Notes under the pieces: model-generated | What the model was told of the DNA's origin: nothing | What the model saw: only the letters and a program-made list of their open reading frames with translations | Database searches by the model: none | NCBI GenBank assembly: GCA_017993835.1 | Contig: JAGOLX010000024.1 | Location: forward strand, 1 to 39,208 | DNA length: 39,208 bases | Origin: Phycisphaerae bacterium | GTDB taxonomy: Bacteria > Planctomycetota > Phycisphaerae > Sedimentisphaerales > Anaerobacaceae | Direction: 5' to 3' | Shown here: positions 1 through 39,208 of the stretch, piece by piece | How the letters are laid out: each line of letters starts with the position of its first letter | Numbering within the stretch: the first letter of the stretch is position 1 | Position numbers and translations under genes: made by a program

Positions 1-61
1 ATCTACTATGTTGCAGAATAGCGAAGCGTCAATAACAGATCGTAAATGGCAGACGGGTCTT

Positions 62-589
62 ATGGCAAAAGAGCACATCGATTTGGCAGCGTACGTCCGT
101 GCGATTCCGGATTGGCCGAAGAAGGGGATTCTGTTTCGAGACATCACGCCGTTGCTGGCGGACCCGAAGGCCTTCCCCACCGCGGTCGACGCCCTGTGCG
201 CCCCCTTCTTCGGGACCGGCGTGCAGTACGTGGCAGCCGTCGAGGCCCGTGGTTTCATCTTCGGCTCGGCGGTTGCCGAACGGCTCGGAGCGGGGTTCAT
301 CCCGGTCCGCAAGAAGGGCAAACTCCCTGGCGCGACGGAGAGCGCCACGTACGAGCTGGAGTACGGCGTGGACACCCTCGAAATGCACCGCGACGCGATC
401 CCGCGGGGCGCGAGAGTCCTGATGGTCGACGATCTGCTCGCCACCGGCGGCACCATGCACGCGGCCTGCGAACTCGTCGAGAAGGTCGGCGCCCACGTCG
501 TGGGCATCGCCTTTGTCATCGAGCTGGCCGATCTCAAGGGACGCGAGAAGCTCGCGCGCCACAGAATCCATGCGCTGATCAGCTACTGA
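62..589 (+). CDS. apt: Adenine phosphoribosyltransferase
   Basis: Purine salvage enzyme of the cytosol that makes AMP from adenine and PRPP. The 175-residue product has the type I phosphoribosyltransferase PRPP loop (VLMVDDLLATGGT, about residues 120-132), and its N-terminal IPDWPKKGILFRDITPLL segment and the AVEARGFIFG segment are typical of Apt. The length fits the family (about 170-185 aa). An upstream in-frame ATG at position 8 would add 18 residues unlike Apt, so the ATG at 62 is preferred, although neither start has a clear Shine-Dalgarno. The gene faces the C25 peptidase gene, with only 41 bases between the two stop codons. The identity is secure; the exact start is less so. Confidence 0.95.
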   Translation: MAKEHIDLAAYVRAIPDWPKKGILFRDITPLLADPKAFPTAVDALCAPFFGTGVQYVAAVEARGFIFGSAVAERLGAGFIPVRKKGKLPGATESATYELEYGVDTLEMHRDAIPRGARVLMVDDLLATGGTMHAACELVEKVGAHVVGIAFVIELADLKGREKLARHRIHALISY

Positions 590-630
590 CGATGCCTGCG
601 CCCGGTGCAGCAGCCGCTCGGGCCCGCCGA

Positions 631-3600
631 TCACTCGTCGTTGACCTCCACCGGCAGACTGACCGGCTCGGTGGCCTTTCCCTCGTACAGGACATAGTAC
701 GTAAGGGTGTAGAGGCCGACCGCGGGAGCTGTCCATGCGTGTCGCACGGGCAGGACCTCGCCCGGCGAGAGAGACCCAATCTCGTCGGTGAACGTAACGA
801 CGCGTAGACCACTGGAGTCGTCGATGCCGAGCAGGCCGGTGCCCGATAGAGGTAACCAGCCGGAGTTCTGAACGGTCGCGTCAATCGTGACGACTTCTCC
901 CACGGAGGCGAGCTGCGGCGTCGCGTCCAGGTCGGACACTTGGCAGTCGTAGAGCCCCAGTTGGACGGTTCGCACACTCGAATCGAGCAGCGACCCCTCC
1001 AGCGACCGCAACTCTGCGCGCAGAACATAGACGCCGGCGGGGACATCGGTCGTGTCCCACAGGCAGGCGTATGACGCCCGACCCTCCAACGCGTGCAGAC
1101 AACGCAGGGGCAGGCCGGCCACGACTTCGCTGGTCATCGAGTCGAGCACGACCGTCTGTACGACCGTGTCGTCCGCGGTCCCATCCCGGGCGAGCAAGAA
1201 ATCCACGCAGACGCTGTCGCCGGGCTGGGCAATGATGTCGTCCGCCACCATGTCGGTGATCTGGACGTCGCCGGTGGTTGCCTCGACCGCGAAGCGGAAC
1301 CACCTGTGAAAGCGGATCTCATGCGTCTGTGCATTGTACCGGACCGGATAGACCGACAGGGCCAGCACTACCTCCGTCGGGGTCTCGTGCACGTCCCACT
1401 TGAATAGCCTGTCCGGCCACCACGTGGACCCGTCGCTCGTGGTCAGGGGCCCGCCGATGCCGCCCGGCAAAGCGTTTGTCGCCTGCGCGAGATCGACGCC
1501 TGTCATCCCCTCGGGCTCCGAGAGTCCTTCGAGCGATACCTGCTGGATTTGCGTGTCGCGGGGATAGCTCCGGCGGATCGTCATGTAGGGCACAAGCGGC
1601 ATGTCCGGAATCGAGAGGATCTGTCCCCCCGGCAACGTCAGGTACGTCCGGCCATCCACCTCGCGGGCTTCGTAATCGCCGATCTCGACCTCGACAGGCG
1701 TCCATTCGTTCGCGTCGGCGCCGCAGAGCGCCACGTTCTTGAGGCCGGCCCCCGGCGCCGACGGCGTTCCGACAGCTCCGAATTTCGGATCGCCAAATAC
1801 ATGGTATGTCTGGGACCAGAGCTCGTCCTCGATCTCGTCGCCGATGTTCTGCTTGGTCTCCTTGACGGCCTGGCCGACGGATTTGCCGAGATCCCAGCGT
1901 TGGAAGAATGAATCGGAATACCCTTGCCACCCGGCAGAGTCCGTGGCTCCAAGGTACACTGCCGCACCGGCGTCCAGGAAGGCCTCCGCGAGGCAATACG
2001 TTCCGGCGTACCGTCCGGTCTTGCATGAATGCGCGAAAACGAACGGGCTGGTCGTCCCGAAGAGATTGGCTTTGCCCTGGATGTCCGCAGTCGTGACGCC
2101 GTTCCAACCCGAGGGATTCCCGTGCCCGGCCAGGAAGATCACGTCCTGATCCGTCATCTCGGCGAGCAGCTTGGCGGTCGGCGGCTGATCCAGCACCGTC
2201 TGCGCGGTCAGGGGAGCCACGTACTGCTTCTCCAGAGCCGACAACGCACCGTTGACCCAACTCTTGAAGTCGATGGTATTGTCGCCTGTGCCGGGGTCAC
2301 CGCTGACCAGCAGGGAATGGGATCGGTCGAACGTCTTGCCGCCCAGAGCGGTCTTGATGGCGGTCCTTATCGCGCCGGCGGAGTTGCCGATGATTCGCCC
2401 GATGCTTAGTTCCGGCCACTGTTCATCGCCCGACGTGCTCGCGTAACGGTAGTCGGAGACAAAGTCCCAGACCTGCGTGCCTCCCGTGTACTCGTAGGTG
2501 ATCTTCTTTGCCTGGGCGGGTACGATCTCGTTCTCGCCCACGATCAGCAGGTATCCGCTCGATGCCCAGCCACTGGCGAGCTGGCTGCTCCACGCGCCGC
2601 CCACGTGAACGAGCTGGACGAGACTCGCGACGTCATACTGATCGTTGTAGCCTAGTGTGCCCTGCTTGGCGAGAGCCAGCTCCGCCATGAGGGACAACAC
2701 GCTGTCCACGTCTGCCGTTGCCTGTGTGGCGCCCTGGTAGAAGCTGGGGTTGAATGCCGCGTAGAGCCGATATGGGTTGGTCACGATGAGGTAATCACAG
2801 ACGCTAACCGCTGCCTGATGAGCCTGTTCCAGGTTCTGCGTTCCCTGGGGCGAGGTGACCTGAACGACAGGCCATGGATCGGAGCTGAAGTAGCCCTGGC
2901 TGGCCGGCGGAGGACCACCGTAGTCCAGGTAGATGAACTGGCCAATCTGGGATGCAGGGAGAGACGGATACTGCAACACCGGCACGGCGTTGTACGTGAA
3001 GGTCCTCTTGGCAGACGCAGAAATGTCGTTGCTGTGGATTTCGCAGTAGCCGAAGCGGCCCTTGGGATTGTAACGGCCGAACCACTCGCCCTCGGCGCTG
3101 CTGCCCGCAATGGCCTGGAATCCGGTCATGCCGGACTGAATGACGACGTCGTGGGCTGTCGCCGTGCCCTGGTTCTCGACCACCAGCGAGATGGTGAACT
3201 GATTGCCGGTCCTGGAGACGGTGTGTCCTATGACCTTGAGCCAGGGGTATTGCGGCACCGCCGTGACGTTGCTGATGAACAGGCGGACCATGTCCGCTCC
3301 ATCCCGGTAGGCGGTGTCCCACGCCTGGACCGCGATGTCGTGCGGGTCGTTTGCGATCTCCTTGGACACCTGGCGCGTATCCAGCGTGAACTGGACGTGT
3401 GCTTTTGTCGGAGGTGTTGCGCCGCTGAACACCTCCTGCTGTACGAGTTTCCCATCCACATAGAACTCCGCCTTCCAGAGTCCTTTGTCGTCCGTCACGT
3501 CCGCTTCAATCTGGATGTCGCCTGAGACGGAGGCTCCCGCCTTGGGGGACGTGATGCGAACGTTCGGACCTCTCTCCTCCACCAGGTTCTCGATATCCAC

Positions 3601-5187
3601 AGTCTGCGAGATCGCAGTGTGCTTGCCCACCTGGTCGTGGGCTGTCGCCGCGACAGAATGCGGGCCGTTGTCATACTGTGTCGTGTCTATCGGCGCCTCG
3701 TATGGTGGCGAGTAGTCGATCAGGATCGGCTCGTCATCCACAAAGAAGACGACGCGATCGACGCCGGTATCGTCCTCAGCCTGGACGGAGATGATGGCCA
3801 TGCCCGCGGGGCGCGCAGGCGCCTCGATCGTCAGGCTCGGAGGACTGTCATCCTGTTCGGACAGGGTTTCAAACAGCAGGTCTCTTGTCGTCAGTTGGTC
3901 TCCGCTCCGGCCCGTGCAGGTCAGGACGAAATGGTACACCGTGGACTCTGTCAGACCCGACAGGATAAGATGATGGCCGACTGCCCAGAGCGGATCATCT
4001 GCCTGATGTGGGTACAGCCTCGCGTTTTGGCCGTAGCGGATGACGCCTGTGCTCTCGACGTTGGTCTGCCACGCAATTGCGACCTCGTGTGGGGACAGAT
4101 GCTCAACGTTTGGCCCCGCAACGAGTTCCAGGCCGGTCTGGCCGTCGTCCGGGACGGAGCCTGTCTCGACATTGCCGAAGTCCGCTCGCGCGACCTGGCC
4201 CGGCTCGACGGTGACCGCCCACGCCGTCGGCTCGCCCATGTCATCGAGTGGCCAGACCTGCCGCCACCCATCTTCCACGACCTGACCCACCCGGTAGGCG
4301 CCGGGATTCAGATCGGAGAAGACGTAGTCGCCCTGTGGGTTGGTCCACGTCGTGTTATCGGAGCCGTCGGGTACTCCGTCTCCGTCGTCATCGAGGAAGA
4401 CGATCCAACCGGCGAGGCCGTTCTCGTCCGGGTCCATCCAGCCATCCCCGTTGAGGTCGTCGAAGACCGTGCCGCGGATTTCGCCCATGGGCAGCGTCTC
4501 TGCGAGGACTGTCACGGTAACAATCGCGGTGTCCTCGCCGCCCCGACCGTCGCCCACTGTGTAGGTGAACACATCCTCACCGACGTAACCTGCATCCGGC
4601 GTATAAGTGACCGACTGTCTCTTGTAGACCGCGGCACCGTGGGCCGGATCGGTCACGCCAACGATGGAGAGCGAGTCGCCGTCCGGGTCACTATCGTTGG
4701 CCAACACGGGAATATCCACCGGCGTATCCGTCGCGGTAGTCGCGATATCGTCCCGGGCTGTAGGCGGGCGGTTGTCGCTTCTGTCATAGAAATTGTTGTC
4801 GGCGGTCGACCCTGTCATCAACTGTCCGAGATCATACCGGATCCAGTCGGCCGAGACATACGTACCGCCGACGGTGGTCGACGTGACGGACGTGTAGTCC
4901 GGGAGGTTGGTCTGGACGATGTGGAAGTACTCAGACGTGCCGGAATCGCGGAGGTGCAGATCGTAGTATCCTCGCTCATCGGTTGTCGTACTGAGAGCCC
5001 GTTCCCCCAAAACCATGGCATCGTTGGAGACGTACAGACTCACGGTCACGCCGGCCAGCGGGCCGACCACTTCGCGAGCCTCACCCTCATAGACGTGCCC
5101 GGAAAGATCGACCGAGTCTGCCAGAACCCCCTGGGGCAGTACGAGACATGACCCGACAATGGCCGCTACCCAACGTGCACCACTCAT
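631..5187 (-). CDS. Secreted multidomain C25 (gingipain-type) cysteine peptidase
   Basis: Predicted exported protease of 1518 residues. An N-terminal signal peptide (about 1-23) is followed by a carboxypeptidase-regulatory/Cna-B-like domain (25-115), a cadherin-like/VCBS-type domain with NDSDPDGDSL (140-228), an SdrD-B-like domain rich in Asp (235-340), a fibronectin III/purple-acid-phosphatase-N-like domain (355-442), two Ig-like domains (450-640) and a CARDB/DUF11-like segment (648-740). The C25-like catalytic region spans about 795-1135. It carries a clan-CD dyad: His1022 in FLAGHGNPSGW and Cys1055 in FAHSCKTGR. Further beta-rich CARDB-like modules follow. No C-terminal sorting motif or anchor is visible. 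The start at 5187 is chosen because ACAGGAG lies just upstream and a signal peptide follows directly; the reading frame continues upstream without coding character. A sigma70-like promoter lies at 5341-5369. Substrate and activity are not known. Confidence 0.85.
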   Translation of the reverse strand: MSGARWVAAIVGSCLVLPQGVLADSVDLSGHVYEGEAREVVGPLAGVTVSLYVSNDAMVLGERALSTTTDERGYYDLHLRDSGTSEYFHIVQTNLPDYTSVTSTTVGGTYVSADWIRYDLGQLMTGSTADNNFYDRSDNRPPTARDDIATTATDTPVDIPVLANDSDPDGDSLSIVGVTDPAHGAAVYKRQSVTYTPDAGYVGEDVFTYTVGDGRGGEDTAIVTVTVLAETLPMGEIRGTVFDDLNGDGWMDPDENGLAGWIVFLDDDGDGVPDGSDNTTWTNPQGDYVFSDLNPGAYRVGQVVEDGWRQVWPLDDMGEPTAWAVTVEPGQVARADFGNVETGSVPDDGQTGLELVAGPNVEHLSPHEVAIAWQTNVESTGVIRYGQNARLYPHQADDPLWAVGHHLILSGLTESTVYHFVLTCTGRSGDQLTTRDLLFETLSEQDDSPPSLTIEAPARPAGMAIISVQAEDDTGVDRVVFFVDDEPILIDYSPPYEAPIDTTQYDNGPHSVAATAHDQVGKHTAISQTVDIENLVEERGPNVRITSPKAGASVSGDIQIEADVTDDKGLWKAEFYVDGKLVQQEVFSGATPPTKAHVQFTLDTRQVSKEIANDPHDIAVQAWDTAYRDGADMVRLFISNVTAVPQYPWLKVIGHTVSRTGNQFTISLVVENQGTATAHDVVIQSGMTGFQAIAGSSAEGEWFGRYNPKGRFGYCEIHSNDISASAKRTFTYNAVPVLQYPSLPASQIGQFIYLDYGGPPPASQGYFSSDPWPVVQVTSPQGTQNLEQAHQAAVSVCDYLIVTNPYRLYAAFNPSFYQGATQATADVDSVLSLMAELALAKQGTLGYNDQYDVASLVQLVHVGGAWSSQLASGWASSGYLLIVGENEIVPAQAKKITYEYTGGTQVWDFVSDYRYASTSGDEQWPELSIGRIIGNSAGAIRTAIKTALGGKTFDRSHSLLVSGDPGTGDNTIDFKSWVNGALSALEKQYVAPLTAQTVLDQPPTAKLLAEMTDQDVIFLAGHGNPSGWNGVTTADIQGKANLFGTTSPFVFAHSCKTGRYAGTYCLAEAFLDAGAAVYLGATDSAGWQGYSDSFFQRWDLGKSVGQAVKETKQNIGDEIEDELWSQTYHVFGDPKFGAVGTPSAPGAGLKNVALCGADANEWTPVEVEIGDYEAREVDGRTYLTLPGGQILSIPDMPLVPYMTIRRSYPRDTQIQQVSLEGLSEPEGMTGVDLAQATNALPGGIGGPLTTSDGSTWWPDRLFKWDVHETPTEVVLALSVYPVRYNAQTHEIRFHRWFRFAVEATTGDVQITDMVADDIIAQPGDSVCVDFLLARDGTADDTVVQTVVLDSMTSEVVAGLPLRCLHALEGRASYACLWDTTDVPAGVYVLRAELRSLEGSLLDSSVRTVQLGLYDCQVSDLDATPQLASVGEVVTIDATVQNSGWLPLSGTGLLGIDDSSGLRVVTFTDEIGSLSPGEVLPVRHAWTAPAVGLYTLTYYVLYEGKATEPVSLPVEVNDE

Positions 5188-5340
5188 ATCCGACGCTCCT
5201 GTCTCGCTGATAAGGGACTCGAGAAGCATGTGGCCAGCCGGTCCGAGGAGACCCTCCGTGCGGGATACAGCGAAGGCACGCCACAAGTCTCCGATACTGG
5301 GCCAAGTGTTTCGCGCAGCGTCTCCGATCTGACACCGACT

Positions 5341-5369
5341 AGTATACACTTGGAACGAATCCGCGGCAA
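5341..5369 (-). promoter_or_regulatory. Sigma70-like promoter of the C25 peptidase gene
   Basis: Read on the minus strand, TTGCCG (5364-5369) and TATACT (5341-5346) are separated by exactly 17 bases. Transcription would begin near 5334, giving a leader of about 147 nt before the ATG at 5187. The leader contains ATCGGAGAC twice but fits no riboswitch class I recognise. Confidence 0.6.
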
Positions 5370-5644
5370 GCTCTCTCTGGCCGTCTTCGCATCGCGCGTC
5401 CGGACAAGTCCTCAGGTTTGACGTTTGCGTCCAGATAGCCCTGGCTAGGCGCACCCCTCGCCGCTACCGATCACGCACCACCGTAACTCCTTGTCTGGAA
5501 ACGTGTTACTTCGTGGCCCAGGTGTCAGACACCCGCGGTCTTCCCTGGTGATCTACCGTCCAGAGCGAGAAATCTATAACTTCTACGTGCAGATTGTAAC
5601 ATATTGCGCCATAATACGTCTTATAGAGTATACAGGAGTACATC
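5370..5644. other. Intergenic region upstream of the HTH-Clp_N gene
   Basis: No gene is seen here. The last 75 bases (about 5566-5640) are much richer in A and T than the surroundings, as expected for a promoter region, but no well-spaced -35/-10 pair is evident. A perfect dyad GGTGTC-A-GACACC lies at 5521-5533, about 110 bases before the start of the HTH gene, and could be an operator. A good Shine-Dalgarno (AGGAG, 5634-5638) lies six bases before the ATG at 5645. Confidence 0.4.
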
Positions 5645-6343
5645 ATGCAACTAATGTCGATAGAAGATCTTGCCGTGTACCTGGGTGTGTCCAAGCGGAC
5701 GATCTACAAGTATCTCGCTGACGGAGACTGCCCGCCTTACATCAAGCTCAGCAGCAAGAACATCAGCTTCGACCGCGGAGATGTCGATACGTGGTTGGAG
5801 TCCAAGAAGGTCTACCCTCCATGTGCCGCCCAGAACACGAGCGATCGGAAGCCCTGTAGCGGCAAGACGACCGCGTCGTCAGTTGATCCTGACCGGCTGC
5901 CGTGGACGCCGCGGGCAGAAGCCGTTCTGAATGGGGCACGCCAGCAGGCCCGCGAAGATGGCTTCGCCGAGGTCGGCACCGAGCACCTGCTCCTTGCGAT
6001 GTTGTCTCTGAACGAATGCCTCGGAGCAGTGATCCTCGAACGGCTTGCCGTATCACGTGAGACGTGCCGTCATCGGTATGAGCAAGTCATGCACCCGTCG
6101 GGCAAACGGATTCGCGGCAGGATCCCCCTGTCTGTAGACGTCGACGAAGTGACACAGTGCGCTCGTGAGCAGGCTGGCCAGTGGGGCCACACATACATTG
6201 GCGCCGAACATCTGCTCGCGGGAATTCTCATGACCCAACGAGGAGTGGGATTTCAGATCCTCACTGACCTGGGCGTTACGTTAGATCGCGTCCGGGAAGA
6301 AACCGCCAAACTGGTTGTCTGCCATTGCGTATCGAACGAGTAG
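5645..6343 (+). CDS. Excisionase-type HTH fused to two Clp N-terminal repeats
   Basis: A 232-residue protein. Residues 4-55 form a MerR/excisionase-like helix-turn-helix (HTH_17 type: SIEDLAVYLGVSKRTIYKYL, then a basic strand and DVDTWLESKK). A low-complexity linker (56-85) leads to two Clp_N repeats at about 87-150 (GTEHLLLAML) and 160-224 (GAEHLLAGIL). The EHLL motif of ClpA/ClpC N domains is present in both. There is no AAA+ ATPase module. In Clp proteins the N domain recognises adaptors, substrates or phospho-arginine, so this could be a DNA-binding protein that senses or recruits such partners; that is inference. The start is supported by AGGAG with six-base spacing. It has no partner on the same strand and converges on prmC. 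A second open frame continues past the stop (see findings). Confidence 0.85.
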   Translation: MQLMSIEDLAVYLGVSKRTIYKYLADGDCPPYIKLSSKNISFDRGDVDTWLESKKVYPPCAAQNTSDRKPCSGKTTASSVDPDRLPWTPRAEAVLNGARQQAREDGFAEVGTEHLLLAMLSLNECLGAVILERLAVSRETCRHRYEQVMHPSGKRIRGRIPLSVDVDEVTQCAREQAGQWGHTYIGAEHLLAGILMTQRGVGFQILTDLGVTLDRVREETAKLVVCHCVSNE

Positions 6344-6487
6344 CTGGCAGGCGAGAATCGTCGGACTCCAGAAGAACGCTGGAGAACAAACGAGAGAACG
6401 TGAAGTTACGGCTGGAAGGCGGCAAGCTTGCCGATGAGCTGGAGCAGGTCCGCAAGCAACAGCTACCCCAATGATCCAGACACGCGA

Positions 6488-7366
6488 CTATCCCGGCGCT
6501 CGCTCCGCCACGATGATGCGGTCGTGTTTCTGGAGGTCTTTTTCGACGCGGACTTCGGCGAAGACGCCGGTTTGTTCGAGCAACTCTCGGACCGCCGGAC
6601 CCTGCATATACCCGATCTCCAGCAGGAGAATTCCATCGGGCTTGAGGAATTGGGCCACCTTCTCCGCAATCCGGCGGTATACGTCGAGCCCGCCCTCCCC
6701 TGCGTATAGCGCGATCCGCGGCTCGTAGTCCTTCACGTTCTTGTCGAGCGTCTCGTACTCCACGGCGCTCACGTACGGCGGATTGCTCGCGATCAAGTCG
6801 AATGGCGACACGCCGAGCTGTGGAATCACCGGCTCGAAGAGGTCGCCTTCGAGCAGTTCGATCCGGTCCTGGAGCTGGTGCTTCTCGACGTTCCGGGCGG
6901 CCACACGAAGCGCCGGCTCGGAGATGTCCGTCGCGACGACTTTCGCATCGGGGACGTTCTTGGCGATAGCCACCGCAATGACGCCGCACCCGGAGCACAG
7001 GTCGCACACGTGCTGGGGGCCGCTTCGCTTTCGAAGGAACTCGATGGCCCGCTGCACGAGCAGTTCCGTCTCCGGCCGGGGGATCAGACAGTCGCAAGTC
7101 ACCTCAAATTCGATGGAGTAGAACTCTGCCCGCCCGACGAGGTATACGACCGGCTCATGCAGGCCGGCACGCTTGACCAGGCCGTGCAACTGGTCCAGCT
7201 GCTCCTGGGCGACCGGCTTGCCGTACTGCGTGTACAATTCGATCCGTCGCAGGCCCAGCACGTGGGAGAGCAACAATTCCGCGCTCAGACGCGGCGAATC
7301 GACGTCTTTCTGTGTCAGGTACCCGGTGATCCACGCCAGCAGCTTCTGGATCGTCCAGTCGCTCAT
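6488..7366 (-). CDS. prmC: Release factor glutamine methyltransferase PrmC
   Basis: Cytosolic SAM-dependent enzyme that methylates the glutamine of the GGQ motif in peptide chain release factors. At 292 residues it has normal length. It has the helical N-terminal domain (1-75), the IPRPETELLV segment, the SAM-binding CDLCSGCGVIAVA motif and the catalytic NPPY tetrad at about residue 193 (LIASNPPYVS). The ATG overlaps the stop codon of the upstream ComB-like gene by four bases (ATGA), so the two are translationally coupled. Usually prmC follows prfA; here it follows a 2-phosphosulfolactate phosphatase homologue instead. Confidence 0.94.
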   Translation of the reverse strand: MSDWTIQKLLAWITGYLTQKDVDSPRLSAELLLSHVLGLRRIELYTQYGKPVAQEQLDQLHGLVKRAGLHEPVVYLVGRAEFYSIEFEVTCDCLIPRPETELLVQRAIEFLRKRSGPQHVCDLCSGCGVIAVAIAKNVPDAKVVATDISEPALRVAARNVEKHQLQDRIELLEGDLFEPVIPQLGVSPFDLIASNPPYVSAVEYETLDKNVKDYEPRIALYAGEGGLDVYRRIAEKVAQFLKPDGILLLEIGYMQGPAVRELLEQTGVFAEVRVEKDLQKHDRIIVAERAPG

Positions 7367-8067
7367 CCTTGTCGCCTCGCCACGAGAAACTCCCCTTCCT
7401 TGAAGATGCGAATCGCAAAGTCATACCGGTCGATGTCCAAGGCGATCTGGAGGTCCTCCGGGTGAAAGTGCGGCTGCGCCGGATCGTGGAACTTGGCGAC
7501 CTCGCCACTGGCCAGGACGAGCTCGCGAACCGCCTCGGGGTCCGACCGGCGGCCCTGCAACAGATTCCGCAAGTAGAGAGCACACTGTTCGTCTTCGTCG
7601 GTCCGGACCGTCGCATTCCACCCCATCGCGACGAGGGTCACTTCCCCCGGCCTGTCCTGCTGAATCGCCTTGGCGGTCGCATCGGCGACGACGAACGAAC
7701 CCGCGTAGATCTCGTCGGCCCCCTGGGCGGCGGCGACGCCGACGGTGCCTGCCCGTGTAGAGAGAATCACCACCTGATCCGTTAGTCCGGCCTGCATCAA
7801 CTCGTAGGGTGAATTGCCGAAGTCGAAGCCCTCCGGCCGGATACCGTTGACCTCGCCGACGCAAACCGCTCCGATGCCCCGGTCCCGCAATTGCAGCGCC
7901 TCGCCCGGTTCCGGGACAATCACGATACGAGAGGCACCCCGCGCAAACGCCACCGCTGCCGTGGTGAACGCGCGGAAGACATCGACAATCACCACGGTCC
8001 CGCGGGCCCGCCTGGCGCCCTCGATCAGACTCTCGATCTTGACGCTCATGGAGTACTGTTCTGCCAT
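7363..8067 (-). CDS. 2-phosphosulfolactate phosphatase family protein (ComB-like)
   Basis: Member of the ComB family, Mg-dependent phosphatases that convert 2-phosphosulfolactate to sulfolactate in coenzyme M synthesis. Many bacteria without coenzyme M carry homologues of unknown substrate. Visible family features are the early VVIVDVFRAFTTA strand-loop (ComB proteins have VIDVLRASTT), the central NSPYELM and STRAGTVGV segments, and a Gly/Ala-rich C-terminal half. I take the ATG at 8067 (MAEQYS...) as start; the in-frame ATG at 8049 (MSVKIESL) is equally possible, since a weak promoter (TTGCCT at 8098-8103, TATCCT at 8076-8081, 16-base spacer) would put the transcript start close to 8069. The reading frame extends upstream but without family similarity. 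The gene overlaps prmC by ATGA. Confidence 0.85.
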   Translation of the reverse strand: MAEQYSMSVKIESLIEGARRARGTVVIVDVFRAFTTAAVAFARGASRIVIVPEPGEALQLRDRGIGAVCVGEVNGIRPEGFDFGNSPYELMQAGLTDQVVILSTRAGTVGVAAAQGADEIYAGSFVVADATAKAIQQDRPGEVTLVAMGWNATVRTDEDEQCALYLRNLLQGRRSDPEAVRELVLASGEVAKFHDPAQPHFHPEDLQIALDIDRYDFAIRIFKEGEFLVARRQG

Positions 8068-8251
8068 CCCAGCAGAGGATACACAGGCTTGGCTCACAGG
8101 CAAGAAGAATTCCCGGCTGCCGTGACGCCACGTCTCGCCGACAAATCGACGCAATACAGGTCTGCCTTCAGGCGTCCTTCTGATGAGTCTTGACAGACAG
8201 GTTCGGCAGCATGTGCCGCCGCTTTGGCGGACTTCGTGCGCCGGGTTCGGA

Positions 8252-8365
8252 GCTGGGATCGTAGTGTACCCCGGCTGGGATCATAATGTAGCCCAGCCGC
8301 CCCCGGCTGGGATCGTAGTGTAGCCCAGCCGCCCCCGGCTGGGATCACCCCCGAGGGCGGGGGTG
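8252..8365. repeat. Tandem 32-base hairpin repeats
   Basis: Units begin with GCTGGGATC at 8252 (shortened to 22 bases), 8274 (32), 8306 (32) and 8338 (broken off). Units 2 and 3 differ at only two positions. Each full unit contains a perfect 8-bp stem, for example CGGCTGGG (8304-8311) with CCCAGCCG (8324-8331) around a 12-base loop. The array ends in a GC-only type hairpin, CACCCCC (8346-8352) with GGGGGTG (8359-8365). The rest of the 8068-8554 gap shows no gene. There are no unique spacers, so this is not a CRISPR array. Confidence 0.75.
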
Positions 8366-8554
8366 CCGCACTGCCACACGGTTCGATGGCCGATCTTGCT
8401 CGTCAAAACGCATCAGAAAGTCCTTGTCCCACACGGCTTCGCGGCGATAATGGCGCCATCGGGCCCGGGTGAACCGCCGGGCCAGGAGCAGATGGTGACT
8501 CAAAGTCAAATGTCGCATCCAGAACCAACCATCACAATAGGAGGTAATCCCCCC

Positions 8555-9931
8555 ATGAGCGAACAGATCCGCCAAGGTACGACCCGTCGTGAATTCCTCC
8601 AGACCACCAGTGCCCTGGCCGCCACATCGATGCTGGCCGCCGCGGTGACGCCGCGAATCTACGCCGGGGAGAACAACACGATCCAGGTGGCGCTGATCGG
8701 CTGCGGCGGACGAGGCAGCGGCGCCGCCGAGAACGCCCTGAACACCAAGAGCGGCCCGATGAAGCTCGTCGCCATGGCCGACGTCTTCGAAGACAGGCTC
8801 AAGAGCAGCTATGAGAACCTGGCGAAGGGGTACGCCAGCCAGGTGGATGTGCCCGAGGGCCGCAAATTCGTCGGCTTCGACGGCTACAAGAAGGCGATGG
8901 ACTGTCTCAAGCCGGGCGATGTGGCGATCTTTGCGACCCCGCCGGCCTTCCGCTGGGTCCATTTCCAGTACGCGATCAGCAAGGGCATCAACGTGTTCAT
9001 GGAGAAGCCTATCACCGTGGACGGCCCCACAACCAGGAAGGTGATCCAACTCGCCAGCGAGGCAGACAAGAAGAACCTCAAGGTGGGCGTCGGTCTGATG
9101 GTTCGTCACTGCCGGGGCCGACAGGAACTGCTCAAGCGAATTCAGGACGGCGAGATTGGCGACCTCCTCATGCTCAGAGGCTATCGCATGGGCGGGCGTG
9201 CCGCGGCGGTCGGTCCCAAGCGGCCCGGCACAGACGAACTGATGTGGCAGGTCCGCACCTTCCACAGCTGGATCTGGGCCAGCGGCGGCATCTACAGCGA
9301 TTTCTACATCCACCAGATCGACGAATTGTCGTGGATGAAGGGCGCCTGGCCGGTCTCGGCCCACGCTTTGGGTGGTCGGCAGTATCGCGGCAACGCGGTC
9401 GACCAGAACTTCGACAACTACGCGATCGAGTACACGTACCCCGACGGCGCAAAGCTGTTCTACCAAGGTCGGAACATGCAGGGCTGCCAGAGCGGCTTCT
9501 GCAGCTTCGTGCATGGCACCAAGGGTTCGGCGGTCGTCTCCACCAGCGGCCATACGCCGGGCAAGGTCCGCACCTACAGCGGCCAGCTCATGGAGGGAGT
9601 CGAGCCGATCTGGCGGTATCCGCAGCCGGAGAAGAGCCCCTACCAGCTCGAATGGGACGACCTGATCGACGCAATCCGCAACGACAAGCCCTATAACGAA
9701 GCCAAACGGGGCGCCGAGGCGAGCCTGGTCAGTTCTATGGGCCGTATGGCCGCCCACACCGGCAACACGGTCACCTTCGAGCAGATCCTCAACTGCCCGC
9801 ACGAGATGGCGCCGGATGTGGACAAGTTCGCACCGGGTCACCCAGCCCCCTTGCAGCCGAACGCGGAGGGTCAATACCCCCAGCCGCAGCCCGGCATTGT
9901 CACCGACCGCGAGTACAAGGATTTTGCGTAA
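8555..9931 (+). CDS. Tat-exported Gfo/Idh/MocA family oxidoreductase
   Basis: A 458-residue NAD(P)-dependent oxidoreductase of the Gfo/Idh/MocA type, acting on a sugar or cyclitol whose identity is unknown. A Tat signal (TTRREFLQ, about residues 9-16, then a hydrophobic stretch) predicts export in folded form with bound cofactor. The Rossmann fold begins with VALIGCGGRGSG, and the family motif EKPI (FMEKPITVDG) follows the first domain. The start at 8555 is fixed by AGGAGG (8539-8544) ten bases upstream; the frame runs on further upstream without coding signs. A rho-independent terminator follows directly, so the gene seems to be transcribed alone. Confidence 0.92.
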   Translation: MSEQIRQGTTRREFLQTTSALAATSMLAAAVTPRIYAGENNTIQVALIGCGGRGSGAAENALNTKSGPMKLVAMADVFEDRLKSSYENLAKGYASQVDVPEGRKFVGFDGYKKAMDCLKPGDVAIFATPPAFRWVHFQYAISKGINVFMEKPITVDGPTTRKVIQLASEADKKNLKVGVGLMVRHCRGRQELLKRIQDGEIGDLLMLRGYRMGGRAAAVGPKRPGTDELMWQVRTFHSWIWASGGIYSDFYIHQIDELSWMKGAWPVSAHALGGRQYRGNAVDQNFDNYAIEYTYPDGAKLFYQGRNMQGCQSGFCSFVHGTKGSAVVSTSGHTPGKVRTYSGQLMEGVEPIWRYPQPEKSPYQLEWDDLIDAIRNDKPYNEAKRGAEASLVSSMGRMAAHTGNTVTFEQILNCPHEMAPDVDKFAPGHPAPLQPNAEGQYPQPQPGIVTDREYKDFA

Positions 9932-9956
9932 GATACTGTCACATAGACAGTTGCAT

Positions 9957-10000
9957 CGCCGATCCAAGTCGTTCGGATCGGCGACGCTTTTCCTTTTTTG
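9957..10000 (+). terminator. Rho-independent terminator
   Basis: CGCCGATCC (9957-9965) pairs perfectly with GGATCGGCG (9975-9983) around a nine-base loop and is followed by a T-rich run (9988-9999). A smaller perfect dyad, ACTGTC/GACAGT (9935-9951), precedes it. It ends transcription of the Gfo/Idh/MocA gene. Confidence 0.85.
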
Positions 10001-10006
10001 CAGGAA

Positions 10007-10054
10007 ATCCCACAGGGAATCAGCCGATGATGTGTTAGAATGAACCTGTGGGAT
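10007..10054 (+). promoter_or_regulatory. Inverted repeat around a likely promoter
   Basis: ATCCCACAGG (10007-10016) and CCTGTGGGAT (10045-10054) form a perfect 10-bp inverted repeat spaced by 28 bases. Between them lies an extended -10 element, TGTTAGAAT (10033-10041), without a good -35. The arrangement suggests an operator pair bracketing the promoter of the lamin-tail/CotH gene, or a leader stem-loop. A strong Shine-Dalgarno (AGGAGGAG, 10069-10076) follows. Confidence 0.5.
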
Positions 10055-10083
10055 GTATTGACTGAAACAGGAGGAGAATCCTG

Positions 10084-13000
10084 ATGAGAGTACTGTCTCG
10101 CCGTGGATGGCGTTTGTTCGGGTTCATATTCGTGGTGATCCTGGGGTCGGCCGGATCGGGATCTGCTCTGGTCGTCAGTGAGATCATGTACCATCCACTC
10201 GAGGATGCCGCCACCGGCGACGAGATACTCGAATTCATTGAGCTGTACAACAATCGGGCGGTGTCGGAGGACCTCAGCAAGTGGGCCTTCACGAACGGCA
10301 TCGAGTACACATTCGATCCCAACACGACTCTGGGTCCCAAGTCCTACATGGTGATCGCAAGAGATCCCAATGCCCTGTCGACGGCTTATGACATCACGGG
10401 CGTCCTCGGCCCCTACACGGGCAAGCTGAATAACGACGGCGAGCGGATCGAGTTGTCCAACGCGGCCGGCATGATCGTGCTGTCGCTGCGGTACAACGAC
10501 GCGGATCCATGGCCCGTCTCGCCGGATGGAGCCGGGCACTCGCTGGTCCTCGCCAAGCTCGGCGGCGATCCGGATCAGGCGAGTTCCTGGTCGCCCAGCA
10601 CCTATCTCGGCGGCACCCCCGGCCAGCCGGACAAGATGCAGGCCGTGCAGGAGGACCCGACGATGGTCGCTCTTGTGCAGATCGGAACGAATGGCCGGTA
10701 CTTCAAGGGCACCCGAGAGCCGTCGCCCAGCGCCAGCGGACAAGCCACCATCGCCTGGACGCAGGTAGGCTTCAACGATGCTGCGACCGGCTGGCTGCAA
10801 GGCGCCAACGGCTATGGCTACAGCAACAGTTCCGCGGAACTGGCATATATCAACACCGTGCTGGCCGATATGTCGGGGAACTACATCTCGATCTACGCCC
10901 GCCTGCCCTTTACGCTGACCGCCGCACAAGTGGACTCCTTCACCCAACTGCTGGCCGAGGTCCACTATGATGACGGCTACATCCTGTATCTCAACGGCAC
11001 TCGCGTCGCAGATTCCGGCACGATGTCGGGCAATCCGCCGGCATACAACGCCAGCGGCGGCACGGCCACCGAGCCGGAGGTCGCCACCGTCGACCTGACG
11101 GCCTACAGCAATCTGTTGTTCGAAGGGACCAACATCCTGGCTATCCAAGCCCACAATGCGGCGCTTTCGGGCAGTTCGGACGCCTTTGGATGTCCCATCC
11201 TTCGAGGCGTCATCGCCCAGTCCGAGGCCGACGAGAACGTGAGCGCCCGCCTGCTGATCAACGAACTGCAGGCCAACAGCGATGCGGCCCCCGGCGTCGA
11301 TTGGATCGAGCTGTACAACCCGGGTCCCATCGCCGTGAGCCTGAACCACATCTATCTGAGCGATGACCGTCTGGACCTGCTGCAATACAAGATTCCGGAC
11401 GGCGTCATGCTGCAACCCGGCCAGTTCTGGACGGTGCAGCAGGGTGCGGAGCCGTCAGGCTTCCCCTTCGGCCTCGCCTCCTCCGGCGAAACGGTCTACC
11501 TTACCGCGGCGACGAGCGACGCCCAGCCGACGCCCGTCCGCGTCCTCGACGCGATGCGGTATGGGAACCTGGAGCCCGATGTGACGTTCGGGCGGTGCCC
11601 GGACGGCGCCGACTCGCTCGACTGCCTGGCCTCGTCCACATTGGGAGCGTCGAACTCGGACAGGCTGATCCGCGACATCGTGATCAACGAAATCATGTAC
11701 CACCATGCGTCGCGAGAGGAGCAGTACGAGTACGTCGAGCTGTACAACCGAGGCGAAAATCCAGTCTCGCTCGGCGGCTGGGCGTTCACCGACGGGATCG
11801 AGTACACGTTCCCCGACGGCGCCACGATCGCGCCGGATGGCTATCTCGTCGTGGCCAAGGACCCCAATTTCCTCGCGGTCGTCTATGACGACCTGGTCGT
11901 CGGAGAGAATCTGCTGGGGCCCTATGAAGGCGGACTCGACGACCGCAGCGAGCGAATTCGCCTTTCGTACCCACTCAAGCAGGTTGGGGAATCCGCCGAG
12001 GAGCAGTACGTCACCGTCGACGAGGTGACCTACCACGACGGCGGACGCTGGCCATCCTGGGCGGACGGCATGGGCGCCAGCCTGGAGCTGCGCGACCCGC
12101 GAGGCAACAACGACACCCCCGACGCCTGGGCCGACAGCGACGAGAGCGGCAAGACCCAGTGGCAGCAGTTCTCTTTCACGATTCCGTCCACGGACAATCG
12201 CTACACGCACAGCACCGTCTCGATCTTCGACTTCATGATGCTCAACGCCGGCGAGGTGCTCCTCGACGATCTGCAATGCGTCGTCGGCGGGACCAACCGC
12301 ATCAGCAACAACGGCTTCGAGAGCGGCGAGACCTCCTGGCGAATTCTCGGCAACCACACGCGGTCGTTCGTCACGACGGAGGACCGGGTTTCCGGGTCCA
12401 GCGCCCTGCACCTGGTCGCCACCGGCCACGGGGACCCCGGCGCCAACCGGATCAACCAGTCGATCACGAACGTCAGCGCGACCAGCGTCACCTTCAGCGG
12501 CTGGGCCCGCTGGCTGCGGGGCAGTCGGTTCCTGCTCCTGCGGACGAGCCGACCGCAATCGCCTGTCATGCCGCCTTGGCCGTCTCACGCCTTCGAGCTG
12601 AGCATGCCGCTCGATCTGGGCACGCCGGGCCGGCAGAACACCGCATTCGTCCACAACCGCGGGCCGGATATTCTCGACGTGCAGCATTCGCCCGCCCTGC
12701 CCACCGCAGGCGAGTCGATTGTCGTCACCGCTCGCGTCGTCGACAACGACGACGTTGCCTCCGTCACGCTTCGTTACCGGGTCGAGGGCGTCACCACGAC
12801 GTTCTTCACGGCGCCCATGGTGGATGACGGCTCCGGCCTGGACGAGGTCGCCGGCGACCATGTTTTCACGTACGCAATCACCGGCGCCACCGCCGGCAGA
12901 ATCTACGCCTTCTACATCGAGGCCACCGACGGCGCCGCATCGACGCGGTTCCCTGCGAAGCTGGCGTCCTCCGCCGAGGCGCCGGAACGGACCTGCCTGG

Positions 13001-14196
13001 TCCGCGTCGGCGACACGAAGAGCACCAGTCGGCTCGCCAACTACCGCATCTGGATGCCCAACGACGTCATGAGCGCGTTCCAGGCTCGCGCGAACCTCTC
13101 GAACGAGCTGCTGGATTGCACGTTCGTTTACAACGACACGGACGTGTTCTATAACTGCGGGATTCGCCTCCGCGGCAGCCCGTTCCTCCGCAGTGGTTCG
13201 GGCTGGACCCCGCAGGTCGGGCGGGGTCTCCGCATCGAATTTCCTGCGGACCACACGTTCCGAGGCCGCGAGGAGATCAACCTCGACTGGACCGAGGGCA
13301 ACGACCGAGGCCCCCTCCAGGAACGCGCCTCCTACTGGTTCTATGCCCAACTGGGCTTGCAGCACTCCCGACAGGAATGGGTCCGCCTGTTCGTCAACGG
13401 CAACAGGCTGAACAACTTCGAGGATGTCCAGAAGATCGACGGTGACTACATCGACGCATGGTTCCCCGAGAACAACGAAGGCTACATTCACAAGATCGAC
13501 GATTACTTCGAGTACAGCGCCGACGGCACGCAGTACTCCAATATCGACGAAGGCCTCCTGTACAACTCTTCGCATCCGCTGATTCCGGAGACCTACCGTT
13601 GGCACTTCGAGAAGCGATCTCACCCCGAGGACGACGTCTGGCAGCACCTATATGGGTTGGCCATGGCGTTGAACACCTCCTCGACCAGCCCCCTGTACGA
13701 GAAGCTCGTCGAGGCCCAAACAGACCCGGCGCACTTCGCCATGATGCTGGCGCTGCGTCATGCGGTCGGCGATTGGGACAGCTATGGATACACGCGAGGC
13801 AAGAACAACGCGTTGTACTACGCCCTGCCGGAAGGCAAGTGGTACCTGCTGCCCTGGGACATCGACTTCACGCTCGGATCGGGCAACGGCAGCAGCACGA
13901 GCCTGTTCAGCGTCGGAGGCCAGTTCCCGGAGGTCAGTCAGTTCCTGAACTACGCCAAGTACAAGGAGATGTATTACGATGCCTTCCGGGAGTTGGTGAA
14001 CGGCCCGTGGAAGACATCCTATGGAACGAACAACCCGCCGACGCCCTTCGACATCTTCCTCGACGAAGGGGCCGACCTGCTGACCTCCGAGGGGCTCGGC
14101 GACGGCCGGCGCAACGGCATCAAGCAGTTCGTTCGCGACCGTCGGACCTTCATCCTGTCGCAGATCCCGGACAAGGACGATACGCCGAGACGATAG
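10084..14196 (+). CDS. Secreted lamin-tail / CotH kinase-fold protein
   Basis: A 1370-residue exported protein. A signal peptide (about 1-28) precedes lamin-tail domain 1 (29-150, VVSEIMYHP), a beta-rich module with YDDGYILYLNG (about 195-380), lamin-tail domain 2 (387-500), lamin-tail domain 3 (530-690, VINEIMYHH), a carbohydrate-binding-like module (about 700-830) and an Ig/choice-of-anchor-like module (about 860-960). A CotH-type region (about 985-1300) follows. CotH of Bacillus spores is an atypical protein kinase, and hallmark residues are present here: KNNALY near 1240 and PWDIDFTLG near 1257-1265, with both Asp residues of the PWDxD motif. No C-terminal anchor is seen. AGGAGGAG seven bases before the ATG supports the start. 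Kinase activity is inferred from the family only. Confidence 0.88.
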   Translation: MRVLSRRGWRLFGFIFVVILGSAGSGSALVVSEIMYHPLEDAATGDEILEFIELYNNRAVSEDLSKWAFTNGIEYTFDPNTTLGPKSYMVIARDPNALSTAYDITGVLGPYTGKLNNDGERIELSNAAGMIVLSLRYNDADPWPVSPDGAGHSLVLAKLGGDPDQASSWSPSTYLGGTPGQPDKMQAVQEDPTMVALVQIGTNGRYFKGTREPSPSASGQATIAWTQVGFNDAATGWLQGANGYGYSNSSAELAYINTVLADMSGNYISIYARLPFTLTAAQVDSFTQLLAEVHYDDGYILYLNGTRVADSGTMSGNPPAYNASGGTATEPEVATVDLTAYSNLLFEGTNILAIQAHNAALSGSSDAFGCPILRGVIAQSEADENVSARLLINELQANSDAAPGVDWIELYNPGPIAVSLNHIYLSDDRLDLLQYKIPDGVMLQPGQFWTVQQGAEPSGFPFGLASSGETVYLTAATSDAQPTPVRVLDAMRYGNLEPDVTFGRCPDGADSLDCLASSTLGASNSDRLIRDIVINEIMYHHASREEQYEYVELYNRGENPVSLGGWAFTDGIEYTFPDGATIAPDGYLVVAKDPNFLAVVYDDLVVGENLLGPYEGGLDDRSERIRLSYPLKQVGESAEEQYVTVDEVTYHDGGRWPSWADGMGASLELRDPRGNNDTPDAWADSDESGKTQWQQFSFTIPSTDNRYTHSTVSIFDFMMLNAGEVLLDDLQCVVGGTNRISNNGFESGETSWRILGNHTRSFVTTEDRVSGSSALHLVATGHGDPGANRINQSITNVSATSVTFSGWARWLRGSRFLLLRTSRPQSPVMPPWPSHAFELSMPLDLGTPGRQNTAFVHNRGPDILDVQHSPALPTAGESIVVTARVVDNDDVASVTLRYRVEGVTTTFFTAPMVDDGSGLDEVAGDHVFTYAITGATAGRIYAFYIEATDGAASTRFPAKLASSAEAPERTCLVRVGDTKSTSRLANYRIWMPNDVMSAFQARANLSNELLDCTFVYNDTDVFYNCGIRLRGSPFLRSGSGWTPQVGRGLRIEFPADHTFRGREEINLDWTEGNDRGPLQERASYWFYAQLGLQHSRQEWVRLFVNGNRLNNFEDVQKIDGDYIDAWFPENNEGYIHKIDDYFEYSADGTQYSNIDEGLLYNSSHPLIPETYRWHFEKRSHPEDDVWQHLYGLAMALNTSSTSPLYEKLVEAQTDPAHFAMMLALRHAVGDWDSYGYTRGKNNALYYALPEGKWYLLPWDIDFTLGSGNGSSTSLFSVGGQFPEVSQFLNYAKYKEMYYDAFRELVNGPWKTSYGTNNPPTPFDIFLDEGADLLTSEGLGDGRRNGIKQFVRDRRTFILSQIPDKDDTPRR

Positions 14197-14233
14197 CCAG
14201 TCTTTGAGACAGAAGGCCCCGAGTTGTCGAAAC

Positions 14234-14255
14234 GGTCTACGACAGGTCGTAGACC
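14234..14255. terminator. Hairpin between convergent genes
   Basis: GGTCTACGA (14234-14242) pairs perfectly with TCGTAGACC (14247-14255) around a four-base loop. It covers the stop codon of the minus-strand TIM-barrel gene and lies 38 bases after the CotH gene. There is no T-run, so it may work as a weak bidirectional terminator or as 3'-end protection. Confidence 0.4.
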
Positions 14256-15190
14256 CCGAGGCACTTGGCTACGCCGCGAATGTAATCGGCGGCCTGTCGG
14301 TATTCCTCGGCACTCGACAGATGCTCCAGCATCAGCGGGGTGCCCGGAAACCGGCTCAGTTCCTTCAGGAACACGGCATAGTCGATCCCCCCTGTGCCCG
14401 GGCGGACCTCGTCGAGATGCGTGGTCAGCTTCGTCTGCAGGAGAATGTCCTTGGCGTGGCAACTGCGAATGTGCGGCCCGAGCTTCTCAAAGCACTCCCG
14501 AATCAGCTCGGCGTTGCCGTAATATCGTTGCGGGCTGCACACCAGATTCACCGGGTCCAGATGCACGGCAAATCCCGGACGGTCGATCGCTTTGAGCAGC
14601 CGCAGATAGCTGTCCGCCGAATCCGGGTACGCCCAAGGCATCGTTTCCAGTGCAAAGTGCGTCCGCATCGGCTTGACGGCGTCGATGATGACGCGGGTCG
14701 TCTCGACAATCAGGTCGAAGGCATCCTGTGTGAAGTTCTTCGCATCCGGCCCATCCCAGGTGTCCCCGAGAGAACCGGCGATGTTGACGCAGCAGCGCGC
14801 GCCGATCCGATCCGCCAGGTGCAGGTGTGTTCGGCACTTCTCGATGGCCGCCTTGCGGGTCGGCTCATCCAGGCTGATCGGATTGCTCCAGGCGCCGACC
14901 TCCGCGATGATGATGTTCGCCCTGGCTGCGGCCTGTTCGTAGGCACGGATCTCCTCGTCGCTGGCGTTCACGCCGACCGGGCAATAGGCAGCGTGGTAAC
15001 CAAGCCGCCGGAGAGCATCGACCCAGCCTTGCGGGTCGTTGTACTTCTCGAAGACCGGCCCGCCCAGCCGCAAGAGCCCAGCCGACCGGGATTGGCCCGG
15101 CGCTGCGATTGCACCGCACGCCATCGCTGCAAACCCGGCAAGGGATCCCCTCAGAACGCTTCGTCTCGACAGATCACGCGTGTTGCCCAT
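14237..15190 (-). CDS. Tat-exported sugar phosphate isomerase/epimerase-like TIM barrel
   Basis: A 317-residue protein of the xylose-isomerase-like TIM-barrel group. A Tat signal (LSRRSVLRG, residues 7-15, then an Ala-rich hydrophobic stretch) predicts export. Likely metal ligands are the Glu in FALETMPW, the Asp/His in GFAVHLDPVN, the His in IRSCHAKDI and the Glu near the end in LMLEHL, in the order expected for the family. Such exported proteins act on sugars, keto-sugars or inosose-like compounds, but the substrate cannot be read from sequence. AAGGAG about nine bases upstream supports the start. Its neighbour on the same strand is the RCC1 gene, separated by a long hairpin. Confidence 0.88.
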   Translation of the reverse strand: MGNTRDLSRRSVLRGSLAGFAAMACGAIAAPGQSRSAGLLRLGGPVFEKYNDPQGWVDALRRLGYHAAYCPVGVNASDEEIRAYEQAAARANIIIAEVGAWSNPISLDEPTRKAAIEKCRTHLHLADRIGARCCVNIAGSLGDTWDGPDAKNFTQDAFDLIVETTRVIIDAVKPMRTHFALETMPWAYPDSADSYLRLLKAIDRPGFAVHLDPVNLVCSPQRYYGNAELIRECFEKLGPHIRSCHAKDILLQTKLTTHLDEVRPGTGGIDYAVFLKELSRFPGTPLMLEHLSSAEEYRQAADYIRGVAKCLGVYDLS

Positions 15191-15291
15191 GGTTGTGGTC
15201 TCCTTAACATGGGAGACACTCTAACCGCAGACTATCCGCAGCACAAGGGAAAGAGGCATGGCGCGCTGCGGTCGAAACGCCCCGCAAGACA

Positions 15292-15339
15292 ACAGGCTGA
15301 AGACTGGGCATCCCCGCAGGTCCCCAATCTCCAGCCTGT
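15292..15339 (-). terminator. 17-bp stem-loop after the RCC1 gene
   Basis: On the minus strand ACAGGCTGGAGATTGGG pairs with CCCAGTCTTCAGCCTGT over 17 bp (two G-U pairs) around a 14-base loop, 42 bases after the stop of the RCC1/DUF5648 gene. It lacks a U-run. It is either a terminator of unusual form or a structured intergenic element. Confidence 0.5.
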
Positions 15340-15381
15340 AGAAAAACAACGTGCTCGCGCGTAGCGCAGGCAATGCCCGGA

Positions 15382-17406
15382 CTACAGTTCGTAGGCGTAG
15401 AACGCGACGCACTCGTAGGTGTAGACTTTGGAGTACTCCTTGATGAGCAACGTGTACTCCGCCTCGCTGATCGTATAGAAGTAGCTGCCGTCGCTGTTCT
15501 TCATGAAACGATAGACGGGCATGACATCCGCAGGTTGAGCCCCTTCGGGATAGGCGTAGAACACAATCCCCTCGTAGGTCCAGACATCGGACGACTTTGC
15601 TACGAGCGAGTCCTTCTCCTGTTCATCGATGGTGTAGAAGTGGACCTGACTCTTGTCCGACCAGAAGCGATACACCGGCGCCAGGCCGGACCTGAAAGCC
15701 GTGGTGGCCGCCATGAAGACCGGTCCTTCGTATGCCCAGGCGTCCGGATACTGCCTGACGAGATAGTCCCGCTCCGCGGAGTCGATCGTGTAGAAGTGCC
15801 TCTCCAGGGCCGCCGACCAGAAGCGATATACCTCGCTGAAGGAACCGACCACAGACCTGTGCAGGGCGCCTGCATCGACAACGAAGTTGTCGAACCAAAC
15901 GTCGCCCGACGCCACGGCAAAGCCGCTGGCCCCGCCGGCAAAGAAGATAGCGACCGGCACACCTTCCCAGGAGTCCTGGAGCACATCCGAGACTGTCACC
16001 CAGGCATTCTCTCTGCCGTAGCCCCTGTCGCTGATATACAGCTTGTCCAGCGCCGCATCATAGGACAAGTAGAACGTGCCGCCACTCTGCCCACGAATCA
16101 TGCTGCGGAACTGGCTGAGCTTACTATCGCTCGTCTCGTGCCAGATGTACGGCTTCTGCTCGCTGCACCCGACTCCCACGCGGACATAGCGCACATCCAG
16201 GTTGTTGACATCGGGCGCGATCCCGAAGGAGATCCATCCGGACTCCTCGGTGACCAAGTCATAATGGAAGTCCACGCGGAACGAGAAGTCCCCGCTAGGA
16301 TCGATTTGCCAGTCGTCAGCGGCACAGTACGCGGCGAACCCTCTCGACTTCCACGTCGTCAGCAACTCCAGACGCTGATTCCTCTCTGTGAGCAGGCAGT
16401 TCGTCAGGTCGTCGCCAGAAATCGCCCAGGAGTCCGACAGAGCATTGTCGTCGAAATCATCGGAGAAAGCCGTCGCATCGTCTCCTTCTTGTTTCGCCTT
16501 CTCGGCGGCCAGCGCCAGGCTGAAGTAGAGCCCGCCGGCGATGGCCTCGAAGTCGTTGCCGTCCGGCGGAACCGCCTGTCCCCAGTCGGGGTGATCGCCG
16601 ACCTCGGCGCCGGCGCCCCAGCCCACGAGCGTTCCGTCCCGCCTCAAAGCCAGACCGTGGAGGTAGCCTGCGGAAGCCGCGACGAAGTCCTCGCCTCTCG
16701 GCACGAGGTCGAGGCCATAACCGTGGGAATCCAGCCCCCACCAGACGAGCGAACCGTCGTCCCGGATCGCGACGGAGAATGCCCCACCCGCGGCGATGGC
16801 GGTGAAGGCGCCGGTCGTCGGCATCCCATCGAGCGCAGCCCAGTAGCCCCAGGCCGCAAGCGATCCGTCGGAGCGCAGGGCCACCGCGTGATCGTCGCCA
16901 GCCGCCACGGCCGTGAAACCCGTGCCGGAGGGAACATCGGAGACCTGTCCCCAGCGGTCATTGCCCCAGGCGACGAGCGAACCGTCGGACCTCAACGCCA
17001 CCGCGAAGAACTCCCCGCCGTCCACTGCGACGAAATTCGTGCCTTGCGGGACCCCGGAAACCTGTCCGCCGCCGTCATAACCCCAGGCGGCAATCGAGCC
17101 GTCGGAGCGCACCGCCAGACTGAAATCGGCGCCGGCTCCTATGGCCCGGTAGACCCCGGTGGGAACATCGCACTGGCCATCGTCGTTGCGACCCCATGCT
17201 ACGACGATTCCGTCGGACCGCAGTGCCAGCCCGTGGGCGTCGCCCGCAGCGACCGCTGCGTAGTCCCCTCCCGCCGGGATGCCTGTCACCTGCCCGTCCC
17301 TGTCCAGACCCCAAGCCCGCAACTCGCCGGCCTGCGATAGACCGGTTGCGCAGACAGTCAGCAAGACCGCCGCCACCCATGCACGATGAATTGTCGGCCA
17401 CTTCAT
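15382..17406 (-). CDS. Secreted RCC1-repeat protein with C-terminal DUF5648 repeats
   Basis: A 674-residue exported protein. After a signal peptide (about 1-26), residues 28-310 hold about seven RCC1/BNR-like repeats with the recurring pattern ALRSDGS-AWG and GxGQ/DG, expected to fold as a beta-propeller. A concanavalin/LamG-like segment follows (about 320-515, starting at FSDDFDDNALSDSWAI). Three DUF5648 repeats end the protein (about 523-674). Each has the pattern VYRFW/M, H/YFYTI, an acidic helix and YEG/C-(V/I)F. No anchor or catalytic residues are recognised, so a binding or structural role outside the cytoplasm is most likely. GAGGAGG before the ATG supports the start. A near-consensus promoter and an unusually long leader precede it. 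Confidence 0.85.
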   Translation of the reverse strand: MKWPTIHRAWVAAVLLTVCATGLSQAGELRAWGLDRDGQVTGIPAGGDYAAVAAGDAHGLALRSDGIVVAWGRNDDGQCDVPTGVYRAIGAGADFSLAVRSDGSIAAWGYDGGGQVSGVPQGTNFVAVDGGEFFAVALRSDGSLVAWGNDRWGQVSDVPSGTGFTAVAAGDDHAVALRSDGSLAAWGYWAALDGMPTTGAFTAIAAGGAFSVAIRDDGSLVWWGLDSHGYGLDLVPRGEDFVAASAGYLHGLALRRDGTLVGWGAGAEVGDHPDWGQAVPPDGNDFEAIAGGLYFSLALAAEKAKQEGDDATAFSDDFDDNALSDSWAISGDDLTNCLLTERNQRLELLTTWKSRGFAAYCAADDWQIDPSGDFSFRVDFHYDLVTEESGWISFGIAPDVNNLDVRYVRVGVGCSEQKPYIWHETSDSKLSQFRSMIRGQSGGTFYLSYDAALDKLYISDRGYGRENAWVTVSDVLQDSWEGVPVAIFFAGGASGFAVASGDVWFDNFVVDAGALHRSVVGSFSEVYRFWSAALERHFYTIDSAERDYLVRQYPDAWAYEGPVFMAATTAFRSGLAPVYRFWSDKSQVHFYTIDEQEKDSLVAKSSDVWTYEGIVFYAYPEGAQPADVMPVYRFMKNSDGSYFYTISEAEYTLLIKEYSKVYTYECVAFYAYEL

Positions 17407-17650
17407 GATTGATCCTCCTCACTCCCTTCCTTCGATGAACTCCTCCTCGGTAGCTGGGCGCACACCGAGCGCGCCAGCAGCGGTCACGGTCCGTCGTCGG
17501 GATTTTGAGCCATCCCGGCTTGGGCGCAAGACTCACTCGCGTGACTATCCTTCAACAGAACTGGGTTCCATCCCCCAACACGGCTGTGCCACCGTCGATC
17601 CGGTCACGCAGAGCCGGTTTGACAAGAACTGCACTCACGCACAATTCCAA
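17407..17650 (-). promoter_or_regulatory. Long structured 5' leader of the RCC1 gene
   Basis: The distance from the predicted transcript start (near 17650) to the ATG is about 244 nt. On the minus strand the leader contains a short stem capped by a GCGA tetraloop (TCAC-GCGA-GTGA, around 17534-17545), a CGGGAT/ATCCCG stem shortly after it, and purine-rich Shine-Dalgarno-like runs near the gene. It is open to a cis-regulatory function, but I cannot match it to a named riboswitch family. Confidence 0.35.
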
Positions 17651-17656
17651 TTGTCT

Positions 17657-17685
17657 ATTATAGCGATTCGATCCGACCGATGCAA
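17657..17685 (-). promoter_or_regulatory. Near-consensus sigma70 promoter
   Basis: On the minus strand TTGCAT (17680-17685) and a perfect TATAAT (17657-17662) are 17 bases apart. This is the best promoter in the window and drives the RCC1/DUF5648 gene. Positions 17686-17805, up to the stop of the SGNH-TPR gene, hold nothing else I can recognise. Confidence 0.75.
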
Positions 17686-17805
17686 GTCGATTTCACCTGC
17701 CACGATGCAAGCTCGGATGACGCCATGCTGGCGAGGGAAGACAGAGAAAGGACCATTTGTCTCAGGAGTGATATCTTCTCGGGGGTGATTCGGTCCGCGG
17801 CACAA

Positions 17806-20124
17806 TCACGGGTGGAGACCCGATCGGAACAGGGAAGCGAGTTCCATGCACTTGGCCGCTTCGTCCTTCCTGCCGGCCTGGTCGTGGATGGCCGCCAGGA
17901 GCAGATAGGCTTCGACGAAGTCGGGTTTCAGCGTAACCGTCCTGGTCAGATGCTCGGCCGCCTTGTCCATCTGCTTGAGCCGGATGGACTGGATCCCCAG
18001 GCCGATATGAGCGAAGGGACTCTGCGGGTCCAGTTCTACAGCCCGAGCGAACCACCTCTGCGCCTCGGCGGGCTGGCCCTGCTTGGCGTAGTAGTTGCCC
18101 ATGTTGGTCACGGCCAGGACCGAATCGGGAGCGATCTCGAGCGCCCTGTCCAGGTGCTGCTTCATCACAGGCAGGTCGCCCCTCTGCAAGGCAGCAGCCG
18201 CCTGGTTCACCAGGATGTCGAGGTTCTTGCCGTCCATGCGGGCCAGCTCATCGTAGATCGCGGTAGCCTGGGCGATATTCCCCGTCTGGGCACAGGACGC
18301 GCCGAGCGACAGCAAGGCCTCTTTCCGCGTGTAGCGGTCAGGCGTTTGTTTTGAGGTGAGCACTTCGATCGCGTCGTCCCTCAGGTTGCCCTGGACGAGG
18401 ACGTGGGACAAGGCGACTCGAATCCGCATGTCGAAGGACCTCGCGTCGAGGGCCTTGCGATACAGGCCCATCGCGTCCCCTGGCCGCCCGGCTCGGATGA
18501 GGAATTGCCCATGGCGGAGAATCAGATACGTATCCAGCGGCCGCCGATGGACCGCTTCGACATAGACCGTCTCAGACTCCGTCGCGCCGCGTTCGACCCG
18601 ACGCAGGCGAACCAACTCCTCGCGAAGGCCGGCCAGTTCGGCGTCGTGGTCGAGTTGCCCCGAGAACGGCGGGATCGTCTTACGCCGGTACATCACCATC
18701 GCCAGCCGGTAGGCCTCGTGCTCGTCATACAGTAGACACTGACGGCACAGGTCGAGCAGTTCGTCCTCGGACCGCTTGGGTTCGACCAGACCCGCCTTCG
18801 GCAACATCTCACGAATCTGGCGCATCGCGGCCAGGGCCGCCAGGAAGTTGCCCTTGAAATCCAGATGGACGTGATCGACCAGGAAATCGTCGCCCAGGAG
18901 ATGATCCGCCGTCCGGGCCTCCAGGTCCGCGTCCAGGTCGAGCAGGCGAATACCCTTTGCCGACCACCGCTGCGCCGTCTCGCGAATCGCCTTCAGGATC
19001 GTGCTGTCGGCGCGAAATCGCAGCACATCGAGGTCTCTGGCCTCGATGAAGGCCTGCCGGGCTTCGTCCGTCCTGCCAAGGGCCGCGAGACACCGGCCCG
19101 TGCAGAACAGCAGGTCCGCGAACGAACCGTCGATTTGCTGTACTTTCTCATAGGCCGCCAGTGCACCTGCAAAGTCCCCCGCCTGTTCCAGCGCCCTTCC
19201 CTCCTGGAACGTCCGGTCCCACTGTGCCAGCGCGTCCGCAGACAGGCCTGCCTTGTGCTGCGAGCCGAAGGGGGCGCAGGACTGGACATTGATCGGAGCG
19301 GTGCACAGCAGGACTCCCACGCCGCAGCTCTGCGCAGTCCGGAGGATGTCGTCGAGGTTGGCCCGGAAGTGGCGATAGCAGTCCTGGAGCTTCGGGTCAT
19401 CGAACGCAATCCGACTGGTCAGGAAGCTCTCCATGCCCTGCCATTCGTCTTGCTCGTGGCCCCTACCCCCCCCTGCTTGACTGATGTTCTTCAGGAGCTG
19501 CCCGATCCGGGTCTCCTTCTTGGCGGTGATGCAGGCGTTAATGAACCGCCGGCTGCGGTAGAGCGACACCGGCAGGGTGGGCGGGCCGTAGGGACCGACC
19601 ACTTCGTTGTTGCCCATGAACACGATGAACAGGTCGGGCTCCTGCGAGACGCAGTCTCTTGCGATTCGCCGGGCGACGTGCGAGTTCATCGCGGTCACCG
19701 CCGCATTGACCACTTCGAACGACTTGCCGCTCGCGTGCTCGTTGAGCAGAACCTCCAGTTGGCGGCAGAATCCGTAGGCCGGCTCCGGATCGCCATAGGC
19801 GGCGGAGCTTCCCAGCACAAAGATCCGGACTGTTGAATCGCTCTTGGGACCCAGCACACAGGGCTCGGGCGTCCGGGACAGCGACTTGGGGACGAAGTGC
19901 TCGCAGTAGTGCTGGTTGACCAGGTGCAGCATCTCGCCAGCGACCTGCCAGCGGATGAAGATACCCTTCGCGTGCCCATAGCCCACCAGCGACAGAACCG
20001 CCTCCACGAGCGCCAGGAACAGCACCGGGCTGACGATCATCGCCAGCAGGCGCTTCCACAGCGCCGGTTTCTTCGTCGGCGTCCCTTGCTCCTTCTTGTC
20101 GCGCGACTTGTGCTTCGTTCCCAT
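17806..20124 (-). CDS. Membrane-anchored SGNH-hydrolase-like protein with TPR repeats
   Basis: A 772-residue protein. A basic N-terminus and one hydrophobic helix (about 28-48) suggest an inner-membrane anchor with the rest in the periplasm. SGNH-like blocks are visible: VLGSSAAYGDPE with the nucleophile Ser near 104, FMGNNE near 170 (block III), and VDHVHLDFKGN near 414-424 (block V, Asp-x-x-His type). A TPR-like insert lies before block V (about 310-380), and a longer TPR array fills about 510-770. Related planctomycete proteins are common but uncharacterised; the fold family acts on esters, often acyl or acetyl groups on glycans. The gene starts 18 bases after the DUF2130 stop and is probably the last of an operon of three. 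The Shine-Dalgarno is weak. Confidence 0.82.
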   Translation of the reverse strand: MGTKHKSRDKKEQGTPTKKPALWKRLLAMIVSPVLFLALVEAVLSLVGYGHAKGIFIRWQVAGEMLHLVNQHYCEHFVPKSLSRTPEPCVLGPKSDSTVRIFVLGSSAAYGDPEPAYGFCRQLEVLLNEHASGKSFEVVNAAVTAMNSHVARRIARDCVSQEPDLFIVFMGNNEVVGPYGPPTLPVSLYRSRRFINACITAKKETRIGQLLKNISQAGGGRGHEQDEWQGMESFLTSRIAFDDPKLQDCYRHFRANLDDILRTAQSCGVGVLLCTAPINVQSCAPFGSQHKAGLSADALAQWDRTFQEGRALEQAGDFAGALAAYEKVQQIDGSFADLLFCTGRCLAALGRTDEARQAFIEARDLDVLRFRADSTILKAIRETAQRWSAKGIRLLDLDADLEARTADHLLGDDFLVDHVHLDFKGNFLAALAAMRQIREMLPKAGLVEPKRSEDELLDLCRQCLLYDEHEAYRLAMVMYRRKTIPPFSGQLDHDAELAGLREELVRLRRVERGATESETVYVEAVHRRPLDTYLILRHGQFLIRAGRPGDAMGLYRKALDARSFDMRIRVALSHVLVQGNLRDDAIEVLTSKQTPDRYTRKEALLSLGASCAQTGNIAQATAIYDELARMDGKNLDILVNQAAAALQRGDLPVMKQHLDRALEIAPDSVLAVTNMGNYYAKQGQPAEAQRWFARAVELDPQSPFAHIGLGIQSIRLKQMDKAAEHLTRTVTLKPDFVEAYLLLAAIHDQAGRKDEAAKCMELASLFRSGLHP

Positions 20125-20142
20125 ATCGATGGCCGGCCCTGA

Positions 20143-21414
20143 TTACGCGTCGGATTCCTCGGGACCAGGCAACGCCTTGCCCCCCGCTTCGAGCGACTCC
20201 AGACTCATCCCCTCAATCTGCGGGAGCGTGCTGCCGATGATGCCCTGGAGATCGCCGTAGAGGCCGGAGGTGCTCAGAAGGACGCGTTCGAGCTGCTTCT
20301 CCCGCTTCTTCCAGCACGTGTTCAGGGCCCGCTTCTCCACGTCCAACTCCTGTCTCATGGTCATGAATGCCTCGACGACGCCCGAGACGCGATTGCAGAA
20401 CTCCTGACCAATCAGATAATTGTAGACCAGCTCCATCTTCGTGTGCTGGCCGTCCAGAGCCCGTCGGCTCTTGGCGACGCCGATCAGGCCCTCGCGGAGC
20501 ATGATCGCCACCGGGTGGACGCAGGGCCAGCTCGCGACCCAGACGCCGTCCACCTGGCCGAAGTGGCGGATGTGCTCGGGCAGTTGCTCGCTGACGATGA
20601 TGGACTTGGAGGCCCCCACCATCCGCAGGTCGTCCCGCAGCTTGGGGAGCCACTCCTTGGACCAGTGCCGCGTGCGTTTGGACTCCCACAGGATCAGGCC
20701 GCAATCCGTCCCGCTGTCGTCGAAAACCCGCTGGATCACGTCGGCGCCGCGAACCCCCTTGGGCACGGGCTCAATGAAATCCATCGGGAACAGGCCCTTG
20801 AGCAGTTCCTCCAGGGCGACCTCCAGGACCTCGCCCTGTGCCTGTTGCGAACCCTGTTCGGCCTTGCGCTTGAGTTCGTCGATTTGGCGTCGAAGGCCCT
20901 CGACCTGCTGCTCCTTCTCCATGAGTCGAAGCCTGTGCTGCTCGTCGAGTTCCTTGAGGGCCTGCTCGCGGACCTTCTCCAACTGCTCGTGGGTCCGGCG
21001 GGTCACCTCCAACTCGACGGCCTCGACCCTCGCCTGGAGTTCCCGCTCCCTCTTGAGGAAACCCAGCTCCTTCTGATTGGCCTGCTGGACCTTGGCCTGC
21101 AATTCCGCGATGGCCGCAGCCTTGTCTTTCAGTTCCACGTCCCGCTCTTGCGAAACGCGTTCTCGGATCATCCGTTCGAGCGTGGGACGCTCCTGGGCCA
21201 GTTTCGACTTGACTTGTTCCTCGACCGCCTCGGCCTTCTGCTGGAGCTGCTTCTCCTGTCGGGCCAATTCGTCCTGTTGCTGCTTGAGCCGCTGGCGGAC
21301 CGGACCCAACTGAGCCTCCGCGTCGGCCAGAGCGCTTGCCTTCAGTTGGCTCGCAATCGCCTCGGTGATCTCGATCTCGGTCCGGCAATTCGGGCAGGTA
21401 ATCCGGCTGTTCAC
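20143..21414 (-). CDS. DUF2130 coiled-coil protein, possible PD-(D/E)XK nuclease
   Basis: A protein of 423 residues if translation starts at GTG 21414. That start has AAGGAGG with five-base spacing, and the product then begins directly with ITCPNCRTEIEI. The ATG at 21441 lacks such a site. A two-cysteine knuckle (CPNC) at the N-terminus is followed by a long Gln/Glu/Lys coiled coil (about 30-200). The C-terminal DUF2130 domain has EVLEVALEELL, then GADVIQRV, then LILWESKR, matching the E...D...ExK pattern of PD-(D/E)XK nucleases. I infer DNA binding or cleavage, with no known biological role. The gene lies 58 bases after DUF2961 and 18 before the SGNH-TPR gene. Confidence 0.85.
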   Translation of the reverse strand: MNSRITCPNCRTEIEITEAIASQLKASALADAEAQLGPVRQRLKQQQDELARQEKQLQQKAEAVEEQVKSKLAQERPTLERMIRERVSQERDVELKDKAAAIAELQAKVQQANQKELGFLKRERELQARVEAVELEVTRRTHEQLEKVREQALKELDEQHRLRLMEKEQQVEGLRRQIDELKRKAEQGSQQAQGEVLEVALEELLKGLFPMDFIEPVPKGVRGADVIQRVFDDSGTDCGLILWESKRTRHWSKEWLPKLRDDLRMVGASKSIIVSEQLPEHIRHFGQVDGVWVASWPCVHPVAIMLREGLIGVAKSRRALDGQHTKMELVYNYLIGQEFCNRVSGVVEAFMTMRQELDVEKRALNTCWKKREKQLERVLLSTSGLYGDLQGIIGSTLPQIEGMSLESLEAGGKALPGPEESDA

Positions 21415-21440
21415 AGGTTCCTCCTTGGTCCTTCCTGTCA

Positions 21441-21465
21441 CCCGGAACGAAGTGAAGCGTCCGGG
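21441..21465 (+). repeat. Dispersed hairpin repeat, copy 1
   Basis: CCCGGA (21441-21446) and TCCGGG (21460-21465) flank the loop ACGAAGTGAAGCG. The loop core GAACGAAGTGAAGC recurs at 30850-30862 and, diverged, on the other strand at 30921-30946. It sits in the 58-base gap between the DUF2961 and DUF2130 genes. Confidence 0.65.
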
Positions 21466-21472
21466 CTGCAGC

Positions 21473-23107
21473 TCATTCGTACAAAGTGGGCTTCACCCGC
21501 CAGTCCTCGGTCGGGACGTGGTTGTACTCCACGACGCGAGGGCGGCGCTCCCGCAGACGGACGGACTCGATGCCCAGGTAGTATCCCTCGGAAACGGGGG
21601 CCTTGCCCACGCACTCCAGACGCAGCGTGTACTTGCCCGGTTCGGGCCAGAAGTCCAGCAGGTGGTGCTCCCAACTCTTCACCTCGGGGCTGTACAGGTC
21701 CACCACGCCGCCGAGCTTCACGCCGTTGAGCGACACCTGGTACCTGCCGTAATCCGAGGCATGCGTCGTGACGAGCAGGAGCCTCAGCGGCTCTTTCTTC
21801 TGGACCTCGAACGGAATCTCAAGCCAGGCGTTCTCCTGCTGCTCGGGCTTGTACAACAGATGTCCCTCGGGATAGAAGTCGAGGTTCTGCGCGACGGCCT
21901 CGCCCTGCCCGTGGCATTGCTCCGCGACGAAGTCTTTGGCGAGAATCGTCTTACGCTCGATGCTCGGCAGCGTCCGTTCACGGGCGTGCGGCGCACGGGC
22001 CGCAAACGTAGGCGTGCCCGTCTGGTACCAGAACGCCACACTCGAATAGTCGTCCTCCCGCTCGTTCCAACTGTCGGTCTTGGCCTGAGGGTTCTCGTCG
22101 GGCGAAATCCAGCCGTAGTGCTCGAACGTCACCTTGATCGCCGTGTTGAACACGAACGGATCGGCGATGTGCCAACGGTAGGCAGAGGTGTGGCCTCCGA
22201 CGATGCCCCACTGATCGAAGTACGGGACGCCGAAGTACGGCGTGCTCGTCGTCTTGAGGCCCCAGGCCGAGAGGAAGTAGTCCTCCGTGCCGGTGCCCCA
22301 GATGGAGGGTTTCTGTTCGCCGTCGATGTAGATCTTCTCGTCGCCCTCGCCGAACCACATCGGGCTGCGGGTCCGCACGCTCAGGACCGTGCCGACGTAG
22401 TGACCCTTGCCCTTCGTGTCGAGAATGACGTAGTCCTTGCCCTTCTCGGCCGGATACTCCTGGCGATACTGAGCATAGAAGTACGGCGTGCCCTTGGGGA
22501 GCTTGTCCTTCTTGATCCAGTCGATGTTGTAGTACAGCAGACTGATCTGCTTGTCGCTCTCGTTGACGATCTCGACCCTCGCCGACTTGCGGAACGGCAT
22601 CTGCCAGAAGCAGTTGTACGAGTCCGCATCCTCCACGATCACAGGCAGGCTGACGACCGGACTGCGTTTGCCGAAGCTGTTGGCGAAGAAGTCCCCCACC
22701 GGCGCTTCGACGCCAGGGCGATCGGAGCCGTCCCAGTAGATCCGCAGGAGCATCTCCTGGTGGTTGGCGGAGCCCTTCTTGGCCCAACCCTGCGGCTCGG
22801 GCCCGAGGAATGTGATCCACATGTGCGTGATGACGCCTGGACCTTTCACATCCATGAGGATCTTGCGTTGTCCCGGCGGAACGTTGCTGTTGTCATAATT
22901 GCTGTTCGGATCGGGCACCCCGTTCGGATCGGGTTTGCCATCGGCCCCGATCTTGCGAGTCGAGGTCGCCCTCATGCTCCGCCCATCGTGAGGCTCCGCC
23001 AGATTTCCCAACAGGTCGCCCCAACAGACAGACCCGCCCAGCAACGCCAGACCGACCAACATCCAAAAACGCAAGACCCAGCCGCCCAAATGATTCCAAG
23101 ATCCCAT
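21473..23107 (-). CDS. DUF2961 / GH172-type glycoside hydrolase, exported
   Basis: A 544-residue protein of the DUF2961 family, now glycoside hydrolase family 172, whose studied members cleave or rearrange fructofuranosides and D-arabinofuranosides. Family motifs include HMWITF near 95, FGKRSPVVSLPV, FWQMPF and the diagnostic GTGTEDYF near 271-278, with the Glu expected in the active site. A hydrophobic N-terminal segment (VLRFWMLVGLALLGGSVCWG) is a signal peptide. A beta-rich C-terminal domain follows. The ATG at 23107 is preferred over one 48 bases upstream because GGAG lies eight bases before it. It is probably the first gene of a DUF2961-DUF2130-SGNH-TPR operon. The natural substrate is not determinable from sequence. 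Confidence 0.9.
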   Translation of the reverse strand: MGSWNHLGGWVLRFWMLVGLALLGGSVCWGDLLGNLAEPHDGRSMRATSTRKIGADGKPDPNGVPDPNSNYDNSNVPPGQRKILMDVKGPGVITHMWITFLGPEPQGWAKKGSANHQEMLLRIYWDGSDRPGVEAPVGDFFANSFGKRSPVVSLPVIVEDADSYNCFWQMPFRKSARVEIVNESDKQISLLYYNIDWIKKDKLPKGTPYFYAQYRQEYPAEKGKDYVILDTKGKGHYVGTVLSVRTRSPMWFGEGDEKIYIDGEQKPSIWGTGTEDYFLSAWGLKTTSTPYFGVPYFDQWGIVGGHTSAYRWHIADPFVFNTAIKVTFEHYGWISPDENPQAKTDSWNEREDDYSSVAFWYQTGTPTFAARAPHARERTLPSIERKTILAKDFVAEQCHGQGEAVAQNLDFYPEGHLLYKPEQQENAWLEIPFEVQKKEPLRLLLVTTHASDYGRYQVSLNGVKLGGVVDLYSPEVKSWEHHLLDFWPEPGKYTLRLECVGKAPVSEGYYLGIESVRLRERRPRVVEYNHVPTEDWRVKPTLYE

Positions 23108-23169
23108 CGCATCAACTCCGCTACAGCACAGTTCTTCAGTAAGTCCGTCGAACACGCATCAACACGCGA

Positions 23170-23198
23170 AGTGTACCCGCCGGCCCAATGCTCCGCAA
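23170..23198 (-). promoter_or_regulatory. Candidate promoter of the DUF2961 operon
   Basis: On the minus strand TTGCGG (23193-23198) and TACACT (23170-23175) are 17 bases apart. This gives a leader of about 56 nt to the ATG at 23107. The match is moderate. Confidence 0.45.
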
Positions 23199-23332
23199 TC
23201 CCCTCGCCGATTCCCTCCCGCTCGCTGCTTGATCGCATTCTGCGAAGCCCTCTCCCTACCCTCGGGCGCACGCGGCCCGGTGGACTTCTGCGCGTTCAAA
23301 CGATTGGCCTGGATCTGATCCCGAGTCTACCC

Positions 23333-23914
23333 CTAGTCACCACTCCCTCTTCCCGTCAAACGGTCGAGTTGGTCAACTCTGTGGAAGAGGAGGATTCGGG
23401 GATTATTGGCGAGGATGCGCGGGATATAGACCTCGTAAGCCTTGGCATTCAGGGGGTTGCTTCGTAGATCAAGCTCCTTGAGGTTGGTCGAGCCAGACAA
23501 CGGCAAAAGGGCTCATCCGGTTTTTGCGTACTTTTCATGGCGAATCATCCTACGAGTTCATAGCGGGTTTCGTGTAAGGCGTAGATCTTGAGTTTGAGAA
23601 TTGGTTCTCTCAACGGATTTGTGGGTGGATTTGGGGGATGAAGGCCTCGGCCTACCTCTAAAGTTCCAGGGACGAAGAAGGCGAGACCTCGCTGTTTTGT
23701 GGATGCATCCCGGCTTCGACAAGTCGGAATCGCTGCGGTACATATCCGCCAAAACTACCGCGGTTCTTGAGCCAAGCAAGTTGGTGAAGCTGTCTCGGAT
23801 CATCCTCGTCGACCAGACAGTCCTGCACTTGCCCCATTTCACCAGGCAATTCACATCGAGCACGGTATTGCGGAGATCAAGGACAGTAGTTTCTCTGGGC
23901 TTCCAATCAAACAC
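23333..23914 (-). pseudogene. Decayed leucine-rich-repeat protein gene
   Basis: The minus strand holds LRR-like pieces in different frames, interrupted by stops. A C-terminal piece (23333-23512) reads TNLKELDLRSNPLNAKAY followed by YIPRILANNPRILLF, the typical end of planctomycete LRR proteins. Upstream pieces include QDLRLTRNPL just before a stop at 23558, VVLADMYRSDSDLSKPG in one frame, DEDDPRQLHQLAWLKN in another, and TVLDLRNTVLDVNCLVKW near 23880. An EAFIPQIHPQIR piece near 23600-23640 looks like a second copy of the terminal motif. The frame breaks show a non-functional remnant, possibly of two LRR 3' ends. No intact start or signal peptide remains. Confidence 0.6.
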
Positions 23915-23928
23915 GCCTATTTGATTAC

Positions 23929-23946
23929 TCCACAGCGTGCTGTGGA
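23929..23946. terminator. 8-bp palindromic hairpin after polA
   Basis: TCCACAGC-GT-GCTGTGGA is a perfect 8-bp dyad about 50 bases beyond the polA stop codon. It has no T-run, so it is either a weak terminator for polA or a protein-binding palindrome. Confidence 0.4.
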
Positions 23947-23995
23947 CATCAAGTCACCCCGCCCAGCCGAACACACGACGTAGGGATCACCCTTC

Positions 23996-26752
23996 CTATT
24001 TGTCGGAGAGCCAGGAGGGTCCCCACTTGGTGTCCACCTTCAGCGGGACGTCGAAATGGAGGGCGTTGACCATCTCGCAGGCGATCCATTTGGCGTGTTG
24101 CCCGACCTCCGCGACCGGGGCTTCGAAGACCAGTTCGTCGTGGACCTGCAACAGCATCCGCAGCGGGTACCGCTCGGCCTGAATCCGGCGTTGGATTCGG
24201 ATCATGGCGACCTTGATGAGGTCCGCCGCAGAGCCCTGGATCACCGTGTTGACCGCCAGACGCTCCGCCTGGGCCCGGCGGCCCTGATTGACGCTCCTGA
24301 TATCCGTGATCGGGCGTCGCCGGCCGAGAATCGTCTCCGCATAGCCCGTCCGCTTGGCCTTGGCGATGCACTCGTCGATGAAGGCCCGGATCGAGCCGTA
24401 GCGGGCGAAATACTGGTCGATGAATTGGCGGGCCTCCGCGGTCGTCATGCCGATGTTGCGAGCCAGACCGAGAGCCCCCTGCCCGTAGATGATGCCGAAG
24501 TTCACCGTCTTGCACCGCGATCGCTGCTCGCTCGTCACCTCGTCGAGCGGGACGTTGTAGATCTGTGACGCGACGAAACGATGGATATCCTGATCGGCTG
24601 CGAAGGCCGCCCGCAGGGTTTCGTCCTTCGAGAAATGAGCCAACAGGCGCAGTTCGATCTGGCTGTAATCGGCGCTGAGGATGCAGTCGGTCCTATTCTG
24701 CGGGACGAACGCCCCACGAATCCGCCGTCCGAGCTCCGTGCGGATGGGGATGTTCTGGAGGTTGGGATTGCTGGAGGACAGCCGCCCGGTCGCGGCTACG
24801 GTCTGGTTGAATGACGTGTGGACCCGCCCGGTCCTCGGGTGGACCAGGGCGCCGAGCGCATCAACGTACGTGTTCTTGAGCTTGGCCAGAGAGCGGTATT
24901 CCAGGACCATGCCAGGGACGGGATGCTGGTCGGCGAGCTGTTCGAGGACCTCCGCATCGGTGCTGCGAGCGGCCTTGCCAATCCGCGGCGGCTGGAGCCC
25001 GAGCCGGTCGAACAGGATGTCTCCGAGCTGCTTGGGCGAATCCACGTTGAAGACCGTCCCGGCCTCGCGGTAGATCTGCTCGGCCACGTGACTCAGCGCC
25101 TGGTCCAGCTCGCCGGACATCTGACGCAGCAGACCCGTATCGACGGAAACGCCCGTGTGCTCCATCTCGGCCAGCACCTCGACGAGCGGCATCTCGACCT
25201 CGTGGAACAGCTTGTTGAGACCGGGCTCGCGTTCCAGGCGATCCTTGAGGCGCAGGTACAGTTGGTACGTGATGTCCGCGTCCTCCGCGGAGTATTCGCA
25301 GGCGGTGGCCAGGTCCACCAAGTCGAACGTGAGTTGGTTCTTGCCCTTGCCGAGCAGCGAGACCAGCGGGATGCACTCGTAATTGAGAAAGTCCAAAGCC
25401 ATGTTGTCCATCGAGTGCGACAGCCGTTCGGGGTCGAGCACGTAGGAGGCGACCATCGTATCGAAGTAGATCCCGTCCAGCGGCATTTTGGCGTTGCGCA
25501 GGACGAGCATGTCGTACTTGATGTTCTGGCCGATTTTGCGAACCGAAGGGTCCGCCAGGACCGGCCCGAGTTCCCGCCGGACTGTCTCGATATCCAGGTG
25601 CGGCGCCCCGAGCGGACCGCGGACCGCCAGGTAGAACGCCCTGCCGGGCTGCCAGCAGAAGCTCAGACCCACGAGTTCGGCCCGCATCGCGTTGACGGAG
25701 GTTGTCTCGGTATCGACCGAGATGAGTTTTTGCCCTTTGATCTGGGCCATGAAAGCCGCGAACTTCTCGGGCGTATCGACCAGCGTGTACTCGTGCGCCG
25801 CCGTGGCGGCGGACCCGCGAACGCTGAAATCCTGCTTCGGCAACGACGGCGAGGGACTGCTCGCGCCCGCAGTGACTTCGGACGCGGTCGCACTGCCCTT
25901 GCTCTCGATATCGCTCAGGAACCGACTGAAGCCGAGCCGGGCGTAGATTCCTGCGAGCCTGTCCCTGTCGGGCTGCTTGAGGGCCAGGGCTTCGTAGTCA
26001 AACTGCATCGGGACATTACAGTCGAGCGTGACGAGTCCCCGGCTCATGTACACCAGATCCTTCGAGCTGCGGAGGTTCTCGCCTCGCTTGCCTTTGATCT
26101 CGTCGGCGTGGGCGTAGAGGTTGTCGAGATCACCGTACTGGCGGATCAGGTCGCGGGCGGTCTTCTCGCCGATCAGCGGCACGCCGGGGACGTTGTCGAT
26201 CGCGTCGCCCTCCAACGCGAGGCAGTCCACGATCTGAGCGGGCGTGATCCCCATCTTCTCCTTCATCGTCTCGCTGTCGGTGATCTCGTCCTTCTTGATG
26301 TCATAGACGCGGATGCCCCCGCCGATCAGTTGCAGGATGTCCTTGTCCTTCGAGCAGATCCGCACGTCGAAGCCGTCGGCGGCCGCCTTCTTGGCCAGCG
26401 TGCCGATGATGTCGTCCGCTTCGTAGCCGTCCAGGCAAAGGACCGGAATCCGCATCGCCGCCAGGATCTCTTTGATCCGCTCGACCTGGACCGGCAACTC
26501 CTCGGGCATGGGCGGCCGGTTCGCCTTGTACTCAGCGAAGACCTTCGACCGAAACGTCGGGGCCTGGGAGTCCATGGCCACCGCGAGCAGATCGGGCTTG
26601 TTCCTGTCGAGCAACCCCAGCAGTGTGGCTGTGAAGACGTACGTCGCCTTCGTCGGCTCGCCCGACGGGCTGCTGAGCTGCTGCTTCATCGGGGCAAAAT
26701 GTGCCGCGTAAATGTGAGCGTGACCATCGATGATATACAGTGTCTTCGGCAT
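23996..26752 (-). CDS. polA: DNA polymerase I
   Basis: A full three-domain family A polymerase of 918 residues for repair and RNA-primer removal. The 5'-3' exonuclease (1 to about 290) has DGYEADDIIGT and ICSKDKDILQL. The 3'-5' proofreading domain (about 320-510) seems active, with LISVDTETTS (DxE), IGQNIKYDM and a YSAEDAD YxxxD-type motif. The polymerase domain has motif A LSADYSQIELRLL near 690, motif B RSRCKTVNFGIIYG and motif C LQVHDELVFEAP near 867. The start at 26752 (MPKTLYIIDGHAHIYAAH) matches the family N-terminus; a longer frame adds 21 unrelated residues. It follows the methyltransferase gene by 34 bases and is probably cotranscribed with it. Confidence 0.97.
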   Translation of the reverse strand: MPKTLYIIDGHAHIYAAHFAPMKQQLSSPSGEPTKATYVFTATLLGLLDRNKPDLLAVAMDSQAPTFRSKVFAEYKANRPPMPEELPVQVERIKEILAAMRIPVLCLDGYEADDIIGTLAKKAAADGFDVRICSKDKDILQLIGGGIRVYDIKKDEITDSETMKEKMGITPAQIVDCLALEGDAIDNVPGVPLIGEKTARDLIRQYGDLDNLYAHADEIKGKRGENLRSSKDLVYMSRGLVTLDCNVPMQFDYEALALKQPDRDRLAGIYARLGFSRFLSDIESKGSATASEVTAGASSPSPSLPKQDFSVRGSAATAAHEYTLVDTPEKFAAFMAQIKGQKLISVDTETTSVNAMRAELVGLSFCWQPGRAFYLAVRGPLGAPHLDIETVRRELGPVLADPSVRKIGQNIKYDMLVLRNAKMPLDGIYFDTMVASYVLDPERLSHSMDNMALDFLNYECIPLVSLLGKGKNQLTFDLVDLATACEYSAEDADITYQLYLRLKDRLEREPGLNKLFHEVEMPLVEVLAEMEHTGVSVDTGLLRQMSGELDQALSHVAEQIYREAGTVFNVDSPKQLGDILFDRLGLQPPRIGKAARSTDAEVLEQLADQHPVPGMVLEYRSLAKLKNTYVDALGALVHPRTGRVHTSFNQTVAATGRLSSSNPNLQNIPIRTELGRRIRGAFVPQNRTDCILSADYSQIELRLLAHFSKDETLRAAFAADQDIHRFVASQIYNVPLDEVTSEQRSRCKTVNFGIIYGQGALGLARNIGMTTAEARQFIDQYFARYGSIRAFIDECIAKAKRTGYAETILGRRRPITDIRSVNQGRRAQAERLAVNTVIQGSAADLIKVAMIRIQRRIQAERYPLRMLLQVHDELVFEAPVAEVGQHAKWIACEMVNALHFDVPLKVDTKWGPSWLSDK

Positions 26753-26786
26753 GATCGCCCCACTGTACGGGCAACCCACACGGCTG

Positions 26787-27671
26787 TCAACTCGGCTTCT
26801 TCCGTGCGACGGCAACCATCAGGTCGATGTCCCCATGGGCGGGCCACTTCGCCCTGGCCTGCGCCCACGCGCGCCACGATCGGACGGCGCGCAGCGGATG
26901 TTGGACGAGTCTCTTGGGGCTTAGCGAAGGGTACGAGTGGTTGACACGCAGCAGGCGAAAGCCATCGTATCCAGCGCGACGCAGAACCTGCTCCAGGCTG
27001 CTCGGACTGAAGTAGAATTGGTGGTCGAGAAGGTACAGAGGCCAGCGGTCCTTCTCGACGCTCCGAAGCCAATGCTCCACGTTGCCAGTCTCGATGAAGA
27101 GCATGCCTCCGTCCACAAGGTGCTCTGCGACCGTCCGGAGCGTCCCCTGCAAGTCGCGTAGGTGCTCGATCACGTCCCACAGGGTGGCAACGTCGTACCG
27201 CTCGTCCGGGAATTCCTTGTGCAGTTCGACCCGATGGAACTCCCTGGCCCGGGCAATCGCCGAATCGCTGGTCTCGATGCCGGTGGCATCCCAGCCCCGA
27301 TCCAACGCGGCGCGGACGAACGATCCGGCGCCGGCTCCGAAATCGACCAGCCTGGCCGGCCTGCCTGCGCACTTCTCCACGTAGCAGACTTGTCTGCGTG
27401 CACGCCGGCTCTGGCTCCCGGCATTCCCCACGTAGGCATCCGAGCAGCGCCACCGCCAGTTCATGTAGGCCAGAGATGCCTCCGCGGAGGGTCGCGGCGT
27501 CTGGAATTCGATGCGACAGTCCGGACACTCCGCGACCATCGCAACCTGCCCATAGCGGACCGCGACACGGCGTGAGGGTCGGCGTTCCCCACAAATGGGA
27601 CACCCGACCTCTTCTGAACGGGGGAAAGCCTGTCCCTCAATCACATCGACCACAGCGTCTGTTCTGTCCAT
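26787..27671 (-). CDS. Class I SAM methyltransferase with N-terminal zinc knuckle
   Basis: A 294-residue protein. Four cysteines (CPIC at 24-27, CPDC at 49-52) form a likely zinc site, as in many sugar- or small-molecule-methyltransferases. The SAM fold starts with LVDFGAGAGSFV (about 108-119), has the acidic IETSDSAI strand and the post-I DVIEHLRD segment. A C-terminal part with DHQFYFSPSSLEQVLRRAG is common in the Methyltransf_23 group. The substrate is unknown. The start at 27671 is preferred over an ATG at 27731 because the likely -10 box (27744-27749) leaves no room for the latter, and AGGT lies about nine bases upstream. It leads into polA. Confidence 0.85.
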   Translation of the reverse strand: MDRTDAVVDVIEGQAFPRSEEVGCPICGERRPSRRVAVRYGQVAMVAECPDCRIEFQTPRPSAEASLAYMNWRWRCSDAYVGNAGSQSRRARRQVCYVEKCAGRPARLVDFGAGAGSFVRAALDRGWDATGIETSDSAIARAREFHRVELHKEFPDERYDVATLWDVIEHLRDLQGTLRTVAEHLVDGGMLFIETGNVEHWLRSVEKDRWPLYLLDHQFYFSPSSLEQVLRRAGYDGFRLLRVNHSYPSLSPKRLVQHPLRAVRSWRAWAQARAKWPAHGDIDLMVAVARKKPS

Positions 27672-27743
27672 TGCGTCTACCTGGTGTCGCGGTCTCCCCG
27701 GCGACCTATCCGAAGGCCCTCGGGTCTCCATCGTTTGCTGGAG

Positions 27744-27749
27744 ATTATA
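27744..27749 (-). promoter_or_regulatory. -10 box of the methyltransferase-polA transcript
   Basis: A perfect TATAAT on the minus strand, about 66 bases before the chosen ATG at 27671. No convincing -35 element is found at 16-18 bases, so support is partial. Confidence 0.4.
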
Positions 27750-27816
27750 TCCCGGACGTCGGGGAAGGCCAGTGCGAAATCACGCGACGTCCCGGGCGTT
27801 GATGCGAGGATTCGGA

Positions 27817-27845
27817 TTGATCCCGCTTGCGGTTTCGGCTATGCT
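27817..27845 (+). promoter_or_regulatory. Candidate promoter of the URO-D gene
   Basis: TTGATC (27817-27822) and TATGCT (27840-27845) are 17 bases apart. The leader to the ATG at 27950 would be about 98 nt. It is divergent from the methyltransferase promoter in the same 278-base gap. Confidence 0.45.
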
Positions 27846-27949
27846 CTGGCCATGGCAGGTCACCGGATCAGAACGACAGCGATCGGCGCGGTGCGCAACG
27901 TGAGCGGCCGCATGACATATCGAAATGCTCATTGCAGGGGAGACAACCT

Positions 27950-29398
27950 ATGGCCGGGGATATGGAGCAGCTCTATCAGCAGCGACTGAACCGATACGTC
28001 ACGGCGATGCGGAACGAGAAGCCCGACATGATCCCGCTGCGACCGTTCGTGGCCGAGTTCACCGCCAAGTACGCGGGCTTCACCTGCCAGGACGTGGCCC
28101 ACGACTACAACAAGGCGTTCGAGGCCGCGGTCAAGACCGCCAAGGACTTCCAGTGGGACGCGGTCGTCGCGAACATGGTCTACGTCTGGACCGGCCTGGC
28201 CCAGGCTGCGGGACTGAAGTACTACGGCATCCCGGGCATTCACATCCCGCCGGACAAGGGGTTCCAGTACAGGGAGCCTCCCCAGGAAGACGCGTTCATG
28301 AAGGCCGATGAGTACGACGCCCTGATCGACGACCCAACGGGCTTCCTGTACAACGTCTGGCTGCCCCGCGTCTCGACCGAGATCAGCAAGATCGGCGAGC
28401 CCTCGACCTATCGCAACAACCTGGCCTTGGTCAAGAGCGCGATGGCCATGATGCAGTATTTCTACGCCTTCGGCCCGCAGGTGGCGAGACTGCGGTCGGA
28501 GTGCGGCACCGGGTCCGCCATCGCGGGCATCTTCAAGGCCCCCTTCGACATCCTGGCCGACAAGCTGCGGGGCTATCTCGGTCTCGTGAACGACATGCAC
28601 ACACAGCCTAAGAAGGTGCTCGAGGCCTGCGAGGCCCTCATGCCGCACCTAGTCAACGTAGGTCTGACAACCTGCGACCCGGGCAAGCTGGTCCCCATCG
28701 GCTTCTGGATGCATCGCGGCTGCGTGCCCTTCTTCAATCCCCAGCAGTTCGCGTCCCACTACTGGCCAACGCTCAAGCCGTGCATCGAGGAGTTCTGGAA
28801 GAACGGGCACCAGACGCTCTTCTACGCCGAGGGCCGCTGGAAGTACCATTTCGACACGTTCCGCGAACTGCCCGACCGCAGCATCGTCTTCCACTGCGAT
28901 CAGGACGACATCTTCGAGGCCCATCGCAAGCTGCACGACAAGTTCGCCATCAGCGGCGGCATCCCGAACATGCTGCTCAGCTATGGCTCGCCCGAGGAGG
29001 TGCGCGACTTCGTCCTGCGGGTCATCAAGGAGGTGGCCAAAGACGGCGGCTACATCATGGACGCGGGCGCCATCATGCAGGACGACACGAGCATCGAGAA
29101 CATGAAGATGATGACGCAGGTCTGCCGCGAGCATGGTGTTTACTCCTCCGGCTCGTACCCAGCGCCGACCGCGACGCCGCCGTGCGACCTGCCGTCGTCG
29201 GTCGAATCGCGAAGGAAGGTCAAGGGCATGGCAGGCCGACCCGCGCCGAAGGTCAAGCCGGGCGCGTGCTTCCCCTGGGAAGAGCGCGTCAAGGACCTGC
29301 CCCAGATCACAGGCGACAAGGCGATGGTCCAGCGGATCTGGGAGGATATCGATGCGTTGGGCAATACATACATCTGGCAGATGCTGCTGTCGTTTTGA
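27950..29398 (+). CDS. URO-D family protein, not HemE (methyltransferase-like)
   Basis: A 482-residue protein of the uroporphyrinogen decarboxylase fold (TIM barrel). It is clearly longer than HemE (about 350 aa) and lacks the HemE N-terminal substrate motif (RxPxWxMRQAGR). It fits the paralogue group that includes corrinoid-dependent methyltransferases such as MtaA/MtbA/CmuA, though the specific role is unknown. Visible segments are IVFHCDQDDIFE and KFAISGGIPNMLLSYG, where HemE-like barrels bind substrate or zinc, and a C-terminal PCDLPSSVESRRKVKGMAG. AGGGGAG before ATG 27950 supports the start. It is 83 bases upstream of the Gfo/Idh/MocA gene, probably in one transcript. Its part in the neighbouring sugar genes is inference. 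Confidence 0.82.
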   Translation: MAGDMEQLYQQRLNRYVTAMRNEKPDMIPLRPFVAEFTAKYAGFTCQDVAHDYNKAFEAAVKTAKDFQWDAVVANMVYVWTGLAQAAGLKYYGIPGIHIPPDKGFQYREPPQEDAFMKADEYDALIDDPTGFLYNVWLPRVSTEISKIGEPSTYRNNLALVKSAMAMMQYFYAFGPQVARLRSECGTGSAIAGIFKAPFDILADKLRGYLGLVNDMHTQPKKVLEACEALMPHLVNVGLTTCDPGKLVPIGFWMHRGCVPFFNPQQFASHYWPTLKPCIEEFWKNGHQTLFYAEGRWKYHFDTFRELPDRSIVFHCDQDDIFEAHRKLHDKFAISGGIPNMLLSYGSPEEVRDFVLRVIKEVAKDGGYIMDAGAIMQDDTSIENMKMMTQVCREHGVYSSGSYPAPTATPPCDLPSSVESRRKVKGMAGRPAPKVKPGACFPWEERVKDLPQITGDKAMVQRIWEDIDALGNTYIWQMLLSF

Positions 29399-29481
29399 GC
29401 CGTTCGTAGTGACGCCGTAAGGTGTTTCTTCATATGCCCTCACGGGCAGACCGCGGATTTGCCGGGGACCGGAGGAATTCG

Positions 29482-30780
29482 ATGAACCGCAGAATGGGAC
29501 GTAGGATCTTCCTGAAGCAGACCGCGATGGTCGCCGCAGGCGGCATTGCCTTGCCTTATTTCGTTCGTCCCTCGGCGCTGGGGATGGCGGGTGCCGTCGC
29601 TGCCAGTGAGCGAATCACGCTCGGCATGATCGGGACCGGGGGGCACGGACGGGAGATGAACCTCAAGACCTTCCTCGGTCAACCCGATGCACAGGTGGTC
29701 GCTCTGTGCGACGTGGACCGTGAACAGCGTCAGATCGCCCGCCGGATGGTCAGCGAGAAATACGGCAACGAGGATTGCGCGGTCTACAGCGACTTCCGCG
29801 AGGTCCTCGCCCGCGCCGACATCGACGCGGTGATGATCTCGACGCCGGACCATTGGCACGTGCCGATTGCGATCGCCGCCGCCAAGGCGGGCAAGGACAT
29901 CGAGTGCGAGAAACCGACGCTCACCGTCGAAGAGGGCCGCAGGCTCGTCGAGACGATGAAGCGATACAGCCGGATCTTCCAGTGGTCCACCGAGGACCGG
30001 GCCGTCGACGTCTATCATCGCATGTGCGAGCTGGTCCGCAGCGGGCGGATCGGCAAAGTCCACACGATCAAAGTCGGATTGCCGAGCGGCCCGGACGAGC
30101 CGGGCGACCCCACGCCCATGCCGGTGCCCGACGGCTTCGATTATGACATGTGGTTGGGTCCCGCTCCCTGGGCGCCCTATACGAAGGGCCGCTGCCACTG
30201 GAATTTCCGCTGGATCTTCGACTACTCCGGCGGCCAGCTCACCGACTGGGGCGCCCACCTGCTCGACGGCGCCCAGTGGGGCAACAACACCGAGCACACC
30301 GGCCCGGTCGAGGTCGAAGGCAAAGGAGTTTTCTGGAGCGACGGCCTTTACAATACTGCCAAGGAGTATCACATCGAGTACACCTATGCCGACGGCGTGA
30401 AGCTGTTCGTCGATTCAGGCGAGCCGAGTCTGCGATTCGAGGGCAGCGAGGGCTGGATCGGCAACACCGGCTGGCGAGGCCCCTTGCGAGCCGAACCCGC
30501 CTCCATCCTGAAGTCGGTCATCGGGCCCGATGAGGTTCACCTGTTCACATGCCCCCAAGGCGAGCAGCGGAACTTCCTCGACTGCGTCAAGTCCCGACAG
30601 GAATGCTATTTCCCGCCGGAGATCGGCCAGCGATGCTTCACGATTGCGCACATCGGCAACATCGCGATGCGGACCGGCAAGAAGCTCCGATGGGACCCGC
30701 TGGCCGAGCGGTTCACGAACGACGACGAGGCCAACCGCATGTTGGGCCGGGCCATGCGGAGCCCGTGGAATCTGCTGTGA
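29482..30780 (+). CDS. Tat-exported Gfo/Idh/MocA family oxidoreductase
   Basis: A 432-residue protein, second of its type in the window and only distantly like the first. A Tat-like N-terminus (MGRRIFLKQTAM, then a hydrophobic run) predicts export. The Rossmann motif is LGMIGTGGHGREM, followed by VVALCDVDREQ and STPDHWHVPIA; the family motif appears as ECEKPTLTVEEG. The second domain has the planctomycete subgroup signature (YDMWLGPAPWAPY, then RWIFDYSGGQLTDWGAHLLD). It oxidises or reduces an unknown sugar-like substrate with NAD(P). GGAGGA seven bases upstream fixes the start at 29482. It lies between the URO-D gene and the DUF1080-TIM fusion. Confidence 0.92.
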   Translation: MNRRMGRRIFLKQTAMVAAGGIALPYFVRPSALGMAGAVAASERITLGMIGTGGHGREMNLKTFLGQPDAQVVALCDVDREQRQIARRMVSEKYGNEDCAVYSDFREVLARADIDAVMISTPDHWHVPIAIAAAKAGKDIECEKPTLTVEEGRRLVETMKRYSRIFQWSTEDRAVDVYHRMCELVRSGRIGKVHTIKVGLPSGPDEPGDPTPMPVPDGFDYDMWLGPAPWAPYTKGRCHWNFRWIFDYSGGQLTDWGAHLLDGAQWGNNTEHTGPVEVEGKGVFWSDGLYNTAKEYHIEYTYADGVKLFVDSGEPSLRFEGSEGWIGNTGWRGPLRAEPASILKSVIGPDEVHLFTCPQGEQRNFLDCVKSRQECYFPPEIGQRCFTIAHIGNIAMRTGKKLRWDPLAERFTNDDEANRMLGRAMRSPWNLL

Positions 30781-30844
30781 GGAACGGCGAGATGCTGGGG
30801 CAAGTCTCACCCTATGATTGTGCCGATAATTGGATCATCTCGTC

Positions 30845-30946
30845 ATGCTGAACGAAGTGAAGCATCCGGCCGGCGAAGGGAGAGTCACGCATATCCGATA
30901 GCGACTTTCCGTCCGCGACCCAGATCTTTCGCTTCGCTCAGGATGA
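30845..30946. repeat. Pair of inverted dispersed repeats (copies 2 and 3)
   Basis: Copy 2 (30845-30865, plus strand) has stem ATGCT/AGCAT around the loop GAACGAAGTGA. Copy 3 (30921-30946, minus strand) has the diverged core GAGCGAAGCGAA. The two face each other across about 55 bases in the gap between the Gfo gene and the DUF1080-TIM gene. The core matches the repeat at 21441-21465. Translated by mistake, such repeats give the peptide strings HPERSEAS or ILSEAKDL familiar from many genomes. Confidence 0.65.
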
Positions 30947-30974
30947 CAAATGACGAATGCGAAAGGACGCAACC

Positions 30975-32534
30975 ATGATGAAATGCGACAGATCGATTGC
31001 GGCAATCCTCGTCGTTCTGGCCGTCTGCGCGGTCCCCGTGATCAGCAGGGACTGCAGTACGTGCCACGCGATCCAACTCACAGGCGACGATCTCTCCGCG
31101 TGGCGGGCAGACACCGGGCAATGGAGCGTGGTTCGCGATGCGGCACTGGCTCCGAGCAACGAGGAAATGCTGGCAACCGAGCCCGGGGTTGGAGCCATCG
31201 TCAATGGTCCGACCGGCAAGACCGTCAATCTGTTCACCAAGCAGGAGTTCGGCGACATCCGCGCCCACATCGAGTTCATGGTGTCGAAGGATTCGAACTC
31301 GGGCGTATACTTCATGGGGCGCTACGAGGTGCAGGTGTTCGACAGTTGGCAGAAGACCTCGGAGTATCCCGGCATCGAGTGCGGCGGCATCTACGAGCGA
31401 TGGGACGAAAATCGCAGTCCCAAGGGGTTCGAGGGACATTCCCCGCGCGTCAACGCGTCGAAGCCCCCCGGCCAGTGGCAGACATTCGACGTGGTCTTTC
31501 GGGCCCCCCGCTTCGACAAGGCGGGACGCAAGGTCGCCAATGCCAGGTTCGAGAGCGTGACGCACAACGGCATCCTCGTCCACAGCGGTATCGAGCTGAC
31601 CGGCCCGACGCGGGCCGCTGCCTACGACGACGAGAAGCCGCTCGGGCCGCTCATGCTCCAGGGCGACCACGGGCCGGTGGCCTACCGCAATCTCCGGGTC
31701 GCGCCGGTGAATCCCTTCTTTGCGATGGATACCGCCACCAAGGATGCGAGCCACACGACCGCGGCGCAGCAGGCGCAGATGCTCCAGGACCTAGGCTATG
31801 CCGGCATCGGTCTCGGCTACGAGGGGGTCGGCCCGCTGACCGAGATGCTCAAGGAGTTGGATGCTCGCGACCTGCAGCTCTTCGCAATCTACACGGGAAT
31901 CAACATCGACGCCGGCGTACAACCCTACGATCCCTCGCTGAAGGACGCCATGAAGGTGCTCGAAGGCCGCAACGCAATCCTGTGGCTGTTCGCCCAGAGC
32001 GGCAAGCACAAACCCTCGACACCCGAGGGCGACGCCCGCGCAGTCGAGATCCTCCGCGAGCTTTCCGATGCCGCGGCGGCACACCAAGTGCGGATCTCGT
32101 TGTACCCCCATCACACCTTCTGGGTGGAGACGGTCGAGGATGCAGTGCGAGTGGCCCAGAAGGTGGACCGTCCGAATGTCGGCGTCACGTTCAATCTCTG
32201 TCACTGGCTGCGCGTGAGCGAGAGCCGGGACGCCAGGACCGTCATCGAGAAGGCCATGCCCTATCTGTCGGCGGTGAGCATCAACGGGGCCGACGCCGAC
32301 GGCAAGGACTGGAAGTCCTTGATTCAGACGCTCGATCGCGGTACCTTCGACGTGCGTGGATTCCTGGAGATCCTGCGGGACGCCGGTTACGGCGGACCCA
32401 TCGGTTTCCAGGGCTATGGCATCGGCGGCGATGCCTACGACAATCTCAAGCGCACGATGGGCACCTGGCAAAGGCTGTCCCAGGTCCTCTGTGGAGAGCC
32501 GAGAGGATCCGGGCAACCCGGCAAGGCGCCGTGA
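30975..32534 (+). CDS. DUF1080 (3-keto-glycoside-acting) domain fused to a TIM barrel
   Basis: A 519-residue exported protein. A signal peptide (about 1-24) is followed at once by CSTCH (Cys27, Cys30, His31), an exact CXXCH heme-attachment pattern that is unusual here. The DUF1080 beta-sandwich (about 32-240) shows the family segments GVYFMGRYEVQVFDS and PGQWQTFDVVFRAPRFD. Residues about 245-500 form a sugar isomerase/epimerase-like TIM barrel (MLQDLGYAGIGLGYEG, ISLYPHHTFWVE, VGVTFNLCHWL, YGGPIGFQGYG). DUF1080 members hydrolyse or eliminate 3-keto-glycosides, so the fusion could couple cleavage with further conversion of the sugar; that is inference. AAGGA seven bases before ATG 30975 supports this start over the ATG at 30957. 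Confidence 0.85.
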   Translation: MMKCDRSIAAILVVLAVCAVPVISRDCSTCHAIQLTGDDLSAWRADTGQWSVVRDAALAPSNEEMLATEPGVGAIVNGPTGKTVNLFTKQEFGDIRAHIEFMVSKDSNSGVYFMGRYEVQVFDSWQKTSEYPGIECGGIYERWDENRSPKGFEGHSPRVNASKPPGQWQTFDVVFRAPRFDKAGRKVANARFESVTHNGILVHSGIELTGPTRAAAYDDEKPLGPLMLQGDHGPVAYRNLRVAPVNPFFAMDTATKDASHTTAAQQAQMLQDLGYAGIGLGYEGVGPLTEMLKELDARDLQLFAIYTGINIDAGVQPYDPSLKDAMKVLEGRNAILWLFAQSGKHKPSTPEGDARAVEILRELSDAAAAHQVRISLYPHHTFWVETVEDAVRVAQKVDRPNVGVTFNLCHWLRVSESRDARTVIEKAMPYLSAVSINGADADGKDWKSLIQTLDRGTFDVRGFLEILRDAGYGGPIGFQGYGIGGDAYDNLKRTMGTWQRLSQVLCGEPRGSGQPGKAP

Positions 32535-32573
32535 CGAAGGTGGTCGCGCGAGTCCCATAGGCCCTGTTCGTTC

Positions 32574-32620
32574 CATGGGTCTTATAGGACGGACAGGACC
32601 GATACGACGAATAGGACGGA
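32574..32620. repeat. Short degenerate direct repeats
   Basis: TAGGACGGACA occurs at 32585-32595 and again at 32612-32622, with related GACGA/GATACGACGA units between. The stretch runs directly into the start of the next gene and offers AGGA as its only Shine-Dalgarno candidate. Confidence 0.5.
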
Positions 32621-32622
32621 CA

Positions 32623-32925
32623 ATGGAAACCCTCAAGCTCCTGCGTGATTACTTCCCGACTGCGGTCTACACGGGCAAATGCCTCGTGTTCATTAGCGAA
32701 GACTGGCGGGTCGAGCTGACCGAGCACAAGGACAGCGACTACACCAAGGGTGCATCGCAGGCGTCGATCATCCGCGTGAGACTCTTCAAGCGGGCATTGA
32801 ACGAGGAACTCGTGCCCAGTCTCTACGAGGACTTCCAACTGCCTACTCTGGGAGAGCTGGCCGAGCAGATCGAGAAGTACGTGCAGATGGCCATCGGCAC
32901 GAACCTGCGGGAGGCGGGCGACTGA
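32623..32925 (+). CDS. Hypothetical 100-residue protein
   Basis: I do not recognise this protein. It is a small soluble protein of 100 residues with mixed charge and no signal peptide, membrane helix or cysteine cluster. It has one Cys and ends with an amphipathic helical stretch (LGELAEQIEKYVQMAIGTNL). The start at 32623 is preferred because the upstream extension of the frame runs through the preceding gene's 3' end and the short repeats. It ends three bases before the DUF167 gene, so the two are very likely cotranscribed and perhaps coupled. Confidence 0.7.
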   Translation: METLKLLRDYFPTAVYTGKCLVFISEDWRVELTEHKDSDYTKGASQASIIRVRLFKRALNEELVPSLYEDFQLPTLGELAEQIEKYVQMAIGTNLREAGD

Positions 32926-32928
32926 CCC

Positions 32929-33228
32929 ATGTCGAAGGCGGCCATCCAGCAGGACAGCGACGGCGTCCTCTTCACCGCCAAGATCGTCCCGGGCAGCAGC
33001 CGGACGACGGTGGCAGGCGTCCTCGCGGATATGGTCAAGATCCGCGTGGCGGCCCCGCCTGAGAAGGGCAAAGCCAACGAATGCCTGATCGCGTTCCTCG
33101 CACAACAGCTCGGCGTGAAGAAGAACGCCGTCACCATCCTCGCCGGCCAGACCAATCCGGTCAAGCAGGTGCACATCGCCGGCGTGTCTCGCGCGACGCT
33201 CCTGGAGAAGCTGGGCCTGGGCGAATGA
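32929..33228 (+). CDS. DUF167 (YggU-family) protein
   Basis: A 99-residue cytosolic protein of the DUF167/YggU family (UPF0235). Visible family signatures are the KIVPGSSRTTVAG segment and the nearly invariant VKIRVAAPPEKGKANECLIAFLA stretch. A C-terminal VTILAGQTNPVKQVHIAG follows. The function is not established. Length is typical (about 95-105 aa). It follows the 100-residue hypothetical gene by three bases and converges on the DUF1080 lipoprotein gene. Confidence 0.92.
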   Translation: MSKAAIQQDSDGVLFTAKIVPGSSRTTVAGVLADMVKIRVAAPPEKGKANECLIAFLAQQLGVKKNAVTILAGQTNPVKQVHIAGVSRATLLEKLGLGE

Positions 33229-33235
33229 CTCGCCG

Positions 33236-33261
33236 CTCAACGGCAGATATCCCGCGTTGAG
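33236..33261. terminator. Hairpin between convergent genes
   Basis: CTCAACG (33236-33242) pairs with CGTTGAG (33255-33261) around a 12-base loop, between the stops of the DUF167 gene and the DUF1080 lipoprotein gene. No T-run follows on either strand, so terminator function is uncertain. Confidence 0.35.
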
Positions 33262-33280
33262 AACTGCCCGGCGCGGGCGA

Positions 33281-34093
33281 CTACTCGCCCTGCTCGGGCA
33301 GACGTCTGACCTTGATGTTGCGGACCGCGCCAGCGGTGTTCCACGTTGCGATCCCCAGCGGCTGGGATTCTTCCACTTCCATCCGGATGCCGATTTTGTG
33401 GCCCGTCGTCTCGAAGTCCAAGAGGTCCTCGCCGTCCAACCAGACCTGGATGCGGTCGGGGGTGACGCGGAGACGGACGAAGTACCATTTGCCCGTCTCG
33501 AAGCTGACGATCCGGGTTGTCGGGTTCTCCGAGGCGTCGTAGTAGTCGATGCTGGACAGGCCGCAGACGCTGCCGCCCCAGCCGCCAAGGACGAGGGTAC
33601 AGGGTCTCTCGCCCACGGGGAACGTCAAGCCGCAGAAAAAGTCGCTGCCCGCGACCCGCATGGCCTCCAGCGTGATCTCGTAGTTCATGCGAACGACCGG
33701 GCCGGTCCAGGTGATTCCGGTCATGTAGCTGCCCATGGCCATGTGGATGGCGCCATCCTGGACGGAGACCTCGCCCTGCCCGCCGAAATCAGTGGATTTC
33801 CACTGCCCGAGCGACTGGCCATCGAAAAGACTGATCGGCTCATCGGCCTGTGCGGCGGGCTGCACCGGAGGCTCGGGCTCCTCGGGCGACTGGACCTGTA
33901 CCGGCTCGGCCTGCGGTTGTGTCGGCGTCTGAACCGGCGCCGGCTGCTCCCGGCGCTGCCCCTCGGATCGGCATCCTCCCAGCAGAAGGCTTGCCGCCAC
34001 GAGAAAAACACACCAAACCACTGCACTATTATGGGTCGGGCCGGGCCTTTCCGCGGACCTGCGACCCCCACGAACAAATTCGACGACTCTCAT
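33281..34093 (-). CDS. DUF1080-domain lipoprotein
   Basis: A 270-residue predicted lipoprotein. A long basic N-terminus and hydrophobic helix end in the lipobox LLGGC (Cys41). A Pro/Gln/Glu linker (about 45-90) then leads to a DUF1080/concanavalin-like beta-sandwich (about 92-265) that begins with ISLFDGQSLGQWKS and ends with GIATWNTAGAVRNIKVRRL. Family members act on 3-keto-glycosides, but some are only binding modules; catalytic residues cannot be assigned. AGGAGG five bases before ATG 34093 fixes the start. It is transcribed divergently from the SirB1-TPR gene. Confidence 0.85.
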   Translation of the reverse strand: MRVVEFVRGGRRSAERPGPTHNSAVVWCVFLVAASLLLGGCRSEGQRREQPAPVQTPTQPQAEPVQVQSPEEPEPPVQPAAQADEPISLFDGQSLGQWKSTDFGGQGEVSVQDGAIHMAMGSYMTGITWTGPVVRMNYEITLEAMRVAGSDFFCGLTFPVGERPCTLVLGGWGGSVCGLSSIDYYDASENPTTRIVSFETGKWYFVRLRVTPDRIQVWLDGEDLLDFETTGHKIGIRMEVEESQPLGIATWNTAGAVRNIKVRRLPEQGE

Positions 34094-34121
34094 ACGGTCC
34101 TCCTGACAAGTCACATTTCAG

Positions 34122-34149
34122 TTGAACAGCCTACGCAAAAAGCTACAAT
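34122..34149 (+). promoter_or_regulatory. Candidate promoter of the SirB1-TPR gene
   Basis: TTGAAC (34122-34127) and TACAAT (34144-34149) are 16 bases apart. The leader to the ATG at 34324 would be about 168 nt. Confidence 0.55.
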
Positions 34150-34213
34150 GGGACAAGAAGAAACCTGGGGGGCTGCCTGTTTTGCGGGTCCCTTGCGCCG
34201 AGGGCTCAAGCGG

Positions 34214-34258
34214 GTGCAGTTGCATGACGATAACGAACTTGTGTCGATGCAACCGCAC
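34214..34258 (+). promoter_or_regulatory. Leader stem-loop of the SirB1-TPR gene
   Basis: GTGC-A-GTTGCAT-GAC (34214-34228) pairs with GTC-G-ATGCAAC-C-GCAC (34243-34258), giving 14 base pairs with one mismatch and one bulge around a 14-base loop. It sits in the middle of the predicted leader. Confidence 0.45.
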
Positions 34259-34323
34259 GCATCGGGCGGCGTAGTTTCCTCTGGGCGATGGGTTGGGCAA
34301 AGAGTCGGGTTAGAGAGGGATAC

Positions 34324-35946
34324 ATGAAAAGGGTCCTTCTGAGTGTCATCATTCTCCTGCTGCTTTCACCCCGTGCAACGTTCGGGGAACGGATCCGTCT
34401 TGCCAACGCCGGCAAGGCGGGCCTGAACGTCACATCCCTGGAGCAGGTCCTGCGGCTTTCGGAAGACGAGATTGATCTGGCCACCGCGACGCTGATCGCG
34501 TCGGAATACTGGAGCGACGTGGTCGCCGGCCGACGCTATCTCGACGAGCTGGATGCGATGGCGACGGAGATCCTGAAGCGCCTGCGCCAGCAGCGATTGC
34601 CCGTGGACTCGCGAGCCATCCCGATCATCAACCAGTATCTCTTCGAGGAACTCGGCTTTCAGACAATCGCCCACGCAGACGATCCCAACGACCTGTTCCT
34701 CCATTCCGTGATGGACCGGCAACAGGGCTACTGCCTGAGTCTGTCCATCCTGTATCTGTCCATCGCGGAGCGGCTGGGGCTCAATGTCTACGGCGTCGTC
34801 GTCCCGGGCCACTTCTTCGTCCGGTACGAGAAGGGGCGAGTCCGATTCAACATCGAAACGACCAGCAACGGCGCCAGTCCGCCCGATGAGCACTACAGGA
34901 CCCGGTTCAACGTGCCCGAGGGCGGACGCGACTCCATCTACATGAAGAGCCTCAACAAGCGCCAGTCGCTCGGCTGTTTCTTCAACAACCTCGGCAACGT
35001 CTACAGCGAGATCGGTGACGTCAATACCGCCATGGTGGCCCTCGAGCGCGCCGTCGCGATCAATCCGACGCTGTCCGAATCCCGCGCCAACCTCGGCAAT
35101 ATCTATCTGCAGAAGAATCGTGTGAACGAAGCGATCCGTCAGTATCGCGCGGCCCTCGATCTGAACCCCCACGATCCGAAGACCCATAACAACCTCGGCA
35201 ACGCCTACATGGCAATCGACGAGCTCAACGCGGCGGCCTCCGCCTACCGACAGGCGATTCATCTCGATCCTGACTTCGTCGATGCCTATCGGAACATGGC
35301 GCTGCTCCTGACGAGACAGGAGCGATACGGTCAGGCGATGTCTCAACTGAATCTGGCGATGGCCCTCGACAGCGAGAACGCGCAGATCTACAATCAGTTC
35401 GGTGAACTGTACTGCCGGATGCACGAGTACGACAAGGGCCTGTCGCAGTTTCGCAGAGCAGCGAGTCTCAAGCCGGATTCCGCGGAGGCCTACTACGGCA
35501 TGGGCATCTGCTACGGCGGCTTGAAGCAGGCCGACGCGGAAATCCAGTCGTACATACAGGCCCTGACGCTCAAGCCCACGATGCTCGCGGCCCTTATCGA
35601 TCTGGGTACAGCGTACTTCAACCAGGGCCAATACGACCTGGCGGTGCAGTACTACAGGCAGGCGGCGGCGGCCAAGCCGGATGACTCGAGAATCCTCTTC
35701 AACCTGGGTTCCGCCTATCTGAAGAAAGAACAGTGGGATCTGGCCGTCGAGGCCTATCTGCGAGTCGTCAGAATGGAGCCCCAGACAGGCGACGCACATC
35801 ACGCGCTGGCGTACGCCTTCTACAGGCTCGGCAACGTCGAGCAGGCGTGGGGCTATGCAAACACAGCCAAGCGACTCGGAACGAAGATCCCGGAAGACCT
35901 GCTCAACGCCATTCAGAGCCGGCTCAAGCAGGCCGCCCGACGCTGA
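34324..35946 (+). CDS. Exported SirB1/transglutaminase-like protein with TPR repeats
   Basis: A 540-residue protein. A signal peptide (about 1-21, KRVLLSVIILLLLSP) precedes a SirB1-type Transglut_core2 domain (about 40-200). That domain has DPNDLFLHSVMDRQQGYCLSLSILY with Cys near 137 and VVVPGHFFVRYE with His near 163, the usual Cys/His pair of this group. About nine TPR units of 34 residues fill 215-530 (consensus-like NNLGNVYSEIGD, ANLGNIYLQKNR, NNLGNAYMAID). Such proteins probably mediate protein interactions; peptidase or transglutaminase activity is not shown. The start at 34324 has GAGAGGG just upstream and gives a clean signal peptide. coaE follows 48 bases later on the same strand. 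Confidence 0.85.
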   Translation: MKRVLLSVIILLLLSPRATFGERIRLANAGKAGLNVTSLEQVLRLSEDEIDLATATLIASEYWSDVVAGRRYLDELDAMATEILKRLRQQRLPVDSRAIPIINQYLFEELGFQTIAHADDPNDLFLHSVMDRQQGYCLSLSILYLSIAERLGLNVYGVVVPGHFFVRYEKGRVRFNIETTSNGASPPDEHYRTRFNVPEGGRDSIYMKSLNKRQSLGCFFNNLGNVYSEIGDVNTAMVALERAVAINPTLSESRANLGNIYLQKNRVNEAIRQYRAALDLNPHDPKTHNNLGNAYMAIDELNAAASAYRQAIHLDPDFVDAYRNMALLLTRQERYGQAMSQLNLAMALDSENAQIYNQFGELYCRMHEYDKGLSQFRRAASLKPDSAEAYYGMGICYGGLKQADAEIQSYIQALTLKPTMLAALIDLGTAYFNQGQYDLAVQYYRQAAAAKPDDSRILFNLGSAYLKKEQWDLAVEAYLRVVRMEPQTGDAHHALAYAFYRLGNVEQAWGYANTAKRLGTKIPEDLLNAIQSRLKQAARR

Positions 35947-35955
35947 GCAAGAAAA

Positions 35956-35983
35956 TCTCCGAACCCATTGACAGGATCGGAGA
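35956..35983 (+). promoter_or_regulatory. Hairpin just upstream of coaE
   Basis: TCTCCGA (35956-35962) pairs perfectly with TCGGAGA (35977-35983) around a 14-base loop. The 3' arm includes GGAG, the only Shine-Dalgarno-like sequence before the ATG at 35995, so folding could hide it. There is no T-run. Confidence 0.4.
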
Positions 35984-35994
35984 CCACCGATAGA

Positions 35995-36654
35995 ATGCAG
36001 GGGCAAAGTGGGAGTCAGCAGCAGAGCTGCCTGAACGTGGTCAATCCCAGCAGAAAGCCAATTATTGGAATCATCGGCGGAATCGCTTCCGGCAAGAGCA
36101 CTGTCGCCACGGAGTTCGGGAAGTTGGGCTGCGGGGTCATCAGCGCCGATGCCCTTGTGCACGATCTCCTTGCGGAAGAGGCAGTCCGCGATCAGGTGTG
36201 CGAGTTGTTCGGTCGGGAGATACTCGGGCCCGACGGTCGGATTGACCGCACGAAGCTGGCTCGCATCGTATTTGCCGACGAGCAGAAGCTGGCCGCGTTG
36301 AACAGGATGATTCACCCTCGCGTGCTTCAGCGAACGGAAGAACTGATTGCCCGGTCCAGCTCTCGAACGGATATCAAAGCCATCGTGCTGGACATGCCCC
36401 TGCTGGTCGAGGTGGGCTGGGCTGACCGCTGTGACAGACTGATCTTCGTAAAATGTGACCGCGTCCGACGGGCCGAGAGAATCCGTCGGACCGGACGGAT
36501 GAACGAGCAGAGCCTCCAGGCCCGCGAAAATTTTCAAATTTCTCTAGACAAGAAGGCCAGGCTGGCCGATAATACCATAGACAACAATTCTGACTTCTTG
36601 ACACTGGTCAGGCAAATCCAAGATATCTTCTCTGACATAGCCGGAAACAGGTAG
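35995..36654 (+). CDS. coaE: Dephospho-CoA kinase
   Basis: Last enzyme of coenzyme A synthesis, phosphorylating dephospho-CoA in the cytosol. The product of about 219 residues has the P-loop IIGGIASGKST, then GCGVISADALVHDLL (the conserved Asp after the P-loop). It continues with LARIVFADEQKLAALNRMIHPRV, the PLLVEVGW segment and CDRVRRAERIRRTGR in the lid region. The N-terminal 20 residues before the P-loop strand are not conserved, so the start is uncertain. ATG 35995 has poorly spaced GGAG, and a TTG at 35968 is an alternative. It lies between the SirB1-TPR gene and rho. Confidence 0.93.
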   Translation: MQGQSGSQQQSCLNVVNPSRKPIIGIIGGIASGKSTVATEFGKLGCGVISADALVHDLLAEEAVRDQVCELFGREILGPDGRIDRTKLARIVFADEQKLAALNRMIHPRVLQRTEELIARSSSRTDIKAIVLDMPLLVEVGWADRCDRLIFVKCDRVRRAERIRRTGRMNEQSLQARENFQISLDKKARLADNTIDNNSDFLTLVRQIQDIFSDIAGNR

Positions 36655-36871
36655 TGGGGTTCGTTGGGAAGTCGTGCTGTGGGTGGCCGTCCCGTCGGGC
36701 TGTGAGGTTCTGGGGTGCAGCTCGAGACGCCCTCGTGCGGAATCGTCGGAGAGAAGATGCTTCACGTCGGCGACAGGCGTGTTGCCCGTATCTGTTGCGG
36801 AGGCAGATGTGTACCCGTATGACAGGGGGCAAGGGTGACAGTAGGGTTATGTATCGGAAAAAGGAGTAGTT

Positions 36872-38389
36872 ATGGCTAAGGCCAAGACAACCAGAAGGAA
36901 AGGGAATAAGAGGAAGGCTGCCGGGGCAGAGACGCCGCAAGGACAGCTCGATCGATCGCAGGAGCTGCAAGGCGCCGCCGCGGGCGAAGAGACAGCCGAG
37001 ACCCCTATGGCCGAAGCCGCAGAGGCACAGCCGGAAGGCGACTCCGAGGGCATGCCCGAAGGCGTCGAGGTCGTCGAGGGGACCGAGGAAGAGTCCACCC
37101 ACGCCAAATACGAACGAATCAAGAAGGGCAATCTCTACCTCACGGACCTGCAGCGTCTCAACGTGGGCGAGCTCCACGAGATGGCCAAGAAAGAAGGCAT
37201 TACGGAATACAGCGCCCTGAAAAAGCAGGACCTGATTTTCCGAATCCTCAAAGAGCGGATCCGCCAGAGCGGTCTGATGTACGGCGAAGGCGTCCTGGAG
37301 GTCCTTCCCGACGGCTACGGATTCCTCCGCAACCCGACGTACAACTACCTGTCCAGTTCCGACGACATCTACGTATCGCCGTCGCAAATCCGACGCTTCG
37401 GACTGCGGACGGGCAACATCGTTTCCGGACAAATCAGGCCGCCAAAGGATTCCGAGAAGTACTTCGCCCTGCTGCGCGTCGAGGCGATCAACTTCGAGAA
37501 TCCCGATCTGCTGGCGGATAAGATCGTCTTCAGCGACCTGACGCCGCTGCACCCGGAACAGCGTCTCATCCTCGAAACGAGCGGCGACGAGCTGAACATG
37601 CGGATCATCGACCTCGTCACGCCCGTGGGCAAGGGCCAGCGCGGCCTGATCGTCGCTCCGCCGCGAACCGGCAAGACGATCCTGCTCCAGAAGATGGCGA
37701 ATGCCATCAGCACGAATCATCCCGAGGTGAAGCTGATCGTGCTGCTCATCGACGAGCGACCCGAGGAAGTGACGGAAATGGAGCGAAAGACCGCCGATTC
37801 CGTCGAGGTCATCAGCTCCACGTTCGACGAGCCCGCCGCACGGCACTGCCAGGTGGCCGAGATCGTCATCGAGAAGGCCAAGCGAATGGTCGAGTACGGC
37901 CAGGACGTCGTCATCCTGCTCGACTCCATCACGCGTCTGGCGCGAGCCTACAACAACGAGACCCCGCACTCCGGGCGCATCCTGACCGGCGGCGTGGACG
38001 CGGGCGCCATGCAGATGCCCAAGAAGTTCTTCGGCGCCGCCCGAAAGGTCGAGGAAGGCGGGTCGCTGAGCATCTTCGCCACCGCGCTGATCGACACCGG
38101 GTCCAAGATGGACGAAGTGATCTTCGAGGAGTTCAAGGCGACCGGCAACATGGAACTGCACCTGGATCGCCGGCTCGTGGATCGTCGAGTCTGGCCGGCC
38201 ATCGAGATCACGCGAAGCGGAACGCGACGCGAGGAACTGCTGCTGGACCCGAAGGAGCTCGAGCTGGTCTATCGTCTGCGCCGAGTCCTCAGCGATCTGA
38301 ACCCCGTCGAAGCGGTCGAGCTGCTCAAGAGCCGACTCGCCAAGACGCGGAGCAATGCCGAGTTCCTGATGACGATGAACCTGGACTGA
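36872..38389 (+). CDS. rho: Transcription termination factor Rho
   Basis: Hexameric RNA helicase that ends transcription. The 505-residue protein has a charged low-complexity N-terminal extension (about 1-85, Lys/Arg first, then Glu/Ala-rich), the Rho N-terminal helical domain ([20 protein letters not shown]) and the RNA-binding cold-shock-like domain ([16 protein letters not shown]). The ATPase core has Walker A APPRTGKT near 262-269, Walker [18 protein letters not shown], the Q-loop region [18 protein letters not shown] and the arginine-finger region [17 protein letters not shown] five bases before the ATG supports the start. A 217-base leader without a recognisable gene precedes it, and a strong terminator follows. 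Confidence 0.97.
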
Positions 38390-38505
38390 AACCCTGGCCT
38401 GAATCAGGGATCGGCCGGATCACACAGGCCGCCTGTGAAATGCGACGGCCCGGCTTTCAACCAGTCGATCCCTTTACAGACCATCGTGGTATGATTAACA
38501 TGATT

Positions 38506-38537
38506 TCCGGCAGGCGCGCGTCTGCCGGATTTTTTTT
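38506..38537 (+). terminator. Rho-independent terminator
   Basis: TCCGGCAG (38506-38513) pairs perfectly with CTGCCGGA (38522-38529) around an eight-base loop and is followed by eight T (38530-38537). It lies 117 bases after rho and 25 before valS. Confidence 0.9.
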
Positions 38538-38562
38538 GCACGGTTTCTACGCTGGATAGGTC

Positions 38563-39208
38563 ATGACAGAGCAGTTGTCAAAGACATACGATCCGAAGTC
38601 CGTCGAGGAGCAGGTCGCTCAACTCTGGCAATCGAGATCCTACTTTCACGCCGAGCCTTCGCGTGACGGCGGCACGCGAAGACCGTTCACCATTGTGATC
38701 CCCCCGCCGAACGTGACCGCCGCACTGCACCTGGGACACGCCTTGAACAACACGCTCCAGGACATTCTGATCCGCTTCCGACGGATGCAGCAGTGCGAGA
38801 CGCTCTGGATGCCCGGCACGGACCACGCGGGCATCGCGACGCAGACCGTCGTCGAGAAGCGCATCCTCGCGGAGGAAGGCAGGCGGCGCACCGATTTCCA
38901 GCGGGAGGAGTTCGTCAAACGCATCCAGGCGTGGAAGGACGAGTACGAAGCCACGATCCTGGGCCAGCTCAAGGCGATGGGCTGCTCGTGCGACTGGGAA
39001 CGCACGCGGTTCACGATGGACGAGGTTTGCGCGAAGGCCGTCCGAGCCAACTTCTTCAATCTGTTCAAGGACGGCCTGATCTATCGCGGCAAGCGCCTGG
39101 TCAACTGGGACCCGGCCACGCAGACGGTCCTCGCGGACGACGAGGTCGAGCACGAGACCGTGCAAGGCCATTTCTGGTACCTGCGGTACCTGCTCGTCGA
39201 ACCGGTGG
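38563..39208 (+). CDS. valS: Valyl-tRNA synthetase, 5' part
   Basis: Charges tRNA-Val in the cytosol. The frame starts at ATG 38563 and runs open to the window edge, giving 215 residues of an expected 850-950. The start MTEQLSKTYDPKSVEEQVAQLW matches ValS, the class I signature is IPPPNVTAALHLGHALN (HLGH at 57-60, the HIGH motif), and MPGTDHAGIATQTVVEK and RGKRLVNWDPATQTVLADDEVE are typical. The editing domain, KMSKS motif and anticodon-binding domain lie outside the window. GGATAGG lies just before the start. As the rho terminator is only 25 bases upstream, its promoter position is unclear. Confidence 0.96.
   Translation, partial: MTEQLSKTYDPKSVEEQVAQLWQSRSYFHAEPSRDGGTRRPFTIVIPPPNVTAALHLGHALNNTLQDILIRFRRMQQCETLWMPGTDHAGIATQTVVEKRILAEEGRRRTDFQREEFVKRIQAWKDEYEATILGQLKAMGCSCDWERTRFTMDEVCAKAVRANFFNLFKDGLIYRGKRLVNWDPATQTVLADDEVEHETVQGHFWYLRYLLVEPV

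Follow-up and report, generated by a model that had tools for sequence, protein, structure and literature searches.

The window, that is, the whole stretch of DNA analysed here, comprises 39,208 nt (JAGOLX010000024.1, forward-strand positions 1 to 39,208). At 5645–6343 on the forward strand it carries an ORF of 232 aa with an ATG start, a stop codon and a Shine-Dalgarno sequence (AGGAG, 5634–5638, forward strand). An earlier note on this DNA had described the product as an excisionase/MerR-type HTH joined to two Clp_N repeats without an AAA+ module, a description confirmed by matches to Pfam, NCBIfam and PDB sequences. The two profiles whose use the note had proposed, HTH_17 and Clp_N, both scored above cut-off. 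Residues 3–54 (5651–5806, forward strand) form a winged HTH of the HTH_17/AlpA/excisionase kind (Pfam HTH_17, E = 4.6e-11, 43.2 bits against a cut-off of 27), which is also matched by the NCBIfam model TIGR01764 'excise' (31.5 bits against a cut-off of 28.8) and, above its curated cut-off, by the AlpA profile. Compared with structures, the HTH profile matched AlpA (8c3t, 1.5e-6) and Gp37 (4j2n, 1.6e-4); the match to RdfS (8dgl, 0.34) was not significant. Residues 87–224 (5903–6316, forward strand) form a double Clp_N module (Pfam Clp_N, E = 2.3e-20, 73 bits against a cut-off of 20.7, in two stretches) similar to the N-domains of ClpC and ClpC1 among PDB sequences (best E = 1.7e-20), including the phosphoarginine-bound 5hbn (E = 6.9e-17).

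Structure prediction, also suggested in the earlier note, gave an AlphaFold model with a mean pLDDT of 73. It comprises a wHTH of the order E-H-H-E-E-H (E3-5, H6-13, H17-26, E32-34, E40-43, H44-53; pLDDT ~65-72), a linker predicted to be disordered (residues 56–82, pLDDT <50) and, after the wHTH, a Clp_N part of eight helices which superposes on ClpC1 NTD structures (Foldseek, TMt 0.82–0.91). An AAA+ module is absent from all 12 fused orthologues, this protein included; they come from 12 genomes and end 3–11 residues past the Clp_N match. Thus Clp_N is strongly matched and none of the 12 orthologues (0/12) continues into an AAA+ domain, the two points on which the earlier note had staked its reading. 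The host genome contains a separate ClpC frame of 853 aa elsewhere, and a second, stand-alone Clp_N protein of 175 aa (C17) without a DNA-binding domain. At the level of sequence, these data confirm that ORF 5645–6343 encodes an HTH and a complete double Clp_N, and that it represents a gene family rather than an accident.

Orthologous HTHs were found in 21 of the 89 genomes of the host's Planctomycetota family. Where a single ORF extended more than 150 aa from the HTH start the locus was called fused; by this definition 12 of the 21 loci are fused to Clp_N and nine carry a stand-alone HTH of 64–67 aa, with both forms present inside single genera (g62, g27). HTH and Clp_N were never found as two separate ORFs of at least 100 aa (0/21 family loci), and the fetched stretches of the nine HTH-only loci contained no separate Clp_N ORF of at least 100 aa. 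Another family of the same order contributed five further loci, all short HTH-only frames (26 of 161 genomes in total), and one HTH locus was found among 391 other genomes sampled across the phylum. A scan of GTDB contigs returned 38 loci, of which five partial matches (33–58% identity) were dropped, leaving 33 strong loci with 71–90% identity over ~58 aa. Eleven of these are fused, each corresponding by the length of its contig (nine identical, two differing by no more than 100 bases) to a member of the family's 12, and 22 are HTH-only. Among the strong loci are Colwellia sp. 75C3 (whose record is not marked as a MAG), two records of uncultured Kangiella sp. and MAGs assigned to Verrucomicrobia and Hydrogenedentota; binning errors may affect such assignments. 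Going by their labels, records from four phyla contain the small operon that begins with the 58-aa HTH. Under a label other than Planctomycetota, this HTH is 78–84% identical to the one in the window, and all six such loci (6/6) lack Clp_N. Among the loci found by the HTH search, the fusion was seen only in one Planctomycetota family, and no HTH-Clp_N fusion appeared in the titles and opening abstract lines of the best-ranked open-access papers. A mobile element was considered and rejected, as the HTH had no match in plasmids (at 1e-8), phages (at 1e-5) or IMG/VR and prmC lies within the fetched stretch at 15 of the 21 same-family loci.

The survey of genome neighbourhoods proposed in the earlier note revealed several features that the note had missed, namely an HTH/membrane operon, an internal start in relatives, 10-bp promoter repeats and a truncated partner gene. 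The gene directly downstream of the HTH or fusion gene, often overlapping it as ATGA, encodes a product of 59–104 aa (start codons provisional); a single TM segment is predicted in it, and its charged, coiled-coil-like tail is of the kind RLRLEVGKLADELEQ. By a hydropathy rule of our own making, this membrane partner is present at 9 of 11 fused and 20 of 22 HTH-only loci, and at some loci there are two or three tandem copies. It matched no family above cut-off in Pfam (10 members tried; the best match below cut-off was LapA_dom, 7e-5) or in NCBIfam (3 members tried). In the host's family, the Clp_N module sits between the HTH and the membrane gene, in frame with the HTH. Upstream, apt was found at at least eight loci and a sigma factor at at least seven (genes named from sequence). 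The HTH/membrane operon can also be seen at L132:4001–4397 and at L129, L115, L116, L130 and L134, under the labels Colwellia sp. 75C3, Kangiella, Hydrogenedentota and Verrucomicrobia.

In the window, what is left of the membrane/coiled-coil gene lies at 6370–6474 on the forward strand. A gapped DNA alignment indicates that its start codon and TM segment have been deleted; positions 6370–6465 match residues 38–69 of the partner from genome G007 at 88%, and besides this remnant no partner match was found in the host genome at E 1e-4. On the other side of the fusion gene, between it and apt, the reverse strand (631–5454) encodes a 1607-aa protein with Ig/cadherin-like domains and a Peptidase C25 domain; at L054 and L056, apt ends only ~190 bp upstream of the HTH gene. 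Also in the window are genes for a Lamin-tail/CotH kinase protein of 1370 aa (10084–14196, forward strand) and for an RCC1-repeat protein of 674 aa with DUF5648 (15382–17406, reverse strand).

A closer inspection of the HTH/Clp_N junction revealed a GGAGGT-N6-ATG in frame at codon 65 in 10 of the 12 fused genes. The exceptions are L071, with GGAGAA-N6-ACG, and the window, where the same positions (5825–5839, forward strand) read GCCGCC-CAGAAC-ACG. Apart from TTG 162 and GTG 171 in L059, the 12 fused genes yielded no further in-frame start with a Shine-Dalgarno of similar quality. Third codon positions of the linker agree at 0.54 on average, and codons 61–62 stand at 0.875; linker dN exceeds Clp_N dN in five of seven pairs (exceptions L060/L061 and L070/L073). 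The presence of the junction site in 10 of 12 genes suggests that most relatives probably produce a free Clp_N of ~170 aa as a second product, which would be absent in the window copy. Judged from these alignments, the window copy is a partly decayed example, its membrane partner lost by deletion and its internal start lost.

Most relatives carry, upstream of the gene, TGCATATT-like direct repeats at an exact spacing of 10 bp. A scan for TGCATATT-like words with up to two mismatches covered 33 of 34 loci (L134 was missed by the search expression). Repeat pairs were found at 10 bp in 28 of the 33 upstream regions, at 20 bp in 20 and at 30 bp in 15, against means of 0.9, 0.8 and 0.7 sequences (maxima 4, 4 and 3) in shuffled controls, which ignore the kinship of the loci. 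No 10-bp pair was found at L056, L057, L064, L130 and L137. The 10-bp spacing also occurs in the Colwellia, Kangiella and Hydrogenedentota records: among the six loci labelled as other phyla, four have 10-bp pairs and L130 has one unit, L134 lying outside the scan. By eye, the repeats overlap a TTGCAT-17-TATATT-like promoter in relatives; in the window, no sigma70-like promoter was found at the scan threshold. The 20 HTH-bearing family genomes searched (all of the 21 but G090) contain five exact copies of the triple repeat CATAT-N5-CATAT-N5-CATAT, and every copy ends at -19 of the HTH gene. With one mismatch there are 12 occurrences, six at HTH promoters and six elsewhere, against three in a reversed-pattern control. 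Altogether, 11 of the 17 matches (5 exact, 12 one-mismatch), including an overlapping pair, fall at HTH promoters and represent 10 genomes. The strict triple pattern is missing from the HTH promoter in 10 of the 20 genomes, including G000 (the genome of the window), G005 and G007. A regulon beyond the own promoter was considered, and no target is claimed, the six matches elsewhere all carrying one mismatch and comparing with three in the control.

In the window, a candidate operator of four 8-bp units at 10-bp steps (5588, 5598, 5608 and 5618) was placed at 5588–5625 on the forward strand from the repeat scan and an alignment of the genus. Only the units at 5588 and 5598 pass the scan; those at 5608 and 5618 were placed by eye, following the register seen in relatives. 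Among the genus-mates, L056 lacks any 10-bp pair and the scored pair of L054 is out of register, with further units recognisable by eye. The earlier note had instead proposed a dyad at 5521–5533 as the target of the HTH. This dyad, GGTGTC-A-GACACC, exists, but the two nearest orthologues do not share it, and the one further exact copy in the genome falls inside predicted ORFs; the dyad is therefore unsupported as an operator.

Direct repeats at 10 bp are as expected for a head-to-tail array of HTH_17 proteins. In the accessible portions of the two sources, BldC, a member of the HTH_17 group, binds direct repeats head to tail (PMC5859096), with one DNA turn between the protomers of its filaments, and the same model has been proposed for RdfS (PMC11963761); both are HTH_17-group proteins that oligomerise head to tail (PMC5859096, PMC11963761). 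The fusion resembles BldC, RdfS, Xis and AlpA in belonging to the HTH_17 group by profile and in having AT-rich direct repeats spaced by roughly a helical turn (PMC5859096, PMC11963761, as far as these portions go), a trait found in 28 of 33 upstream regions, the window having two units only. However, those portions describe no sensor domain for BldC or RdfS (PMC5859096, PMC11963761), whereas the fusion carries Clp_N and its relatives head a membrane-protein operon. It is likely, from the position and spacing of the repeats, that the HTH protein controls its own promoter, and the repeats are best regarded as a candidate operator.

The ClpC N-domain, together with McsA and McsB, belongs to the protein quality control of Firmicutes. 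The accessible part of PMC12583610 describes ClpC E106 and E32 as crucial for the two phosphoarginine pockets, and K85, which is touched by cyclic peptides, as crucial for the resting state. In the alignment, E106 (pArg1 pocket) corresponds to E188 of the fusion (codon at 6206–6208, forward strand), which is Glu in 12/12 fused orthologues, and E32 (pArg2 pocket) to E113 (5981–5983, forward strand), which is Glu in 11/12; the equivalent of T7 is likewise kept in 11/12. The equivalents of P82, R83, K85 and E89, on the other hand, are found in 0/12 fused Clp_N each, against 25/25, 23/25, 25/25 and 25/25, respectively, in N-domains of same-order ClpC (this alignment keeps identical rows, hence 25 ClpC rows against 22 in the Clp_N tree below). 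The reference ClpC has 76 residues, not the expected 74, between its TEH motifs, and so the numbering was started afresh from the motif of each half. With E106, E32 and T7 kept and P82, R83, K85 and E89 lost, the fused Clp_N has the look of a ligand-binding module that has been freed of its contacts within ClpC. Both glutamates are kept in the stand-alone Clp_N rows too (9/9, with K85 in 7/9), so that the TEH motif which holds them may also be structural.

Compared with known Clp_N proteins, the fusion shares with the ClpC N-domain its fold, both pocket glutamates and the presence of McsB and a McsA-like ORF in the same genome, but it lacks the AAA+ and M-domain of ClpC as well as the four residues above. 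Stand-alone double Clp_N proteins, such as C17 of the same genome and plant ClpT1/T2 in the Foldseek search, also lack AAA+; C17, however, has no DNA-binding domain. Two proteins of 666 and 497 aa in the same-genus genomes G002 and G008 (L162:1621–3618 and L161:1645–3135, both on the reverse strand) have six and four Clp_N stretches, respectively, arranged as tandem double Clp_N followed by a 23S_rRNA_IVP (S23-like) domain, again without AAA+. The McsB homologue of the host genome has an adjacent McsA-like ORF, named from sequence (G000:C89; L074:749–1264 and following). The McsB domain PF00217 is present in 77 of the 89 family genomes irrespective of the fusion, so that its co-occurrence with the fusion is uninformative and lends no support. 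The idea in the earlier note that a DNA-bound protein may sense protein damage or arginine phosphorylation stands, with the pocket glutamates kept and McsB and a McsA-like ORF in the genome. Its other suggestion, delivery of a DNA-bound factor to ClpP, is disfavoured, because the equivalents of P82, R83, K85 and E89 are lost in 12/12 and Clp_N alone is not known to have a ClpP-docking part. Overall, the domain make-up, the lack of AAA+ and the sensing idea of that interpretation survive, whilst the dyad target is unsupported and the ClpP delivery disfavoured.

In a tree of 48 Clp_N rows (duplicate loci L002, L003, L015 and L018 and identical sequences left out), the 12 fused Clp_N form one clade with a support of 100/99 and a stem of 1.19 changes per column, apart from the ClpC rows; the nine rows of stand-alone Clp_N branch elsewhere in the tree. 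This tree is midpoint-rooted, 23 of its 45 inner branches are weak and it carries long-branch warnings, including one for L162_184 meeting the fused clade. The end branch of the window (0.22, against 0.15 and 0.32 in two genus-mates) is not accelerated. Pairwise dN/dS between the window and two same-genus orthologues is 0.07–0.10 for the HTH and 0.14 for Clp_N (NG86; several dS exceed 1, so the values are rough). From these low ratios and the unexceptional branch, the regulator appears to be still under selection despite its lost partner. In a PrmC tree of 15 of the 21 loci (the other six had no matched stretch of at least 200 residues), fused and HTH-only loci are mixed, with four changes on the best tree; this is no fewer than with shuffled labels, and well-supported branches force at least two. 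Given one clade of fused Clp_N and this mixing, the probable history of Clp_N is either a single gain followed by repeated loss or transfer between loci.

Mycobacterial ClpC2 is the closest functional parallel to which the fusion was compared. In the accessible part of PMC10030653, ClpC2 represses its own promoter, acts as sensor and sponge, and is relieved of autorepression by a Clp_N ligand; like the fusion it is a double Clp_N without AAA+ preceded by an extra N-terminal domain. That domain supports high-affinity DNA binding in ClpC2, but it is a four-helix dimerisation bundle where the fusion has a wHTH, and the proposal for ClpC2 is that its Clp_N part contacts DNA, the site being a palindrome adjacent to the start, whereas the fusion has an HTH and candidate 10-bp direct repeats (same part of PMC10030653). 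The DNA-contacting R185 and R189 of Mtb ClpC2, in that text, correspond by our own mapping of ClpC2 to ClpC numbering (from F172/F80) to E175 and Q179 of the fusion, and are Arg in only 1/12 and 2/12 fused rows. The ClpC2 palindrome CGTCAAC-n5-GTTGACG is absent from the fusion promoter; allowing up to three mismatches it has two matches in the window (2239 and 14660), against 2.37 expected by chance. A membrane partner and an internal start go unmentioned in the accessible part of PMC10030653, whereas the fused relatives have the partner and an internal start-like site. As the N-terminal bundle, the Clp_N arginines and the palindrome are all missing, the fusion may work like ClpC2 by analogy but is not a ClpC2. 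These comparisons mark it as a new architecture within a known kind, the autoregulators that bear Clp_N, placed in an operon for whose membrane protein the searches gave no named family.

We tentatively read the protein as an HTH-Clp_N autoregulator whose Clp_N would read a ligand of the Clp pathway, a reading to which we give a little less than an even chance. The HTH would bind head to tail, one protomer per helical turn, on the 10-bp repeats at its own promoter, and we infer that the bound array would repress the operon, that is, HTH-Clp_N plus, in most relatives, the small membrane coiled-coil protein. Clp_N, freed from ClpC, would bind a Clp quality-control ligand, most likely a phosphoarginine-marked or misfolded protein, and the bound ligand would weaken the DNA-bound array and switch the operon on. 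Where the internal start exists (10 of 12 fused genes), free Clp_N would be made as well and could act as a sink for the ligand or as a competitor of the repressor; in the window, the regulator remains without internal start and membrane partner. By analogy with ClpC2, Clp_N is plausible as the ligand-responsive part, though we would put this, too, slightly short of even. Counter to Clp_N sensing, the HTH occurs without Clp_N at 9/21 family loci and 6/6 other-phylum loci, so that ligand sensing by Clp_N cannot be the basic mode of the HTH. Moreover, the disordered linker does not suggest tight coupling between HTH and Clp_N.

The strongest rival to the sensing autoregulator is that Clp_N is cargo: a complete Clp_N cistron with its own Shine-Dalgarno and ATG would have entered the HTH/membrane operon, and the fusion would mainly serve to bring free Clp_N, as a sponge or chaperone-like decoy, under the control of the HTH. 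The HTH would then act as it does alone, and ligand binding would be uncoupled from DNA binding. The internal SD-ATG in 10 of 12 fused genes, the same promoter repeats on HTH-only operons, the disordered and poorly conserved linker and the mixing of fused and HTH-only loci on the PrmC tree (though the 12 fused Clp_N form one clade) all point this way. However, the full-length ORF is intact in the window and L071 despite the lost internal start, the window branch is not accelerated next to its genus-mates (0.22 against 0.15 and 0.32) and HTH and Clp_N occur as separate ORFs of at least 100 aa at 0/21 loci; we consider this rival rather unlikely, if to be taken seriously.

A second possibility is that Clp_N is a handle for regulated proteolysis that recruits adaptors or ClpC, the DNA-bound repressor being degraded in the manner of CtsR in Bacillus. 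The host genome does have a ClpC frame, McsB and a McsA-like ORF, and ClpC N-domains associate with adaptor and regulatory proteins (accessible part of PMC10030653). However, Clp_N serves ClpC in recognition and is not itself a degron; the equivalents of R83 and K85 are changed in 12/12, and K85 is the residue crucial for the ClpC resting state (accessible part of PMC12583610). A handle of this kind is improbable. Slightly more so is the view that the gene in the window lineage is a decaying relic from which membrane partner, internal start and part of the operator have gone. The deleted 5′ half of the partner, the lost internal start, the weak repeats and the large Peptidase C25/Ig-domain gene now between fusion and apt are in keeping with it; yet the 232-aa ORF is intact with dN/dS of 0.07–0.10 (HTH) and 0.14 (Clp_N), pairwise rates with which a very recent loss of constraint is compatible, the window is not flagged as a long branch in the Clp_N tree and weak repeats are common to its genus-mates. 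Finally, although the Clp_N of the fusion shares ancestry with ClpC N-domains, a truncated ClpC is ruled out, and an assembly artefact made extremely improbable, by 12/12 fused orthologues in 12 genomes ending 3–11 residues past Clp_N, by their own clade (100/99, stem 1.19) apart from ClpC and by the separate 853-aa ClpC frame.

Taken to its full extent, the preferred reading of a sensing autoregulator would be of one gene with two proteins: an HTH-Clp_N repressor reading pArg-tagged or misfolded proteins, and a free Clp_N buffering the same signal, built by insertion of Clp_N into a cross-phylum HTH/membrane operon and coupling McsAB/ClpC quality control to transcription of a membrane coiled-coil protein in Planctomycetota. 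That all of these parts hold together is unlikely. If the sensing reading is right, a bacterial protease would be linked directly to transcription through its ligand-binding domain instead of through its activity; this would be a second such design, next to ClpC2, and Planctomycetota would have a testable reader of arginine phosphorylation. The HTH/membrane coiled-coil operon is of interest by itself, as a cross-phylum regulator with similar promoter repeats at most of the other-phylum loci scanned and a membrane protein that matches no named family.
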